64,000 nucleotides of DNA from Natronoglomus mannanivorans (lineage in GTDB: Archaea > Halobacteriota > Halobacteria > Halobacteriales > Natrialbaceae): the NCBI GenBank assembly GCA_025517485.1, contig JAOPKB010000004.1:248001-312000 (forward strand). The letters run 5' to 3'. Shown here piece after piece: positions 1-64,000 of this stretch. The notes under the pieces were generated by a model. It did not search any database, was not told the origin of the DNA, and saw nothing but the letters and a program-made list of their open reading frames with translations. The position numbers and the translations under genes were made by a program. The number at the start of each line of letters is the position of its first letter. The stretch's first letter is position 1.

Positions 1-44
1 TCCTGATCGGTGTCACGATGGGCCTGTTCACAGGTGGGTTCTGA
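1..44 (+). CDS. secE: SecE protein translocase subunit, C-terminal fragment
   Basis: Only the last 13 codons are in the window, reading [13 protein letters not shown] and then TGA at 42-44. The hydrophobic, Gly-rich end fits the single transmembrane helix and short exit of the Sec61-gamma/SecE subunit of the protein-conducting channel. The stop codon overlaps the start of the downstream spt5 gene by one base (TGATG). SecE followed by NusG/Spt5 is a conserved archaeal gene pair, so the call rests mainly on this neighbour. The fragment alone could not be identified. Confidence 0.75.
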
Positions 45-481
45 TGGCGATCTACGCCGTCAAAACCACCGCGAGTCAGGAGCGCACCGTCGCCGACATG
101 ATCATCAACCGCGAGGAGCCTGAGGTCCACGCCGCGCTGGCGCCGGACTCGCTGACCTCCTACGTGATGGTCGAAGCCGACAACAATGCCGTGATCGAAC
201 GCGTACTCGAGGACATTCCCCACGCCCGCAGTATCGTTCCCGGCGAGAGTGACATCTCGGAGGTCGAACACTTCCTCTCGCCCAAACCGGACGTCGAGGG
301 GATCGCCGAAGGCGACATCGTCGAACTCATCGCCGGCCCGTTCAAAGGCGAGAAAGCCCAGGTCCAGCGCATCGACGAGGGCAAAGATCAGGTGACCGTC
401 GAACTCTACGAGGCGACGGTTCCAATTCCCGTGACGGTTCGTGGCGACCAGATCCGCGTCCTCGACTCGGAAGAACGCTAG
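44..481 (+). CDS. spt5: Transcription elongation factor Spt5 (NusG family)
   Basis: This 145-residue protein has the archaeal Spt5 layout. An N-terminal NGN domain (about residues 1-80, beginning MAIYAVKTT) is followed by a KOW domain (about 85-125) with the typical [19 protein letters not shown] pattern. Archaeal Spt5 binds the RNA polymerase clamp with Spt4 and keeps elongation processive. Its start overlaps the secE stop, so the two are translationally coupled. The length matches the family and nothing is missing. Confidence 0.95.
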
Positions 482-707
482 GTTTTTCTCACTTTTGTGC
501 GGTTTCGAGAGCACCTCGAGAGCGTGTTGCGTGGTCGCAGTTCCGAGACGTGCCGTCGCCGTCCTCGCGGGGAACCGACTCGCGCTCGTCGTGGATGATC
601 CTCAGCACCTCTCGTGAGATGGCATGACGCGAGCCGGCTCCGATTGCAGCGACACTGCAGTCACTCGAGAAACCGACGTTCGACGAGAAGAACACCCGCG
701 ACCGCAC

Positions 708-995
708 TCACTGCTTCAATTCCGTGGCAACTGCACTCATATCCGCAACCGACTCGACCTCCTCTATGAGGTCCTCACGTTGGCGGACGTCCTCGGAACT
801 GGCCCCGTAGGCGCGGACGTACTCGGCGCGGCTGTGTTCGGTGAACGCGTGGCGGATCGCGAGATAGCCGTCCGGAACGACGGTTCCGCACACTTTACAC
901 TCGAGTCGCTCGTGTTTCGACGCCTGGTGGACGATCGCCGACTCGACGTCGTCGAAGACCGACCCGCAGCCGTCGATTCCACATTCCCAGGGCAT
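708..995 (-). CDS. Small C2H2-type zinc-finger-like haloarchaeal protein
   Basis: A 95-residue protein with two metal-binding candidates: Cys-x4-Cys followed by H-x4-H near residues 5-28, and CKVCG with H-x4-H near residues 33-55. This looks like two short C2H2 fingers. The rest is acidic and helical. It resembles small conserved haloarchaeal zinc-finger proteins (DUF7565-like, from memory). Function is unknown; nucleic acid or protein binding is only an inference. The 226 bases between spt5 and this gene hold no convincing gene. Confidence 0.7.
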   Translation of the reverse strand: MPWECGIDGCGSVFDDVESAIVHQASKHERLECKVCGTVVPDGYLAIRHAFTEHSRAEYVRAYGASSEDVRQREDLIEEVESVADMSAVATELKQ

Positions 996-1166
996 CCCTG
1001 CGGGTGAATCGATTGGGGAGCCTAAAGGTCTTTTCGCCGATCTCTGATCTCCGCGGCCCGACGCCGTTCTCGAGGACCGTGTCCGCCAAAACAGTCATCT
1101 ATTCGACGTGTATGGATGGATCACCAAATCAGAATTCATAACTCTCCAGTCTCGAAAGGCACAGCC

Positions 1167-1937
1167 GTGACTGCCAGCGAGGAGTTCCGGGTCGACCTAC
1201 ACGTCAAGGTGCTGACTGACCGTGTCGTCGAGCGAGCGATCGCAGCCGGTCTCGACGCTATCGTCTACGCACCGCACTTCACACGACTTCCCGAGATTCG
1301 GGCCCGGGCCGAGCGCTACTCGAGCGACGAGTTACTCGTTATCCCCGCCCGCGAGGTCTTTACGGGGTCGTGGCGCGAGCGCAAACACGTCCTCGCGATC
1401 GGCCTCGCGGATCGCGTCCCGGACTTCATCTCGCTCGAGGCCGCGATGGCCGAATTCGAGCGACAGGATGCCGCCGTCCTCGCGCCGCATCCGGAATTTC
1501 TGAACGTCAGCCTCACCGAGTCCGACCTGCGCCACTACCGCGACACCGTCGACGCCGTCGAGATTTACAATCCGAAGCACCTCCCGTCGCACAACCGACG
1601 GGCTCGCGAGATCGCCAAGCTGTTCGAGTATCCGCCGTTTACCTCCTCGTACGCACACCTGCCGGGAACCGTCGGCGTTTCCTACACTGCGTTCGACGCC
1701 GACCTCGGGATCGACTCCGCAGACGATCTCGTGACCGCTCTGCGTGAGGGAGCCGCGCGGCGGGTCATCTACGACACCGGATTCACTCGTTGGAAGACGA
1801 CGGCGCGCGAACTCGGACACCTCTGCTGGGAGAACTCCTGGGAGAAGGTCGACCGGCTCTTCCTTCAGGGGATCGAAGCGACCCATCCCCACCACATCGC
1901 CTACGACGGGAAGTTCGACGACGTCTCCGTCTACTGA
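1167..1937 (+). CDS. PHP-domain protein (PHP-associated family)
   Basis: A 256-residue protein read from GTG at 1167. An AT-rich TATA-like stretch near 1130-1140 lies about 27-30 bases upstream, which fits a leaderless start; the ATG at 1116 lies upstream of that element and was rejected. PHP features are visible: VDLHVKV near the N terminus, then YAPHFT and PAREVFTG. PHP domains are metal-dependent phosphoesterases. Here the second His of the usual HxH motif is Lys (HVK), so metal binding may differ. The C-terminal half carries HNRRAREIA and SSYAHLPG motifs of the PHP-associated domain. The 3' end overlaps the convergent Mut7-C gene by 7 bases. Substrate unknown. Confidence 0.75.
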   Translation: MTASEEFRVDLHVKVLTDRVVERAIAAGLDAIVYAPHFTRLPEIRARAERYSSDELLVIPAREVFTGSWRERKHVLAIGLADRVPDFISLEAAMAEFERQDAAVLAPHPEFLNVSLTESDLRHYRDTVDAVEIYNPKHLPSHNRRAREIAKLFEYPPFTSSYAHLPGTVGVSYTAFDADLGIDSADDLVTALREGAARRVIYDTGFTRWKTTARELGHLCWENSWEKVDRLFLQGIEATHPHHIAYDGKFDDVSVY

Positions 1938-2449
1938 CGGTCGGGTTCGTCCGCGTCAGCGTCCGTCCCACGATCCTTTCCAGCCGCGTCTTCGTCTCGG
2001 CCCCTGACTCGAGCGAGCGTCTCTCGAACCCGATCCCAGTGACTGCCGGTCCAGAACCACTGGTCGCAGTCGCCACACTGCCAGATTCGCTCCTCGTCGG
2101 GATCGGGTGCGTACTCGGGTATCGAGGCCGGTGTGTCGGTCACGCGCTCGAGTCGTCCGTTACACCGACCACAGCGGCTCGGCTCGTCGGCGAGTTCGAG
2201 CGCGACGCCCGCAGTCTCGAGTTCCGCCAGTTGCGCCTCGGTTTCGCGTGATTCGAGGAGGATCGCGCTCTCGGCCCGCGCGGCGAGGTCGACGTCCCGC
2301 GTGACGATCGTCCGTTCTTCACTGCGGGCGGCCACGAGCACCTCGTCGTCGGCCTCGAGGTCTCGATCGCCGGCGTAGGCGGTATCGTAGCCGCACATTC
2401 GAAGGTAGGAGACGAGACCGCCGCACATGACGTCGACGAGGAAGGGCAT
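1931..2449 (-). CDS. Mut7-C RNase-like domain protein
   Basis: This 172-residue protein starts MPFLVDVMCGGLVSYLRMCG and has the Mut7-C pattern: a PIN-like nuclease fold (about 1-85, with acidic residues at D6, D28 and the D in VTRDVDLA) followed by a zinc ribbon (CGRC about 93-96 and CGDC about 130-133) and WFWTGSHW. Mut7-C proteins are predicted RNases, but no substrate is established for the haloarchaeal forms. A charged, low-complexity tail ends the protein. It lies 34 bases downstream of polX on the same strand, so it may be the last gene of that operon. Confidence 0.8.
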   Translation of the reverse strand: MPFLVDVMCGGLVSYLRMCGYDTAYAGDRDLEADDEVLVAARSEERTIVTRDVDLAARAESAILLESRETEAQLAELETAGVALELADEPSRCGRCNGRLERVTDTPASIPEYAPDPDEERIWQCGDCDQWFWTGSHWDRVRETLARVRGRDEDAAGKDRGTDADADEPDRQ

Positions 2450-2483
2450 GGTTCGTGTGTGTGTCTGGTTTCGGAAACGGAGC

Positions 2484-4241
2484 TCAGTGCAAGAACGCGC
2501 GCAACTCCTCGAGGTCCCACGCGTTGAGCACGTCCGCGGGCTCCGCCCACCCTCGGCGAGCGGTGTGGACGCCCCAGCGAACGAACTCGAGGGTCGCGGG
2601 TCGATGCGCGTCCGTGTTGACGGCGATCGTCGCCCCCTCTTCTATGGCGGCTTGGACGGCACTGCCCCAGAGGTCGAGCCGGTGGGGATTAGCGTTGACC
2701 TCGAGGGCAGTTCCGTGTTCCGCAGCTGCCTGTCCGAGGGTCGCAGCATCGAACGAGAGCCCCTCACGCTGGTTGAGTAGCCGACCGCTGGGGTGGCCGA
2801 GGATGTCCACCGCGGGGTTCTCGATCGCGGTGAGCAGGCGCTCGGTCGCCTCCTCGGAGCTCTGGTCGAGAGCGCTGTGTGGCGAGGCGACGATGACGTC
2901 GAGTTCCTCGACGACGGCGTCCGTGAGGCCGATCTCCCCGTCGGCGTCGACGTTCGCCTCGATCCCCGCGAGTACCTCGACCTCGCTGGCGGCGTTCACC
3001 TCGCGGATCGCCTCGACTTGCTCTAAGATCTCCGTGTCCGAGAGGCCGACGCCGCCGACGATACCGGGGCCCTCGGCGTGGTCGGCGATCGCGTAGTAGT
3101 CGTAGCCCTGTTCTTCGGCGCCAGCGACCATCTCGTCGATCGTGTTGTTGCCGTCGGACCACTCGGTGTGGGTGTGGAGGTCGCCGCGGACGTCCTCGCG
3201 GGTGAGCAGGTCCGGGAGGTTGTTTTCTGCGGCTGCCGCGATCTCCCCGCGGTCTTCGCGCAACTCGGGCGGGATCCACGGGAGGCCCAGCGCTTCGTAC
3301 ATCCCCTCCTCCGTCTCGCCGGCGACGCGGTCGCCGACGCGCTGGTCGGCGTCGGGGTCCTCGACCGCACTGACGTCGAACGCCCCGTACTCGTTCAACT
3401 TCATCCCGCGGTCGATCGCGTAGTTGCGAAGACGGACGTTGTGATCCTTGCTCCCCGTAAAGTACTGCAACGCGGAACCGAACTCCTCGGGAACCACGAC
3501 ACGCAGGTCGACGCGCACGTCGCCGACGCGGACGCTCGCCTTCTCCGGGCCGGACTCGATCTCGTCGTCGACGGAGTTCCAGTCGACGAACCCCTCGACG
3601 ACTACCTCGCTCGAGTCGCTCGAGACGAGGACGTCCACGTCGCCGATCGTCTCACGCCACCGGCGAATCGAGCCGGCGACCGCACAGCGCTCGACGGACT
3701 CGAGGGACTCGAGGTACGCGAGGACGTCGTCGGCCAGCGGCCGCGCCTCGCCGAGCAACTGGCGCTCGCCGATGGTTCGCGCGAACTCGACGTTCTCGAG
3801 GATGTTCTCCTCGGTTTTCGCGCCGAAGCCCTTCACGTCCTGGATCTCGCCGGCTTCGGCGGCGGCCTCGAGGTCGTCGAGATTCCGAACGTCGAGTTCG
3901 CGGTAGAGCGTGCCCACGGTCTTAGGGCCGACGCCTTCGACTCGCGTCAGGGCGACGATGTCGACCGGCAACTCCTCGCGTAGCTCCTCGAGTTCCTCGA
4001 TTTCGCCCGTCTCGACGTACTCGACGATCTTCGAGGAGATGGCGTCGCCGACGCCTTCGACGTCGTCGAGTGCCGCCTCGTCGCCGCGCTCGACGAGGTC
4101 CGCGAGGGGGGCGGGGTGGGCCTTGATCGCGTCGGCCGCCCGGCGGTAGGCGCGGGGTTTGTACTCGACGTCGTCGGCCTCGAGGAGGTCCGCGAACTCC
4201 TCGAAGCGGGCGGCGAGTTCGGCGTTGGTCGCTCGCGTCAT
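2484..4241 (-). CDS. polX: DNA polymerase family X with PHP domain
   Basis: 585 residues, read from the ATG at 4241 (MTRATNAELAARFEEF); the longer upstream reading frame is a shadow. Order of parts: N-terminal 8-kDa-like helix-hairpin-helix region (about 1-80), a second HhH (RVEGVGPKTVG, about 100-110), a nucleotidyltransferase palm with GSIRRWRETIGDVDVLV, and a C-terminal PHP domain from about residue 340 containing GDLHTHTEWSDG, IADHAEG, SPHSAL and NTDAHRP. This is the bacterial/archaeal PolX arrangement, where the polymerase fills short gaps and the PHP part gives exonuclease or phosphatase activity in base excision repair. It starts 2 bases after the upstream gene, so it is co-transcribed with it. 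Confidence 0.93.
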   Translation of the reverse strand: MTRATNAELAARFEEFADLLEADDVEYKPRAYRRAADAIKAHPAPLADLVERGDEAALDDVEGVGDAISSKIVEYVETGEIEELEELREELPVDIVALTRVEGVGPKTVGTLYRELDVRNLDDLEAAAEAGEIQDVKGFGAKTEENILENVEFARTIGERQLLGEARPLADDVLAYLESLESVERCAVAGSIRRWRETIGDVDVLVSSDSSEVVVEGFVDWNSVDDEIESGPEKASVRVGDVRVDLRVVVPEEFGSALQYFTGSKDHNVRLRNYAIDRGMKLNEYGAFDVSAVEDPDADQRVGDRVAGETEEGMYEALGLPWIPPELREDRGEIAAAAENNLPDLLTREDVRGDLHTHTEWSDGNNTIDEMVAGAEEQGYDYYAIADHAEGPGIVGGVGLSDTEILEQVEAIREVNAASEVEVLAGIEANVDADGEIGLTDAVVEELDVIVASPHSALDQSSEEATERLLTAIENPAVDILGHPSGRLLNQREGLSFDAATLGQAAAEHGTALEVNANPHRLDLWGSAVQAAIEEGATIAVNTDAHRPATLEFVRWGVHTARRGWAEPADVLNAWDLEELRAFLH

Positions 4242-4243
4242 CG

Positions 4244-4684
4244 TTATCGTCCCCTCCGGGCGGCGGCGTCGTCGTCGCGACCGAGCGCCTTCTTCAGGAA
4301 GCCCATCCAGCGTTTCGTGTCGGCGGCCTGCTGGGCCTGTTGCTCGCGTTCTAAGTCCGTCGGCCCGAGACTCTGGAGGGCGTTGAGCGCCCGGTCGATG
4401 CCGATAATGGTCCCGGCGAGTTCCTCGCCCTCCTCGCGAGTGACGTCGCCCTCCTCGATCCGCTGGACGCGTTGGAGCCGTTCGCGTCGCAGGTTCTTCT
4501 TCGCTCGCTCGACGCGCTCGCGTTCGCCGGCGGGGATCGTGTCGCGGCGCTTGATCTCGAAGACGAACTCCCGGAGATCGATCTCCTCGCCCTGAACCTC
4601 GATCCGGTCTGGGATGTCGGCGCCGACCGTCGCCCCCTCGCGCTCGACGCGCTCGAGCAGCTGCTTGCGCTCGTACGCTTTCAT
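4244..4684 (-). CDS. Conserved haloarchaeal protein (DUF5788-like), polX operon
   Basis: A 146-residue, mostly helical and highly charged protein starting MKAYERKQLLERVEREG. A first part (about 1-70) with EIDLREFVFEIKRRD is followed by a coiled-coil-like Arg/Glu-rich stretch and a basic tail. It matches, from memory, the haloarchaeal DUF5788 family. Its stop lies 2 bases before the polX start, so the genes are one transcript. Role unknown; the link to polX is an inference from position. Confidence 0.75.
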   Translation of the reverse strand: MKAYERKQLLERVEREGATVGADIPDRIEVQGEEIDLREFVFEIKRRDTIPAGERERVERAKKNLRRERLQRVQRIEEGDVTREEGEELAGTIIGIDRALNALQSLGPTDLEREQQAQQAADTKRWMGFLKKALGRDDDAAARRGR

Positions 4685-4807
4685 GTCTCGAACTGCGGGT
4701 TCGGGCGGGAAAAATGTACGTCCCCCACGCCGTAGCCCGGTTGCGGCGACGTGACTCGAGCGAGAGAACCCCAAACCCCATAGCAGTCGACCACATACCC
4801 CCGGCCA

Positions 4808-5788
4808 ATGGCCAAGTGCGACGTGTGTGGGAAAGACGAAAACATGCCGTACAACTGTCGGCACTGCGGGGGAACCTACTGTGGGGATCACCGGTTGCCC
4901 GAGAACCACAATTGTACGGGACTGCAGAACTGGAACGATCCCTCCGGCGTGTTCGACAGCGGGTTCGACGACAGCGTGAACGACACGGGGACGTCGAGAG
5001 CCTCGAGTATCACGTCGAAACTCCCGTTCGATATGGGGACGGGCGGACCGCTGGCGTACTTCCGGGGGAACATGACGTACCTGTTTCTGACGCTCATGTG
5101 GGCGACGTTCCTCCTGCAGTTCGTCACTCGACTCGTTCTGACGCCGGTTGGCTCTCTGGGTATGACCTTCGAGTCGTATCAGACGTGGCGGTCGATCTTC
5201 GTGCTCACGCCGTCCAATCCCGAGTACGTCTGGACGTGGTTCACGTCGATCTTCTCCCACGGCGGCCTCATGCACATCGCGTTCAACAGCATCGTCATTT
5301 TCTTCTTCGGGCCGCTCGTCGAGCGCTACGCTGGCTCGCGGAACTTCGGAATCCTCTTTCTCGTCAGCGGTGCGCTGGCCGGGCTCAGTCAGGTCGGCAT
5401 CAGTATCTTCCAGGGTGACGTCGGACCAATGGCTGCCGGCGTTCTCGGTGCTAGCGGTGCCGCACTCGCGATTATGGGTGTGCTGACGGTGCTGAACCCG
5501 AACCTCAAGGTGTACCTGTACTTCGTTCTGCCAGTCCCGCTCTGGTTGCTCACGGTCGGGACCGCGCTCATCAGCCTCGCTTTCATCGGCGGCGGCGCTG
5601 CCGGCGGCGGTGGGATCGCCCACGCGGCCCACCTCGTCGGGCTCCTCGTCGGCCTCGCGTACGGCGAGTACATCAGGCGGACCCGGAACGTTCGAACCCC
5701 GAACCAGTTCCAGCTGGGCGGCGGTCCCGGTGGCCCCGGCGGCCCGGGCGGTCCTGGCGGCCCCGGACGCGGTCGCGGACCGTTCTGA
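4808..5788 (+). CDS. Rhomboid intramembrane serine protease with AN1 zinc finger
   Basis: 326 residues. An AN1-type zinc finger occupies about 1-37 (CDVCG, CRHCGG, YCGDH, HNC). Six or more transmembrane segments follow (about 90-290). The rhomboid dyad is visible: Ser216 in GASGA and His275 in AHAAHLVG, with H151-H156 and N160 in the HGGLMHIAFN loop. Rhomboids cut transmembrane substrates inside the membrane. The C-terminal tail after residue 304 is a run of GGP repeats ending GRGRGPF. The zinc finger should sit on the cytoplasmic side and may recruit a partner or substrate. Promoter region is shared with the divergent DUF5788/polX operon. Confidence 0.92.
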   Translation: MAKCDVCGKDENMPYNCRHCGGTYCGDHRLPENHNCTGLQNWNDPSGVFDSGFDDSVNDTGTSRASSITSKLPFDMGTGGPLAYFRGNMTYLFLTLMWATFLLQFVTRLVLTPVGSLGMTFESYQTWRSIFVLTPSNPEYVWTWFTSIFSHGGLMHIAFNSIVIFFFGPLVERYAGSRNFGILFLVSGALAGLSQVGISIFQGDVGPMAAGVLGASGAALAIMGVLTVLNPNLKVYLYFVLPVPLWLLTVGTALISLAFIGGGAAGGGGIAHAAHLVGLLVGLAYGEYIRRTRNVRTPNQFQLGGGPGGPGGPGGPGGPGRGRGPF

Positions 5789-5860
5789 CCTGACTCCACG
5801 AACTCACAACCAGCGTCTCTCCGAACCCCGCCACTGATTTTCGCGCGTCTCCTACCGCCG

Positions 5861-6685
5861 ATGATGACACCGCGCCCCGACCTCGCACCCGACGCCACGC
5901 TCTCGCGCGGGGAGATGGAGACCCTCCAGCGCGAGATCGCCGACGTCGCCGTCTTCGCTGACGACGACCCGCCGCTCGAGCCCGAGACGCTCTCGAATCC
6001 GCTCGCCGCCACGTCCACCGGCGGCGAGCCGCCGATCGTCGCTGGCGTCGACCAGTCGTTTCTGCTGGATTCGGACGACTCCGGTGACGAAGACGGCGGC
6101 ACCGACGACCGCGCCCTCAGCGCCGTCGTCGCCATGCAAGCCGGCGAGGTGATCGAGCGCGTCTTCGCTGTCACGCCCCTCGAGATCCCCTACATCCCCG
6201 GGCTCCTCTCCTTTCGCGAAGGACGACCGATCCTCGACGCGCTCGAGGAACTGTCCGTCGAGCCCGACCTCTATCTCTTCGACGGCAGCGGCCGCATTCA
6301 CTTCCGGCAGGCGGGTATCGCGACCCACATGGGCGTCGTCCGCGACGTGCCGAGTATCGGCGTCGCGAAGAGCCTGCTCTGCGGGTCGCCTCGCGAGGAT
6401 CTCGAGAACCTGCCGGCGGGGACCACGATACCGATCGAGGCGACCGATCGGGTCGACGCTCCCGAGGGCACCCTGCTCGGATACGCGGTCCAGACCAAGC
6501 AGTACGAGTCCTCGAGTCGGTACGTCAACCCGCTGTACGTCAGCCCCGGCCACCGCGTCGGTCCCGAGACCGCCGCTGAAGTCGTCCTCGCGCTCTCGGA
6601 GGGGTACAAACTGCCGGAGCCGGTTCGACTGGCCGACAGCTACGCGACCGAGGCGAAAGGGGAGGTCGTCGACGGCGGGGAGTGA
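5861..6685 (+). CDS. nfi: Endonuclease V (deoxyinosine repair)
   Basis: 274 residues. The endonuclease V signature is present: VAGVDQSFL (first catalytic Asp), the block LFDGSGRIHFRQAGIATHMG (second Asp) and IGVAKSLLCG (catalytic Lys). It nicks DNA one base 3' of deoxyinosine. An acidic insertion (about 68-82, DSDDSGDEDGGTDD) follows the first motif and is absent from bacterial enzymes; such insertions are typical of halophilic proteins. The start is ATG 5861; a second ATG directly follows it. It overlaps no neighbour and lies 72 bases after the rhomboid gene. Confidence 0.93.
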   Translation: MMTPRPDLAPDATLSRGEMETLQREIADVAVFADDDPPLEPETLSNPLAATSTGGEPPIVAGVDQSFLLDSDDSGDEDGGTDDRALSAVVAMQAGEVIERVFAVTPLEIPYIPGLLSFREGRPILDALEELSVEPDLYLFDGSGRIHFRQAGIATHMGVVRDVPSIGVAKSLLCGSPREDLENLPAGTTIPIEATDRVDAPEGTLLGYAVQTKQYESSSRYVNPLYVSPGHRVGPETAAEVVLALSEGYKLPEPVRLADSYATEAKGEVVDGGE

Positions 6686-6831
6686 GTCGAGGTCGAATCG
6701 GTTCCGGTCGATCACCCGACGAGATCGCTGAGGGTCGACTCGCGAGTGAAGACTCGAGACAGCGCACCGAACACTCCAGCGAGCGCGAAAAACCGTCGGT
6801 ACTTAGGTGTCGTCGCTCGAACGAATCTCGC

Positions 6832-7881
6832 ATGACCATCGTCGAGGATGCCGAGGGTACCGACGAGGACGGCGACGCGGAACCGACTGCCGTAACCGAC
6901 GGCGGAGCCGGAACACAGGACGCGAGTAACTCGAGCGTTTCGTCCGGGAGCGGCCCCGATGCCGGTGCCGGTACCGAGACGACCGTCGACACGAGTACGA
7001 CCACCACCGGCGCGCGTGACGAACGCACGGAATCCGGCGCCGACACGGACGACTACACTCGCAAGAAGTGCGTCCTCATCACGGGCTGTTCGTCCGGAAT
7101 CGGTCGGGCGACCGCTCAGGCCTTCTTGGAGGAGGAGTGGCGTGTCGTCGCCACCGCCCGCAACACCGACGATATCGCCGACCTCGCCGAGGCCGGCTGC
7201 GTGACCCACGAACTCGACGTCACCGATCCGGACCAAGTCGCCCGCACCGTCGAACGGACCGTCGAACTCGGCGGCGCGATCGACTGCGTGGTGAACAACG
7301 CCGGCTACGCCCAGATGGGGCCCCTCGAGGACGTCTCGATGAACGACCTCCACCGGCAGTTCGACGTCAACGTCTACGGCCCGCACCGACTCACTCGGGC
7401 CGCGTTACCCCACATGCGAGCCCAGGGGAAGGGACGGATCATCAATATCTCGAGCGTGCTCGGGCGCGTCGCGTTCCCCGGCACGGGGGCGTACTCGGGG
7501 ACGAAGTTCGCTCTCGAGGCGATGAGCGACTCGCTTCGCGGGGAGGTCGAGGAGTTCGACATCGACGTCGTGGTCGTCGAGCCGGGCCCGGTCGACACGA
7601 GTTTCGTCGACCGCGTCGACGACGAACTGCCGGACGAGAACCGGACGCCGGCATACGAGGAGCTGTACGAGCTCTACGACGACGCACAGTTGATCGGTGG
7701 TGGCGGGCCGCTCGCGGTCGACCCCGAGGAGGTCGCGACGGCCATTCTGCAAGTCAGCACCTGTGTCGAACCGCCGGCTCGCTACCCCGTCGGTGCCGTC
7801 GCCCAGTTCGGCATCTACGCGCGATACCTGCCGGACACCGTTCGCGACGCGGCGTACGGGCTCTTGCGAAAACTCGTCTGA
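6832..7881 (+). CDS. Short-chain dehydrogenase/reductase with acidic N-terminal extension
   Basis: 349 residues from ATG 6832. Residues 1-75 are a low-complexity acidic stretch rich in Asp, Thr and Gly. The Rossmann domain starts with KKCVLITGCSSGIGRATA (TGxxxGIG cofactor motif), followed by NNAGYAQ and a catalytic Ser-Tyr-Lys set (NISSVLGR, AYSGTKFA). Classical SDRs act on alcohols, ketones or sugars with NAD(P)H; the substrate is not apparent. The long disordered N terminus is unusual, since SDRs normally start within 10 residues of the beta-1 strand. A later start cannot be excluded, but no other ATG gives a better fit before KKCVLI. Confidence 0.88.
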   Translation: MTIVEDAEGTDEDGDAEPTAVTDGGAGTQDASNSSVSSGSGPDAGAGTETTVDTSTTTTGARDERTESGADTDDYTRKKCVLITGCSSGIGRATAQAFLEEEWRVVATARNTDDIADLAEAGCVTHELDVTDPDQVARTVERTVELGGAIDCVVNNAGYAQMGPLEDVSMNDLHRQFDVNVYGPHRLTRAALPHMRAQGKGRIINISSVLGRVAFPGTGAYSGTKFALEAMSDSLRGEVEEFDIDVVVVEPGPVDTSFVDRVDDELPDENRTPAYEELYELYDDAQLIGGGGPLAVDPEEVATAILQVSTCVEPPARYPVGAVAQFGIYARYLPDTVRDAAYGLLRKLV

Positions 7882-8022
7882 GCCTCGTGAACGCACTCGA
7901 GTGCTCGAACTCGAAACCTTCGCGGACCGTCTCGAGCGAACTGATTGGATCCGCGATTGCTGCCGATCGCTCTCCATCGTTGGGTGCAAACGTTTATTTT
8001 TGAAACGGGGGAAACGAGAGTA

Positions 8023-8625
8023 ATGTCCGATCGTCCCTCCCACTCCGACGACTCTCCCGTCGTCGCGCTCGCGGACACCGTCTCCGAAATCCTCTACGGG
8101 ATCGCCGGATGGCTGCTCGTCGGACTGGGACTCGCCATCTCTGTTCTGGGTCCTCCGTCGGCGGCTGCCGGGCACGGAATTGGCTTCTCGGCCCTTCTCT
8201 TCTCGACGGTCGCCTTCGTGCTCGGGCTCGTCTTCGTCGCGTTCGGCGTGTTCGTCAACCCCAGTTTGCGTCGCCGATTGAACCGTCGCCACAAGATATC
8301 ACGGTTCGGCACCGTCCGAACCGTCGACCAGCGAGTCGTCCGACCGGACGAGCGCTGTCTGGAGCGGTGTGTCTCCTGTGACTCCCGTGTCGAGCGCGGG
8401 ATGGTCCGGCGCTACCGCGAGGAGTACGCCCTCGCCGGCGTCCCGGTCTACACGGCGTCGGTCGACTACAACCACTACTGTCTCGAGTGTGCGACCGACG
8501 AACTGTCCGGAAGACACGACGACGCCCTCGAATCCAGATCGCCTTTCGAGGGGAGCGAACGATCGACGGCGCTCGAGGAAGAGAGTACGGACGAAGACGA
8601 GAAATCGCTTCTCGAGCGAGAGTGA
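8023..8625 (+). CDS. Membrane protein with C-terminal Cys-rich domain, unknown
   Basis: 200 residues from ATG 8023; a TATA-like TTTATTTTT lies at 7992-8000, about 25 bases upstream, supporting this leaderless start. Two transmembrane segments are clear (about 25-45 and 58-82). The cytoplasmic part contains RCVSCDSRVERG and HYCLECATDE, a CxxC...CxxC pattern that could bind zinc. The tail is acidic. I do not recognise the family; it looks haloarchaea-specific. Confidence 0.75.
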   Translation: MSDRPSHSDDSPVVALADTVSEILYGIAGWLLVGLGLAISVLGPPSAAAGHGIGFSALLFSTVAFVLGLVFVAFGVFVNPSLRRRLNRRHKISRFGTVRTVDQRVVRPDERCLERCVSCDSRVERGMVRRYREEYALAGVPVYTASVDYNHYCLECATDELSGRHDDALESRSPFEGSERSTALEEESTDEDEKSLLERE

Positions 8626-8669
8626 ACCGAAATCGAAGACGAGCCAGCGTTCGAAACAGTCCGCGGCGG

Positions 8670-9794
8670 CTACCGCAAACAGGCTGCCACGACCTCGAGC
8701 ATCGTCTCCCCGCGAACCTCTTCTGCGAACAGCGGCACCCGCCGGACGTCGGTCCCGCGGAAGAGATCCTGTGCCTCCGCGAGGGCCTTCTGCTGGACGT
8801 CCCAGCGGCGCTGACAGAACGCACAGTCGTCGAGATTCGGGCTCAGGAACTCGCCTTGAACGTCGTCGGTGACGTCCGCCAGCGGCTCCATCACCTGGTT
8901 GACGACGACGGTCCCGATCGGAATCTCGAACTTCTCGAGTTGCTGGCGCAGGCGCTTGGACTCGAAGACGCTCATCTCCTCGGGAACCATGACGATCCGG
9001 AAGTCCGTCCGCTGGGGATCGCGCAGCGCCGCCCGCAGACGCTCGATGCGCTCGCGGAGCACCTCCAGATCCTCGAGATCCTCGCCGCCTTCCTCGGGAA
9101 TCTCGCCGCCGAACATCCCCTTGACGCCGTCGATCATCCCGCCGATCCGCTGGCGAAAGGAGATGATCCGGCCCATCATCGTGTCCATGATCTCGGGGAG
9201 TTCGAGCAGGCGGAGGGTGTGGCCCGTCGGCGCGGTGTCGACGACGACGCGGTCGAATCGCGGGTCGTCCATGTACTCGAGTAAGAGTTGCATCGCGGCG
9301 GCCTCGTCCGCGCCGGGCATTGCACCGCCAAAGAGCGCGTCCATCGGGGCGTCTTCACCGAGCATGTCACCGAGTCCGCCCAGACCGCCGCCCTCGGCGG
9401 CGAAGGCGGCCTGCCCCTCCTCGAGAGCGGCGTCGGGGTCGATTTCGGCCGCCCAGAGCGGGCAGTCGTCGCGGATTCGCTCCGGATTCGCCGGGACGTC
9501 GGTCTCGTAGGTGTCCGACAGCGAGTGGGCGGGATCGGTCGAGACGACGAGCGTGGTGGCGCCACGGCGTGCGCTGTCTAGGGCCGTCGCAGCAGCCATC
9601 GTCGTCTTTCCGACGCCACCTTTCCCGCCGTAGAGGACGTACTCCGGCCCATCGACGTCCTCCGTCGATGGATCGACGTCGACGGTTTGGCGTTCCTCGA
9701 CGGAGTCCGTCGGCGTCACCTCGATCGTGTTGTCGTCGGCCTCGCTTCCGTTCGACTCCGCCTCGTCGACCGGTTCGACGTCGAGTCCACTCAT
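8670..9794 (-). CDS. ArsA/Get3-family ATPase
   Basis: 374 residues. The deviant Walker A YGGKGGVGKTT starts near residue 55, followed by switch I (STDPAHSLSD), VVVDTAPTGHTLRLL and a CAFCQRRW metal-binding CxxC near residue 320. One NTPase domain is present, as in Get3/TRC40, not the duplicated bacterial ArsA. Archaeal Get3 homologues bind hydrophobic tail anchors or handle arsenite; no ars genes are nearby, so the Get3-like role is more likely. The first about 50 residues are an acidic extension without similarity to the ATPase core. A TATA-like element on the minus strand lies near 9880-9887. Confidence 0.9.
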   Translation of the reverse strand: MSGLDVEPVDEAESNGSEADDNTIEVTPTDSVEERQTVDVDPSTEDVDGPEYVLYGGKGGVGKTTMAAATALDSARRGATTLVVSTDPAHSLSDTYETDVPANPERIRDDCPLWAAEIDPDAALEEGQAAFAAEGGGLGGLGDMLGEDAPMDALFGGAMPGADEAAAMQLLLEYMDDPRFDRVVVDTAPTGHTLRLLELPEIMDTMMGRIISFRQRIGGMIDGVKGMFGGEIPEEGGEDLEDLEVLRERIERLRAALRDPQRTDFRIVMVPEEMSVFESKRLRQQLEKFEIPIGTVVVNQVMEPLADVTDDVQGEFLSPNLDDCAFCQRRWDVQQKALAEAQDLFRGTDVRRVPLFAEEVRGETMLEVVAACLR

Positions 9795-10016
9795 GATCGA
9801 CGCTTCCCCGTCCGGACACGAGTATTCGTCGGTCCCGCTCGGTGGGGAACGCGAGGTCGAGTCCGAGTCTCGGTGTGGCCCTTATACACACCTAGGCAGT
9901 GGGGGACTCCCTGATACTGGCTAATCCGTTCAATGGATAGTATTAACTACAGGATCGTGGTTCTCCCGCTCGAGTCGAACAGTGAACCAGGTGGTGCGTT
10001 CGACCGACCCCCGATT

Positions 10017-10358
10017 ATGCAACCAGATCTCGAATCCGCGACCCGAACGAACGAACCAGAAGCGACGACTGAATCCGAGCCCGAACTGACGACCGAAACC
10101 GAAACCGAACCGACGCGCGAACTCTTCCCCTACGAAGAGGGTTCCGAGCGTGTCGGCGCCCCACTTCCCGTCGCGTCGGCCCGTGGCGTTCTCCGCTCGG
10201 TCAGGAACGACTCGAGCGCCGCTGCCGACGACGATCGCGAGCAGACACCGCACGACGCGGTCGGCTCGACGGCCTGTCCAGACTGCGGCGGCGAGACGAT
10301 CAACGGCGCCGGACTGTTCGCGTGTCGCGATTGCGAGTGGACTGGAACGCTTCGGTAG
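10017..10358 (+). CDS. Small protein with C-terminal zinc ribbon
   Basis: 113 residues from ATG 10017 (alternative in-frame ATG at 9933 adds 28 residues). Residues 10-35 are a Glu/Thr-rich low-complexity stretch; the C terminus carries CPDCGG and FACRDCEW, a complete zinc ribbon of the kind seen in transcription-related small haloarchaeal proteins. A TATA-like AGTATTAAC lies at 9940-9948. Function unknown; DNA or RNA binding is only a guess. Confidence 0.68.
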   Translation: MQPDLESATRTNEPEATTESEPELTTETETEPTRELFPYEEGSERVGAPLPVASARGVLRSVRNDSSAAADDDREQTPHDAVGSTACPDCGGETINGAGLFACRDCEWTGTLR

Positions 10359-10429
10359 GCGCGCTCGTTTGTCCCCCGTCTCGTCTCCCCGTTTCTCCTC
10401 TCTGCTTTTCCTCGGACGGTTTTCTCGAG

Positions 10430-11857
10430 CTACGTCTCGTCTCCCTCGCTGTCGTCTCCCTCGCCGTAACGACCGTCGACGCGTTCCAGCAGGAGCTGGT
10501 CGAAGAGCAGTTCCACGCGTTCGTCTCCGACGAAGAACGTCGCCGCCAGCCGGGTTCCGTCACCCTCGACGGTAGCGAACTCGTACTCGTCGGGATCCAG
10601 CGAGGTCGGAGCGAACTCGAGTGCGCCGCCTCCCATCGACGCTCCGAACTCGACCTCGAGCCCGGCGCCCGTCCACTCGACCGTCGCGGTGTGAACCCCG
10701 CCGTAGGATTCGTATCGTCCGGCCAGTTCCGTCGCCGAGCGCTCGATTGCTCTCTCGGGGACTACGGACGCGGGGTCACGGTCGGTGAGGATCGCGAGGA
10801 CCTCCACCGCGAGGGTGGCCGGTGAGACGGACGGATGGGTATTGCACCCGATCGCGATCCCGAGACCCCGCTCTCTGAGGAACCCGATGTACCCGCCTGA
10901 AACGCCCGTCCCCCCGCCGTGGCCGATCAACGTGTCGGAGCCGAACGGTCGGCTCTCCCATCCGTATCCGTAGCCGTACGTCGTGTCGCCGACCAGTCGC
11001 CTGTACGTGCCCACCGGATCGTACGCGCGCTCCCGGAGACGATCCGCGAGGTGTGGGCCGCCGCCGATCTGTGCCGCCAGGAACGCCGAGAGATCCGTGA
11101 CGGGTGCCAGCAATCCGCCGGGTCCTTCGAACACGGGACCGTTCGGCAACGTCCCGCTTCGAAATCCGTCATCGGCCTCGTCGTCGCGATGATACGGCGT
11201 CATGACGTCTCGCGACCGATCGTCGAGCACCCCGACGTCGAAGGTTGCGTCGTCCATCTCGAGCGGTTCGAACACCGCCCGATCGACGAACTCGGCGAAC
11301 GACCGTCCGGAAACGGTCTCGACGAGTCGAGCGAGTATCGCGTATCCGGAGTTGTAATAGAGACACCGCTCTCGGTCGAGCCGGCGCTGCGTCGACGCGC
11401 CGTCGACGTACGATCGAAAGTCGTCCCAGCCGTCGATCGACGCCCCCGCGTCGCTCCCCTCGCCGAGAAGCACCGACGCCATATCGTCGTCTGGCATACC
11501 TGACGTGTGCGAGAGGAGTTCGTGGACAGTGATCGCCTCGCCGGGTACGTCCTCGAAATAGGGGACGTAGTCGACGACCGGGTCGTCGAGCGAGATCTCT
11601 CCCGCGTCGACCAGTGTCAGAACGGCCGTCGCGGTTATCGGCTTCGTCACGGAACCGACTCCGTAGAGCGTCTCCGGTGTCGCCGGTGCGTCCGGCTCGA
11701 GGCGGCGTACACCGAACCCGGCTTCGTACGCCGACACCGGTTTCGTCCCGTCGACGACGGCGACGCTCGCACCCGGACAACCGCTCTCGTCGATCCACGT
11801 CTCGATACGGCGTTCGACGGTCGCCCACGGATACTCTTCCTCGAACCGGTGTGCCAT
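10430..11857 (-). CDS. Serine hydrolase, class C beta-lactamase/penicillin-binding fold
   Basis: 475 residues from ATG 11857. Family motifs: S69-V-T-K72 (nucleophile SxxK), YYNSGY (YxN) and GHGGGTGVSGGY in place of KTG. The C-terminal about 110 residues form a separate lipocalin-like or beta-rich domain common in beta-lactamase-related esterases. No signal peptide is visible, so it probably acts in the cytoplasm as an esterase or peptidase; archaea have no murein, so a role in cell wall synthesis is unlikely. The frame extends 92 codons further upstream, but that part is basic, out-of-character sequence and was left out. Confidence 0.88.
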   Translation of the reverse strand: MAHRFEEEYPWATVERRIETWIDESGCPGASVAVVDGTKPVSAYEAGFGVRRLEPDAPATPETLYGVGSVTKPITATAVLTLVDAGEISLDDPVVDYVPYFEDVPGEAITVHELLSHTSGMPDDDMASVLLGEGSDAGASIDGWDDFRSYVDGASTQRRLDRERCLYYNSGYAILARLVETVSGRSFAEFVDRAVFEPLEMDDATFDVGVLDDRSRDVMTPYHRDDEADDGFRSGTLPNGPVFEGPGGLLAPVTDLSAFLAAQIGGGPHLADRLRERAYDPVGTYRRLVGDTTYGYGYGWESRPFGSDTLIGHGGGTGVSGGYIGFLRERGLGIAIGCNTHPSVSPATLAVEVLAILTDRDPASVVPERAIERSATELAGRYESYGGVHTATVEWTGAGLEVEFGASMGGGALEFAPTSLDPDEYEFATVEGDGTRLAATFFVGDERVELLFDQLLLERVDGRYGEGDDSEGDET

Positions 11858-11937
11858 GTTATCGCGTGTTCGCCGATTGGACAAATATTTGTCTCTTTTC
11901 TCGATGTAGATATTACCGAGACGGTCAATTACGTGAT

Positions 11938-12108
11938 ATGGACGAGTCGAACGGCGATGGAACGGATGGGAGTGGGATGGGTGTTGGTATCGCGATTGGC
12001 GTCGCAATCGGCACTTCCATCGGTCTTGCGACGGACAATATAGCACTCTGGCTGCCGATGGGTGTCGCGATCGGTGTCGCACTCGGGGTGGGATACGATC
12101 GGGACTAG
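11938..12108 (+). CDS. 56-aa glycine-zipper membrane microprotein
   Basis: Reads MDESNGDGTDGSGMGVGI from ATG 11938. After an acidic 13-residue head it contains two hydrophobic Gly-zipper segments (GxxxG-like patterns, GIAIGVAIGTSIG and GVAIGVALGVG). AT-rich TATA-like sequence occurs near 11908-11915 (TAGATATTA). Gly-zipper proteins insert in or associate with membranes. Small haloarchaeal proteins of this type are common and uncharacterised. Confidence 0.65.
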   Translation: MDESNGDGTDGSGMGVGIAIGVAIGTSIGLATDNIALWLPMGVAIGVALGVGYDRD

Positions 12109-12166
12109 CGGACAGAACGTGAACCGCACCCACTCGTGGACACGCTCGAGGTCCGGACGAAACCGA

Positions 12167-12475
12167 TCACAAAAGCGAGTGGAGCACCACCGCGAGGAAC
12201 ACGTAGACGGCGACGAACGCCGCGATCCGGAGCTGTGTCGTCTCCTCGAGTTTCCACGCCGACCCGAGTCCGGCGCCGCCGGCGACGAGGTTCGGCCACG
12301 CGGCCAGCGAGAGTGCCGGGAGGAACGTCATCGAAAGCGCCGCCGTGAACCGGTCGACTGTGTCCGGAAGCGTCTCGATCGATCCGGTCGAGTACACTGC
12401 GATCCCGGCGACGACCCCGAACGCGAGGACGGCCGCTCCGAATCCAGTTTCGACGATATCTGCGAAATCCGACAT
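12167..12475 (-). CDS. Small integral membrane protein, unknown
   Basis: 102 residues with three predicted transmembrane segments (about 10-30, 45-65 and 82-102). The start ATG at 12475 gives MSDFADIVETGFGAAVL. It ends in the last helix, with a two-residue polar exit. No conserved motif recognised. It converges with the Gly-zipper gene. Confidence 0.65.
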   Translation of the reverse strand: MSDFADIVETGFGAAVLAFGVVAGIAVYSTGSIETLPDTVDRFTAALSMTFLPALSLAAWPNLVAGGAGLGSAWKLEETTQLRIAAFVAVYVFLAVVLHSLL

Positions 12476-12601
12476 GGCTACCCGCTAGCGAGCGATTCTC
12501 GAGTATATTCGCCTGCAGGTGTTCGTCTTTTATGACTGAGTGTCACTCGAGATGGGTACTGTGAGTGGTCGAACAGTCGCTCGAGCCGACAGTCGCTGCC
12601 G

Positions 12602-13702
12602 TCACTCGAAGTACGCCGCCAGCCGCTGGGCCGCCTCCTCGACGCGCGGTGTGACCAGCGCGAACCGGAGCCACGCCTCCCGCGAGGAGCCAAAGGCCTC
12701 GCCGGGCATCCCCGCGACGCCGGCCTCGTCGATCAGTCGCTCGACGTTCTCGAGGGTTCCCGGATAGCCGTCGAATCGCGCCATTACGTAGAAGGCGCCG
12801 TCGGGACGGGTGTACTCGGCGCCGGCGGCGTCGAGGGCGTCGGTGAAGGTGTCGACGCGCTCGGCCAGCAGCTCCCGGTTGGCCTCGTAGTACTCGGGAC
12901 CGGTCTCGAAGAGCGCGTGGGCGACGGCGTACTGGGCGGGGCGGCTGCCGGCGACGTTGACCAGCATGTGGCGGCTCTTGGCGTTTTCGACCAGTTCGGG
13001 CGGGAAGATCGCGTAGCCGACGCGAAATCCGGTGATCGCCAGCGACTTCGAGAAGGCGTTGGTGACGATCCGGTGATCCGACTCGGTCGCGAGCGCGCTC
13101 GCAAACTCCCCCGAGAGGTCGTAGTGATCGTAGACCTCGTCGCTGACCAGGATCGCGTCGCACTCCTCGGCGATGGCGACCAGCTCCGCCATCGTCTCCT
13201 CGGGGTACACCGCCCCGGTCGGGTTGTTCGGCGTGTTAACGACGATACAGGCCGTCTCCTCGCTGGCTGCCTCGCGGACCGCGGCCGGCTCGAGCTGGCC
13301 GTCTTCGGCCGTCTCGACGAACCGCTGGGTGCCGCCGAGCATGGTCGTCTTCCCCGGGTAGTAGGGGTAGACCGGGTCGGTGAGCAGCACCTCCGACCCC
13401 AAATCGCGCTCGAGCGCGCGGGCCATCGCGAGGTAATTGGCTTCCCCGGCACCGTTGGTGACGATCACCTGCTCGCGGTCGACGCCGCGGCGGGCGGCGA
13501 TCTCCTCGCGCAACTCGAGGAGGCCGTCGCTGGGCGGGTACTGGAACTGGTCGCTCTCGAGGTCGGCGTACTCGTGTAACCCCTCGCGCAGAGCTTCCGG
13601 CGGCTCCCAGTCGGGGTTTCCGCTGACCATGTCGATCACGTCACGGTCGGCCTGTACCGCGTAGCGCATGACGTGGAAGAAAAGCGGCGTCTCGTACTTC
13701 AT
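12602..13702 (-). CDS. Pyridoxal-phosphate aminotransferase, class I/II
   Basis: 366 residues from ATG 13702 (MKYETPLFFHVMRYA). Fold-type I features: VTNGAGEANYLAMA near the phosphate-binding region, VNTPNNPTGAVYP, LVSDEVYDHY and the cofactor lysine in NAFSKSLAITGFRVGY. This set is typical of aspartate/aromatic aminotransferases (AspC-like). The amino acid substrate cannot be decided from the sequence. It is divergent from the CinA gene. Confidence 0.93.
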   Translation of the reverse strand: MKYETPLFFHVMRYAVQADRDVIDMVSGNPDWEPPEALREGLHEYADLESDQFQYPPSDGLLELREEIAARRGVDREQVIVTNGAGEANYLAMARALERDLGSEVLLTDPVYPYYPGKTTMLGGTQRFVETAEDGQLEPAAVREAASEETACIVVNTPNNPTGAVYPEETMAELVAIAEECDAILVSDEVYDHYDLSGEFASALATESDHRIVTNAFSKSLAITGFRVGYAIFPPELVENAKSRHMLVNVAGSRPAQYAVAHALFETGPEYYEANRELLAERVDTFTDALDAAGAEYTRPDGAFYVMARFDGYPGTLENVERLIDEAGVAGMPGEAFGSSREAWLRFALVTPRVEEAAQRLAAYFE

Positions 13703-13830
13703 GCGAGGGTGTGGGCGGGCCCGCGCCGTGGTTCTTTCGCCGTGGGTCTCGTTCGGTGGGTTGGTAGGTGACGGTGATCGAAGCGCTTGCAACCGCGCCT
13801 TTGACGGAGCAGGGACGCTTCTCTCGAGAC

Positions 13831-14367
13831 ATGAACGACGACATCGACCGCGACCTTCCGATGGACGTCGCCGACGCGCTCCGGGACGCCGGTGACACCC
13901 TCGCCGTCGCCGAATCGTGTACCGGCGGCCTCGTTGGTGCCGCGATTACGGCGGTCCCGGGTGCCAGCGACTACTTCGACAGCGGGCTGACGACCTACGC
14001 CTACGACGCCAAACGCCACCACCTCGGCGTGAGTCGCGAGGCGCTGGACGAACACGGGGCGGTCTCCGAGCCGGTCGCCCGCGAGATGGCTCGCGGCGTC
14101 CGCGACGTCGCGGACGTAGACTGGGGCGTGTCGGTAACCGGCGTCGCGGGTCCCACTGGCGGGAAAGAGGGGGCACCCGTCGGAACCGTCTACATCGGCG
14201 TCGCCTACGCCGGCCCGTGGGGCAGCGAGTCCTCGTACGCGACCGTCTCCCGCTACGAGTTCGAGGGCGACCGCGCGGCGGTGCGAGCCCAGACCGTCGA
14301 GCAGGCACTCGAGGAACTCTTGCGTGAACTCGAAGGCCAACGCGAGCACGAACGCGAGCGAGAGTAA
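13831..14367 (+). CDS. CinA C-terminal domain protein (nicotinamide-nucleotide amidohydrolase family)
   Basis: 178 residues from ATG 13831. The CinA-C domain is complete: TLAVAESCTGGLVGAAIT, FDSGLTTYAYDAKRHHLGV, and SVTGVAGPTGGKEGAPVGTV. In bacteria this domain (PncC) deamidates nicotinamide mononucleotide; the stand-alone archaeal form is presumed similar. The tail (EGQREHERERE) is a charged repeat. A longer start at 13768 is possible but the added residues do not match the family. Confidence 0.88.
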   Translation: MNDDIDRDLPMDVADALRDAGDTLAVAESCTGGLVGAAITAVPGASDYFDSGLTTYAYDAKRHHLGVSREALDEHGAVSEPVAREMARGVRDVADVDWGVSVTGVAGPTGGKEGAPVGTVYIGVAYAGPWGSESSYATVSRYEFEGDRAAVRAQTVEQALEELLRELEGQREHERERE

Positions 14368-14414
14368 CACTCGGTCGCTCGAACCCGTGATCGTCGCCCT
14401 CGCCGCGGTAGCCG

Positions 14415-14516
14415 CGGATCGATCGCAAGAGGTATTGATGCCCGCGGGCGGATCGATCGCAAGAGGTATTGATGCCCGCGGGCGGATCGATCGCAAGAGG
14501 TATTGATGCCCGCGGG
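14415..14516 (+). repeat. 34-bp direct repeat, three perfect tandem copies
   Basis: Copies at 14415-14448, 14449-14482 and 14483-14516, identical and joined head to tail. Each unit contains AAGAGGTATTGATG, that is, a Shine-Dalgarno-like AGAGGT five bases ahead of an ATG. The array ends 12 bases before the chosen ATG of the GNAT gene. Because 34 is not a multiple of three, the three ATG codons fall in three different frames; the second one reads in frame into the GNAT gene. There are no spacers, so it is not CRISPR. Confidence 0.95.
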
Positions 14517-14528
14517 CGGTTCCTACGC

Positions 14529-15197
14529 ATGGGAGTGGGTACAGGAACGGATACGGATACGGACCAGAGCACGAATCCCAACCCGGACAGCCGAATCCGC
14601 CTCGCGACACCCGCAGACGCCGCGTCGATCCGGTCGATCTACACCCCGTTCGTCGAATCGACGCCGATCACCTTCGAGGAGACGCCACCGACGGAGGCCG
14701 AGACGGCCGAACGGATCGAGTCGACCCTCGAGACCTATCCCTGGCTCGTCTGCGAACGCGACGGCGAGGTCGTCGGCTACGCGAAAGCCGGTTCGTTGCG
14801 ATCGATGCCGGCCTACCGATGGGTCGTCGAGCTCTCGGTGTACGTCGCCGACGACGCTCGCCGCTCCGGCGTGGCGACGGGGCTGTACACGTCGCTGCTC
14901 GAGATTCTCGAGCGTCAGGGCTACCAGGGCGCCTACGCCGCCTCGACGGTTCCGAATCCCGAGAGCGCCCGCTTTCACGAACGGATGGGGTTCGAACGGA
15001 TCGGCGTCTTTCCGGACGCGGGCTACATGCTCGAGGAGTGGCACGACGTCCAGTGGTGGCATCGTCCGATCGGCGACGAGGAACCGGCCTCCGAACCCGA
15101 TCCGCCGACGCCGTTGCCCGACGCTCGAGGCGGGACGAACTGGGAGCGCGCGTTGACGGCTGGCGAGGAGTGTCTCGCGTTCGATCTCGAGACGTGA
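14529..15197 (+). CDS. GNAT family N-acetyltransferase (phosphinothricin acetyltransferase-like)
   Basis: 222 residues from ATG 14529. After a Thr/Asp-rich head (about 1-20) the GNAT fold begins at IRLATPADAASIRSIY; motif A is ARRSGVATGLYTSLLEIL (acetyl-CoA pyrophosphate loop RRSGVA), and ESARFHERMGFERIGVFPDAGYM completes motif B. The pattern VESTPITFEETPPT is typical of PAT/MnaT-like acetyltransferases that act on amines such as phosphinothricin or methionine sulfoximine. The 5' leader consists of the 34-bp triplication. An in-frame ATG at 14469, inside the second repeat, would add 20 residues. Confidence 0.9.
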   Translation: MGVGTGTDTDTDQSTNPNPDSRIRLATPADAASIRSIYTPFVESTPITFEETPPTEAETAERIESTLETYPWLVCERDGEVVGYAKAGSLRSMPAYRWVVELSVYVADDARRSGVATGLYTSLLEILERQGYQGAYAASTVPNPESARFHERMGFERIGVFPDAGYMLEEWHDVQWWHRPIGDEEPASEPDPPTPLPDARGGTNWERALTAGEECLAFDLET

Positions 15198-15358
15198 GCG
15201 TCTGTTTCTCTCTCACTCGAGTTTGGCGCCGTTTTTCGGCCCGAGGCGTGGTTTCATTTGGGATCATTCGGCGAATCTCCACCGTGAGTCGCGTTTCGAA
15301 GATCGAGACAGTCCTCGGAGGAAAACTATTCAATCCTCGACTGACGAGGGGTCGATAG

Positions 15359-15844
15359 ATGAACAAGAAGGGTCACGTGCTCAACGCGGCGCTGCTGGCG
15401 ATCGGACTGGGGTACCTGCTCGAGCCGGCGGGGACCGAGGTGACGTTCGCGAAGATTATCGAGATCGGCGTTCCGGTCGTCCTCGGCGCACTGTTTCCCG
15501 ACGTCGACACGGCCTTTGGCCGCCACCGCAAGACGCTGCACAACCTGCCGATTCTCGCCGGATTCCTCGCGTTTCCGTACTTCTTCGGCAATCTCGAGTA
15601 CGTCTGGATCGGTATCTTGACCCACTACGTCCTCGACGTGGCCGGGAGCAAGCGCGGTATCGCCCTGTTCTATCCGGTCTGGAAGAAGGAGTTCGGACTT
15701 CCAATCGGCGTCACTGTCTCGAGCAAACGAGCGGACCTCGTGACGGTCGTCGTCACCGGCGCGGAACTCGTCCTCGCTGGATTGATCATCTACCGGATTC
15801 CGCAACTGGGTCTCGAGCTTGGTCGACAGGCGATGGGGCTGTAA
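15359..15844 (+). CDS. Membrane-bound metal-dependent hydrolase (YdjM/LexA-binding family)
   Basis: 161 residues with four hydrophobic segments. The family pattern is MNKKGHVLNAALL (His6), LGALFPDVDTAFGRHRKTLHN (metal-binding D and H residues) and ILTHYVLDVAGSKRG. These are the conserved His/Asp residues of the YdjM/DUF457-like hydrolases. Substrate unknown. The start follows a short leader with an AAACTATTCAA box near 15325-15335. Confidence 0.85.
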   Translation: MNKKGHVLNAALLAIGLGYLLEPAGTEVTFAKIIEIGVPVVLGALFPDVDTAFGRHRKTLHNLPILAGFLAFPYFFGNLEYVWIGILTHYVLDVAGSKRGIALFYPVWKKEFGLPIGVTVSSKRADLVTVVVTGAELVLAGLIIYRIPQLGLELGRQAMGL

Positions 15845-15930
15845 TCACCGGTTCTCGAGGGGGAGCTTGGAACTGCACCGCGATAACAAACCACGCAGAT
15901 ACTTTTCCGGTCCGGTGAGAACACGGTCGT

Positions 15931-16542
15931 ATGCGAGCCATCGTCTTCGACCTCGACGGAACGCTGCTGGCGTTCGACCGACCGTACGACGCCGTCCTCG
16001 CCGACGCGATTGCGGCGGCAGGTACCCAGCCGACCGACGAGACCCTCGAGGCCTACTTCGACGCCTTTACCGAGCGGTTTCGGGCGTGTGAACCTGATCC
16101 GATCTACGGTGCGTTCGACGACATCGACGTCGACGCCGACGCCGAGTCGCTCACCGACTCGCTCAGGAGACACGAAGCGAAGCTGTGTCGTCCGCCCGCA
16201 AACGTGACGGCAGACCTCGAGCGCCTCTCCGAGGACGGCTACGCGCTCGGCGTCCTCACCAACGGCGTTCGGGAGTGGCAACTCACCAAGCTCCGCGCGG
16301 CCGGTCTCGAGGAGTACTTCGACGCCGTCGTCGCCTCCTACGACGTCGGAGCACACAAGCCCGACCCGGCCCCCTTCGAGGCACTCGAGGCGGAGCTGCC
16401 GGCAGCGGAGTACGCGATGGTCGGCGACAGCGAGAGCGATCTCGAGGGTGCCAGCACCGTCGGCTGGGAGGCGTATCGGTACTCGGGAGGCGGATTCGGC
16501 GAGCTTCCGGATGTGTTCGGCTGGGAGTCTCGAGGGAAGTGA
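15931..16542 (+). CDS. HAD-superfamily phosphatase
   Basis: 203 residues. Motif I is VFDLDGTLL (nucleophile Asp8), motif II LTNGVREWQL, motif III Lys in GAHKPDP and motif IV VGDSESDLEGA. The helical cap lies between motifs I and II (subclass I, phosphoglycolate phosphatase-like). The substrate cannot be read from the sequence. Confidence 0.9.
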   Translation: MRAIVFDLDGTLLAFDRPYDAVLADAIAAAGTQPTDETLEAYFDAFTERFRACEPDPIYGAFDDIDVDADAESLTDSLRRHEAKLCRPPANVTADLERLSEDGYALGVLTNGVREWQLTKLRAAGLEEYFDAVVASYDVGAHKPDPAPFEALEAELPAAEYAMVGDSESDLEGASTVGWEAYRYSGGGFGELPDVFGWESRGK

Positions 16543-16659
16543 GTGTGACTGTGAACGTGTCGGTGACCGATTGTGTGTGACGTGAGAAGCGAGGACCGAA
16601 AAGCGAGAAGCGCCCGTGAGAACTGACGAACGGGACCGGTCGAGAACGACTTCCTCGCG

Positions 16660-17592
16660 CTATGACTGTCGATTCGGCGTCCACTCCTGACAGGCGTCCA
16701 TATCGTCCATGACCTCGTCGTGGCGAGCGCAGTACGGTTGCATCCCCGACGACGACCGGACGTACTGGAAGTGTGTGCAGTTGCCACAGTACTGGTCGGC
16801 TTGCTCTTTCCGTGGCTGTGGCTCCGTCGGCGGATCGACGATCTCTGCGTCCCGACCCGCACTCGGGCCGTCCAGCGGCGAGGAGATATCCGAGGCGGCC
16901 GAGCCGCCGTCGCTGGTCGGCGTTCCGGCCATCGGTGACCGGGGTCGCGTGTCCGTTGCCTGCTGGCTCTGTGTCTGCGTCTGTGTCTGTGTCTGTGCTT
17001 GGTTCGTCTGCGTCTCCACCTCACCGTCTGGCGTCCCGCCGAGGAAGCCGACACCGCCCATGCCGCCCGCATCGTCGTTCTCGACTTCCACCACTTTCGT
17101 CTCGTTGCGACGCGTGACGTTCATCTCGAGCATCCCACCCGGATCGTTTCGGGTCTTGAAGGTGACGATGCCGGTGAACAGACACCACACCGCGATGAAC
17201 AGGCCGAGCAGGTAGACGGCGGAGACGAGCGCGGTCAGGTCGTCGCCGTGGCCGCGCCAGTGTGCGGGATAGGCGTGCCAGAAGAGCGCGACACCGAGCA
17301 CGCAGAGACTCGAGCCGATCGCGGCAGCAGCACGCACACGGCGGCCGGCCGGAAGGACGGTGAAGACACCGACGAGCGCCGCTGGAACGCCGATCCCGGC
17401 GAGAATCCCGGCCCACTTGATCGGGCCGAGATCGTCGCCGACGCGAGCCGCGAAGACGTCGGTCGTCGCCACGACGACGCCCAGGATGGCGAGAATCGCG
17501 CCGGCCAGCACGAGTGCCGTCCCCGCGTACAGTCGGCGGTAGCTCGACACCTCCCGCGCGTTTCCTTCGTAGACGTCCGTCAGGCTGGTCAT
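16660..17592 (-). CDS. Four-helix membrane protein with Cys-rich C terminus, unknown
   Basis: 310 residues from ATG 17592. Four transmembrane segments (about 20-45, 55-80, 85-105 and 122-145) are followed by a soluble part with MLEMNVTRRN, a Thr-Gln dipeptide repeat (TQTQTQTQTQ; DNA 16965-17010) and a C-terminal Cys pattern CGNCTHFQY...YCARHDE...ACQEW that could bind metal. I recall this layout as a haloarchaeal conserved family (DUF7139-like). Function unknown. Confidence 0.75.
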   Translation of the reverse strand: MTSLTDVYEGNAREVSSYRRLYAGTALVLAGAILAILGVVVATTDVFAARVGDDLGPIKWAGILAGIGVPAALVGVFTVLPAGRRVRAAAAIGSSLCVLGVALFWHAYPAHWRGHGDDLTALVSAVYLLGLFIAVWCLFTGIVTFKTRNDPGGMLEMNVTRRNETKVVEVENDDAGGMGGVGFLGGTPDGEVETQTNQAQTQTQTQTQSQQATDTRPRSPMAGTPTSDGGSAASDISSPLDGPSAGRDAEIVDPPTEPQPRKEQADQYCGNCTHFQYVRSSSGMQPYCARHDEVMDDMDACQEWTPNRQS

Positions 17593-17713
17593 GCCTGAGT
17601 CGTTCGGACTCGGGCCACAAAACAGTACGTCAGACAAAATATCAGGTAATCGAGTAATTCATGGACTGATCGGAAGCGAAAGGTTGAATCGATACGCTCG
17701 CAAAGCCGGATTC

Positions 17714-18001
17714 ATGAGCGACGAGGAAGACGACTCGGAACCTGCTGTGGAACTCGGTGACTCCACGCCCGTCGAGGGTGCACCACTCGCTCGAGTGACC
17801 TCCCGACTGACCTGGCCGATCGAAGCCAGCGAGATCGACCGCCTCGAGGGAAACAGTGTCATCCGGACGCCGGAGGGCCCACGAGAGCTCTCGGCCGTGA
17901 TCGCCGAGATCGACCAGACCTACTTCGAACGCCATCAGGAGTTCGAGACACACGTCCGCGAGGTCGTGGGAACCGGCCCGGTTCCGACCGCAGACCGATA
18001 G
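17714..18001 (+). CDS. DUF5789-like small haloarchaeal protein
   Basis: 95 residues from ATG 17714. The core LTWPIEASEIDRLEGNSVIRTPEGPRELS-type pattern (about 35-65) is that of the haloarchaeal DUF5789 family. The N-terminal 25 residues are acidic. It ends 6 bases before the next gene, so the two are likely one transcript. Confidence 0.75.
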   Translation: MSDEEDDSEPAVELGDSTPVEGAPLARVTSRLTWPIEASEIDRLEGNSVIRTPEGPRELSAVIAEIDQTYFERHQEFETHVREVVGTGPVPTADR

Positions 18002-18007
18002 GTAGCC

Positions 18008-18730
18008 GTGGTGACGGACGGAAGTGGGACTGGTACCGCGTCCGATGTCCGGTCCGGATTCCACCGACTCCGCGCTCGGCTCGCCGGTCTGACGTGGGTT
18101 CAGCGATCGCTTTTGGTCGGTGCGTTAATAACTGTTCTCTGGACGAACCTCGTTCAGTCGGGGCTGTTCAACCGACTGCTGTACGACGGACTCTTCCTTT
18201 TTGCGGGGCCGCTGGCGCTGGCGTTGACCCACGGCAAGCGCATCGGCTGGCGGATCAATCGTGTCGCGATCCGTAATGCCGTCTTGCTCTCGCTGTTCGT
18301 GTTACCGTTCTATCTCGTGGGATCGACGCTCCCGACGATTCGGGAGTTCTACCCGATTTGGGAGACCTCGGCCGCACCCGGGGAGTTCGTGCCCCACGCG
18401 TTGGCACTCTTCTTCCTCGCGTTAGCGACCGAAACGTACTATCGCGGCCTGCTCTGTGTCGGCGTAAAGGACATCGGATTCAAGGCGGTTTTCATCAGTC
18501 CGGTCGTCTACATGTTCCACCACATGGGCAAGCCGCCGATCGAGTTCTTGCTGTCGGGACCGACGGACGTCCTCTTCGGTGCCGTCGACTACAAGTCGAA
18601 CTCGATTCTCCCCTCCGTCGTCGCACACGGCGCCGGCCTCGTCCTGCTGGACTGGCTCGTCCTCCACGATCCGCTGTTCGATCCGACGTTCGCGTTGCGA
18701 CACCTCGAGTGGGTGCCGATTCCGCTGTAG
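18008..18730 (+). CDS. CPBP-like (Abi) intramembrane protease family protein, degenerate motif 1
   Basis: 240 residues with about six transmembrane segments, read from GTG 18008 (a second GTG follows at once). CPBP proteases have EExxxR, FxxxH and HxxxB motifs. Here motif 1 reads T141-E142-T-Y-Y-R146, so the first Glu is Thr; motif 2 is near MFHHMG (His171/172) and motif 3 near VVAHGAG (His207). The fold assignment is fairly secure, but peptidase activity is uncertain because the first catalytic Glu is missing. Confidence 0.75.
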   Translation: MVTDGSGTGTASDVRSGFHRLRARLAGLTWVQRSLLVGALITVLWTNLVQSGLFNRLLYDGLFLFAGPLALALTHGKRIGWRINRVAIRNAVLLSLFVLPFYLVGSTLPTIREFYPIWETSAAPGEFVPHALALFFLALATETYYRGLLCVGVKDIGFKAVFISPVVYMFHHMGKPPIEFLLSGPTDVLFGAVDYKSNSILPSVVAHGAGLVLLDWLVLHDPLFDPTFALRHLEWVPIPL

Positions 18731-18821
18731 CCACCGAAAGCCCTCGACGTGACTCTACTCTCTCTCCCGTTCCTCGACACCTCGATTTATCCCTCGAGGC
18801 CACGAACGAACAGCTATTGCC

Positions 18822-19259
18822 ATGTCACTCCCGATCGACCCCAGCCAGATCGACCCCGAAGACTACGGCGAGTACCGCACCGTCCTCGAGATGGATCACG
18901 ACGAGGCGATCGAACACGCCCGCGAGGTCTTTACCGACGCCGGGTTCGGCGTCCCGGTCGAGTTCTCGCCGTCAGAACTGCTCAACGAGAAAGTCGACGC
19001 CGACCGCGATCCCTACTACGTTCTGGGTGCCTGCAACCCAGAGATAGCCGACCGCGTCCTCGACGTCACGAAAGAGATGGGTGGGCTCTTTCCCTGTAAC
19101 GTCATCGTTTGGGAGGAAGAACCCGGCCGACAGGTCGTCTACCACGTCTCGATCATGAAGATCGCTCGTCTACTCGGGATCGCACCCGACGACGAGGAGT
19201 GGCAGGCGATCGTCGACGAGACGAGCGCGATGGTCGACGACGCCTTTTCGTCACTCTGA
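18822..19259 (+). CDS. DUF302 domain protein
   Basis: 145 residues. The DUF302 pattern is visible in DHDEAIEHAREVFTDAGFGV, the YYVLGACNPEIADRVLD block and GLFPCNVIVWEE. The function of DUF302 is not established; a link to metal or redox homeostasis has been suggested from bacterial contexts. A TATA-like GATTTATCC lies at 18783-18791, giving a short leader. Confidence 0.85.
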   Translation: MSLPIDPSQIDPEDYGEYRTVLEMDHDEAIEHAREVFTDAGFGVPVEFSPSELLNEKVDADRDPYYVLGACNPEIADRVLDVTKEMGGLFPCNVIVWEEEPGRQVVYHVSIMKIARLLGIAPDDEEWQAIVDETSAMVDDAFSSL

Positions 19260-19468
19260 GTCGGCGCCGATTCCTCGTCGACCGTCTCGCGTGACGAGGT
19301 GTCCCGGTGATCCTGACCGTCACCGTCACCGTGGCTGTGGACGCAAACGCTGTCGCCGCGAACACATCACTGGAACTCGGATCACTCCTTCGTTTCCACC
19401 CAGAATTATTACCATCAATAACAGTCACGAACGCCAACGTTTAGGTCACGATAGCGACAGAGTGACGT

Positions 19469-20569
19469 ATGGACGTTCGAACCGCGTTCTTCGCGCTGAC
19501 GGTCGTGATACTCGGCGCGATTGCCGCCCTGATGGTCTCGCCTCTCCTCCAGTACGTCGTGGCTGCCGCGTTGCTCGCGTTCGTGCTCACACCGGTTCAG
19601 GACAGACTCGAGCCTGTCGTCGGCCCGCGGGTTTCGGCGACGCTGCTGACTGCCCTCGCCGTCGTCGGTGTCGTCGTTCCGTTGCTTCTCATCTCGATCG
19701 TCGTCCTCCAGACGGTCGCGTCCTTTCTGACCGACCTCGATCAGGTCGCGCTGGTCGAAACGGTCCGTGACGTGATGATCCACGACGTGGGACTCGACGG
19801 CGAGCAGCTCGAGGCCGTCGAAACTGTCCTCCTCGAGGAAGCCGAACGGGTGATGGCGACCTCGCTCGAGACGTTCCTGCTCGAACTGGTCGGCTTGCTC
19901 GACGCGACGATCAGGATGAGCGTCGGCGTGATGGTGCTCATCTTCCTGTTGTACTACCTTCTCGTCGACGGCGAGACGTTCGTCGAGTGGGTTCGAGCCG
20001 TCGCGCCGCTCGACGAGGAGGTACAGGAGGCGCTGTTCACCGAGATCGACATCGTGACGTGGGCGGTGATCAAGAGCCACGTGCTCGTCGCGCTCATCGA
20101 GGGGGTTCTGGGCGGGATCGGCCTCTACCTCTTCGGTGTCTCGAACGTCGTCTTCTGGACGGTCATCATGATCGTCGTCTCGTTCATGCCGATCGTCGGC
20201 GTCTGGCTGGTCTGGGGGCCGGCGGTAGCCTACCTGTTCGTCGCGGGCGACCCGGTCCAGGCGGTCGCACTCGCACTCTACGGGGTGACCGTCCTCTCGC
20301 TGGTGGACAACTACCTGCGGGCGATCTTCGTCGACCACGACTCCGGGCTCCACCCTGCAGTCGTCCTGATCGGCGTCATCGGCGGGATCTACCTGCTGGG
20401 GATCATGGGTCTCTTTCTGGGTCCCGTGTTACTCGCGGTGTTCAAAGCGGCCGTGACGGTCTTCGGGGAGGCTCACTCGAGTGCTGGTTCCTCGAGTGGG
20501 ATCGGCGGGTCAGCAGGGCAGGAACAGGAACAACCTCCGATCACCGATCCGGATACCGTCAGTCGGTAG
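19469..20569 (+). CDS. AI-2E family membrane transporter
   Basis: 366 residues with about eight transmembrane helices. The family pattern shows in VAAALLAFVLTPVQDRLEPVVG, a central soluble helical stretch (about 85-145) and the C-terminal GVWLVWGPAVAYLFVAGD and DNYLRAIFVDHDSGLHP blocks. Family members include exporters of autoinducer-2 and Na+/H+ antiporters, so the cargo is open. The tail is a short low-complexity Ser/Gly/Gln stretch. Confidence 0.9.
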   Translation: MDVRTAFFALTVVILGAIAALMVSPLLQYVVAAALLAFVLTPVQDRLEPVVGPRVSATLLTALAVVGVVVPLLLISIVVLQTVASFLTDLDQVALVETVRDVMIHDVGLDGEQLEAVETVLLEEAERVMATSLETFLLELVGLLDATIRMSVGVMVLIFLLYYLLVDGETFVEWVRAVAPLDEEVQEALFTEIDIVTWAVIKSHVLVALIEGVLGGIGLYLFGVSNVVFWTVIMIVVSFMPIVGVWLVWGPAVAYLFVAGDPVQAVALALYGVTVLSLVDNYLRAIFVDHDSGLHPAVVLIGVIGGIYLLGIMGLFLGPVLLAVFKAAVTVFGEAHSSAGSSSGIGGSAGQEQEQPPITDPDTVSR

Positions 20570-20592
20570 TGTTCGTCGCTTCGAAACCCGCG

Positions 20593-20769
20593 TCACTCGT
20601 CGTCGGACTGCAGTGACTCGACTTGCCGCTCGAGGTCCTCGACCCGCTGCTCGAGTTCTCGCTCACGTGCGGACCCTCCGTTCCGATTCCGGTAGAGGCG
20701 AATCCCACCGATGACGAGTAGCTCCGGGCCACCGGGGACCGGAACGAAGGCGAGAGAGACGACGAACAT
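20593..20769 (-). CDS. 58-aa TatA-like microprotein, possibly shortened
   Basis: Reads MFVVSLAFVPVPGGPELLVI from ATG 20769 and ends TGA 20593. The PGGPELLVI pattern is what haloarchaeal TatA-type proteins show at the start of their transmembrane helix, and the second half (ERELEQRVEDLERQVESLQ) is a heptad coiled coil. Between them the hydrophobic stretch is very short and jumps to GGIRLYRNRN, as if part of the helix were deleted in frame. Codon use is normal for this genome. It could be a functional short protein or a remnant. Confidence 0.6.
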   Translation of the reverse strand: MFVVSLAFVPVPGGPELLVIGGIRLYRNRNGGSARERELEQRVEDLERQVESLQSDDE

Positions 20770-20868
20770 ACGAGAATCCTCTTGCCGAAGGTCTGTATCT
20801 CTTCCGACACGTTGTGGGAGGGAGGGTGGAGAGGTAGGGGAACGAATCGATACAGAGATTCGACGGTA

Positions 20869-22173
20869 TCAGTCGTTCCCGGAACCGAACGCCGATAGAT
20901 TCGCCTGCACGCCCGCCGCGAGCTCGGACTTCCGCCGGAGGCGCTGGTGGGAGACCGGCAACTGCGTCGTCACCGCTTTCACGGCCCCGTGGAACGTCTC
21001 CGCCTCGCCGTACTCGCCGTCGAAAGCGTTGCGGACGCTCTCTCTCACTTGCCAGACGCCGACCGGCGCCCAGTAGTCGTCGCTCACCTCGCGGAGGACC
21101 AGACACTTCGCCTGTCGACCGATCGACTCGAGGTGCTCCAAGACGCCGAGGCGGGCCGCGTAGTAGGCTCCCGCGGTCTCTTCGACGTAACTCGAGCGCC
21201 CCTCGTACCCTTCCGAGGCACTGGCCATCCAGATCTCCCCGCTCGGATCGGGGTTCCAGATGCTGCCGGGGGCTTTCATCTCGACGAGTTCGAACTCCCA
21301 GTTGCCCGGCGCGAGCAGGACCCAGTAGCGGTTGCCCATGTACTCGTTCTCCCAGACCTGGACCTCGTCGATGCTGGGGGCGTTACGGATCCGCCCCCGG
21401 AGGAACTGGCCGACGGTGTCGTCGACGGCCGTGATCGACCACCGCGTTGGGACGAGTCGGCGCTGGGCAGCCTCGCCGAGCGCGCCCGCAGAGAGGATCG
21501 AGTTGATCTCGTAGACGTCGAAGCCTCGCCGGTAGAGGTAGGTCATCGCCCCCTGTGCCTGCCAGTCGTCGTCTTCTAAGGTCTTCTTTACCGCTCGCGG
21601 AACGTGGGGGTTCTCCGTGAGGTCCGCCGAGCGGGCGTTCGCGCGCGGGCCCCGCGGCGTGGCGACGTCGGTCCCCGAATCGAGGCCCAGATCCGGTTTC
21701 CCGTCGAGGCCGATCTCGAGATCGACGGGCCGGTCCGCGATCGCGACCTCGCGCTGGACGCCGACGAAGCCGTCCCAGACGTCTTGCACGGAGGGTGCCA
21801 GCCGACTGGCGATCCCCGGCGAGTCCACGTTGGCTCGCTTGCTCGAGTTCAGGAGGCCGGTCCGGCGCTGGAGCACGTCGTCGATGGCGTACCCCTGCCG
21901 GTACCAGTTCCCGTCCGTGACGTAGTCGGCGGCCTCGTCCTCGTCGCCGACGGGCGAGAGGAGCCCGACCGGAATGTCGGGGTAGTTCGACCGCCCGACG
22001 AAGATCGACGGGGCGGTCGAGCCGACGAGGGTGTCGCCGCTCAGGGCGTCGTCGAACTTCCGCTCGAAGTCCTCGAGGTGGTCCGTGATCGCGTAGGACT
22101 TCTCCCGAGCGAGGCGGCGCCGCTCGGCCTCCTCGTCGGGCTCTATATCCTCGAAGTACTCGTCGAGACGCAT
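20869..22173 (-). CDS. nreA: DNA repair protein NreA
   Basis: 434 residues. The archaeal Nre family is recognised by STAPSIFVGRSNYPDIPVG near residue 50, the NSSKRANVD block and the C-terminal WQVRESVRNAF region. The extreme C terminus contains Q-A-N-L-S-A-F, a PCNA-interacting (PIP) motif, as known for NreA proteins. Nre proteins protect against alkylation or crosslink damage in haloarchaea and work through PCNA. It lies downstream of tfb on the same strand with a 206-base gap. Confidence 0.92.
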   Translation of the reverse strand: MRLDEYFEDIEPDEEAERRRLAREKSYAITDHLEDFERKFDDALSGDTLVGSTAPSIFVGRSNYPDIPVGLLSPVGDEDEAADYVTDGNWYRQGYAIDDVLQRRTGLLNSSKRANVDSPGIASRLAPSVQDVWDGFVGVQREVAIADRPVDLEIGLDGKPDLGLDSGTDVATPRGPRANARSADLTENPHVPRAVKKTLEDDDWQAQGAMTYLYRRGFDVYEINSILSAGALGEAAQRRLVPTRWSITAVDDTVGQFLRGRIRNAPSIDEVQVWENEYMGNRYWVLLAPGNWEFELVEMKAPGSIWNPDPSGEIWMASASEGYEGRSSYVEETAGAYYAARLGVLEHLESIGRQAKCLVLREVSDDYWAPVGVWQVRESVRNAFDGEYGEAETFHGAVKAVTTQLPVSHQRLRRKSELAAGVQANLSAFGSGND

Positions 22174-22379
22174 CGACTCGAGCTAAGAGTGGTGCGGATT
22201 TGAATGTTCGTCTCGAGGCTGTCAGTGTGCCGAATGGTCGAGGTTCGAAGATGGGAGATGGAATCTTCGAATTCGGGTTCGATTCGGACTCGAGACGACA
22301 AGTGCAGCCGCTCACCTCGAGACGGTTCGACCGCGAAAGAATAGTGGACGTGAGTCCGAATCTGAAGCCGAATTCGGCG

Positions 22380-23348
22380 TTAGCCGTGAATGCCCATCGC
22401 TTCGATCTGTTCCTGATATCGGTTCCGAATGGTCACTTCCGTCACTTGTGCGACGTCGGCGACCTCTCGCTGGGTCTTCTTCTCGTTACAGAGCAGCGAG
22501 GCGGCGTAGATCGCGGCAGCCGCGTATCCGGTCGGAGATTTGCCCGAGAGGAGTCCTTCCTCGGCCGTCTTCTCGATGATTTCGTTGGCCTTCGTCTGGA
22601 CTTCTTCGGAGAGTTCGAGTTCAGAACAGAACCGCGGGACGTACTTCTTCGGGTCGACGGGTTTCATCTCGAGGCCGAGTTCCTGCGAGATGTATCGATA
22701 CGTGCGACCGATTTCTTTGCGTTCGACGCGGGATACTTCCGAGATTTCTTCGAGACTGCGCGGGATGCCCTCCTTTCGACAGGCGGCGTACAGCGCCGAC
22801 GTCGCGACGCCTTCGATCGATCGACCACGGATCAGGTCCTCTTTGAGCGCACGCCGGTAGATTACCGACGCGACCTCGCGAACCGATCGTGGGACGCCGA
22901 GTGCGGAGGCCATCCGATCGATTTCGGATAGCGCGAACTGCAGGTTGCGTTCCCCTGCATCCTTGGTACGGATACGTTCTTGCCACTTTCGCAGTCGGTG
23001 CATCTGACTGCGCTTTTTCGAGGAGATCGACCGACCGTAGGCGTCTTTGTCCTTCCAGTCGATCGTCGTCGTCAGCCCCTTGTCGTGCATCGTCTGCGTG
23101 GTCGGGGCACCGACACGGGATTTCTCCTGTCGTTCCTGGTGGTTGAACGCCCGCCACTCTGGACCGGGGTCGATCTTTTCTTCTTCCACGACGAGCCCAC
23201 AGTCTTCACAGATGAGCTCACCCCGGTCGGAGTCCTTCACGAGGTTGTCCGATTCACATTCGGGGCAGGCACGTACCCCTTCTTGTTCCTCGGACTCGTC
23301 CTCGTCCGTCTCGCGCATTCGCTCCCGCTGGCGGGTGGACCGTGTCAT
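22380..23348 (-). CDS. tfb: Transcription initiation factor IIB (TFB)
   Basis: 322 residues. An N-terminal zinc ribbon ([10 protein letters not shown] ... ICEDCG, about 29-52) is followed by the B-finger/linker region ([21 protein letters not shown]) and two cyclin-like repeats (about 130-220 and 225-320). TFB bridges TBP-bound promoter DNA and RNA polymerase. Haloarchaea carry several TFBs with distinct promoter preferences. Two TATA-like elements sit upstream on the minus strand (around 23352-23358 and 23377-23386). Confidence 0.96.
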
Positions 23349-23351
23349 CGC

Positions 23352-23390
23352 ACTTTTATAGTAGTATCATCAAACTATATAAATCCTTGG
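23352..23390 (-). promoter_or_regulatory. Promoter of tfb with TATA box
   Basis: On the minus strand the sequence GGATTTATATAGT spans about 23376-23388, giving a TATA box roughly 30-35 bases before the tfb ATG at 23348, which fits a very short leader. A second AT-rich block (TACTATAAAAG) lies almost on the start codon. Transcript start not tested. Confidence 0.6.
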
Positions 23391-23510
23391 GAAGGGTTTT
23401 CTACGTCTGACGCTCATTCGCCGATACTGACCGGTTGAACCACCTCTCCCTCCTGTTTTCGGATCGAAACCGCAAAGGTTTTACTTGGTTTGGAATGACC
23501 TGTGCGACGC

Positions 23511-24104
23511 ATGCCGGTTATCCAGTGTGACGCTGCTGTCGCCCGTGAGCGCCTCGAAAACGCCGGTGTCGCCGTCGAATCCGGCAACACCGACCACGAA
23601 CGCTGGCGCGCGAGCCGCGGCGGCGCGACGGCGGTCGCCTACGACGACAAGGTGGTGATTCAGGGCGAGCGTCCGCGCGACCTCGAGGCGTTGCTCCGGG
23701 AGGGTGGCGGTCGCGCACACGTCTACTTCGACGGTGGCGCGCGCGGCAATCCCGGTCCGGCGGGGATCGGCTGGGTGATCGTCACGAGCGAGGGAATCGT
23801 CGCGGAGGGCAGCGACACGATCGGACGCGCGACGAACAACCAGGCCGAGTACGAGGCGTTGATCGCCGCCCTCGAGGCCGCAGGCGACTACGGGTACGAC
23901 GAGGTCCACGTCCGCGGCGACTCGGAACTGATCGTCAAACAGGTCCGCGGCGAGTACGATACCAACAACCCTGAACTCCGGGAGAAGCGGGTGACCACTC
24001 TCGAGTTGCTGTCGGCGTTCGAGGAGTGGACCCTCGAACACGTCCCTCGAGAGGTCAACGACCGGGCGGACGCGCTGGCTAACGAGGCGATGGACCAGGC
24101 CTGA
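23511..24104 (+). CDS. rnhA: Ribonuclease HI (archaeal type with N-terminal extension)
   Basis: 197 residues from ATG 23511; a TATA-like GTTTTACTT lies at about 23478-23486. Residues 1-65 are an extension typical of haloarchaeal RNase HI; the catalytic domain begins AHVYFDGGARGNPGPAG (first Asp), then ATNNQAEYEALIAAL (Glu), VRGDSELIVKQVRGEY (Asp) and NDRADALANEAM (last Asp). The enzyme cuts the RNA strand of RNA-DNA hybrids. Confidence 0.95.
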   Translation: MPVIQCDAAVARERLENAGVAVESGNTDHERWRASRGGATAVAYDDKVVIQGERPRDLEALLREGGGRAHVYFDGGARGNPGPAGIGWVIVTSEGIVAEGSDTIGRATNNQAEYEALIAALEAAGDYGYDEVHVRGDSELIVKQVRGEYDTNNPELREKRVTTLELLSAFEEWTLEHVPREVNDRADALANEAMDQA

Positions 24105-24238
24105 GACGCCCTCTCGAGTCGGTTCTTTCGTCGATCGGATCAGTTCTGGGATCGGGAACGAATCGTTCAGTGTCGGGCCGCGAGGGTACAACCGACAGTG
24201 CAAAGCAGCCGAATCGACTACCGTCGCTATCGACCGCT

Positions 24239-24874
24239 ATGAGTGACCTGAATCCTGCAGACGCGAGCGACGGGACCGAGGATGGCGACGGTGTCGAGAC
24301 CGAGACCGATGAACTCCCCGAGGGAACCATCGAGGAGGCCGAACGACTGACGCGGCTCGCGCGACAGGCGATCGTCGATCGAGAGGAAGCGTCGTACCGT
24401 GACCGTCGATCGACTATCCTCGAGGACCACGACTTCACGGCACGCGTCCGTGAGGAGTCGACGGGCGACGTGCTCGTCTTACACCCCGAGGAGTGGCACG
24501 ACAGCGACGAAGGGGTCATCCGAACCGACCGTATCGACGACGTCTCGCGCGCGATCGAGGTCCGACTCGAGGGTGCGGGTGATCCCGACGACTGGGAGGC
24601 GGTCGACGCGGACAACCGGTCGCTCGTCGAGACGATCCGGGCGGAACACGGCGACGCACACGGCGACAACGCCGACGCGTTCGCCGACTTCATGGGTAAC
24701 CACTACGCTCGGCGGATGGACTCGGCGACGACGAGCGAGATAGCGGAGTTCCTCGAGGAGTATTACGTGCGAAACGTGTGGTCGTCCGAAGAACAGCGAG
24801 CCGTGATCGAGGAATCGATCGGACTCGTCTTCGAGACGGCCGGTGAACCGGTGCCCGAATTCGTGGTTCAGTAG
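24239..24874 (+). CDS. Conserved haloarchaeal protein downstream of rnhA (DUF7108-like)
   Basis: 211 residues from ATG 24239. An acidic head (about 1-30) leads into a helical region RLTRLARQAIVDREEASYRDRR, then an alpha/beta part with VLVLHPEEWHD and a helical end. From memory the gene next to rnhA in haloarchaea belongs to this uncharacterised family. No catalytic motif is evident. Confidence 0.7.
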   Translation: MSDLNPADASDGTEDGDGVETETDELPEGTIEEAERLTRLARQAIVDREEASYRDRRSTILEDHDFTARVREESTGDVLVLHPEEWHDSDEGVIRTDRIDDVSRAIEVRLEGAGDPDDWEAVDADNRSLVETIRAEHGDAHGDNADAFADFMGNHYARRMDSATTSEIAEFLEEYYVRNVWSSEEQRAVIEESIGLVFETAGEPVPEFVVQ

Positions 24875-24906
24875 TCGTCTGTCGTCCGTGTCGGTTGCTA
24901 CTTTAC

Positions 24907-25266
24907 TCAGTAGTTCTCGTCGACGAGATCACGGATCTCGTCGGCACGGTCGTCGTCGGTAACGACCTTCGAGAGCGTCCAGTTGATCTGGTCGAGAACG
25001 GCCTCGTAGCCGTCGTCGGTCAGCGAGTACTGGTTCGTTCGCTTGTCCAGTTCGCTCTTCTCGATGAGGTCGAGGTCGACGAGCTCGTCGAGGTTCGGGT
25101 AGAGTCGGCCGTGGTTGACTTCGGTTCCGTAGTACTCCTCGAGCTCTCGCTTGATCGCGAGCCCGTACATGGGTTCTTTCGCGAGAATAACGAGGATGTT
25201 GTTCTGGAATGCGGTCAAATCGCGTGCGATACTTGCGCTGCCGGTGATTGATTGTGCCTCTGACAT
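24907..25266 (-). CDS. PadR-family winged-helix regulator (RosR-like)
   Basis: 119 residues. The winged helix reads LTAFQNNILVILAKEPMYGL, IKRELEEYYGTEVNHGRLYPNLDELVDLDLI and ends in a dimerising helix. The NHGRLYPNLD pattern is shared with RosR, the PadR-type oxidative stress regulator of Halobacterium, so an orthologous role is possible but not shown. A TATA-like CTTAAATAG lies on the minus strand at about 25284-25294, and the same intergenic region could hold an autoregulatory site (ACTATTTAAG / AACTATTCG). Confidence 0.85.
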   Translation of the reverse strand: MSEAQSITGSASIARDLTAFQNNILVILAKEPMYGLAIKRELEEYYGTEVNHGRLYPNLDELVDLDLIEKSELDKRTNQYSLTDDGYEAVLDQINWTLSKVVTDDDRADEIRDLVDENY

Positions 25267-25483
25267 GGTCGTCTAAATGTCACCAAACTATTTAAGACTT
25301 GCCAACTATTCGTTCGTTTCGTGCGTTCCGTTATCGTTTGCCCGGTGCGGCATACCGTGAGAGCGACCGTTTCGGTGCCTGTTTGGTGACGGATCGTGTC
25401 GGTCGGATGCGTGGCAGCCGTCATCTACAACCTGACACTCGATTACGAAAGTACTTTTTGATCGACCGCAGACACACAGACGC

Positions 25484-26017
25484 ATGACGAATCTCTGGGA
25501 AGACCTCGAGACAGGACCGAACCCGCCTGAGGAGATCTACGCCGTCGTCGAGTGTCTCAAAGGTGAGCGCAACAAGTACGAGTACGACAAGGACATTCCG
25601 GGCGTGATGCTCGACCGTGTGCTTCACTCGAACGTCCACTACCCCTCCGACTACGGTTTCATCCCACAGAGCTACTACGACGACGAGGACCCCTTCGACG
25701 TGCTCGTACTCGTCGAAGACCAGACGTTCCCAGGCTGTGTCATCGAAGCCCGTCCCGTCGCCATGATGAAGATGGACGACGACGGCGAACAGGACGACAA
25801 GGTCATCGCCGTCCCGATCGAGGACCCCCGTTACGATCACATTCAGGACCTCGAGGACATTCCCCAGCAGACCCTCGACGAGATCGACGAGTTCTTCGAG
25901 ACCTACAAGAACTTAGAGGAGGGCAAGGAAGTCGAGACTCAGGGCTGGGAGGACAAGCAGGCCGCGATGGACGCGATCGAACACGCACAGGATCTCTACG
26001 ACGAACACTTCGAGTAA
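25484..26017 (+). CDS. ppa: Inorganic pyrophosphatase, family I
   Basis: 177 residues. The signature DYGFIPQSYYDDEDPFDVLVL includes the D-x-D-P-x-D metal site; further acidic residues follow in AVPIEDPRYDHI. It hydrolyses PPi to drive biosynthetic reactions. Length fits the soluble hexameric family. A TATA-like AAGTACTTTTT lies at 25449-25459. Confidence 0.96.
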   Translation: MTNLWEDLETGPNPPEEIYAVVECLKGERNKYEYDKDIPGVMLDRVLHSNVHYPSDYGFIPQSYYDDEDPFDVLVLVEDQTFPGCVIEARPVAMMKMDDDGEQDDKVIAVPIEDPRYDHIQDLEDIPQQTLDEIDEFFETYKNLEEGKEVETQGWEDKQAAMDAIEHAQDLYDEHFE

Positions 26018-26159
26018 AGGCGATCACGATCGACGTCGACTCCGACTCTTCTCTCGGTTCCCGATCTATCCGATTCGTGGTGGTTATGCGCACACACCGG
26101 ACACATACATTATGCGCATGGGTAATTTTAATGGCGTCTGGGTGGTACGCTGAATCGGT

Positions 26160-26291
26160 ATGGCCCCCGACAATACGACCCGATCGACGGACGTCACGAG
26201 CGAGCAGGACAGTGCCGACCTCGGAGTGGCACACCTCACCGTCGTTCCGACGAATTTCGATCCCGACGCGCCCGGACGTCGCGGCGACTGA
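26160..26291 (+). CDS. 43-aa microprotein with its own promoter
   Basis: ATG at 26160 (MAPDNTTRSTDVTSEQDSA) to TGA 26289-26291. The second half, LGVAHLTVVPTNFDPDAPG, is ordered-looking and ends RRGD. A clear TATA-like TAATTTTAAT at 26122-26131 lies about 30 bases upstream, as expected of a leaderless gene. Codon use is normal. No family recognised; it may be a conserved small haloarchaeal protein. Confidence 0.55.
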   Translation: MAPDNTTRSTDVTSEQDSADLGVAHLTVVPTNFDPDAPGRRGD

Positions 26292-26394
26292 CCGTTCCCG
26301 CTCGCAACGGACAGCGAGACGTCGGTCGAACGTCCCCGCCCCTAATTGCAACTCAAACGGGGGACTATTACTATCAGGACGAAGCAGTTGCTAT

Positions 26395-26646
26395 ATGGAC
26401 TCCGATCACGCCGACACGACCATCGACGACGAGTACTCGGTGACGATCCCACCAGCCGTCCGTTCAGAACTCGACCTCGAGCCGGGTGACCGACTCGAGT
26501 GGACCGTCGAGGGTGGCCGGCTCGTCGCCGAGGTCGTCCACGAGCGATTCATCGAGTTCGACGAGTTCGATCCCGACGAAGACGTCGAAGATGTAGACGA
26601 CGCAGACGACGCAGACGCAAAAGACGACCGAGCCGACGAACTGTAG
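26395..26646 (+). CDS. AbrB/SpoVT-type DNA-binding domain protein
   Basis: 83 residues from ATG 26395. The swapped-hairpin AbrB pattern DEYSVTIPPAVRSELDLEPG and DRLEWTVEGGRLVAEVV covers about 11-52; the tail is very acidic (DEDVEDVDDADDADA). Such proteins are antitoxins or regulators; no toxin gene is adjacent, so a stand-alone regulator is more likely. Confidence 0.8.
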   Translation: MDSDHADTTIDDEYSVTIPPAVRSELDLEPGDRLEWTVEGGRLVAEVVHERFIEFDEFDPDEDVEDVDDADDADAKDDRADEL

Positions 26647-26672
26647 TCAGCAGCTCTTCTCGAGCCGTCTTC

Positions 26673-27521
26673 TCACTCGCTCAACCGCGTATACTCCTCG
26701 TCGGTGAGTTCGATCTCGGCTGCGGCGACGTTGTCCGCGAGGTGCTCGAGATTCGCCGTCCCGGGGATCGGGAGGACGTTCGGCGACCGGGCGAGCAGCC
26801 AGGCGAGCGCGATCTGATAGCGAGTCGCGTCGTGGGCGTCGGCGATCTCGTCGAGTACGTCACTGCGTTCGTCGAGATCGGCTTTGGCCATCGGCGAGTA
26901 GGCGACGAACGCGATATCGTGGTCCTCGCAGTACTCGAGGACGTCCTCGTGTTCGCGGTCGGCGACGTTGTAGCGGTTTTGAACGGCCGCCACGTCGGTG
27001 ATCTCGCGGGCGCGTTCGATCTGATCGACGCTCACGTTGCTGAGGCCGACGTGCTCGATCACGCCGTCGTCCTGTAGTTCCGACAGCGCCGTCACCGAGT
27101 CCTCGAACGGGACGTCCTCGTCCGGGAAGTGGTAGTAGTAGAGGTCGATCGTCTCGGTTCGGAGCCGAACCCGGCTGCGGAGCGCGGCGTTTTTCAGGTA
27201 CGCCGGGTCACCGTTGACGACCGTATTCGCGTCGGGTTGTTTCATGATCGCACCCTTGGTGGCGACCGCGACATCGTCGTCGTCGCCGACGACCTCGCCG
27301 ACGATCGACTCGCTCGAGCCGTTGCCGTACATGTCGGCGGTGTCGACGAAGTCGACGCCCAGCTCGAGGGCACGCTCGAGGACGGTTCTGGCGTGGGAGA
27401 CGTCGTCGGGCCAGCCCATGTTCCCCGATCCGGCGAGGCTCATCGCACCGAAGCCGACGCGGTCGACGGTCAGTTCGCCACCGATGTCGAAGGTATCGCT
27501 GTGGTTCGGACTCTCGTTCAC
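26673..27521 (-). CDS. Aldo/keto reductase
   Basis: 282 residues from GTG 27521 (VNESPNHSDTF). The catalytic tetrad is visible: Asp and Tyr in DFVDTADMYGNG, Lys in VAVATKGA and His in DLYYYHFPD. The C-terminal NADP-binding region contains PIPGTANLEHLADNV. The substrate is unknown. An upstream in-frame extension is Arg-rich and was discarded. Confidence 0.9.
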   Translation of the reverse strand: MNESPNHSDTFDIGGELTVDRVGFGAMSLAGSGNMGWPDDVSHARTVLERALELGVDFVDTADMYGNGSSESIVGEVVGDDDDVAVATKGAIMKQPDANTVVNGDPAYLKNAALRSRVRLRTETIDLYYYHFPDEDVPFEDSVTALSELQDDGVIEHVGLSNVSVDQIERAREITDVAAVQNRYNVADREHEDVLEYCEDHDIAFVAYSPMAKADLDERSDVLDEIADAHDATRYQIALAWLLARSPNVLPIPGTANLEHLADNVAAAEIELTDEEYTRLSE

Positions 27522-27712
27522 GTGGGAGGCTCCACCGCCTCGCGAGTAATAGGTGTCGCCCCGACGGCGTGTTTCCGGTAGCGGGACTCTGAACCGGCCT
27601 CGAGAGCGCCGCCGTCGCCCTCGAGTGACCGACGACCAAACCACTGTCGCTATCTCTCGAAAACAGTGTCTCGAAACGAACCTTCTTGTATCCGGTCGAA
27701 CTACCCGGAGGC

Positions 27713-29056
27713 ATGGGTCTGTTCGATCGATTACGGGGTGATGGCGATCCCCGGGTCGCGTTCATTGGGATCGACGGCGTGCCGTACAGTCTGCTCTCTG
27801 AGAACCGCGAGGCGTTTCCGAACCTCGCGGCCATCGCCGACGACGGAACCGCGGCGGAGATCTCGAGTATCGTCCCGCCGGAATCCAGCGCCTGCTGGCC
27901 GTCGTTGACGACGGGGATGAATCCCGGCGAGACCGGCGTCTACGGGTTTCAGGATCGCGAGGTGGGAACCTACGATACGTACGTGCCGATGGGCCGAGAG
28001 GTTCAGGCCGCTCGCGTCTGGGATCGCGTCCAGAACGAGGGTCGCCGCGCGACGGTGATGAACGTCCCCGTCACGTTCCCGCCACAGCGAAACGTCCAGC
28101 GAATGGTCTCGGGCTTTCTCTCTCCCGACCTCGACAAGGCCGCCTATCCCGACGACGTCCGTGACACCTTAGACGAGATGGGGTACAAGATCGACGTCAA
28201 TCCGAAACTGGGCCACCAGGAGGACAAATCGGCGTTCATCGAAGACGCCCACGACACGGTCGACGCCCGATTCGAGGCGTTCAAACACTACATCGAGGAG
28301 GACGACTGGGACCTGTTCTTCGGCGTCTTCATGACCACCGACCGGGTCAACCACTTCCTGTTCAAAGACTACGAACGCGACGGCGAGTACAAAGACGAGT
28401 TCCTCGAGTTCTACCGCAAGGTCGACGACTACATCGGTCGCCTGCGCGAGTCGCTACCCGAGGACACGACGCTCATCGTCGCTTCCGACCACGGCTTCAC
28501 CTCGCTGGACTACGAGGTCCACTTCAACGCCTGGCTCGCCGAACAGGGCTGGCTCTCCTTCGACACCGACGAACCGGAGGAACTCGGCGATATCTCCAAC
28601 GAAACCCGGGCATACTCGTTCATCCCCGGTCGCTTCTACATCAACCTCGAGGGCCGAGAGCCTCGCGGGGTCGTCACCGAAGAGCAGTACGACGACGTCC
28701 GTCAGGAACTCAAGGAGATGCTCGAGGGCCTCAAAGGGCCAGACGGCCGGAAGGTCGTCGACCGCGTCGTCGAGAAAGAAGACGCCTTCCGCGGCGAACA
28801 CGACGAAATCGCGCCCGATCTGGTCGCCATTCCCGCCAACGGATTTGACTTCAAGGCCGGCTTCAAAGGCGAATCGACGGTCTTCGACACGGGACCACGA
28901 AACGGGATGCACAGCTTCGACGACACGTCGCTGTACATCGACGATCCGAACGCGACGATCGACGACGCCGACCTCTTCGACATCGCACCGACGATCCTCG
29001 ATCTGATGGACATCGAGTACAGTCGCGGCGAGTTCGACGGCGCCAGTTTACTCTGA
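27713..29056 (+). CDS. Alkaline phosphatase superfamily (nucleotide pyrophosphatase/phosphodiesterase-like)
   Basis: 447 residues from ATG 27713. Metal ligands and nucleophile: VAFIGIDGVPYSLL (Asp), ESSACWPSLTTGMNPGETGV (Ser/Thr nucleophile region), FMTTDRVNHF (Asp/His), VASDHGF (Asp-His) and FDTGPRNGMHSFDD (His). No signal peptide, so the enzyme is cytoplasmic. The family includes cofactor-independent phosphoglycerate mutase and type I phosphodiesterases; here the phosphodiesterase branch fits best. Start is supported by CCCGGAGGC just ahead of the ATG. Confidence 0.88.
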   Translation: MGLFDRLRGDGDPRVAFIGIDGVPYSLLSENREAFPNLAAIADDGTAAEISSIVPPESSACWPSLTTGMNPGETGVYGFQDREVGTYDTYVPMGREVQAARVWDRVQNEGRRATVMNVPVTFPPQRNVQRMVSGFLSPDLDKAAYPDDVRDTLDEMGYKIDVNPKLGHQEDKSAFIEDAHDTVDARFEAFKHYIEEDDWDLFFGVFMTTDRVNHFLFKDYERDGEYKDEFLEFYRKVDDYIGRLRESLPEDTTLIVASDHGFTSLDYEVHFNAWLAEQGWLSFDTDEPEELGDISNETRAYSFIPGRFYINLEGREPRGVVTEEQYDDVRQELKEMLEGLKGPDGRKVVDRVVEKEDAFRGEHDEIAPDLVAIPANGFDFKAGFKGESTVFDTGPRNGMHSFDDTSLYIDDPNATIDDADLFDIAPTILDLMDIEYSRGEFDGASLL

Positions 29057-29231
29057 GCGGCCGTCGATAGTCCAGACGCCATTTCAGTCCGACGCCTCGA
29101 GTTTTCGGTTTCGAACTCACGTCTCGCCGGTTCTCCCCCCCCCCTCCCTTCTCTCGCTCTCTCACCGTCTCGCCGCGTCAGCGCATCGTTTCGACCGGAA
29201 TCGTTTTCTCACCGTTCTGACTGGGAGTGAT

Positions 29232-29606
29232 ATGAAAGAATCAGTCGTCGTCGGCGCGAGTCTGCTCTTGGCGATACTGACCGCCGGAACGGTCGGCCTG
29301 CTCACCGACAGTTACGCGACGGCCTTCGCCGGCACGCCGGTCGGATTCGCCGTCTATCTCGTCGTCGGGATCGGACTCCCACAGTACCTCCTGTCGCGCG
29401 ACGGCGACTCCGCGACTCGGTTGGGGCTGGCCGCGCTTTCGGTCGTCGCTGGCGTCCTCGTCGTCCTGGCCAGTGTCGCACTGCCGTCGGCGTCGCCGAC
29501 TGCGGAGTGGGGCGCCGGATTCGTCCTCCTGTTTCTCGTCGTCGTCGGCAACGTTCTCGGGGCGACCGTTCGAGCGTTTCGCGACGGGTATCGGACCAGC
29601 GGATGA
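29232..29606 (+). CDS. Four-helix membrane protein, unknown
   Basis: 124 residues, almost entirely hydrophobic, with four predicted helices (about 5-25, 33-53, 64-85 and 92-112) separated by short polar turns. It begins MKESVVVGASLLLAIL, with no signal cleavage site. No motif recognised. The upstream region has a C9 run near 29138-29147. Confidence 0.65.
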   Translation: MKESVVVGASLLLAILTAGTVGLLTDSYATAFAGTPVGFAVYLVVGIGLPQYLLSRDGDSATRLGLAALSVVAGVLVVLASVALPSASPTAEWGAGFVLLFLVVVGNVLGATVRAFRDGYRTSG

Positions 29607-29794
29607 TCGGCGGAACCGTCTCGCTCACGTCGTCGGTGAGAACGACGCCAATCCTGTCGCGCTCACATCCCTGCGGCGATCCGTGCTGACGGCTTCGATC
29701 AGTAGGGTGGTTCCGACCCGCGAACGTGACAGCGTTCGTTCCGGCCCACCAACGTGACGGATGGATTAATAGTCGGGGTTGTGTACTCCACTCC

Positions 29795-30484
29795 GTGCAC
29801 TCCTCGCGGACCGACTCACGGATGGCAATCGTGGGACTCGTCCTCGCGAACCTCGTCCCGCTGGTCGGCGTCGTCGGTTTCGGCTGGACCCTCCACTCGA
29901 TCCTCGTTATCTACTGGCTCGAAAGCGGCGTCCTCGGGGCCGCGTACGTCGCAAAGATCCGCCGCGCCGAAGGCGAGGACGACCCTGACGAACTCCCGGA
30001 GTGGGAATTCAGTGGGTTCGGAGAGAGCGAAACGAAGTCACTGACGGACCTCGTCGGAACGTCGAACCGACGGATCGTCTCCCAGTTCGTCCAGTTCTAT
30101 ATGGTCTTCTGGCTCTTCCACGGCGTGTTCGTGCTGTACGGCTTGCCCAACGAGTACCCCAGTCTCGAGGTCGCATCCCCGTCCGTCGTCGCCGTCGCGG
30201 CGGTCGGCTTTACCGTCTCTCACGCCGTCTCCTACCGGATCAAGTATCTCGGCGCGCGGGAGTACGAGCGCAACGGCCCGGTCACACTGATGGGCGAACC
30301 GCTCCACCGGTCGTTCGTCCTCCACGTAACGATCGTCTTCGCCGGGATTCCCATCGAACTGGCCGGCTCTCCCGCCGGTGCCGTCGGCCTGCTGGTCGTC
30401 CTGAAAACCTACTTCGATCTCGAGGCACACCGACGGGAACACGAACGGGCACAGCGACCTCCCTCGACGTCTTCGGCGAGCTGA
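29795..30484 (+). CDS. DUF6498-like membrane protein
   Basis: 229 residues from GTG 29795, chosen because a TATA-like ATTAATAG at 29764-29771 lies about 25-30 bases upstream, fitting a leaderless start. ATG 29822 (MAIVGLVLANLVPLVG) is the alternative and gives 220 residues. Five or so transmembrane segments are visible, with the loop IYWLESGVLGAAYVAKI typical of DUF6498. Function unknown. Confidence 0.75.
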   Translation: MHSSRTDSRMAIVGLVLANLVPLVGVVGFGWTLHSILVIYWLESGVLGAAYVAKIRRAEGEDDPDELPEWEFSGFGESETKSLTDLVGTSNRRIVSQFVQFYMVFWLFHGVFVLYGLPNEYPSLEVASPSVVAVAAVGFTVSHAVSYRIKYLGAREYERNGPVTLMGEPLHRSFVLHVTIVFAGIPIELAGSPAGAVGLLVVLKTYFDLEAHRREHERAQRPPSTSSAS

Positions 30485-30586
30485 CTGCGCGCGTCGATCG
30501 CTCCGGGCCCGGAGAGGACCGAACAATTCGAACAATTTCGACGACATTCGCGTCCGTTTTCCGTCAGGCCACGTACCGCTACGGGT

Positions 30587-31009
30587 ATGGAAGAACTGGA
30601 GGAAGTCATTCACGCTCGCGGCCACGAAAACGTCAGTGCCGAACACGCGAGCACCTTCGAGGTGACGACCGACGACTATCTTACACCCGCCGGCGACTGC
30701 ATCCTCGCGATCGACGCCGACCGCGCACCGGCGGACTTCGACCCCGAATTCGTCGACGCCTGCCGGGACGAGACGGCGACGATCACCGTGGCGCTCGAGA
30801 TCGACGGCCACGAGGCGACCGTCTCGGGACGGGGCGATCCGGACCTCGAGTTCACGAACGAGCGAAGTGCGGTGGGTCGGACGAGCGACTACGTCGACAA
30901 CCGGACGGTCGTCGTCGGCGCCGAGTTCGCCGCGGAGGGATTCGATCGGGAACTCGTCGACACACTCGCGGACGGTGCTGACGTGACGGTGAGGATTACG
31001 GTCGAGTGA
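30587..31009 (+). CDS. DUF371 protein
   Basis: 140 residues. The archaeal DUF371 pattern is evident: IHARGHENVSAEHASTFEVT, GDCILAIDADRAPAD and VSGRGDPDLEFTN. The family is widespread in archaea, small and without a known role. It stands alone between a membrane protein and nth. Confidence 0.85.
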   Translation: MEELEEVIHARGHENVSAEHASTFEVTTDDYLTPAGDCILAIDADRAPADFDPEFVDACRDETATITVALEIDGHEATVSGRGDPDLEFTNERSAVGRTSDYVDNRTVVVGAEFAAEGFDRELVDTLADGADVTVRITVE

Positions 31010-31100
31010 GGCCGAGACCGATCGGTCGCCACTGGTCAGTGGCAACCCTGTAACCTGTCACCACCGTTTTGCCGTCTCAGTACGTACTCGAGGCCACGAC

Positions 31101-31913
31101 ATGAGCGACGACTCCGAACCCGCCGAGAACATCAGCGGCGGGGTCGACGGTGGCGGTATCGCGGCCGAGTTCGATCCGGCGACGGCGGATACGCGTACGG
31201 AGGCCGTCGTCGACCGCCTCGGCGAGTTGTACTGGCAGAAGACCTACGGGGGCCAGGACGCCTTCACCTGTCTCGTCCGGACGATTCTGAGCCAGAACAC
31301 GAGCGACAAGGCGAGCCAGCCGGCCCACGACGAGTTGATGGGGCGGTACAATAGCCCCAACGCGGACCTCGCCGAAGCGCTCGCCGCCGCCGACCAGCCC
31401 ACGCTCGCCGAGACGATCAGCTCCGCCGGCCTCTACAACCAGAAGTCCGAGGTCATCGTCGCGACCGCCGAGTGGGTCCTCGATGAGTTCGGCTCCGCCG
31501 CCGCCTTCGATTCGTTCGTCAGGGATGGCGAACCGGCCGACGTGCGCGAGACGCTCCTCGAGGTTCGGGGCGTCGGGCCCAAAACTGCGGACTGCGTCCT
31601 CCTCTTTGCGGGCGGTCGATCGGGCGTCTTCCCCGTCGATACGCACGTCCACCGGATCTACCGTCGGCTCGGCATCGCACCGAAAGACGCCGACCACGAA
31701 CTGGTCAGGGAGGTCCTCGAGCGGGAGCTACCGGCGGAGAAGTGCGGCTTCGGGCACACCGCGACGATCCAGTTCGGTCGCGAGTACTGCACGGCGCGCA
31801 AACCCGCGTGTCTCGAGGATCCCGAGGCGTGTCCGATGGCCGATCTCTGTGACCAGGTCGGCGTCTATCCCGAGACTGGTGAGGTCGTCGATCCGGCGGA
31901 CGCGCCGGAGTAG
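31101..31913 (+). CDS. nth: Endonuclease III, DNA glycosylase/AP lyase
   Basis: 270 residues. Helix-hairpin-helix with catalytic Lys: EVRGVGPKTADCVLLFAGG; catalytic Asp in FPVDTHVHRIYRRLG. The [4Fe-4S] cluster loop has four Cys (C in KCGFGH is upstream; cluster candidates CTARKPACLEDPEACPMADLC). It removes oxidised pyrimidines in base excision repair. The first about 25 residues are an acidic extension. Confidence 0.93.
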   Translation: MSDDSEPAENISGGVDGGGIAAEFDPATADTRTEAVVDRLGELYWQKTYGGQDAFTCLVRTILSQNTSDKASQPAHDELMGRYNSPNADLAEALAAADQPTLAETISSAGLYNQKSEVIVATAEWVLDEFGSAAAFDSFVRDGEPADVRETLLEVRGVGPKTADCVLLFAGGRSGVFPVDTHVHRIYRRLGIAPKDADHELVREVLERELPAEKCGFGHTATIQFGREYCTARKPACLEDPEACPMADLCDQVGVYPETGEVVDPADAPE

Positions 31914-32070
31914 TCTCTGTCGTCCAAGACGATTGGTCTCGGAGAGCGGTTATCGGACCTGAAATTGCGATCGATCGGCCCCACTGTTGGCTATTCTGGT
32001 AGAACACGTGTTCACCGCACACCCTCCGTTCCGACGACTGTTTCGTCTCGAGAGTGGATCTCTCCCGGTT

Positions 32071-33528
32071 TCAATCCGTAGTCTGCCCGATTCTCACGAG
32101 CGTCGGATCTCCCTCGTCACCTGCGTAGATATTTCCATTTTCGTCGATCGCGATCTCGTCGACGCTCGCGTCGTCGAGTCCAGCGCCGTCGAAATTGTAC
32201 TCCCAGACCAGACAGCCAGTCGGAGCGATTCGGTGCAGTTCAGCGGCCCCGTTGCCGACGTATACGTTCCCGCTCCCATCGACCTGTAGTCCCCACTTGT
32301 CCGCGTCCATTTCGTATCGCCAATCCACAAAGTCGTCTTCGTCGTCCATTGGTCCGTAATCGAGGTTCGTTCTGACGACGTCACCGCCATCCGCTGCGGA
32401 GTAGAGTGCCGTTCCATCCGGACTCGTTCGGATCGATGTCACACCCCACTGCCCGCCACTTCCTGCGTGCGTTCGGGTGTCGGTCCACTCGCGTGTCAGG
32501 TCCGGGTTGTACTTCTGGACGGTGTCGTTCTGCAACGCTGCGTAGATCTTGCCGTTGTCGTCCGACGTGAGTCCGTTGACCGGACTGCCAAGGGTCAGGA
32601 TATCCGCACTCGTCGGGGAGCCGAGATCCGTTCCTCGATCGAAGCGGATGATCTGTCCTTCGTCGTCCCCTTTCTGTGTACTGACGTAGATGTGATCGCC
32701 GAGAAGTTCGATATCACGGATATCGTGTCGTTCCGAGTCGACCGCAATGTTTCCGTGCTCGTCGAAATCGATTTCGTGATACACAGACCCACTCTCGGGA
32801 TCGAGGGCGTACAGGACCGGATCTTCGTATCCTGTCCCCGCGTAGAGCACGTCTTCTCGTTCGTCGTAGGTCACCGGCCGAACGGAGTTCGCCGCCGTGA
32901 CGGTCCACGCGACCGTCTCGTTCTCTCGGTAGACCGCCTTTATTTTCCCGTCTGAATCATCGTCGTACGAGCCCGCGAACACGTAGTCTCCATGTGCGTC
33001 CAGTCCCCGAATACGGTCGTCGAATCCACTGTACTGCCACGAATCGTCGAACGACACTCCGACGGTCGTCAGCTCGCGGTTCGTGACTACGTTCTCTTTT
33101 CCGTCGTTCACGCCGAGCACGCGGACCGACCCCTCGAGGTCGTCGTTACAGGGGACGTCGATATGCACTCGATCACCGGCCTGATCCATCGTCGTCCCGT
33201 CTATCCGCGATCCCGTTCCATCCACGAGATAGAACTCAGAACCGCGCTGGACCGACACTAGCTCGACTTCCAGTCCCTGCCCTGGCTCTTCGTCGAACTC
33301 GAATCCTGCGAGTGCACCCGGATTGATATCGTCACTAACGCCCGAAAACATGAGGAAAATAACTGCCGCCAGTGCGAGGACGAGCAACAACAGCAAGGCT
33401 GTCGCCATCACCGGAGACACGCCTCGAGAACCGGGATGCTCGCGATTACATCCCGCCCTCTCACCCGAGAGCCACTGCGCCCGATCCGTGGTTGTCGATC
33501 GATTCGAGGGAGGTTCGCAAGACGCCAT
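32071..33528 (-). CDS. Cell-surface beta-propeller protein with type IV pilin-like leader
   Basis: 485 residues from ATG 33528. After a 36-residue basic leader comes SRG|VSPVMATALLLLLVLAL, a haloarchaeal type IV pilin signal: PibD should cut after Gly36, leaving a hydrophobic helix (about 37-62). The remainder is a repeated beta-propeller (PQQ/NHL-like) with blocks such as DEREDVLYAGTGYEDPVLYA, DDNGKIYAALQNDTVQKY and DGSGNVYVGNGAAELHR. The combination suggests a pilus-like or membrane-tethered surface sensor or adhesin. Minus-strand TATA-like elements lie near 33590-33600. It converges with nth, and the 157 bases between hold no gene. Confidence 0.8.
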   Translation of the reverse strand: MASCEPPSNRSTTTDRAQWLSGERAGCNREHPGSRGVSPVMATALLLLLVLALAAVIFLMFSGVSDDINPGALAGFEFDEEPGQGLEVELVSVQRGSEFYLVDGTGSRIDGTTMDQAGDRVHIDVPCNDDLEGSVRVLGVNDGKENVVTNRELTTVGVSFDDSWQYSGFDDRIRGLDAHGDYVFAGSYDDDSDGKIKAVYRENETVAWTVTAANSVRPVTYDEREDVLYAGTGYEDPVLYALDPESGSVYHEIDFDEHGNIAVDSERHDIRDIELLGDHIYVSTQKGDDEGQIIRFDRGTDLGSPTSADILTLGSPVNGLTSDDNGKIYAALQNDTVQKYNPDLTREWTDTRTHAGSGGQWGVTSIRTSPDGTALYSAADGGDVVRTNLDYGPMDDEDDFVDWRYEMDADKWGLQVDGSGNVYVGNGAAELHRIAPTGCLVWEYNFDGAGLDDASVDEIAIDENGNIYAGDEGDPTLVRIGQTTD

Positions 33529-33703
33529 TCGTTCTTCATTTCTGTACAGTGACCAAAAGTCATTCGGACACATTGAAGAACTCAAATTAACACATATATG
33601 GGTAGGTAGATCCCAAATCGGGTGTTAATCGTAGCTATCTTCGTGTGAATCCGTTTCACAGCACGCGCAGAATTTTATACGGGACCTGCTTACGACCGAC
33701 TGA

Positions 33704-35176
33704 ATGACCGAACTCGAGGACGTACCCGACACCCGGATCATGGGTATCGAGACGGACGGAGTCGAGGCGGAGTGTCTCGAGCAGATTCGTCGGATGGCGG
33801 CCCACGAGGCCTTCGAGGGACCGATCCGAATCATGCCCGACACCCATCAGGGGAAAGGCAGCGTGATCGGGTTCACCATGCCGCTTGGCGAGCGCGTCGT
33901 TCCCAACGTGATCGGCGTCGACATCGGCTGTGGCATGGAAGCCGCCTGTCTCGGCCCCAAACTCCCTCTCGAGGGCGAAGAACTCGACGATGCCATCCGC
34001 GCTCGGATTCCGATGGGCTTCGGGCCCGAGGGCCTGCAGGCGCCCGAGCGTGACTACTACCACGTCAACGACGACTTTCCGTGGGAACGAGTGAACGAGA
34101 CCCTCGCGTCGTTCGTCGACGCCGCCGACGGCGGTTACGTCCCCGAAATGAGGCGGTTCCTCGCCGAGGGCGGCTACGATATCGACTACTTCAAACGGCT
34201 CTGCGAGGAGCGAGCGGGGCGAATGAGTTCGTACTTCAGCACGCGGACGGGGATCAGCAGTGTCGGGACGCTCGGCGCCGGGAACCACTTCGTCGAGATC
34301 GGCCGGAGCGTCGAGACCGGCGACTACTGGGTCGTCGTCCACTCGGGGAGCCGCGGGCTGGGTGCCAACACCTGCGCCTACTGGCAGGACCGAGCCAACC
34401 GGATCCACGACGGTCGCGCCGACCGCGCCCGCGAGCACCTCTCGCAGTATCCCGAGCGATACCTGAACTTCGACCTCGAGTCCGTCTCGGACGACGCCCT
34501 CCTCGAGTGGCTCCAGGGCGGACAAGGGCGTGATTTCGTGAACTACGAGGCGTTGAAGGCGGAGTTCCTCGAGACGGACCCGAGCGAGATCGAGCGAATC
34601 AGCGACGAGTTGAAGGCGGCGGTTCCCGAGCCCGACGCCGAGGCGGGTGGCTCGCCACTCGATTACCTCACGGGCGAGGCGGCGGCGGGCTACCTGATCG
34701 ACATGATCTTCTGCCAGCGCTACGCCGCGGAGAGTCGACAGGTGATGACCAGCGCGGTCGCAGACGTCCTCGACGTCGAGATCGAAGACGAGATCACGTC
34801 GACGCACAACTTCGTCGACTTTCGCGACCACGTCATCCGTAAGGGTGCGACCCGATCTTACGAGGGCGAACGGGTGATCGTCCCGTTCAACATGCGCGAC
34901 GGAATCCTCGTCTGCGAGGGGAAGTCCAATCCCGAGTGGAACTACTCGGTCGCCCACGGCGCCGGTCGGGTGATGAGCCGCACGCAGGCGAACGAGGAGT
35001 TCGATGCCGACGAGATCCGTGAGGAGTTAGCCACTCAGGAAATCCACTCGAGCGTCGTTCCGACCGACGAAGCACCCGGTGCCTACAAGGACAGCGAGCT
35101 GATCGAGGCGGCGATTTCGGAGACCGCCGAGGTGGTGGACCGACTCGAGGTCGTGCACAATTTGAAAGCACCGTGA
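33704..35176 (+). CDS. rtcB: RNA-splicing ligase RtcB
   Basis: 490 residues. Conserved blocks: MPDTHQGKGSVIGFTMPLG, NVIGVDIGCGMEA (metal-binding Cys/Asp), LGAGNHFVEIG, VHSGSRGLG and the guanylylated His in VAHGAGRVMSRTQA. RtcB joins tRNA halves after intron removal by the splicing endonuclease, using GTP and Mn2+. No intein is present. A TATA-like ATTTTATAC at 33671-33679 lies 25-30 bases before the ATG, so the transcript is nearly leaderless. No archease gene is adjacent. Confidence 0.96.
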   Translation: MTELEDVPDTRIMGIETDGVEAECLEQIRRMAAHEAFEGPIRIMPDTHQGKGSVIGFTMPLGERVVPNVIGVDIGCGMEAACLGPKLPLEGEELDDAIRARIPMGFGPEGLQAPERDYYHVNDDFPWERVNETLASFVDAADGGYVPEMRRFLAEGGYDIDYFKRLCEERAGRMSSYFSTRTGISSVGTLGAGNHFVEIGRSVETGDYWVVVHSGSRGLGANTCAYWQDRANRIHDGRADRAREHLSQYPERYLNFDLESVSDDALLEWLQGGQGRDFVNYEALKAEFLETDPSEIERISDELKAAVPEPDAEAGGSPLDYLTGEAAAGYLIDMIFCQRYAAESRQVMTSAVADVLDVEIEDEITSTHNFVDFRDHVIRKGATRSYEGERVIVPFNMRDGILVCEGKSNPEWNYSVAHGAGRVMSRTQANEEFDADEIREELATQEIHSSVVPTDEAPGAYKDSELIEAAISETAEVVDRLEVVHNLKAP

Positions 35177-35272
35177 GAGCGACCGAGTGGATGAGATCGA
35201 GCGATCGAAGTAGGTGAAACGAACCTTTCAGCCTGAATTGACTTTTTCTGTGGTGGTACTGGAGACCAACGT

Positions 35273-36628
35273 ATGAACAGACGAGACGTGCTCGCTCGGA
35301 TGGCCGTCGCCGGTGTACTCGGTGCGGGGCTGGGAAGCGGGTGTCTGGACGCGAGCGAACCCGAACCCGGAGCGGGAGCGGGAGACACGAACACTGAGAC
35401 CGAGACGAACGACAGTACCGGAGGGGCGACCGACGACGCTACCGAGACCGGTGACACGACCGACATCGCCGAACCCGTGTGGAGCCACGACGTCGGCGGA
35501 ACGATCGACACCGTCGCACACGGGACAGTATTCGGTCGCGAACACTTCGACGACGAGGACGGCGACGGCGGCGTCTTCGGCCTCGACGTCGAGACGGGGA
35601 ACCAGAAGTGGACCTACGGACAGAGCGGCGGATACACGATGTTCACCTCGTTCACGGTCGCCGACGCACTCTACTTCGGCTTCGGCACTGACGCCATCGG
35701 CGACGGCTCCGGCGAACTGTACGCCCTCGAGTTCGACGGCACCGAACGGTGGACTCGCGACGTGGGTAGCGTCTACGGGCGACCGATCGTCGACGGCGAC
35801 GAGGACGTCGTCTACGCCGGTAGCGACGACGGCGTCGTTCGTGCGTTCGATACAAACGACGGGACGATACGCTGGAGGACCGACGACCTCACTGGCGACC
35901 ATCCAGCCGAACTCACCGTCGTCGGCGTCACCGACGCCGTCCTCGTCGCGACCGGACAACTCGTAGCCCTCGATCCAGCCGACGGCAGCGTACTGTGGCG
36001 CTACGGCGACCCGGACGACCGAATCCGCGACGCGACGGTCGTCGACGGCGTGGCGTATCTCACGGACCGCGACGGACTGGCTGCAGTCGCCGTCGACGAC
36101 GGCGACGAACGTTGGCGTGTCGACTTCGACCACAACCGATGGATCCAGGGGATCGAAGCCGGCCGCGTGTTCGTCGAACACCAGTACGATATCCACGCGT
36201 TCGCCCTCGAGGACGGCGACGAACTGTGGACCGTGTCTAACACCGATCGCGTCGCCATCGATTTCCATGACGACCGCACGTACATTGGTACGGACCAACT
36301 GTCCGCCCTCGAGGCCGAAGACGGGAGCGAACGCTGGAGCGTTCCGATCGACGAGGACGAGGGCGGGGGCGGGGGCGAGGACGAGAACGAGGACGACCCG
36401 ATACAGTCGATTCAGGTCGTCACGGACGGAGAAAGTACCAGTGACGGTGACGACCACTCGATTTTCGTCCAAACGGACGATACCGGTCTCTCTCGAGTCG
36501 ATCCCGATGGCGAAATCACGTGGACGGCCACCGTCGACGGACGGATCAGCAACGTCGTCGTCGACGGTGATTCGGCGTTCGTCGGCTCGAGAGACGGGAT
36601 TTACTCGTTCTCTCTGGACTCGTCGTGA
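35273..36628 (+). CDS. Tat-exported lipoprotein with PQQ-like beta-propeller
   Basis: 451 residues. Signal: MNRRDVLARMAVAGVLGAGL with twin Arg (RRDVLA) and lipobox GSGC (Cys24), so it is exported folded and lipid-anchored outside. A Thr/Glu/Gly linker (about 28-62) precedes a seven- or eight-blade propeller with repeated units such as DGSVLWRYGDPDD, DGDERWRVDFDHN and EDGSERWSVPID. Residues about 363-373 are a Glu/Gly-rich insertion. Substrate binding unknown. Confidence 0.88.
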   Translation: MNRRDVLARMAVAGVLGAGLGSGCLDASEPEPGAGAGDTNTETETNDSTGGATDDATETGDTTDIAEPVWSHDVGGTIDTVAHGTVFGREHFDDEDGDGGVFGLDVETGNQKWTYGQSGGYTMFTSFTVADALYFGFGTDAIGDGSGELYALEFDGTERWTRDVGSVYGRPIVDGDEDVVYAGSDDGVVRAFDTNDGTIRWRTDDLTGDHPAELTVVGVTDAVLVATGQLVALDPADGSVLWRYGDPDDRIRDATVVDGVAYLTDRDGLAAVAVDDGDERWRVDFDHNRWIQGIEAGRVFVEHQYDIHAFALEDGDELWTVSNTDRVAIDFHDDRTYIGTDQLSALEAEDGSERWSVPIDEDEGGGGGEDENEDDPIQSIQVVTDGESTSDGDDHSIFVQTDDTGLSRVDPDGEITWTATVDGRISNVVVDGDSAFVGSRDGIYSFSLDSS

Positions 36629-36945
36629 GCCGCCGCGAATGCGCCAGTCGCGGGCGTGCGTTCGGACGTGATCGTTCTTACAGGAAGGGTCGCTCGAGGA
36701 CAAGAGATGATTCACGATGTCGATCGCCAGCGCTCGATCGGACGGATGCCACCCGAGACTGTTCGGTCCAGCGTGGCTCTCGAGAGGTGATTTGTGCGAA
36801 CGCGAGGAGGAGGGGTGGTAGTGACGGCGACGGAGACAGAGACGTACCGTGACAGTGACGGCGATGAGACAGAGACGGTAACAGCGAGCAACGACGACAG
36901 AGACGGTAACAGCGAGCGACGACGACAGAGACAGAGACAGTGGTC
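36629..36945. other. Convergent intergenic region
   Basis: 317 bases between the stops of the propeller lipoprotein and aCPSF1. No gene is supported. It holds simple GACAGAGACGG-like repeats, including the 28-bp tandem listed separately. Confidence 0.7.
36871..36926 (+). repeat. 28-bp tandem duplication, near-perfect
   Basis: Units at 36871-36898 and 36899-36926, differing at one base, in the form AGAGACGGTAACAGCGAGC plus ACGACGAC-type ending. A related GATGAGACAGAGACG lies just upstream and GACAGAGACAGAGACAG just downstream, so it sits in a purine-rich microsatellite. It lies in the convergent 3' region. Confidence 0.85.
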
Positions 36946-38886
36946 CTATAGGAACCGGAACGTCTCGAGATTCTTCGGCGCGAACGTCCGCATGTTGAAC
37001 TCGTGGTAGAGCGCACTCGAGAGGTCCTGTGTCGACCGTTCGTCACCGTGGACACAGAGGACCTTCTCGGGGCGGGGGTTCATCGTCTTCACGAAGTCCA
37101 TCAGGCCGGCACGGTCGGCGTGGCCGGAGAAGCCGTCGACGGTTTCGACGTCGAGGTTGAGCTGGAGGGTGCCCCGTCCGCCGTTCCCGTTGGCGCCTCG
37201 GCTGCCCACGTCGCTCGTGGGAATCTCGTCCCAGCCACTCTGGATGCGTCGACCGAGGGTTCCCTGTGCCTGGTAGCCGACGAAGACCATCGTCGAGTCC
37301 GGGTCGGGGCCGACGTGGCCGAGCCAGGACATGATCGGACCGCCGGTGACCATTCCGGACGTCGAGAGGATGATGCAGGGGTCGCCGTCGGCGACCTCCT
37401 GTCGCTCCTCTTCACCGCCGTCGATGTGGTTGAACTCCTCTGCGAGGAAGGGGTTCGCGTCCTCGTGGAAGATCCGATCGCGGAGGTCGTCACGCAGGTA
37501 CTCCGGATAGGTGGTGTGGATCGCGGTCGCCTCCCAGATCATCCCGTCTAGGTGGACGGGCATCGACGGAATGTCGCCGCTTCGCATCGCCTCTTCTAAG
37601 ACGAGCATGATCTCCTGGGAGCGGCCGACGGCGAAAGCGGGGATCAGTACTTTCCCGCCCCGATCGTAGGTCTCCTGGATGATCTCCTTGAGTTTCTCCT
37701 CGGAGTCCGCCTGATCGGTCTGGTAGTCGTTGCGCCCGCCGTAGGTCGACTCCATCACGAGCGTCTCTACCCGTGGGAAGTCGTTGGTCGCGCCGTTGAA
37801 CAGGCGCGTGTCCTCGTAGTGGATGTCGCCGGAGAACGCGACGTTGTAGAGGCCATCACCGATGTGGAAGTGAGAGACGGCCGAACCGAGGATGTGACCC
37901 GCGTTGTGGAAGGTGAGCTTGACGTCGGGTGCGATGTCGGTGACGTCGCCGTACTCGAGCGGGATGCAGTGTTTGATCGCCTCGCGGACCATCTCGGACT
38001 CGTAGGGAGGTGCCCGGCCCTCCTTGGCTGCGACGTCGAGGTAGTCGAGCGTCAGCAGGCCCATGAGGTCTCGCGTCGGCTCGGTACAGTAGATCGGGCC
38101 GTCGTAACCGTACTTGAACAGGAGGGGAATGAGGGCGGAGTGGTCGAGGTGAGCGTGGGTCAACACCACGGCGTCGATATTCTGCGCGCCCGCGCCCAGT
38201 GCTTCGGGGATGTGGAGGTACGGTACCTCGCCTTCCGCACCGGGTTTGTCGCCGCAGTCGATCAGGATGCGCGTCTCGGGTGTCGACAGGATGAAGGAAG
38301 CCCGTCCGACCTCGCGACAGCAGCCGAGCGTCGTGATCCGGACGTACTCGTCGTCGGACATTTCCTCGCGGTGGATCTGTCGACCGACGCGCTCGAGAAT
38401 GTCTCGGCGGTCGTCACGTTCCTGTTTGAGGAAGTTTCGGACGTTCGAGACGGTCGAGGACTCGATCGGCGGCGTCCGGACGACTTCGGGTGTCCAGCCG
38501 ACGCTCTTGGTAATCTCTCGGAGCGTCGATCCGTGACGACCGATGACCATACCCGGTTTCTGGGCTTCGATGACGACCTCGCCAGTGTCGGCGTGGAAGT
38601 CGAGGTCCGTGACGCCTGCCTCTTCGGGGATCACGTTCATGATCTCCTCGCGGGCCTGTTCGGGCTGGGCGAGGACGCTCGGGTCCGGCCGGACGGTAAT
38701 TCGTTTCCGGAGTTTGCTCGCGAGTTGCCGAATGAGGTCCCCCTGCTGGGCGAACTTCTTCGGATCGCGCGTATAGACGACCAGTTCGGGGCCTTCGTAC
38801 TTCACCGAGGAGACCGAGATATCGGCCGGTAGCTCGTCGGTGATCTTTGCTTCCAGTTCGTCGAGTTGCTGCTCTACAGTGCTCAT
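36946..38886 (-). CDS. aCPSF1 (FttA) KH/beta-CASP ribonuclease
   Basis: 646 residues. Two N-terminal KH-like domains (about 1-150, with GMVIGRHGSTLREITK) precede the metallo-beta-lactamase domain (VVLTHAHLDHSALIP and DCGDKPGAEGE) and the beta-CASP domain (VLIPAFAVGRSQEIM, STSGMVTGGP, VDGFSGHADRAG). Archaeal aCPSF1 is the general transcription termination factor: it cleaves the 3' end of nascent RNA at U-rich sites. Length and motifs are complete. Confidence 0.95.
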   Translation of the reverse strand: MSTVEQQLDELEAKITDELPADISVSSVKYEGPELVVYTRDPKKFAQQGDLIRQLASKLRKRITVRPDPSVLAQPEQAREEIMNVIPEEAGVTDLDFHADTGEVVIEAQKPGMVIGRHGSTLREITKSVGWTPEVVRTPPIESSTVSNVRNFLKQERDDRRDILERVGRQIHREEMSDDEYVRITTLGCCREVGRASFILSTPETRILIDCGDKPGAEGEVPYLHIPEALGAGAQNIDAVVLTHAHLDHSALIPLLFKYGYDGPIYCTEPTRDLMGLLTLDYLDVAAKEGRAPPYESEMVREAIKHCIPLEYGDVTDIAPDVKLTFHNAGHILGSAVSHFHIGDGLYNVAFSGDIHYEDTRLFNGATNDFPRVETLVMESTYGGRNDYQTDQADSEEKLKEIIQETYDRGGKVLIPAFAVGRSQEIMLVLEEAMRSGDIPSMPVHLDGMIWEATAIHTTYPEYLRDDLRDRIFHEDANPFLAEEFNHIDGGEEERQEVADGDPCIILSTSGMVTGGPIMSWLGHVGPDPDSTMVFVGYQAQGTLGRRIQSGWDEIPTSDVGSRGANGNGGRGTLQLNLDVETVDGFSGHADRAGLMDFVKTMNPRPEKVLCVHGDERSTQDLSSALYHEFNMRTFAPKNLETFRFL

Positions 38887-39390
38887 AATCGCCAGATGCT
38901 CGCGTGGACTCGCCCATCGGGGGACGCGTCGTTCGTCACGTCGGGTCCACTGTCACACGTGTTGAGTCCGGGTTGGGGCTCCAGAGACGGGACCACTGTC
39001 CCGATCTGAGAGCGGCCTCGAGGTCGGGTATCGGAGCGGTTGCGGGGGAATTGACAGAACCGACAGTCCCCGTCGACTGCTGAACCGAATCCACCCCCGA
39101 GTCCGGGACCGAGTTCGCGTTTGCATTCGCGTTCGAATCCACGTCGGCGCTCGAATGTGGGACCCAGCAGCATCGACAGCGACAGCGAGGGCCACACAGT
39201 CTTCACCACGTATCGTGTCCAATCCCGGATCATCGTGTGATATAGTCCGTGCCGTGACAGCACGCTCCCAGGTCGTTAGTGCCTGGTCCGTGCGGGACAA
39301 TTCCAGGGAGAACCCGCTTACCCGGTGCTATTCCTTGCGTGGTATAAAAGCCTTCGCAAAAGTGAGGATCACCGGCCACGTACGACCCGT
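38887..39390. other. Intergenic region with promoter
   Basis: 504 bases between the divergent aCPSF1 and the next gene. A strong TATA box GGTATAAAAG at 39340-39349 lies about 45 bases before ATG 39391. An Asn/Ala-coding minus-strand frame (38936-39142) starts with GTG and has no recognisable features; I do not call it a gene. Confidence 0.6.
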
Positions 39391-39873
39391 ATGCGACTCA
39401 CACCGGCCCGCGTCGCCGCCGAACGCGATTGGGTCCGTTCCCGAAGCGAGACCGTGGTCCCGCTGCTCAACGACGTTCGCGACGAACTCGGCGCAGTCTT
39501 CGAGACCGACGTCGATCACGTGACCCACGACGCCTACCGTCGCGAGGTCGACGCCGTCTTCGCCGATGGCGACCTCGCCGTCAACGTCGCCGCACTGGTC
39601 GCGCTTCTCCGCGATCTCGACGTCGAAGACGACTATCCGGGGTTCGTCGTCGACGAGATCCTCGGGCGTGAGCTCGCCGCGACTATCGCCGGCACCCAAC
39701 CGTTGCGGACGCTCGGCGAAGCGACGTTTCACTACGCGGACGTTCACACCCACGGTGATGACGACGAGAACGCGGGTCTCGACGACCTCGAGGCCGCACT
39801 CGCGGCGGGGTTTCAGGAACGACTTCCGGGATGGAACTGGACCGAGCGTGAGAGTCCGTTTTCGGTCGAATGA
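39391..39873 (+). CDS. Conserved haloarchaeal protein, unknown
   Basis: 160 residues from ATG 39391, the ATG nearest to the TATA box at 39340-39349. Mostly helical and acidic; begins MRLTPARVAAERDWVRSRSE. It contains TFHYADVHTHGDDDE but this is not a full PHP or metal site. No family recognised. Confidence 0.7.
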   Translation: MRLTPARVAAERDWVRSRSETVVPLLNDVRDELGAVFETDVDHVTHDAYRREVDAVFADGDLAVNVAALVALLRDLDVEDDYPGFVVDEILGRELAATIAGTQPLRTLGEATFHYADVHTHGDDDENAGLDDLEAALAAGFQERLPGWNWTERESPFSVE

Positions 39874-39944
39874 ACGTGTACGGTCGAATAAGAGCGTGAA
39901 ACCCAACTAGATTCGAGTCGACCAGTGTCGATCGTGCGGTTTGT

Positions 39945-40514
39945 TTACTCGTCGTCGTCTCCTTCGGCTTCAGCCTCGGCTTGGGCCTCCATTTGCTGTT
40001 GCATTTGCATCTGTTGTTCGACCGCCGCGAACTCCTCGCCCGGGACCAGCGCACTCATCACGCCGTCGTTGAGCGCGGTCCGCATCGCCTCGGCATCTCC
40101 GTCGACCAGGACGGCACCAGCTTCACCGATCGTTCCTTCCACCGACAGTCCGTCGGTCTCCTCGAGGTCGCTCTCGAGTTCAGCCGTCGCTTCGGTGGTC
40201 AACTCGAGTTGCTCCTGTTGGATCTCCTGGTTGTATTCCTGTTCGCTGAGGTCTCCGTCTTCCACCTGCTGGGCGAGCTCGGCTTGACGTTCCTGCAGTG
40301 CCTCCTGGTCGGCCTGGGTCACTGCGGTCAGCGCCGAGTCGGGAACGTCCGTGGCCTCGAACTCGCCGTCCTCGTCTGCGCCGTTCCCATCGTCGCCGTC
40401 ACCGTTCCCGTCCTGTCCGTCGTCCAGTCCGAGACTGGAACAGCCGGCGATCGAAGCTGCCGCACCTGTCCCGGCGAGTTGCAGAAACCGTCGTCGATTG
40501 CGGAGGTTCTCCAT
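39945..40514 (-). CDS. Tat lipoprotein, Gln/Glu-rich, unknown
   Basis: 189 residues from ATG 40514. Signal with Arg-Arg (NRRRFLQLAGTGAAA) and lipobox IAGC (Cys25), then an Asp/Gly-rich linker (about 30-50). The mature part is helical and Gln/Glu-rich, with ALQERQAELAQQVEDGDLSE and a C-terminal QQMQMQQQMEAQAEAEAEG. It is a secreted, lipid-anchored protein of unknown role. Confidence 0.75.
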   Translation of the reverse strand: MENLRNRRRFLQLAGTGAAASIAGCSSLGLDDGQDGNGDGDDGNGADEDGEFEATDVPDSALTAVTQADQEALQERQAELAQQVEDGDLSEQEYNQEIQQEQLELTTEATAELESDLEETDGLSVEGTIGEAGAVLVDGDAEAMRTALNDGVMSALVPGEEFAAVEQQMQMQQQMEAQAEAEAEGDDDE

Positions 40515-40668
40515 TTTCGTGTCGTACACACGGGTCGAAACTGATACACCCTCCGATTGCTCACCGTGCCCGTCGAGCGCCGTCGAACCCGGCTCGAGTC
40601 GGCGGCTCCTCGTCTCCGATTCTCCCCGTGTCGGTCCCCTTATACTGTCCCACGTCCTCTCTCGAGAT

Positions 40669-41466
40669 GTGACGAGCAGCGAGCAGGAAACGCAGGTCTT
40701 GACCCTGCAGGAACCGACGCCCGAGGCCGCCCGAGAGACGATCGCCGCCGGATTCGACCGCGAGGCGCTCGTGACCGTCTTCGGGCGCTGCACGGTCGAT
40801 TACGACGGGCGGGCGACCAGCCGACTCGAGGCTGGCGAGCGCCACGTGATGTTCAAACCCGACGGCGCGGCCCTGGTCCACACCGACGAGGGTCAGCAGC
40901 CGGTCAACTGGCAGCCGCCGGGGTGTGATCACGAGGTGTTTCTCGAGGATGAGGACGGAAGCGAAGACGGCGCGGAAGCGAGCGGCGATGCCGGTGACGG
41001 GAACGCCCTCTGCATGCGAAGCCTCCGCTCGACGCCCGAAGAGCGGTTGCTGATCACCTTCGAACACATTATGCAGGTCTCGACGTTCACCGTCACCGAT
41101 CCGAGCGAACTCTCCCTCTCCGGCACCGAAGCGGATCTCAAGGCACGAATTCTCGACGAACCCGCTCTCCTCGAGCCGGGATTCACGCCGCTTGCGACAG
41201 AGCGCGAGACGCCCGCCGGCGCCGTCGACATCTACGGCGAGGACGCCGACGGCCGAACGGTGGTCGTCGAACTCAAGCGCCGCCGCGTCGGTCCCGACGC
41301 CGTCGGACAGCTTCGACGGTACATCGACGCCTTAGAGCGCGACCTCCACGCCGACGCCGCGATCCGCGGGGTTCTCGTCGCGCCCTCGGTGACCGAGCGG
41401 GCGAAGCGTCTGCTCGAGCGCGATGGGCTGGAGTTCGTCGCGCTCGAGCCGACGGCCGAGTCGTGA
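40669..41466 (+). CDS. nucS: Endonuclease NucS (EndoMS)
   Basis: 265 residues from GTG 40669; the TATA-like CTTATACT at 40638-40645 supports a leaderless start. The N-terminal DNA-binding domain (about 1-125) carries GRCTVDYDGRATSRLEAGERHVM-type blocks; the RecB-like nuclease domain reads AGAVDIYGEDADGRTVVVELKRRRVGPDAVGQLRRY, with the acidic and Lys catalytic residues. NucS/EndoMS cuts both strands at mismatches and works with PCNA; it is the non-MutS mismatch repair route in archaea and actinobacteria. An acidic insertion (about 93-108) is present. Confidence 0.94.
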   Translation: MTSSEQETQVLTLQEPTPEAARETIAAGFDREALVTVFGRCTVDYDGRATSRLEAGERHVMFKPDGAALVHTDEGQQPVNWQPPGCDHEVFLEDEDGSEDGAEASGDAGDGNALCMRSLRSTPEERLLITFEHIMQVSTFTVTDPSELSLSGTEADLKARILDEPALLEPGFTPLATERETPAGAVDIYGEDADGRTVVVELKRRRVGPDAVGQLRRYIDALERDLHADAAIRGVLVAPSVTERAKRLLERDGLEFVALEPTAES

Positions 41467-41476
41467 TCGCGGGCGG

Positions 41477-42244
41477 TTAGCTGCCCTTCTCGAGGGTCCA
41501 GACCTGTATCGAATCGCCGTCCGCGAGCGGTTCGCCGCCGAAGTCGCCCGTTACCCGCCAGTCCGCAAACGACGACGAGCGGGCCAGCAACTGGACTTCA
41601 CGTTTGGGGAGCATCGTCAGTCGCTGGCTCTCCGAGAATACGAGCGCGCCGTCCGAATCGCGGAGCTCGTTTTCGACGGTGAACTGCTGTTCGACTTCGT
41701 CGATCACGCTGGTCCGGGTTCTGAACACGTGCGGTTCGTCCCGGTACTCCACGGCTCGTTCGGTCCACTCCCCGTAGGTTTCACAGATCACGTCGAAACT
41801 CGGAACGAAGACGTCGAAGACGAACTGCCCGCCGGGGGCGAGCGCGTCGTGGATACACTCGAGAGCGGACTGCTGCTTTTCGAGGGGTCGCAGGTGCTGG
41901 ACGGCGTTGAACGGGCATATCACGAGTTCGTACTCCCGATCGACCGCGAAGTCGGCCATGTCCGCTCGCCGGACCGACGGCACGAGGTCCGCGTCCGCTT
42001 CCGTAGCGTTCTCGCGAAGAACCGCGAGCGCATCTTCGGAGACGTCGAGCCCGTCCGCATCGACGCCGGCACGCAGCAATTCGAGATAGACGCGTCCGGT
42101 CCCACAGGCCAGTTCGAGCACCGGTCCAGCAGTTTCTCGAGCGAGAGTCGTGTAGAAGTCGACGTCCTCGCGTTCGCTCGACGCGACCTGCTGATCGTAA
42201 AATTCCGCGAACGGTGCTCGATATCCGTCGGTGGACTGGTCCAT
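41477..42244 (-). CDS. Class I SAM-dependent methyltransferase
   Basis: 255 residues. Motif I PVLELACGTGRVYLELL (SAM binding), followed by DGLDVSEDALAVL and ICPFNAVQHLRPLEKQ. Methyltransferase_11/25-like. Substrate unknown. It lies 69 bases downstream of mutS on the same strand and converges with nucS (10-base gap), but a link with repair is only positional. Confidence 0.88.
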   Translation of the reverse strand: MDQSTDGYRAPFAEFYDQQVASSEREDVDFYTTLARETAGPVLELACGTGRVYLELLRAGVDADGLDVSEDALAVLRENATEADADLVPSVRRADMADFAVDREYELVICPFNAVQHLRPLEKQQSALECIHDALAPGGQFVFDVFVPSFDVICETYGEWTERAVEYRDEPHVFRTRTSVIDEVEQQFTVENELRDSDGALVFSESQRLTMLPKREVQLLARSSSFADWRVTGDFGGEPLADGDSIQVWTLEKGS

Positions 42245-42313
42245 GTGTCGCGGTCGGGACGACTCCTCAAAGTGATTGTCGGGGTGTGCGTGGCTCTCAC
42301 ATTCAGAGAGTGC

Positions 42314-45088
42314 TCACTTCTCGAGCAACCGCTTCAACCGGTCCAGTTCCGTGAGCGCCTCGACGGGCGTCAGATGCGCCAGATCGAGCGCGCGGAGTTC
42401 GGCGGCGACGTCGGTCGGGTCGTCACCGCCGTCTGCCGTCGCCGTGTTCGCGGCTCCCACGGTCGCCGTCGACTCTCCAGCACCCTCGGACTCGAGGTCG
42501 TCGAGTTCCGCCTGCGAAACCTCGGTCGTCGCGTTCGCCGCCACGAGTTCCCGCGAGCGTTCCACGACGTCGTCGGGAACGCCCGCCGCTGTCGCGACCT
42601 CGATCCCGTAGGAACCCTCGGCCGCCCCGGGTTCGATCTCGTGGTGGAAGACGACCTCGCCCGCTTCTTGGCCCGCCTCGAAGTGGAGCGTGAACGCCCG
42701 CTCGAGGTCGTCGGCGAGCTCGGTCAGCGGGTGGTGGTGGGTCGCGAAGAGCGTCGTCGCGCCGACCTCGTCGTGGAGGTGTTCGGCGATCGCCTGGGCG
42801 ATAGCGAGGCCGTCGGCCGTGGAGGTCCCGCGACCGACCTCGTCCAACAACACGAGCGAGCGGCCGTCGGCCTCCCGCAGGATCGTCGCCAGTTCGTCCA
42901 TCTCGACCATGAACGTCGAGCGCCCGCCCGCGATGTCGTCGCTGGCACCGACGCGGGTGAAGATCCGGTCGAGCGGTGCAATCGTGGCGCTCCGGGCGGG
43001 GACGAAACTCCCGACCTGCGCCATGAGGACGATCAGCGCGACCTGGCGCATGTAGGTCGACTTTCCGGACATGTTCGGCCCCGTGATCACCGCGAGCCGG
43101 CGGTCCTCGTCGAAGCGGGCGTCGTTGGGGACGAACGACTCCTGGGTGCGCTCGACGACCGGATGGCGTCCGCCCTCGATCGCGAGGTCGTGACACTGAC
43201 GCTCGAGGCCGCGCTCGAGGATCTCCGGCCGGCAGTAGTCGTACTGGGCGGCGACGGTCGCTAAGGAGACGAGCGCGTCCAGTGTCGCCAGCGCCTCCGC
43301 GAGCGCCTGCACGCGTTCGACCTCGTCGGCGACCTGCCGCCGGACCTCACAGAAGATGTCGTACTCCCGTTCGTCCGCACGACCTTCGGCCCGGACGATC
43401 TCGTCCTCGCGCTCGCGCAACTCGGGCGTGACGAACCGCTCGGAGTTTTTGAGCGTTTGCCGACGCTCGTAGTTCTCGGGGACGGCCTCGAGGTTCGGGT
43501 TCGTCACCTCGATGTAGTAGCCGTGGACCGAGGTGTAGCCGACCTTCAGCGAGCCGATCCCCGTCCGCTCGCGTTCGCGTTCCTCCAGGTCGTCGATCCA
43601 CTGCTTGCCGTCGCGGGCGGTCTCGCGGAGGCGATCGAGGTCATCGTCGTACCCCTCCGCGATAATCCCGCCCTCGGTAATCTCGACCGGCGGGTCCTCG
43701 ACGATCGACCGCTCGAGGAGCTCTCGGACGTCCGCGAGCGGATCGAGCGTGTCGTGGAGTTCCTGCAATCGGTCACTCTCGGCGTCTGCGAGGAGGTCTC
43801 GAACGTCGGGAACGAGTGCGAGGGTGTTCTGTAACGATCGCAGGTCGCGAGCGTTGGCTCGCTCGCGGGAGATGCGTCCGATGAGTCGCTCGAGGTCGTA
43901 GATTCCGCTCAACTGGTCGTGGAGTCGCTCCCGGGTCTGGACCGCCCGCGTCAGTTCCTCGACGGCGTCGTGTCTGGCCTCGATTTCGGCGGGTTCGAGC
44001 AGCGGTCGGCGGAGCCAGTCTCTGAGTTTCCGACCGCCGAGCGCGCTCGCGGTTTCGTCGAGGACGCCGACGAGCGTGGCTTCTTCGTGGCCGTGGACCG
44101 TCCGCGGTTCGAACAGCTCGAGACTTCGGAGGGCGACGGCGTCGAGCAGGAGGTACTCCCGCGGGTCGTACCGTCGGAGGTGTGTGAGGTACTCGAGGCG
44201 GGTGCTGTCGTCCGTCGCGTCTGTTTCGGTTTCGTCGGCGTCGGTTTCATCTGCGTCTGCGTCGGACTTGGCCTCGGACTCGGAGGGACCGGACGCCCCG
44301 CCTCGAGCGTACTCGGCGTAGGAGAGCAACGCGCCACACGCCCGGATTTCCGCCTCGCTCGCGAGCAGGGCGTCCGGATCGCCGAAGTACTCGCGGACCC
44401 GTTCGGCGGCGGGGTCGTACTCGAAGGTCGTCTCGTCGTACGGTGTCACCATACAGCCCTGCGGGACCAGTTCTCGAGAGACCTCGGGACCGAGTACCGC
44501 TTCCGAGGGTGTGAATCGACTCACCTCGTCGGCGACCGTCTCCCGCGAGGTCGAACTGGTCGTGAGGAAGTCGCCGGTCGAGACGTCGAGGAGGGCGAGG
44601 GCGAGGGTGTCGGGGTCGTCGGTATCACCGCTTTCGGTCTCGTTCGCCCCGTCGCGGGCGATCGCCGCGACGAAGTTGTTGTCGTCGCTGGCGAGTAGCT
44701 CGTCTTCGGTGAGCGTCCCCGGCGTGATGACCCGCGTGACCGCGCGTTCGACGACACCCGACGTCTCGGCGGGTTCTTCGATCTGGTCGGCGACGGCGAC
44801 CCGGTAGCCCGCCTCGAGCAGTTCCTCGATGTAGGAGGCGGCGCTGTCGACCGGGATGCCGGCCATCGGGTACTCGCCGGTGGAGTCCTCGCGGCTGGTG
44901 AGCGTGATCTCGAGGACTCGTGCACAGCGTTCGGCGGCGTCGCAGAAGCTCTCGTAGAAGTCGCCGACTTGAAAGAGGACGATCGCGTTGTCGTAGCGCG
45001 TACAGAGGTCGAAGTACTGGCGCATCATCGGCGTCAGCTCCTCGCGTTTGTCGGCCATGGCGTCGGGAGGACCAAGCGCCGGATCCAT
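42314..45088 (-). CDS. mutS: DNA mismatch repair protein MutS
   Basis: 924 residues from ATG 45088 ([14 protein letters not shown]). Domain I holds the mismatch-reading FxE motif in [13 protein letters not shown] (about 39-50). Clamp and lever domains follow; an acidic insertion (about 255-295, with [15 protein letters not shown]) is a halophile feature. The ATPase has Walker [14 protein letters not shown] and Walker [17 protein letters not shown]. MutS recognises mismatches; no mutL is in this window. The tail ([22 protein letters not shown]) is the tetramerisation end. Confidence 0.96.
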
Positions 45089-45226
45089 ACCCACTACTGG
45101 CTCTCGGACGTGGAAATAACTGCTGTCTTCGTCGCCGGTTCGTCTCGAGTTCTGTTCAACTTACATGACTCTCACGATACGGAAAATGTATTATGCTCTC
45201 ATCTGGTAGGGAGAAGCGACTCAGCT

Positions 45227-47398
45227 ATGGCACCGTCGATGCCGATACGCGCACTCGCGTGTCTTACCGCCGTGATACTGTGTTTAGCGGTTGGTGCGGG
45301 TACCACGGGTGCGATCACGCCGTCCGATGGCGTGGTGAACGTGACAGATAATGGGGTGGAAGACGATCTAGTGGAGAACGTGGATGCCGCCGTAAACGTC
45401 TCCGAGCAACTCCACACCGAATCGACGAGTGAGGGACACGTCGAGGTGGGCGAGAACGGGACTCTCGTTTCCGACGTCAGCGACGGTACCGGTGCCAGCA
45501 ACGGTAACGACAACAGTGCCAACAATGGTAGCGCCGCTAACAACGCCAACAGCAACGATACCGGCAACGGGGACGGCGCGCCCGAGACCACACCCACGTT
45601 CACTGCGAACCAGAGCGAGGATGCAGCCCACGCCGACGAGGTCCACTCCGCGGCCGACGACGTCGCTGGGGACCGTGAGGGTGTCGGTGAGGGGAACGGT
45701 TCCGAAGATAACGACAGCGCCGGTGACGGAATCGAAACAGTCGAGGAAACCCTCGATACCGTCGCAAATACCACCGGTTCGGACGACGGCGTCGAGAACG
45801 ACGGTACCGAAAACGACGATACCGAGAACGAGTCGCGGGAAACCGGCCTCGAGCACGCAGCCACGAAAGCGACCACTGTGTCCGACTCGGTGACGACTGA
45901 CGCCCTCGATGCGACGGTCGACGGGGCGAACGAATCGCTCGAGGTTTCGATGGATGAACGGGAACTCGGTGTGAATACGTCCCTCGAAGACCGGAACGTG
46001 ACGTCCGAACACGGTGCAATGGTACGTGCGGCGACGAACGTCACGGTCGACGCCAACAGTACGACCGGAAACGGCACGGCGCTGGCCGTTTCAACCAGTG
46101 AAACCAGTGTTCGGTCTACTGCCGGTGCCAGTGCCAGTGCCAGTGCCAGTGTTAATTCCAATGCCAGTGCTCATCCCAGCGAAAACGCGGCCACACGATC
46201 GATGGCCGCGAGGGTCGCACAGGCCAACGCCAACACGACCGTCACAGTCGCACAGCTCAATGGCGAGACCAGCGTCGTTCGGACCAACGGGAACGCGACC
46301 GCCAGAGTCGGTAACGGCAACGCGCACACGCGAGCCGCTCACTCGAGTCACGTCGACAGAGACGAGCTGGTCACGACGACCGTCGATACGAACGGCCAAC
46401 TGAACGAGTCGGCAATTGCTGCCATATTCGGCGACGAGTCGAGTGAGACCGACGACTCCGATCGGTCTGGAAACGAGTCGGCGTCCAGTTCGACTTCGTC
46501 CTCGTCCTCGGCTTCGGCCTCGGCCTCGAGTTCGGGTTCCAGTTCCAGTTCGACTACCAGTTCCAGCTCGGCCACCACAACCAGCGCGAACACGCACGAG
46601 GAACCGGAGTTCCAGATTCGAACCAGTGGATCTGACCGCGGATCGAGCGCGACGGACGCCGCTCTCGTCGGGGCGATGGGTGCCGTGACGCTCTCCGGGG
46701 CCGGGGCCGCGACCAGCGCGGGGAGTGCGGGTGCAGCCAGTGCCGGTGCCGGGGCCGGGGCCAGTGCAGGGACGGGGCTCCTCGCGAATCTGAGCTTCCT
46801 CGTTCAGTTCTTCTGGCTCCGCCATCTCCGCCCGATTCTGGTGAACCTGCCGTGGGAGTTCCTGTCGATTTCGGTCTTCAAATACAGCCGCTACGACGAC
46901 TCGGACCCGCTCGAGAACGATCGGAGACGTGTGATCTACGAGACGATCGAGGACGACCCCGGTGCGTATCTCTCCGCAGTGAGCGAGACGAGTGACGTCC
47001 CGCTATCGACGGTCCGCCACCACGTTCGCGTCCTCGAGGACGAGGGACTGGTGACCTCGGTGAAGGTTCACGGGAAGCGCCGATACGTCCCCGCTGGCGA
47101 GGGTGACGTCGAACTCCACGCCGCGCTCGCCGAACCGGCAAAGCGTGATGTTCTCGAGGCGCTCGCAGACCACGGTCGGGCGAACAACGGGACCCTCGCG
47201 ACGGCGCTCGATCGCGACCCCAGCACGGTCTCTCACCACCTGTCGACGCTCGAGGACGACGGACTCGTCGTTCGCGAGCAGGACGGACGATCGATCGTCA
47301 ACGAACTCGCGCCCGACGTGGAGGCGCGCTTGTTCGAAGACGACGGGGTCGAAGAAGACGAGTCACAGCGGGCAGTTGCAGTTCCTGCCGACGACTGA
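45227..47398 (+). CDS. Membrane-anchored tandem winged-helix regulator with glycosylatable ectodomain
   Basis: 723 residues from ATG 45227; TATA-like TGTATTATG at 45187-45195. A signal sequence (about 1-28, LACLTAVILCLAVGAG) is followed by about 480 residues of extremely Asn/Ser/Thr/Asp-rich, low-complexity sequence with many NxS/T sequons (NVTDN, NVSEQ, NGTLV, NATAR, NTTVTV), likely N-glycosylated outside. A Gly/Ala-rich then hydrophobic segment (about 482-545, with NLSFLVQFFWL) should cross the membrane. The cytoplasmic end (about 560-715) has two winged helices: PLSTVRHHVRVLEDEGLV and PSTVSHHLSTLEDDGLVV. The family is known in haloarchaea but uncharacterised. Confidence 0.75.
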   Translation: MAPSMPIRALACLTAVILCLAVGAGTTGAITPSDGVVNVTDNGVEDDLVENVDAAVNVSEQLHTESTSEGHVEVGENGTLVSDVSDGTGASNGNDNSANNGSAANNANSNDTGNGDGAPETTPTFTANQSEDAAHADEVHSAADDVAGDREGVGEGNGSEDNDSAGDGIETVEETLDTVANTTGSDDGVENDGTENDDTENESRETGLEHAATKATTVSDSVTTDALDATVDGANESLEVSMDERELGVNTSLEDRNVTSEHGAMVRAATNVTVDANSTTGNGTALAVSTSETSVRSTAGASASASASVNSNASAHPSENAATRSMAARVAQANANTTVTVAQLNGETSVVRTNGNATARVGNGNAHTRAAHSSHVDRDELVTTTVDTNGQLNESAIAAIFGDESSETDDSDRSGNESASSSTSSSSSASASASSSGSSSSSTTSSSSATTTSANTHEEPEFQIRTSGSDRGSSATDAALVGAMGAVTLSGAGAATSAGSAGAASAGAGAGASAGTGLLANLSFLVQFFWLRHLRPILVNLPWEFLSISVFKYSRYDDSDPLENDRRRVIYETIEDDPGAYLSAVSETSDVPLSTVRHHVRVLEDEGLVTSVKVHGKRRYVPAGEGDVELHAALAEPAKRDVLEALADHGRANNGTLATALDRDPSTVSHHLSTLEDDGLVVREQDGRSIVNELAPDVEARLFEDDGVEEDESQRAVAVPADD

Positions 47399-47710
47399 TC
47401 GTGATCGTGATTACGACTACGACTGCGTTCCTGCTCGACATCGAGTTCTCGTTTCGGTTCCGTTTTCACCAACACGAGCGACAGTGGTGCCGTTCACTGA
47501 GTCAGTTGGGTATCGATTGCTGAACACACTGTACGTTGTTGTGACTGCGGTGTAAGCGAGTGACTGCTGTCACGGAGCGGTGGACTCCGGCGGTCGATCC
47601 ACCGATCTCCGGATCGAGACACTCGGCTCGGCGAGTGGGTTCTCCGTCGGGGGCATTCGGTGGTGTTCGCAACCGGTGCATTGCGATGTCGCGAGCACCG
47701 GCGGCGATCA
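47399..47710. other. Intergenic region
   Basis: 312 bases between the convergent HTH gene and gvpO stop. No gene, promoter or repeat is clearly supported. GC content and codon statistics give no coding signal. Confidence 0.6.
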
Positions 47711-48244
47711 TCACTCGTCGAAGGCTGCCGTATCGCCGCGTCGGTATCGGTCCCGTCGACGATACCCCTTGACGACGCCGTCTTCGTCGAGTTCGATCGT
47801 ATATCGGCCGATGATGTCCTGCGTGTCGGGGACGGCCCGGCGTTCGATCACTTCGACGACTGCCTGCCAGCCCTCTTCGGTCGCGGTGATCTCGCTGACA
47901 CCGTCGAACGTGTGGCCGATCAGTTCTCCGGCCGTCGATTGGACGGTTCGGCGGATCGCCAGGACACCCTCGATCCGGTCGTCGTCGGCGTCGATCTCGA
48001 CTTCTTCAACGTCGACGTCCTCCGGATCTGTCGTCTCTTCCTGACTCGCTTGCTGTTGTTGCTGTTGCTGTTCTTGTTCCCCGTCTGCGGTCTCCGTTTC
48101 AGTTTCACTCACAGTTGGATCACTCTCGTCGTGTTGGTAGCAAAAATCGTTTTCCTGGGCTGGCCGCGAACACCGCTCACCGTCCGCTGTGAGCGCCTTG
48201 CATCGTTCGCTTCGTTGGGTATCTTGTGTGTCGGCTTGGGCCAT
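47711..48244 (-). CDS. gvpO: Gas vesicle protein GvpO with Cys-rich N terminus
   Basis: 177 residues. The C-terminal GvpO domain (about 85-170) contains ITATEEGWQAVVEVIERRAVPD and YTIELDEDGVVKGYRRRDRYRRG. The N-terminal 40 residues have a C-x9-C-x9-C-x2-H set (C15, C25, C35, H38) that could bind zinc, then a poly-Gln run (about 58-66). GvpO is needed for gas vesicle formation in haloarchaea. It is the last gene of the minus-strand gvpA-N-O operon. Confidence 0.92.
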   Translation of the reverse strand: MAQADTQDTQRSERCKALTADGERCSRPAQENDFCYQHDESDPTVSETETETADGEQEQQQQQQQASQEETTDPEDVDVEEVEIDADDDRIEGVLAIRRTVQSTAGELIGHTFDGVSEITATEEGWQAVVEVIERRAVPDTQDIIGRYTIELDEDGVVKGYRRRDRYRRGDTAAFDE

Positions 48245-48276
48245 GGACCTGCGTCGTTCGGTGTGTCGTTAGTCGG

Positions 48277-49311
48277 TCACAGAGTGCTCTCGATGTCGTT
48301 TCGAAGGTCTTTCACGTCGCCTTCGCCGACCACCTTCGGCGAGAGGACGTCCGTGAAGACGTCCACGAGGCGGTCGGCTTCGATGTCGTCGTCGCCGTCA
48401 CTCCCGTCGAATATCGCGATCCCCTTCGCCGCCGTGATCGCCGCTCGAGTCCCGACGACGACGTCGAGTTGCTCGCGCAGTGCACGCGTGGCGGCGACGA
48501 TCTGTTCGATGCGGTCGGGCGAGAGGTCGACGTGTGCGCCGACGATCTCGCGTTCGGTCTCCTCGTCGTAGAAGTCGACGTTGACGCCGACGACTCGATC
48601 GAGGAGCGCGTCCTGGGGTTCGTGGACGCCGGCGTACTCCACGCTGTTCGAGGTGAGGATCGCCCGGAACTCCGGGTGGACGTCGATCTGTCGGTCGTCG
48701 CCGCGTTTGCCCGGTCGCTCCAGAACGCCCTCTTCGAACACCGACAGCAGGACGTTGTGGGCGACGGGATTGCTGCGCGAGAACTCGTTGTAGACGAGCG
48801 TCGCGCCCTCGCGGGCGGCGACCGACAGCGGGTTGTCGACCCAGCGTTCGCGAACGACCTCCGTCTGTTTGTGGACGCCACTGACGTACCGATCGTCCTC
48901 CTTGTAGCGCTCACCGCCGGCATGTTGGCCGACGAGTGCCGCGGTGTCGACGGCTTCGTCGCCGTTGATGAAGACGACGGGTCGGCCCCGCTGTGCCGCA
49001 GCGGAGAGCGCCAGCGCCGTCTTCCCACAGCCGGTCGGACCGATGAGGTGGACGGGCTGGTCCGCATCGAGCCAGCCGTTGATTCGGTTCTGGAGCCCTT
49101 CGATCTGTTCGGTCGAGACGAACGGCTCGGGAACGACGTCGCTCGGGTCGGAGAGCGGGCCGTCTGCTCCACGCTGATTCTGGCTCTGAGCCCGTTTCTG
49201 TCCGTTCGTGGAGAGATTCTTCTTCGCGCGGCGGCGCTCCTTCGCTTCTCGATCGCTTCTGATCTTTTTCCCACGGACTTTGCGCTCACGCGAGGACGAA
49301 TCGTTGGCCAT
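48277..49311 (-). CDS. gvpN: Gas vesicle AAA+ ATPase GvpN
   Basis: 344 residues. A basic N-terminal about 50 residues (RKVRGKKIRSDREAKERRRA) precedes the MoxR-like AAA+ core: Walker A IGPTGCGKTALAL (about 90-100), Walker B TLVYNEFSRS, and sensor region ILTSNSVEYAG. GvpN is needed for vesicles to reach full size. It follows gvpA by 57 bases and precedes gvpO by 32 bases on the same strand. Confidence 0.95.
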   Translation of the reverse strand: MANDSSSRERKVRGKKIRSDREAKERRRAKKNLSTNGQKRAQSQNQRGADGPLSDPSDVVPEPFVSTEQIEGLQNRINGWLDADQPVHLIGPTGCGKTALALSAAAQRGRPVVFINGDEAVDTAALVGQHAGGERYKEDDRYVSGVHKQTEVVRERWVDNPLSVAAREGATLVYNEFSRSNPVAHNVLLSVFEEGVLERPGKRGDDRQIDVHPEFRAILTSNSVEYAGVHEPQDALLDRVVGVNVDFYDEETEREIVGAHVDLSPDRIEQIVAATRALREQLDVVVGTRAAITAAKGIAIFDGSDGDDDIEADRLVDVFTDVLSPKVVGEGDVKDLRNDIESTL

Positions 49312-49368
49312 GAAATGAGGTGAGGTTGAAGTTGAAGATCGTAGTCGTATCGTCGTGGCGACGGCAGC

Positions 49369-49653
49369 TTATTCGGTTGCCGACTGCGGCGACGATTCTG
49401 GTCGGGTTTCGACCTTGAGTTCCTCGAGTTCCTCGAGGTCGCCTTCGGCACTCGCCTGCTCGATCTTGGATATCTCCTCCGCGTAGTGGAGGAACGTGTC
49501 CACGGAGGCGACGACGACACGGGCCTCGATGGTCAGGAGTTCGATCCCGACGACCGAGATTCGTGCCCAGACGTCGATGACGACGCCCTTGTCGAGGACT
49601 CGGTCCAGGACTTCCGCGAGACTCGAGGAGTCGGGTCTTCGTTGGTTTGCCAT
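49369..49653 (-). CDS. gvpA: Major gas vesicle structural protein GvpA
   Basis: 94 residues from ATG 49653. The beta-barrel wall subunit pattern is near-identical to other haloarchaeal Gvp[41 protein letters not shown] and [18 protein letters not shown]. GvpA polymerises into the ribbed hollow wall. The C-terminal tail after the IEQA position is about 20 residues longer and more acidic than in Halobacterium GvpA (about 76 residues). Confidence 0.97.
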
Positions 49654-49988
49654 TGTAGATGCACTTGGTTGTGGACTCCGGACCCGTATCACGGTTCACG
49701 CTGCTGCTGCAAGCAGCACCGTCAGGAACGGTGACGACCAAGCGACGCGTGTCGCAACCGGTGTACCGCCAGCGCGCTCGACAGTCCGGAATTATAAACA
49801 ATACGTGACATGTGTAATAGTATTCGCCGACTACTCCGAATCAGTCGCTCGTTTACCGGGGTCGGAAAACGAGTCAGATTATTGACCAAGCTATCCATTT
49901 ATGCGCGCGTATCAGGTAGGGCCGATGTGCACAATCAGCGTCGCGAGAGTCACGACAAGAGTCGACCGGTAACAGGGGTGACCCCGAG
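49654..49988. promoter_or_regulatory. Divergent gvpA/gvpF control region
   Basis: 335 bases separate gvpA and gvpF. The centre holds GGAATTATAAAC at 49790-49801, which reads as a TATA box on both strands (TTTATAATT on the minus strand toward gvpA; TTATAAAC on the plus strand). A second candidate for gvpF is CCATTTATG at 49894-49902. A CTGCTGCAAGCAG palindrome lies at 49702-49714 in the gvpA leader. In other haloarchaea GvpE acts between divergent gvp promoters; no GvpE gene is in the window. Start sites not tested. Confidence 0.55.
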
Positions 49989-50612
49989 GTGAGCAACTAC
50001 TACGTCTACGGCGTCATCAGGGCCAGTGACGACCTCGAGTTCGAGACCGACGCCGTCGCGGGTGCAGACCGGATCTACACCGTCTCTCACCGACGGCTCG
50101 CGGCTGTCGTCTCCGACATCGAGGAGACCGAACCCGAACAGACCGACGAGGACGCCCAGCGCCACGACGACGTCCTCCGCGAGATCATGGAGTACGGCGA
50201 CGGTCGGACGATCGTTCCGATGCGCTTCGGGATGGTTTTCGAGAACGAGCGCGCGCTCAAGAACGTCCTTCGAGGGGCGCGGCCGGCGTTCAGACGGACG
50301 GTGAACGATATCGAGGGGACCGTCGAACTCGGCCTCAAACTCGTCCGCGAGGAGGACGCCGACGTCGACCGCGAGGCGATCGAAGCGGCCGTCGCGGACG
50401 AACTCGAACCGCTGGCCGTCGACTCGACCGAGAGCGACCTGTTCAGCGACCGACTCGTTTTGAACCGCTCGTATCTCGTCGAGAGCGAGGACCGCGAGGC
50501 GTTCGACGAGGCGATCGCCCGGTTCGAGGACGTACACGACGACCTGCTGGTCCAGTACACGGGTCCGTTCGCACCGTACAGTTTCGTCGACGTCCACATC
50601 GGAGCCCAATAA
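49989..50612 (+). CDS. gvpF: Gas vesicle protein GvpF
   Basis: 207 residues from GTG 49989 (VSNYYVYGVIRASDDLEF); an upstream GTG at 49978 is out of frame. GvpF/L features: ALKNVLRGARPAFRRTVND, VELGLKLVREED and VQYTGPFAPYSFVDVHI. GvpF is a minor wall or assembly protein that binds GvpA. It opens the plus-strand operon, and gvpG starts 4 bases after its stop. Confidence 0.93.
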   Translation: MSNYYVYGVIRASDDLEFETDAVAGADRIYTVSHRRLAAVVSDIEETEPEQTDEDAQRHDDVLREIMEYGDGRTIVPMRFGMVFENERALKNVLRGARPAFRRTVNDIEGTVELGLKLVREEDADVDREAIEAAVADELEPLAVDSTESDLFSDRLVLNRSYLVESEDREAFDEAIARFEDVHDDLLVQYTGPFAPYSFVDVHIGAQ

Positions 50613-50616
50613 TACA

Positions 50617-50871
50617 ATGTTCATCCTCGACGACCTCCTGTTTCGACCGTTCGTCGGCATCATCGATGCCCTGCACACGATCGCGCTCGACGAGCTGTAC
50701 GATCTCGAGGGCCTCGAGGACGAACTCAAAGAGAACCAGTTGCTGTACGAACTCGGCGAGCGCTCGGAGGAGGAGTACGAACGCGAGAAGGAACGACTCG
50801 AAGAAGAGATCGAAATCGCTCGTGAAGTTCACGAGGAACTGGCGAGTGGCCGTGTGGAGATAAAATCCTGA
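50617..50871 (+). CDS. gvpG: Gas vesicle protein GvpG
   Basis: 84 residues. Starts MFILDDLLFRPFVGIIDALH and continues as a helical, Glu-rich coiled coil (SEEEYEREKERLEEEIEIA), the standard GvpG layout. GvpG is one of the accessory proteins required for vesicle formation. 4 bases after gvpF, 14 before gvpH. Confidence 0.93.
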   Translation: MFILDDLLFRPFVGIIDALHTIALDELYDLEGLEDELKENQLLYELGERSEEEYEREKERLEEEIEIAREVHEELASGRVEIKS

Positions 50872-50885
50872 GACTGATACTGACT

Positions 50886-51710
50886 ATGAGTGACCGATTC
50901 CCTGACGATACGGACGACCCGAACGACGACCGGTCCGACGACGACCGGTGGGAGAACCGACCGCCCGACGACGGTGGTGACGAGCGAGGGTCGTGGCTCA
51001 CGAGCCTGCTGACTGCCCTCGATCGACTAGACGAGTTTTCGTCCAGTTCGGCCACCAACTCCAGCCCTGGGTCCAGACCGAGACCGGGGTCTGGCGCTGC
51101 AGACGCCGATTCCGGCTCCGATCCCGATCCCGATCCCGACCCCGACCGCCGAAAACGAGAACACCGGTCCAGTTTCGACTACGACATCTCGATCCGGACC
51201 GGGCTCGACGATCTCGTCGGCGGGAGCGGTGCCGGTGCCGGTGACCGGGGCCGTGACCGCGATCAGGGCCGGGGCCACCACGACGTTCGCCGATCCGAGC
51301 CGGACCGGTCTTCGGACCGACGCCGAACTCGCCGGCGAAACGAAGCCAACGCAGACCACCGCGTGACGACTCGAACACTGGACGACGAACTGGTCGTCAC
51401 TGCCGACCTCTCCGGCGTCGACCCCGACGATATCACCGTCGGCTTCGACGACGGGACACTCGTCGTCGGCGTCGACAATCGAGCGATCGAGCGGGTTTCG
51501 GTCCCCTGGGCGGAGTCGTCGGCCGAAGCGGCGGTTCGAAACGGGATTTTGACCGTTACCGTCACTCCCGATTCGCAAGCGGATTCGGACGCCGGTTCGA
51601 TGAACGTCGAGGGAGCGTCCGGGACGGAATCGGAGTCGGAGACGACAGACGAGCCCGAGGACGCGGAGACGAACGCGGGCGAGGATCCCGATACGGAGGA
51701 CGACAGATGA
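50886..51710 (+). CDS. gvpH: Gas vesicle protein GvpH, Hsp20-like, with long disordered N terminus
   Basis: 274 residues. The first about 155 residues are acidic, Ser/Asp/Arg-rich and low complexity, with imperfect DPD repeats. An alpha-crystallin-like domain follows (RTLDDELVVTADLSGVDPD, ITVGFDDGTLVVGVDN and AEAAVRNGILTVTV). The tail is acidic. GvpH stabilises vesicles as a small heat-shock-like protein. Its stop overlaps the next ATG by 4 bases. Confidence 0.85.
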   Translation: MSDRFPDDTDDPNDDRSDDDRWENRPPDDGGDERGSWLTSLLTALDRLDEFSSSSATNSSPGSRPRPGSGAADADSGSDPDPDPDPDRRKREHRSSFDYDISIRTGLDDLVGGSGAGAGDRGRDRDQGRGHHDVRRSEPDRSSDRRRTRRRNEANADHRVTTRTLDDELVVTADLSGVDPDDITVGFDDGTLVVGVDNRAIERVSVPWAESSAEAAVRNGILTVTVTPDSQADSDAGSMNVEGASGTESESETTDEPEDAETNAGEDPDTEDDR

Positions 51711-52750
51711 GCGACGACCTCGAGACACTCCTCGACGACGCGGAAGAAGCCCTGACGAACCTCGAGGATCTCGACTTCGATCTCGACGACGACGGCGATG
51801 GCGACATCCTCGAGATACTCGATAACGATCAAATCGAAACGCTCGTCGGGAACGTCGGAACGCTGGCGGACGTCGCCGACGAAGCCGAGGACTTACTCGA
51901 GGCGATCGACTTCACTGAACTTCCCGACGCGATCGACATGAGCGAGGTGCTCAAGGCGATTCAGGTCGGCGAGATTCCCGACGCGATTCGGGAGGGAGAA
52001 TCCGACGATGTCCTCAAGCTCCGACACCTGATCCGTGCGATCAGCCTGACGAACCTCTGGGACGCCGCGAACGTTCGCGAACTGTGGCGGGCCAAACGCG
52101 ATCTCGAGGACTCCGTCGACGACGTCGCAGCGGAGAGCGAGGACGGGAGTCTGCTCGAGGAGGCCGCGTCGTCGGTCTCGGAGATGGCTGACGACGATGA
52201 GGACGGTGACGGGCTCGTCGGAGACGACGATGGCATGCTCGACGACGTCGGCGACGACCTCGCGGACGCCGCAGCCGACGAGTTCGGATCGATGGATCTC
52301 ATGGACGGCGACGAGTTCGGTCTGAGTGCCGAAGACACGCAGGCCTATCAGACGATGATCCAACAGCAGGCACTTCAGGGAATCGACGAGTTCCGCGACG
52401 CGCTGTTGCTGACCCACGAGAAGTTCCAGCAGCTCTACGAGTTCAACCGGGAGAAGATGCGTCGCACCGACCGGGGGACCAACTCCCGGAACCCGACGGC
52501 GGCGTCGACGATGCCGATCGAGCGTGCGGACGTGCCCAGCACGGTCCGGTACTCGACGGTACCCCGGGAGACGCGTCACTCGACGGCACCGAACCGACGC
52601 CGGATTTACGGGCCGCGGTTCGAGCAGGAACTCGAGAAGCGGCGGTCTGGATCTGGATCTGGATCTGGGTCCGGGTCCGGGTCCGGGTCGGGAACCGACG
52701 CCGAATCTGGAGCCGACACCCACTCGGGAGGTGAGACCGATGGTCGATGA
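51707..52750 (+). CDS. gvpI: Candidate GvpI fused to a long acidic N-terminal region
   Basis: 347 residues in the gvpI position between gvpH and gvpJ. The C-terminal half (about 250-310) has RADVPSTVRYSTVPRETRHS and NRRRIYGPRFEQEL, the basic, repetitive style of haloarchaeal GvpI. The N-terminal about 210 residues are acidic and Leu-rich (DDLETLLDDAEEALTNLEDL, LPDAIDMSEVLKAI) and not part of the GvpI family as I know it. A helical linker (YQTMIQQQALQGIDEFRDAL) joins the two. After residue 313 comes an (SG) repeat. Identity as GvpI rests on position and the C-terminal pattern. Confidence 0.6.
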   Translation: MSDDLETLLDDAEEALTNLEDLDFDLDDDGDGDILEILDNDQIETLVGNVGTLADVADEAEDLLEAIDFTELPDAIDMSEVLKAIQVGEIPDAIREGESDDVLKLRHLIRAISLTNLWDAANVRELWRAKRDLEDSVDDVAAESEDGSLLEEAASSVSEMADDDEDGDGLVGDDDGMLDDVGDDLADAAADEFGSMDLMDGDEFGLSAEDTQAYQTMIQQQALQGIDEFRDALLLTHEKFQQLYEFNREKMRRTDRGTNSRNPTAASTMPIERADVPSTVRYSTVPRETRHSTAPNRRRIYGPRFEQELEKRRSGSGSGSGSGSGSGSGTDAESGADTHSGGETDGR

Positions 52751-53363
52751 TTTCCAGCCGAGTAGACAGAAAGCCGACCTCGCCGAAGTCGTCGAGATGC
52801 TCCTCGACAAGGGCGTCGTCCTCAACGCCGACATCGCCGTCTCCGTCGGCGACACGCAACTGCTCGGTATCCAGGTCCGTGCCGCCCTTGCCTCCTTCGA
52901 GACGGCGGCCAAGTACGGCCTCGAGTTCCCCGAGGGAACCGACATGCGCCGGGTCGCCGAGGCGGCCGGCGAGCCGGAACTCGCCGAGGAGTACGACGGA
53001 CGGCGGCCGCCGGTCGACCCGACTCGAGGTGTCAACGTCACCGCCGAGGAGGGAGAGTTCGGTCGTGAGGATGGTGAAGAGGGTGAAGAGGAACTCGAAG
53101 GTGGAGACGACGGAACCGACGACACCGCCGATCGCGGTTCCGAACGACTCGGTGCGCGCCCCGATCCAGACCAACCCAACAGCGGCGATATCGACGTCTT
53201 CGACGACGGGCCACTGGATGTCGGCGAGGACGAAGACGAAACGGACGACTCGGAGTCGGAGTCGGAGTCGGAGTCCGACGATCAGGATCAGGGTCAGGAT
53301 TCGGATTCGGATCAGAACGAAGACGAAGAAACGGCCACAGCCGAAACGGAGGGAAGCCAATGA
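52740..53363 (+). CDS. gvpJ: Gas vesicle protein GvpJ with acidic tail
   Basis: 207 residues from ATG 52740. The GvpA-like core (about 12-75) is SRQKADLAEVVEMLLDKGVV, LNADIAVSVGDTQLLGIQVRAALASFET. GvpJ is a minor wall protein and usually about 110-115 residues; here about 120 further residues form an acidic tail with an SESESESES run and DQDQ repeats. It overlaps the upstream gene by 11 bases and gvpK by 4 bases. Confidence 0.93.
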   Translation: MVDDFQPSRQKADLAEVVEMLLDKGVVLNADIAVSVGDTQLLGIQVRAALASFETAAKYGLEFPEGTDMRRVAEAAGEPELAEEYDGRRPPVDPTRGVNVTAEEGEFGREDGEEGEEELEGGDDGTDDTADRGSERLGARPDPDQPNSGDIDVFDDGPLDVGEDEDETDDSESESESESDDQDQGQDSDSDQNEDEETATAETEGSQ

Positions 53364-53710
53364 CGACGATCGACATCGACGGCGAGGAAGCAGCCGACGG
53401 CGTCATGACACTCGTCGTGACGGTCGTCGAACTGCTAGTCGACGCCCTCGAGCGCGAGGCGGTTCGCCGGATGGAGTCGGGAGCACTCACCGACGAGGAG
53501 ATCGAGCGACTCGGTCAGCAACTCGCCGCGATCGAGGAGGAGATCGAGCAACTGAAAGAAGATCAGGAGATCGAAGACGGTGTCGAGAACCTTCGGGGCG
53601 ACCTCGACGGCCTCGTCTCGGACATGATCGACCGTCTCGACGAGGAGTCGGCCCCCGGCCAGCGGCCGGGCTACTCGGTGTTCGACGAGCCTGGAGGTGA
53701 CGAGCGATGA
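53360..53710 (+). CDS. gvpK: Gas vesicle protein GvpK
   Basis: 116 residues. Family pattern ADGVMTLVVTVVELLVDALE, REAVRRMESGALTDEEIERLG and IEEEIEQLKED, ending RLDEESAPGQRPGYSVFDEP. GvpK is an accessory protein required for vesicle formation. Start and stop overlap gvpJ and gvpL by 4 bases each. Confidence 0.95.
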   Translation: MTTIDIDGEEAADGVMTLVVTVVELLVDALEREAVRRMESGALTDEEIERLGQQLAAIEEEIEQLKEDQEIEDGVENLRGDLDGLVSDMIDRLDEESAPGQRPGYSVFDEPGGDER

Positions 53711-54810
53711 GCCCCGAGCAGAACCCGAGTTCGAACGCCCACTCGAGTGGGAGTCGGAGTGAAAGTGAGAGTGACAGTGGACCGTCGGACGGGGAGAGGT
53801 CGGATAGCCCCCCATCCCGCGAGAACGACGGCCTGTCGGAGGGCGAACAGCCGGAGATCGACGAGGGCCGGTACATCTACTGTCTGGTCTCGGTTCCCGG
53901 CGGTGACGACGATAGCAACGTCGACTTCGAGACCACCGGCGTCGAGGGCGAACCCGTCTCGGTCGTCACCGTCGACGGAATCGGCGCGGTCGTCCACGAA
54001 TGTGACGAGATCTACGACTCCGCGGACTTCTCGCGGATCCGGCGTTGGCTCGTCCGCCACCAGTCGGTCGTCGACGACGCCGGCCAGGCGTTCGGAACGC
54101 CGCTGCCCTTCCAGTTCGACACGATCCTTCGGGGCGACGACGACGGCGTTCGCGAGTGGATTCGAAGCGAGTTCGAGACGCTGGAGACGGTTCTCGACTC
54201 GCTGGCCGACCACTGGGAGTACAGGGTCGAAGTCGTCAGAACGGACCCGATCGACGACTCGACGCTCGCCGAGCTGGACGACGAACTCGCGAGCCTTCGC
54301 GAGCGGATCGACGAGGCCGGTGACGGAGCCGGATTCTTGCTCGAGAAGCAGTACGAAAGCCGCGCGAAGGAAGTTCGGGCGAACAAACGCGCGGTACTGG
54401 CCGACGATCTTCGCGATCGGCTCTCGGAACACGCACGCGAGGTCCACGAACTCGAGCGGACGCCGACGGCGACGCTCGGTGACGACGCCGGAGACGGTGA
54501 CGACGACAAAGAGACGCTGTGTCGGCTCACCCTGCTCGCTCACGAGGACGAGGAGAGCGCGGTCGGGTCGGTGTTAGACGACGTGGCGGCCGAGCAGGGG
54601 ATCGAGGTGCGATTCACCGGCCCGTGGCCGCCGTACACGTTCGCGCCGGAACTCGGCGATAGTAGTGGACGTGATAGTGGAGGTGCATCCGGCGGTGACG
54701 CTGACGCCCCTGCAGACCGGGACGGCCTCGGAGAGAGGACCGTGGCCGAGAACAGTACCGGGACCGAAGACAATCACACGTCGAATCCGCACTCGACACA
54801 CGACCGATGA
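53707..54810 (+). CDS. gvpL: Gas vesicle protein GvpL with acidic ends
   Basis: 367 residues. The first about 52 residues are Ser/Glu-rich low complexity; the GvpL/F domain follows from about residue 56 (EGRYIYCLVSVPGG, WLVRHQSVVDDAGQ, GTPLPFQFDTILRG, VRFTGPWPPYTFAPEL). The last about 50 residues are again Gly/Ser/Asp-rich. GvpL is a hub that binds other Gvp proteins during assembly. Both extensions exceed the usual family length. Confidence 0.93.
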   Translation: MSPEQNPSSNAHSSGSRSESESDSGPSDGERSDSPPSRENDGLSEGEQPEIDEGRYIYCLVSVPGGDDDSNVDFETTGVEGEPVSVVTVDGIGAVVHECDEIYDSADFSRIRRWLVRHQSVVDDAGQAFGTPLPFQFDTILRGDDDGVREWIRSEFETLETVLDSLADHWEYRVEVVRTDPIDDSTLAELDDELASLRERIDEAGDGAGFLLEKQYESRAKEVRANKRAVLADDLRDRLSEHAREVHELERTPTATLGDDAGDGDDDKETLCRLTLLAHEDEESAVGSVLDDVAAEQGIEVRFTGPWPPYTFAPELGDSSGRDSGGASGGDADAPADRDGLGERTVAENSTGTEDNHTSNPHSTHDR

Positions 54811-55340
54811 GGCCGACGAAAGACGAGGACGCGCTGGTCGATCTCCTCGACGTGATCCTTCGGGACGGTGCGGTCCTCCGTGCCGACGTCATCATCTCGG
54901 TTGCCGAGATTCCGCTCGTGGGGGTCAAACTCACGGCGGCGATCGCGGGGATGGAGACGATGACCGACTACGGCCTGTTCGAGGAGTGGGACACCAGTCG
55001 ACGGAACGCGGCGGTCGCGAGGCGCCAGTACGGTCATCGAGATCACGTCACGAGTGGGGTCGAACACGAGGACAGAGACCGGGTCGGCGTCGGCTCCACA
55101 CCCAACTCGAGTTCCTCGAGCAGGCGGCGACTCAGAGATCACGACGTGGCGGGAGCCGGAGCGGATGACGGCACCGAGCACGGAGAAGGCGACGGCGAAA
55201 GCGAAGACGCAGAGCCGACGATTTCGATCACCCCGCCCGTCGAGGACGAGGACGAGGGCGCATCTCGAGGTGGGGAGCAAGAACACGAACGAGAGCGAGA
55301 ACGAGAGCACGAACGAGAACAGGACGACGAGACCGCGTAG
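54807..55340 (+). CDS. gvpM: Gas vesicle protein GvpM with acidic tail
   Basis: 177 residues. The GvpA-like core (about 6-60) is DALVDLLDVILRDGAVLRAD, VIISVAEIPLVGVKLTAAIAGMETM. GvpM is normally about 84 residues; here about 90 residues are added, ending in an EREREREHEREQDDE-type stretch. GvpM is a minor wall protein. It is the last gene of the operon; its start overlaps gvpL by 4 bases. Confidence 0.93.
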   Translation: MRPTKDEDALVDLLDVILRDGAVLRADVIISVAEIPLVGVKLTAAIAGMETMTDYGLFEEWDTSRRNAAVARRQYGHRDHVTSGVEHEDRDRVGVGSTPNSSSSSRRRLRDHDVAGAGADDGTEHGEGDGESEDAEPTISITPPVEDEDEGASRGGEQEHEREREREHEREQDDETA

Positions 55341-55523
55341 AGCCAGGGAGACGAACAGACGAACGGTCAGCGATGGACGAGTCGCCAGCGGGAGCGGGGG
55401 CGGGGGACAGCCCACGACTCGTGCTAGCCACGGGCCACGACCGCACTCGAGTGACCGGTCGTCAGAATTGTGTACCCCGTAGCCGTGGCCGTGGCCGTGG
55501 CCGTGCCCACAGGGTTGGCCGCG

Positions 55524-55739
55524 TCAGGCGTGTTTTGGACGCTCTTTGGTGAGCTGGACGTCGCCGCTGACGGCGGTCTCTTCCTCGTCTTCGGTGTAGG
55601 TGTACATCCCGGTCCCACCGCAGAGCGTACACTCGTAGGTCTCGGAGATCTCGTTGATCATCTCGCCGTCTTCGAAGTAGACGCGGCTCTGGGTGATCTG
55701 CAGGAACTGCGGGGTCTCGCACTTGGTGCATTCGATCAT
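55524..55739 (-). CDS. Small zinc-ribbon protein, unknown
   Basis: 71 residues. N terminus MIECTKCETPQFL and central YECTLCGGTGMYTYTEDEEE form a CxxC...CxxC ribbon. No family recognised. It converges with the gvp operon after a 183-base gap. Confidence 0.7.
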   Translation of the reverse strand: MIECTKCETPQFLQITQSRVYFEDGEMINEISETYECTLCGGTGMYTYTEDEEETAVSGDVQLTKERPKHA

Positions 55740-56278
55740 ACAACAGCGGTCACCTGCACCGGTAGTAGTTATCCGGCTGGTAACGCTGTGGGGCTGTATG
55801 CTATGGCTGACTTACCGTCCGTGTGGGACCGGTTACCGTCCGTTCACCCCCGCGTCGGTCGCGAACGAACATCGGCCGGTCGAATCTCGAGATAAGCTGC
55901 ACATAACCGCCGGAGTACGGACGGCTATCGCCGGTAATCGACGGGTTCGGTTCCCAGCCCAGAGGCGATCTCAGGACGAGTTTTACCTCGGTTACCTCGG
56001 CGAAGGGTCCAATTTATTCGGCCGTCGACAGGCTCTGAGCACTCGATCGGCTCGTGGGCCGTCCCGTCGCTCGGCTGCCTCGAGGAGAGGGTGATCTGGT
56101 GTCTCGGTTTTCGCAGTCTCGTCTTCCGGCACGACGAACCCGCTTTCGTTCGACTCCGTCTCGAGACCGAACTCCACACTGTTCGACGGGCGGACGACGA
56201 CTTCCAAACGAGAGACAGGAAACCGGCGTCTCCCGCCGCCACCGGTTCTTTGTAGTTGGTGGCCCTCGAAGGGCCTGT
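55740..56278. other. Intergenic region
   Basis: 539 bases between the zinc-ribbon gene and the glutaredoxin-like gene. A TATA-like AATTTATTC occurs at about 56010-56018. The only coding-like stretch is the short minus-strand frame at 55992-56207, listed separately. No repeat or RNA gene is evident. Confidence 0.55.
55992..56207 (-). CDS. Possible small or remnant gene, 71 aa
   Basis: Reads MEVVVRPSNSVEFGLETESN and is acidic with G/C-ending codons in the first half, which is gene-like for this genome; the second half is Arg-rich and unlike neighbours. This may be a decayed fragment or chance. No family match recognised. Confidence 0.25.
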   Translation of the reverse strand: MEVVVRPSNSVEFGLETESNESGFVVPEDETAKTETPDHPLLEAAERRDGPRADRVLRACRRPNKLDPSPR

Positions 56279-56518
56279 ATGTCGATTACCCTGTACGAAC
56301 TCGACGGCTGTCCGTACTGCGAGAAGGTCGCCGACCGCCTCGACGAACTCGACGTCGAGTACGAGAGCGTCTGGACCGATGCGATGCACTCGGATCGAAA
56401 CGAGGTCAAGCGCGTCTCGGGCCAGCGTGGCGTCCCCGTTCTGGTCGACGAGGACCGCGGCGTGACGATGTCCGAATCGGCCAACATCCTCGAGTACGTC
56501 GAGCGAACGCTCGCGTAG
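56279..56518 (+). CDS. Glutaredoxin-like / GST N-terminal domain protein
   Basis: 79 residues from ATG 56279. Thioredoxin fold with LYELDGCPYCEKVADRLDEL (CPYC redox site), VSGQRGVPVLVDEDRG (cis-Pro) and SESANILEYVERTLA (SxxI as in glutathione S-transferase N-terminal domains). Haloarchaea use gamma-glutamylcysteine, so the thiol partner is open. Confidence 0.88.
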   Translation: MSITLYELDGCPYCEKVADRLDELDVEYESVWTDAMHSDRNEVKRVSGQRGVPVLVDEDRGVTMSESANILEYVERTLA

Positions 56519-57117
56519 GCGTCGGAGTCAGATCGGAATCAGAGTCAGCGTCGGAGTCGGTGTCAGCGTCGAACCCGGTACTCGACCGAACGGCGGACAG
56601 TTCGTTTTCGACCTCGACGCGCCGATCTCGACCTCCGAACCCGCGCTCAACTGTGATCTCGAGTCTCCTCTCGAGATCATTTCGACCCCGATTTCGACCG
56701 TCACACTTCCCTTTCCGTCGAAAACGCGATCACGGGCAGTCACCGTAGGCAATTTCTAGGCGTCTCGTATGCGGTCCCTGTCTGCGTTCTCGAGTGGCTA
56801 CTGTCAACGAAGTAGATGCATAACAAAGGGTGAGACTCGCCTTCCGTTGACACGCGGGGATGAAACGCCCCGTCGGGTGAACGCTCGGCGCAGACCACGA
56901 CGCGCTGACCGGCCATTTGCCGTGCGTTCGTTCCCGGATCGCTCAGAAGTGGACTCGCCCCCGCTTCGAGTTAGCTCATGTCTCTCACACACGGGCGGGT
57001 CCCGCCCCCGCCCGGTTTCACACGCCCGAGTGACGACTTCCCCTGTCGGTATCGGTATCGGTGTCACCGTTCCGTCGTCCTCGGTCCCACCCTATTTATC
57101 AGCGGTACAGGAGAATA
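56519..57117. other. Gene-poor region upstream of the TnpB element
   Basis: About 600 bases. No convincing gene: a 74-aa minus-strand frame (56528-56752) would have to start at TTG, has poor codon use and ends in a Thr-Pro repeat. Simple repeats TCGGTATCGG occur near 57046-57060. The left edge of the insertion element is probably within the last tens of bases here, near the TTTAT at 57094-57098, but this is not certain. Confidence 0.5.
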
Positions 57118-57193
57118 CCCCGAGGTCGTTCGAGAGACGTATGTCTCTCGTGATGACGAGAATCCCCGATTCTCGAACCACTTGACCTCGGGG
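57118..57193 (+). repeat. Left palindromic module: double hairpin within a 10-bp stem
   Basis: A perfect 10-bp outer stem (57118-57127 with 57184-57193) encloses two perfect hairpins: stem 57131-57138/57143-57150 (CGAGAGAC) with loop GTAT, and stem 57157-57164/57168-57175 (CGAGAATC). GTT at 57128-57130 also pairs with AAC at 57176-57178. The linker between hairpins is TGATGA. Shares GTCGTTCGAGAGA and the TGATnA linker with the module at 58461-58522. Confidence 0.92.
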
Positions 57194-57258
57194 ATGAATC
57201 CGATAGGCAGCTCTGATACAAATCATTAAGTAGACAAATTCCCAACACGTAGACAGCG

Positions 57259-58611
57259 ATGGAGCACAGCCACCGTTACCACGCTTACCCGAGCGACGAG
57301 GTAGCGGCGGCTGCCGAACATCACATCAACGTTCATCGCCAACTCTACAACCACGTCCGATGGGACTACACGAACAGTCCCGAAGACGACAAGCCGAGCG
57401 AATACCAGCAGAATAACAAACTTCCCGAGTGGAAGCGTCGATGGTCGGTGTTTTCAGAACTTCATTCGAAAGCCGCACAAGCTACCGTCGCACGCTTCCA
57501 CCGCAACCTCTCCAACCTTCGCAAGAAAAAAGAAAAGGGGCACAACGTCGGGTGGCTCAAGCGCCAATCCCCAACCGAGTATCGAAGCGTCACGTACAAC
57601 CAGTCAGGCTTCGACCTCGATAACAAAAGGGGCCGAGACGGATACGCCTACGTGCGCTTCAGCAAAATCGGCTGGGTGAAAATCCGCTACCACCGCCCAC
57701 TCCCCGACCACGCCACCATCAAAGAAGTCACGCTCAAAAAGGAGCGGACTGGCGAGTGGTTCGTCTCGTTCAGTCTCGAAACCGACGACGAACACGTTCC
57801 CGAGAAGCCCGCGTTGGACACGCTTGACGCGAGCAACAGTGTGGGAATCGACCTTGGTATCCTGAACTACATCCACACCAGCGACGGGAAGACCGTGGAT
57901 TGGCTCGACCTCGAAGACGAATCCGAGCGATTGCGCCGCGAGCAACGAAAACTCTCGCGGAAAGAACACAGGTCGAACAACTACGAGAAACAGCGCCGGA
58001 AAGTCGCCAAAGTGAAGCGAAAGATTCGACGCAAAGTACTGGACTACCAGCATAAGTTGACGACGTGGCTCGTCAAGACCTATGACGCTGTGTTTGTTGA
58101 AGACCTCGACGTAGCTGGAATGCTTCAGGCGGATGGGAACGCTCGGAACAAGCAGGATGCAGCGTGGGGACAGTTCATCACTCTGCTCGAATACAAGGGT
58201 GATTTGTACGGCACTCACGTTGTACAAGTCGAACCTCGTGGAACGACGAAGGAGTGTGCGTCGTGTGGAGTGGAGACAGCGAAGCCCATCTGGGTTCGTG
58301 AACACTCGTGTCCAGCGTGTGGGTTCGAGACGGATAGGGATGCGAACGCGGTCGTCAGACGTAGTCTGACGGGCAGCAAAATCGCGTGCGATTTTGCGAC
58401 GGCGATGAACGTGTTGCAGAGAGGATTTTCTGAATTAGGGCTGGGATGGCCCGAATCAACGTCGTTCGAGAGAGCTCTGCTCTCTCGTGATCACGAAAGG
58501 CGCGGAGCGCCTTTCGAACGACCCGTGGAGACTGTGACCGCTACGGACACCGCTGGTTTCCAGCGAGTGTCTGCAAGTCACGTCGTAGAAACGGGAAGCC
58601 CCGCCCCTTGA
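57259..58611 (+). CDS. tnpB: RNA-guided nuclease TnpB with two in-frame palindromic insertions
   Basis: 450 residues. RuvC motifs: Asp198 in VGIDLG, Glu281 in VFVEDLD and Asp361 in TDRDANA; zinc finger Cys333, Cys336, Cys351 and Cys354. Residues 365-381 (17 aa) and 402-421 (20 aa) are encoded by the palindromic modules and interrupt otherwise standard blocks: DRDANA...AMNVLQRG and EST...PVETVTATDT. The stop codon lies in the loop of the right-end hairpin. TnpB uses an omega RNA from the element's right end to cut target DNA; whether this copy is active is open, because the first insertion starts four codons after the Asp361 codon. Confidence 0.9.
   Translation: MEHSHRYHAYPSDEVAAAAEHHINVHRQLYNHVRWDYTNSPEDDKPSEYQQNNKLPEWKRRWSVFSELHSKAAQATVARFHRNLSNLRKKKEKGHNVGWLKRQSPTEYRSVTYNQSGFDLDNKRGRDGYAYVRFSKIGWVKIRYHRPLPDHATIKEVTLKKERTGEWFVSFSLETDDEHVPEKPALDTLDASNSVGIDLGILNYIHTSDGKTVDWLDLEDESERLRREQRKLSRKEHRSNNYEKQRRKVAKVKRKIRRKVLDYQHKLTTWLVKTYDAVFVEDLDVAGMLQADGNARNKQDAAWGQFITLLEYKGDLYGTHVVQVEPRGTTKECASCGVETAKPIWVREHSCPACGFETDRDANAVVRRSLTGSKIACDFATAMNVLQRGFSELGLGWPESTSFERALLSRDHERRGAPFERPVETVTATDTAGFQRVSASHVVETGSPAP
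58351..58401 (+). repeat. Palindromic module inside tnpB, 51-bp in-frame insert
   Basis: Two hairpins: CGTCAGAC (58353-58360 with 58364-58371, loop GTA) and GCAAAATCGC (58376-58385 with 58388-58397). It adds exactly 17 codons (V365-T381); removing it restores DRDANA-AMNVLQRG, the usual TnpB RuvC-III continuation. GC content is lower than the surroundings (AAAATCG). Confidence 0.85.
58461..58522 (+). repeat. Palindromic module inside tnpB, 60-bp in-frame insert
   Basis: A perfect three-way junction: outer stem GTCGTT (58461-58466) with AACGAC (58517-58522), hairpin 1 CGAGAGAGC (58467-58475 with 58479-58487, loop TCT), linker TGATCA, hairpin 2 CGAAAGGCGC (58494-58503 with 58507-58516, loop GGA). 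It adds 20 codons (S402-R421). Its left part matches the module at 57118-57193. Confidence 0.92.
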
Positions 58612-58619
58612 GGGCGGGG
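58599..58619 (+). terminator. Right-end hairpin of the element / shared 3' hairpin
   Basis: CCCCGCCC at 58599-58606 pairs with GGGCGGGG at 58612-58619, loop CTTGA; the loop contains the tnpB TGA. This hairpin ends four bases before the R2-like gene's stop codon and may act for both genes. It is the usual IS200/IS605 right-end structure and probably the 3' part of the omega RNA scaffold. Confidence 0.8.
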
Positions 58620-58623
58620 TGAT

Positions 58624-59508
58624 TCACTTCGATTCGAGACTGACGAGTTCGTCGACGCTCGGAAACGCCGTCGAGTCGTCGAGAATCTGGTCCATCCGCT
58701 CGGCGTGTTTTCGTGTCGCGTACGCGGTGAGTTTCGCCCCGACGGACCCGCTGTCGTCGACGGTCGCCTCGCTCACGACACCCGTCGCGAGGTCGGCGAG
58801 TTCCGCGACCGTCTCCTCGATCAGTTCGGGATCGACGCCGCGGCCGTGGACGAGGGTCTTCAGTTTCCACATCCCGAATCCCACGTGGCGGCCTTCGTCC
58901 TCCCGAATCCGTGAAAACCCTTCCACGAGCCCCGGCATCGACGGGGCGGCCTCGCGAGTGAACTCCGCCTGGACGCTGTAATAACCCGTCTGTGCGAGGA
59001 TCCCCTCGATCGTCAGGTGGTAGTGGCAGTACGCCTTGGCCCGGTTCTCGAGCGTATCTTCTGTGAGCAATCGATGCATCGCTCGCTCGTTGCGCTCGAG
59101 GAGTTCCACGTACGCGGCCGGAAACCACCGCTCGTCGGTCGGACTCGTGGGCTCGAGCCCGCGTCGGCGTTCCTCCGGCGTGATCACGGTGTCCCAGTAG
59201 CGCTCGAAGTAATCGGCGTGTTTGGCCTCGTCGTAGAGTTGGGTGCTGACGTAGAGCTGATCGGTGACGTTCTCGAGGACCGAGGCGAGAGGGACGAGGT
59301 CCTCGGTGACGGCCTCCTCGCCGGCACCGAAGAGTGCGAGCGTCCGTCGGAGACCCTCGAACTCGGGGTCGGGGAGGGCAGCGATGGCCTCCCGGTCGGT
59401 CGAGAGGTCGATCTCGTGGGGGTCCCAGTGGCGTTCGACCGCGTTCCGATAGTAGCGATAGGAGCGACGCTCGAGGTCGAGTCGGGGGTTCGGCGCTCGT
59501 GTCGTCAT
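58624..59508 (-). CDS. Ribonucleotide reductase R2-like di-iron protein
   Basis: 294 residues from ATG 59508. Carboxylate and His ligands of the ferritin-like R2 fold are visible: GEEAVTEDLVPL, YDEAKHADYFERYW (ExxH), HLTIEGILAQTGYY and REDEGRHVGFGMWK (ExxH). No radical Tyr is obvious at the usual position near the first ligand, and the length (294) is closer to R2-like ligand-binding oxidases than to class I R2 (about 350). No R1 (NrdA) gene is nearby. A minus-strand TATA-like TTTTTTACAG lies at about 59531-59540. Role open. Confidence 0.8.
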   Translation of the reverse strand: MTTRAPNPRLDLERRSYRYYRNAVERHWDPHEIDLSTDREAIAALPDPEFEGLRRTLALFGAGEEAVTEDLVPLASVLENVTDQLYVSTQLYDEAKHADYFERYWDTVITPEERRRGLEPTSPTDERWFPAAYVELLERNERAMHRLLTEDTLENRAKAYCHYHLTIEGILAQTGYYSVQAEFTREAAPSMPGLVEGFSRIREDEGRHVGFGMWKLKTLVHGRGVDPELIEETVAELADLATGVVSEATVDDSGSVGAKLTAYATRKHAERMDQILDDSTAFPSVDELVSLESK

Positions 59509-59637
59509 CGGTGAGTGTTCAAACGGGCTGTAAAAAACGGTGTCGGGTTCGGGTCGTGGGGTGGACGGCGACTGTGACGCCAGCCCGCGGACGCCGACAC
59601 CCACAGTCTTCAAGACACTCCCCTCGAACTATCGGCT

Positions 59638-61452
59638 ATGCGACTCGAGGAGTACTGGGGTGTCGGTCCGAAGACGCGCGAGACGCTGGTCGAGGAACTC
59701 GGTGCCGAGCGGGCGATCCGGGCCATCGAGAGCGGTGACGTCCGCGCGCTCGCCGACGCTGGCCTTCCCAGAGGACGGGCGACGCGAATCCTCCGGCGTG
59801 CGACCGGCGGTGCCGGCATGGACACGCTGGCAACGAGCGACGCACGCGCGGCGTACAAGGAACTGCTGGATCTGGCGGTCGAACACGCGGTCACTGATCG
59901 CGCCGCCGACCGCATCCGCGTGCTCACGCCGTTGACCGACCGCGAGGCGATGGACGAGCGCCTCGACTCGGTGCTGGCCGCCCGCGACGTCTGGGACGAC
60001 TTGCCTACCGAGGACCGTGACGCCGTTCTCGACGCCTACGACCGGTACGACGACCGCGACGGCAGCGAACACGCCGCCGTCGAAACCGCCCTCGCCTTGC
60101 TCGAGGCGGGCGTCGACTCCGGGCCGTTCGAGACGATCACCGATCTCGACCGAGAGACGCTCGCGGAGGCGAGTGCGGCGCTGTCGGCGTTCTCCGGCGA
60201 CGGTCGGAACCGGAATCGCGTCCGCGAGGGCGCGGACGACGAACTCGATCGCCTCCGGACGGCGCTGGGCGCGATCGAGGACATGGACGCCAACGCCCTC
60301 GAGGTCATCGAGGACCTCCGCTCGGAGGGCGTCCACGACGTGCAGGGGTTTCGTGATGCGTTCGAGGACCGACTGCTCTCGGAGACGCAGGTCACCGTCG
60401 ACCAAGTTCGGGAGGCGATGCCGACCGACGCCGCCGACGCGACGGACTTCGTCGGCGGGACGCTCCGGGGACTTCGATCGGACCTCCGGGAAGCCGTCGA
60501 CGAGCGCGAAGAAACCGTCGCGAGCGAGTTCGAGGCGACCCTCGAGGCCGCGAGCGAGGACGTCTCCCGGGCCGTCTCGGCGGTCGACGAGATCGCCTTT
60601 CACCTCTCGTTGGCGCGGTTCGCGCTGGCGTACGACTGTACGCGCCCGGTCTTCGTGGATAGCGAGGGACCACGCGCCGCGAACGGGTCGACCGCCCAGC
60701 ACGCACAGGACGGACGGCAGGCCGCCGTCTCCGTCGTCGGCGCGCGAAACCTCACGGTCGCCGCCCGCGACGGCGAGTCCGTCCAGCCGATCACGTACGC
60801 GCTGGGCGACCACGACGTCGCGGACGTTCCAGAGGGCGACCGCGTCGCCGTCCTCACGGGGGCCAACAGCGGCGGGAAGACGACGCTGCTCGAGACGCTC
60901 TGTCAGGTCGTCCTGCTGGCGTCGATGGGGCTTCCGGTTCCCGCCGACCGTGCCGAGGTGACGCCGGTCGACGCGCTCGTCTTCCACCGCCGTCACGCCA
61001 GTTTCAACGCGGGCGTCCTCGAGTCCACCCTGCGGTCGATCGTGCCGCCGCTCTCGAGTGGCGGCCGGACGCTGATGCTGGTCGACGAGTTCGAGGCGAT
61101 CACCGAACCCGGCAGCGCGGCGGACCTGCTTCACGGGCTGGTGACGCTGACCGTCGGCCGCGACGCGCTGGGCGTGTTCGTCACCCACCTCGCGGACGAC
61201 CTGGAACCGCTGCCCGAGGAGGCCCGCGTCGACGGCATCTTCGCGGAGGGGCTGAATCCGGACCTCGAGTTACAGGTGGACTATCAGCCCCGCTTCGGTA
61301 CCGTCGGCCGGTCGACGCCGGAGTTCATCGTCTCGCGACTGGTCGCCGACGCCGCAGACCGGACCGAACGCGCCGGCTTCGAGACGCTCGCGGAGGCGGT
61401 CGGCAACGACGTCGTCCAGCGGACGCTGGCTGACGCGCGCTGGGTGGAGTAG
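59638..61452 (+). CDS. MutS-family ATPase with N-terminal helix-hairpin-helix (archaeal MutS2/MutS5-like)
   Basis: 604 residues. Residues 1-50 hold helix-hairpin-helix DNA-binding motifs (YWGVGPKTRETLVEELG, AGLPRGRATRILRR). The middle is helical clamp-like. The MutS ATPase domain begins about 400: Walker A LTGANSGGKTTLLETL, then RHASFNAGVLESTLRSI and Walker B LMLVDEFEAITEPGSA. There is no mismatch-recognition domain I and no Smr nuclease domain. A role in recombination control is a plausible but untested inference. Confidence 0.88.
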   Translation: MRLEEYWGVGPKTRETLVEELGAERAIRAIESGDVRALADAGLPRGRATRILRRATGGAGMDTLATSDARAAYKELLDLAVEHAVTDRAADRIRVLTPLTDREAMDERLDSVLAARDVWDDLPTEDRDAVLDAYDRYDDRDGSEHAAVETALALLEAGVDSGPFETITDLDRETLAEASAALSAFSGDGRNRNRVREGADDELDRLRTALGAIEDMDANALEVIEDLRSEGVHDVQGFRDAFEDRLLSETQVTVDQVREAMPTDAADATDFVGGTLRGLRSDLREAVDEREETVASEFEATLEAASEDVSRAVSAVDEIAFHLSLARFALAYDCTRPVFVDSEGPRAANGSTAQHAQDGRQAAVSVVGARNLTVAARDGESVQPITYALGDHDVADVPEGDRVAVLTGANSGGKTTLLETLCQVVLLASMGLPVPADRAEVTPVDALVFHRRHASFNAGVLESTLRSIVPPLSSGGRTLMLVDEFEAITEPGSAADLLHGLVTLTVGRDALGVFVTHLADDLEPLPEEARVDGIFAEGLNPDLELQVDYQPRFGTVGRSTPEFIVSRLVADAADRTERAGFETLAEAVGNDVVQRTLADARWVE

Positions 61453-61462
61453 TCCGGTAGCG

Positions 61463-62005
61463 CTACTCTTCGGGCCAGTAATCACGCGCGTCGATCCGTC
61501 GCCGGTTCGGGTCGTCGTCCGGATCGGTTCCGTAGGTGTAGGGCCGTCCGTCTTCGTCTTCACAGACTCGCGCCTCGAGGTACGATTGGGCGGCGCGTCT
61601 CGAGAGCGCGCCCATCTCGACGATGTCGGCCATCGCGGTCTTCGTCGCACGAAACCAGGTTCTGAGCGCCAGGTCGTCGCTGCCGGGGTCGACTCTGACG
61701 ATCGCGCCGCGGCCCTCCTCGCGGCCGTCACCCCACTCGAGCCAGCAGACGCGGTAGGGCGTCACCGCGAAACCCTCGGTGACGAGGTAGAGCGCCTCGT
61801 GAACGCAGGGATCGAGGTAGTCAGAGAGCACCCGCTCGAGGGAGACGGCGTCGGCGAGTACGTCCGAGTCGACCGTCCCGCGGGCGAGTGGCGTCTCTCT
61901 GGTGAGCGACGTCGCGAGCGCGAGGTCGTCACCGCCCCAGTGGCTGTACCGGAGGTCGTAGAGGTGGTCCGGTCGTTCGTAGGCGACGAGTGCTCTATGT
62001 CCCAT
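61463..62005 (-). CDS. DUF6735-like haloarchaeal protein
   Basis: 180 residues from ATG 62005. The start MGHRALVAYERPDHLYDLRYSHWGG-type pattern and RPYTYGTDPDDDP tail match, from memory, the haloarchaeal DUF6735 family. No catalytic residues recognised. It converges with the MutS-family gene (10-base gap). Confidence 0.75.
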   Translation of the reverse strand: MGHRALVAYERPDHLYDLRYSHWGGDDLALATSLTRETPLARGTVDSDVLADAVSLERVLSDYLDPCVHEALYLVTEGFAVTPYRVCWLEWGDGREEGRGAIVRVDPGSDDLALRTWFRATKTAMADIVEMGALSRRAAQSYLEARVCEDEDGRPYTYGTDPDDDPNRRRIDARDYWPEE

Positions 62006-62297
62006 GGTTTCGGTGAGCGGCGGTGGTCGTCGGTGTCGTCGAACGGTCGTCGGCTGGCAGTTCGGATCTTCGTCCACCCGAGGATCCGAACTCGGCTGTG
62101 GTAACGAGTTCGTCACCGTGCACACTATCGTCCATGTGTCGGGAGTGGTCCCGTGTTCACACTTGAACTTGCGGAGGGTTTCGTCGTGGGTTGCTCGCAA
62201 GGGGGCCGTCGAGTCGATCCCACTCGAGCGGTCGTGAGTTGCTCGAGAGACGGCCGGGCGAAACGAGGAAAAGGATCGGCCACGTATTTTCGACCGA

Positions 62298-62951
62298 ATG
62301 CGATACGACGCAGTCGTCTTCGACAACGACGGCGTACTGACGACGCCGACCGACCACGACGCCCTCCGGCGGGCGATCCACACCGCCTTCGACGACGTCG
62401 GCGTCTCGAGTCCGGCCGACGATCACGTCGACACCCTGTTGAGCCCGACCGTCGACGCACTGCACGAGATCGCAGCCGGCCACGGCGTCGAGGCGACGGC
62501 GCTCTGGGAGGCCCGCGAACGTGCGGCGATCGAGGTTCAGGCCGAGGAGATTCGCGCCGGTCGCAAGACGCTCTACGACGACGTCGACTCGCTCGAGTCG
62601 CTGCCGGTCCCGCGGGCGATCGTGAGCAACAATCAACACGAGACCATCGAGACGATCGTCGACCACTTCGGCCTCGACGAGTACGGCTTCGATCCATGGT
62701 ACGGTCGCGAACCGACGGTCGACGGGATCGAACGGAAGAAACCGACGCCGTACTACCTCGAGCGCGCGATCGACGAGATGGGCGTCGAGAACCCCCTCTA
62801 CGTCGGTGATAGCCGCGTGGACATTACGGCAGCCAACGCCTGTGAGATCGACTCGGCGTACATCCAACGACCCCACCGCGAGGGTTACGAGCTGCCCGAG
62901 CGACCGACTCACGAGATCGAGTCGCTCGAGGAACTTCGGACGTTACTCTAA
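62298..62951 (+). CDS. HAD-superfamily phosphatase
   Basis: 217 residues. Motif I VVFDNDGVLTTP has DNDG in place of the common DxDGT, motif II ...IVSNNQHE, motif III Lys in KKPTPYY and motif IV YVGDSRVDITAAN. Subclass I cap. A TATA-like CGTATTTTC lies at 62283-62291, close to the ATG. Substrate unknown. Confidence 0.88.
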   Translation: MRYDAVVFDNDGVLTTPTDHDALRRAIHTAFDDVGVSSPADDHVDTLLSPTVDALHEIAAGHGVEATALWEARERAAIEVQAEEIRAGRKTLYDDVDSLESLPVPRAIVSNNQHETIETIVDHFGLDEYGFDPWYGREPTVDGIERKKPTPYYLERAIDEMGVENPLYVGDSRVDITAANACEIDSAYIQRPHREGYELPERPTHEIESLEELRTLL

Positions 62952-62982
62952 TTTTCCGGCGATCGCTTTCGCCACCGTACAG

Positions 62983-63429
62983 TCACGCGGCGACGTTCGC
63001 TTCCTCTGCACGCGCTTTGATCGCGGCGTTCATCGCGTCGAACCCGGCCCTGATGCTCTCCCGATCGAACAGGAGTGGGACGAGTGCCCCGCGGAACGTC
63101 TCCCGCTGGAGCAGCCGCGTTCGTTCTCCCTCCTCGCCGATCGGCTCGAGGTGGAACTCGTGGTAGCCGTCGAAGACGAACGGGACGCCGAGACGACCCA
63201 GCCAGGCGAACCGTTCGTTGGGCTCGGCGGCGACGACTTCGGGTTCGAACGTCATGCCCCGCGAGTCCGGCGGCTCGATGCGAACCCGTAGTTCCTCGCC
63301 CTCGATCGGTTTTCCCTCGATCGCGGTGACGAACGGGTTCCACTCCGGGTAGGCGTCGAACTCGAGTAGGATCTGCCAGACCACCGTCGGCGGCGCGTCG
63401 ATCTCCACGAAGCGCTCGATCTGTTCCAT
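62983..63429 (-). CDS. SRPBCC (START-like) domain protein
   Basis: 148 residues from ATG 63429. The Bet v1/SRPBCC pattern is clear: IERFVEIDAPPTVVWQILLE, FDAYPEWNPFV and the C-terminal long helix FDAMNAAIKARAEEAN. Members bind hydrophobic ligands or act as polyketide cyclases; no ligand can be inferred. Upstream in-frame sequence is Thr/Arg-rich and was excluded. Confidence 0.88.
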   Translation of the reverse strand: MEQIERFVEIDAPPTVVWQILLEFDAYPEWNPFVTAIEGKPIEGEELRVRIEPPDSRGMTFEPEVVAAEPNERFAWLGRLGVPFVFDGYHEFHLEPIGEEGERTRLLQRETFRGALVPLLFDRESIRAGFDAMNAAIKARAEEANVAA

Positions 63430-63707
63430 GGGTGGTGTATCAGACTCGAGGAGTATGCCAGTATCGGTCGTTGTCGGCCGTTGTGGCTCGGTGTGGACGT
63501 TGCCGGTCGATACGGGTCGGGGCGGGTCGGTGTCAGTCCCACACCAGTCTCGCGTCGACCAATGTCCGGTCGTCGTTTCTGTCCATCGTCGGCTCTCTGT
63601 ACGTCGTGTTTCCGACGCTCGGCTGTGGCGTTCAGACCGATCGCTACGAATCGTCACCATCAGTTGCACACACGACCTATTTGCGTCGTGTCGTGGTGGG
63701 TGCGAAC

Positions 63708-64000
63708 ATGACGAACATCGCGATCACCGGCGCGGCCGGTAGCGTCGGTCGGCAGGCGATCGAGGCGTTCTCCGACGCGGACGAAGACGAAGTGACGCTG
63801 TTCACGCACAGAGAACACGACGACCTCGAGAGCGAGATTCTGGAGATCGAAGACCGGGACGCGTTCCACGAGGCACTCGAGGGACAGGACGTCCTGATCC
63901 ACCTCGCGGCCAACCCCTCGCCGGCGGCCGACTGGGACGCGTTGTCGGGGCCGAACGTCGAGGGCGTCTACAACGCCTTCGAGGCGGCCCGCGAGAACGA
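63708..64000 (+). CDS. NAD-dependent epimerase/dehydratase, N-terminal part
   Basis: 97 codons are in the window, from ATG 63708 (MTNIAITGAAGSVGRQAI). The Rossmann motif TGAAGSVG and VLIHLAANPSPAADWD-like block are those of extended SDR sugar epimerases. The rest lies beyond the right edge. Family is clear; substrate is not. Confidence 0.85.
   Translation, partial: MTNIAITGAAGSVGRQAIEAFSDADEDEVTLFTHREHDDLESEILEIEDRDAFHEALEGQDVLIHLAANPSPAADWDALSGPNVEGVYNAFEAAREN

What the first reader, a model, noticed from the sequence alone, without database searches (positions are those of the whole stretch)
57118..58522. Three double-hairpin palindromic modules in one TnpB element, two in frame inside tnpB
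Seen directly: modules at 57118-57193, 58351-58401 and 58461-58522 each consist of two strong hairpins. The first and third also have an outer stem (three-way junction), share GTCGTTCGAGAGA and a TGATGA/TGATCA linker, and have different but compensating stem sequences (CGAGAGAC vs CGAGAGAGC; CGAGAATC vs CGAAAGGCGC). The two internal modules are 51 and 60 bp, keep the frame, and removing them restores the usual TnpB blocks DRDANA-AMNVLQRG and EST-PVET. Compensating changes mean the RNA or DNA fold, not the sequence, is conserved. This is reminiscent of Rickettsia palindromic elements, which insert in frame into proteins. They could be small mobile palindromes or extra arms of the omega RNA.
Basis: partly seen in the sequence, partly recalled or inferred. 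Interest (0 to 1): 0.85.

Follow-up and report, generated by a model that had tools for sequence, protein, structure and literature searches.

The report
In-frame double-hairpin inserts in haloarchaeal transposons
Tiny DNA inserts of about 50-60 bases that fold into two hairpins are scattered through haloarchaeal genomes and repeatedly land, without breaking the reading frame, inside the genes and end-structures of one family of transposons; how they move is unknown.

Summary
The three modules are real double hairpins (z -5.6, -4.4, -5.6) and they are insertions. Most related TnpBs have clean empty sites. M1 sits in the loop of the element's left terminal palindrome, and the same module fills the right-end palindrome in other copies. 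Stems covary strongly; linkers and feet stay fixed.

A covariance model of the M1/M3 type hits 36 of 41 relatives, and 15 of 15 haloarchaeal but 0 of 85 other genomes of the phylum. Many copies lie outside tnpB. Occupancy is scattered over the TnpB tree. Inside tnpB every insert in an open frame is a multiple of 3 (23/23; outside about half). tnpA carries in-frame double hairpins too. A predicted G|C target outside IS605 was confirmed with paralogous empty and filled copies in the same genomes.

Best reading: non-autonomous mobile palindromes, haloarchaea-wide, working like REP doublets, Rickettsia palindromic elements and Haloquadratum SMR-A, but not members of these as far as tested. Extra omega-RNA arms are at most a consequence (M3). 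The mobilising enzyme is unknown; Y1 transposase is a weak favourite.

The parts
57259..58611 (+). tnpB (IS200/IS605 OrfB, 450 aa) with two in-frame inserts
   Evidence: ORF; Pfam OrfB_IS605 5.5e-24 and Cas12f1-like_TNB 8.3e-20; relatives without inserts are about 410-416 aa
57118..57193 (.). Left terminal palindrome of the element with module M1 in its loop
   Evidence: Arms CCCCGAGG...CCTCGGGG; empty versions such as CCCCGAGGCTTGACCTCGGGG in L027, L030 and others
57126..57180 (.). Module M1, type I, 55 bp, inserted G|C in the loop: TCGTT-hairpin-TGATGA-hairpin-AACCA
58352..58402 (.). Module M2, type A, 51 bp in frame at DANA|AMN (equivalent by one-base slide to 58351-58401)
   Evidence: Empty site AACGCGGCGATG in most relatives; same insert in L019, L021, L028, L262, L270, shorter compensating stem in L030
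58462..58521 (.). Module M3, type I, 60 bp in frame at EST|PVET
   Evidence: Empty site CAACGCCCGTGG; same site holds a different double hairpin (type IV/V) in L027, L271, L276, L282, L290 and others, and type I in Haloquadratum L210, L211
58437..58619 (+). Presumed omega-RNA scaffold (3' part of tnpB to right-end hairpin), carrying M3 as an extra arm
   Evidence: Consensus fold of empty relatives; 42 of 43 predicted core pairs retained with M3 present. No Rfam match, so the RNA itself is inferred
58599..58619 (+). Right terminal hairpin CCCCGCCC-CTTGA-GGGCGGGG, unoccupied here; type I modules sit in its loop in other copies

Best explanation
The modules are copies of a superfamily of very small (about 45-62 bp) non-autonomous mobile palindromes of haloarchaea. 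Each is two near-perfect hairpins (arms mostly 7-10 bp, loops mostly 3 nt) joined by a fixed 3-7 nt linker and framed by fixed short feet. They insert at short targets (type I between G and C with no target duplication; type IV/V after CG), by preference into IS200/IS605-type elements: the loops of their terminal palindromes, spots at the 3' end of tnpB, and tnpA. They are kept inside tnpB and tnpA mainly when the frame stays open, because the host transposon needs its protein. Shown here: insertion, dispersal, scattered gain, covariation, frame retention, haloarchaeal restriction. Inferred: that they move as folded single-stranded DNA with an enzyme supplied in trans, most likely an IS200/IS605-type Y1 transposase (about 0.3), and that stem variation under constant complementarity reflects selection on the fold or hairpin-templated correction. 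The confidence given is for the mobile-palindrome reading, not for the Y1 step.
For: Exact empty sites in tnpB relatives and in left and right end palindromes. Different modules at the same site and the same module at different sites. Strong covariation in two types: 35 doubly changed cells versus 11 shuffled, and 33 versus 10. Genome-wide hits: about 14 distinct places in the window's genome, 36/41 and 37/41 genomes for two models; 15/15 haloarchaeal versus 0/85 other genomes of the phylum. Loci around tnpB contain 42 double hairpins versus 0 in shuffles, against 8 versus 3 in 795 kb of ordinary genome. Right-end occupancy needs 10 changes for 10 carriers on the TnpB tree. In open tnpB frames 23/23 lengths are divisible by 3 versus 47/90 elsewhere. 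In-frame inserts in tnpA; two tnpA copies read GGATCA where others have an in-frame TGA in the linker TGATCA. A predicted target outside known IS605 ends was confirmed: empty TTTTGCGCTG|CG...CGGCAAAA and filled copies in the same genomes G012, G020, G021.
Against: No presence/absence pair between near-identical strains was found, so recent movement is not shown directly. Shared occupancy could partly come from recombination between tnpB copies or co-transposition with the host element (G033 copies ride on similar flanks). Genomes with no detectable Y1 gene still carry copies (G023, G028, G029, G040), and copy number correlates only moderately with Y1 number (rho 0.39). The 23/23 count includes only modules in an open frame, a selection that favours multiples of 3; one truncated tnpB remnant (L008) carries a module one base shorter than M3.
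Confidence: 0.8

Rival explanations
1. The modules are functional extra arms of the omega RNA and end palindromes, kept because they improve RNP stability, transposase recognition or guide-RNA processing; gain and loss reflect tuning, spread by recombination among tnpB copies rather than by mobility.
For: Sites 2, 3 and III lie in the conserved 3' part that folds as a scaffold, next to junctions or internal loops, and M3 leaves the core fold intact. L200 carries one in the loop of an omega-RNA hairpin of another TnpB group.
Against: Copies lie in left ends, in tnpA, in tnpB-free palindromes and in other repeats; most close relatives do without them; occupancy does not follow the tree.
Confidence: 0.1
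2. They are spread by DNA-level copying (hairpin-primed template switching or gene conversion between palindromes at replication forks), with no transposase. This is a rival for the moving step only, not for the mobile-palindrome reading.
For: Near-perfect arms despite rapid stem change, fixed feet and linker, tandem modules in L273 and further tandem hits in G034, no target duplication for type I, presence in genomes without Y1 genes.
Against: Exact ends and a recurrent G|C or CG target across unrelated flanks are more like an enzyme.
Confidence: 0.25
3. They are chance palindromes or pseudogene debris in high-GC tnpB genes.
For: High-GC genomes do contain some chance double hairpins (8 versus 3 in shuffles).
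Against: Model hits with E down to 1e-22, zero in 85 control genomes, exact empty sites, frame retention.
Confidence: 0.01
4. They are archaeal introns spliced from tnpB RNA.
For: Short inserts with a stem at the base inside an RNA-coding region.
Against: In open tnpB frames lengths are multiples of 3 and the frame runs through, which splicing would not require; many copies lie outside annotated genes; by inspection no bulge-helix-bulge arrangement at the ends.
Confidence: 0.01

Closest known systems
SMR-A small mobile repeats of Haloquadratum walsbyi (HqIRS42, 43, 55; PMC3119063)
   Same: [quoted passage not shown] mobilisation unknown.
   Different: SMR-A are about 110 bp with prominent terminal inverted repeats and commonly >95% identity within a type, mostly outside the ORF; these are 45-62 bp double hairpins with freely varying stems and are common in frame in tnpB and tnpA. 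SMR-A sequences could not be compared (supplements not readable).
REP elements, especially dimers with GTAG or CGTC tags (PMC3733652)
   Same: Two hairpins per dimer (CGTC stems 8-9 bp), short feet (type IV/V is preceded by CG and reads CGTCC), some inside genes encoding 20-30 residues, some inserted in other palindromes.
   Different: The cited survey does not mention haloarchaea; here linkers are 3-7 nt, loops about 3 nt, and stems vary wholesale within one genome.
Rickettsia palindromic elements (RPE; reviewed in PMC10969869)
   Same: Palindromic inserts that keep the reading frame of the gene they enter.
   Different: RPEs are about 150 bp and sit in unrelated metabolic genes; here only transposon genes (tnpA, tnpB) were found to carry in-frame copies.
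PATEs of haloarchaea (PMC3119063)
   Same: Can be as short as 52 bp, palindromic, tied to IS605 elements.
   Different: PATEs are terminal remnants of IS605 elements; the modules insert inside such terminal palindromes and do not resemble them in sequence.
Mitochondrial double-hairpin elements of fungi and algae
   Same: Two hairpins per unit, apparent mobility.
   Different: Organellar and presumably unrelated; named from memory and the literature search, not compared by sequence.

Membership tests
SMR-A (Haloquadratum) | About 110 bp long | tested here: not met
   Modules are 45-62 bp; about 100-bp composites with outer TTTTGC/GCAAAA arms exist but have their own empty form
SMR-A (Haloquadratum) | Targets near-terminal palindromes of IS605 elements/PATEs without target duplication | tested here: met
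SMR-A (Haloquadratum) | Sequence of HqIRS42/43/55 | not testable with these tools
   Sequences are in supplements; no 110-bp repeat family emerged in 400 kb of the J07HQW1 genome
REP/RAYT system | Hairpin with conserved GTAG or CGTC foot | tested here: inconclusive
   Type IV/V reads CGTCC before the first hairpin in nearly all of 37 contexts; type I starts (G)TCGTT
REP/RAYT system | Dedicated Y1 transposase linked to the repeats | tested here: inconclusive
   Y1 genes in 30/41 genomes, some carriers have none; rho 0.39
Rickettsia palindromic elements | In-frame in unrelated host genes | tested here: not met
   In-frame copies only in tnpA/tnpB in the loci examined
Rickettsia palindromic elements | Palindromic insert preserving the reading frame | tested here: met
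   23/23 in open tnpB frames
IS200/IS605 TnpB (host gene) | OrfB and TNB zinc-finger domains, terminal palindromes | tested here: met
Haloarchaeal omega RNA (sotRNA, RF02656/RF02657) | Match to the Rfam family at the 3' end of tnpB | tested here: not met
   No match in the window; one other TnpB group in the same genome does match sot0042 just under the gathering score (L014)

The most novel reading that the evidence does not exclude
The double hairpins form an undescribed, haloarchaea-wide superfamily of mobile elements (at least six types by feet and linker) recognised by fold rather than stem sequence, with their own mobilising activity, that parasitise RNA-guided transposons by entering tnpA, tnpB, the omega-RNA region and both end palindromes without disabling them.
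Probability: 0.45. Interest if true: 0.78.

Novelty: new variant of a known kind. Interest (0 to 1): 0.63.

Why it matters
In-frame palindromic inserts are known mainly from Rickettsia and bacterial REPs; here is an archaeal case spread over an entire class, with many natural empty/filled pairs and strong covariation, in genes for RNA-guided nucleases that can be tested. It gives natural experiments on which spots of TnpB, TnpA and the omega RNA tolerate 16-20 extra residues or an extra RNA arm, and makes the open question of how the Haloquadratum-type small repeats move directly testable.

Tried and rejected
Rfam scan of the element: no family. Structure prediction of the 450-aa TnpB from 26 relatives failed (mean pLDDT 55.8, below 50 over both inserts), so whether the inserts are surface loops is unknown. 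Universal hairpin-loop targeting was tested and rejected: 10 of 42 type I sites lie in the loop of a stem of 7 or more bp (3% of control GC sites), all IS605 end palindromes of one kind; the rest do not. In-frame copies in host genes: spanning frames from 20 proteins gave Pfam hits in two, neither showing an insertion inside the domain. Strain-level empty site on plasmids: none clean. Phage records: no match. SMR-A in a Haloquadratum genome: no 110-bp family found in 400 kb. Intron idea rejected by frame retention.

Full report
Check of the observation. The three modules are present as described. Folded as single-stranded DNA each beats all 200 shuffles (z -5.58, -4.37, -5.57). A mechanical search for two adjacent perfect hairpins (arms of at least 7 bp) over the 64-kb window returns only these three plus one chance-like pair; 20 shuffles give 0 or 1. 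tnpB is an ordinary IS200/IS605 OrfB with closest solved relatives among TnpB-type nucleases.

They are insertions. Of 80 relatives found in other haloarchaeal genomes, over 70 lack both internal segments and join the flanks exactly. Site 1 carries the same 51-bp module in L019, L021, L028 and a 48-bp version in L030 whose second stem changed on both sides (AAAATCGC/GCGATTTT to AAACGC/GCGTTT). Site 2 carries a different double hairpin in L027. A third site (VTV|) is filled in L030, L042 and L072. M1 is the same thing in the left terminal palindrome: relatives read CCCCGAGGCTTGACCTCGGGG, the window reads CCCCGAGG[55 bp]CTTGACCTCGGGG; in L019, L027, L040, L053, L055, L074 and L086 a type I module sits in the matching loop of the right terminal palindrome.

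They are a dispersed family. A covariance model of 13 type I copies (35 doubly changed cells against a shuffled mean of 11.4; slid controls collapse) finds about 14 distinct places in the window's genome, hits in 36 of 41 genomes (own plus 40 relatives) and in a Haloquadratum walsbyi genome. In a sample of the phylum 15 of 15 haloarchaeal genomes match and 0 of 85 others. A second model of type IV/V (33 doubly changed cells versus 9.9) hits 37 of 41. On plasmids type I occurs only in haloarchaea, in about 40 of 43 records outside annotated genes (two records are unannotated). Density is far higher around tnpB: 42 double hairpins versus 0 in shuffles in 467 kb of tnpB loci, against 8 versus 3 in 795 kb of ordinary genome. 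Copies in terminal palindromes without tnpB travel with those elements (G033), so copy numbers overstate independent insertions.

Gain is recurrent. On a tree of 93 TnpBs the ten right-end carriers need ten changes, as many as random labels; six site 1 carriers need five. Recombination between tnpB copies could produce part of this. In more distant TnpBs (about 50% identity) sites 1 and 2 are filled again, with different stems, and L273 has two modules in tandem, in frame.

Frame is kept. In open tnpB frames 23 of 23 modules have lengths divisible by three; outside, 47 of 90 do. Requiring an open frame biases this count, but the type III insert at the very end of the gene (46 bp) does not keep frame, as expected if only the body of the protein is constrained. 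tnpA shows the same: type I (18 residues) just before the HUH motif in L336-L338, L340 and L341, and a 17-residue type between WCPK and YR in L341-L349; in L337 and L338 the linker lacks the TGA that closes the frame in L336, L340 and L341.

Target. With the slide that fits the type I sites, the module lies between G and C (RE GGGG|CTTG, site 2 AACG|CCCG, L200 omega-RNA loop GTGTGG|CACA). Type IV/V almost always follows CG (36 of 37) and itself ends in CG, so a 2-bp duplication cannot be excluded for that type. Loop insertion is enriched (24% versus 3% with stems of 7 or more bp) but confined to one kind of end palindrome. The rule made a prediction: copies flanked by TTTTGCGCTG and TCGGCAAAA (L157, L159, L181) should have an empty form TTTTGCGCTG|CG. 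Eleven of 41 genomes have it, and G012, G020 and G021 hold empty and filled copies together; the reversed control pattern gives none.

Mechanism. Shown: precise insertion, dispersal, restriction to haloarchaea, fold conservation, frame retention. Inferred: movement in trans. Two hairpins, no duplication (type I) and the tie to IS605 elements make a single-stranded Y1 pathway the first guess, at about 0.3; genomes without a detected Y1 gene yet with copies and the moderate correlation speak against a simple version. Hairpin-templated copying is the main rival. For M3 the predicted omega-RNA core keeps 42 of 43 pairs, so the module is probably a tolerated arm.

Known relatives. Haloquadratum SMR-A repeats insert into IS605 near-terminal palindromes without duplications and their mobilisation is called enigmatic, but they are about 110 bp and mostly outside the ORF (PMC3119063). 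REP dimers and RPEs supply the in-frame precedent (PMC3733652, PMC10969869). In the open-access papers searched I found no description of in-frame double hairpins in haloarchaeal tnpA/tnpB; subscription papers and supplements were not searched, so priority is not proven.

Noticed in passing
L341-L349 (tnpA of haloarchaeal IS605 elements): A further double-hairpin type (GCGGAATC..GATTCCGC-TGACCTC-GCGGAAC..GTTCCGC) adds 17 residues in frame between WCPK and YR of the Y1 transposase, sometimes with a stop.
   Followed up: partly
L381-L394; G012, G020, G021: A separate dispersed palindrome TTTTGCGCTGCG-hairpin-CTCGGCAAAA (35-45 bp) occurs in 11 of 41 haloarchaeal genomes and serves as target for type I modules.
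   Followed up: partly
L273 (1826-1939) and G034:C49:7616-7787: Type IV/V modules in head-to-tail tandem, two in frame in a tnpB and three in a row elsewhere, apparently because each copy regenerates the AACG target.
   Followed up: no
L028 and L038 near position 1877: Another type (CCGAAAACC..GGTTTTCGG-CTTT-CGCAAATC..GATTTGCG) sits in the loop of a different left-end palindrome (CCCCGACC|CACCGTGG).
   Followed up: partly
L205, L211, L023, L096, L011: Type III double hairpins with a 3-nt GGC linker at the last codons of tnpB (46 bp in L023), where the frame is not kept.
   Followed up: partly
L014 1336-1508: Another TnpB group in the window's genome matches the Rfam sotRNA family RF02656 (87.7 bits, just under the gathering score of 88), while the window's own group does not match any family.
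   Followed up: no
window 57080-58640: No tnpA is seen beside this tnpB; the Y1 genes of this genome lie on other contigs.
   Followed up: no
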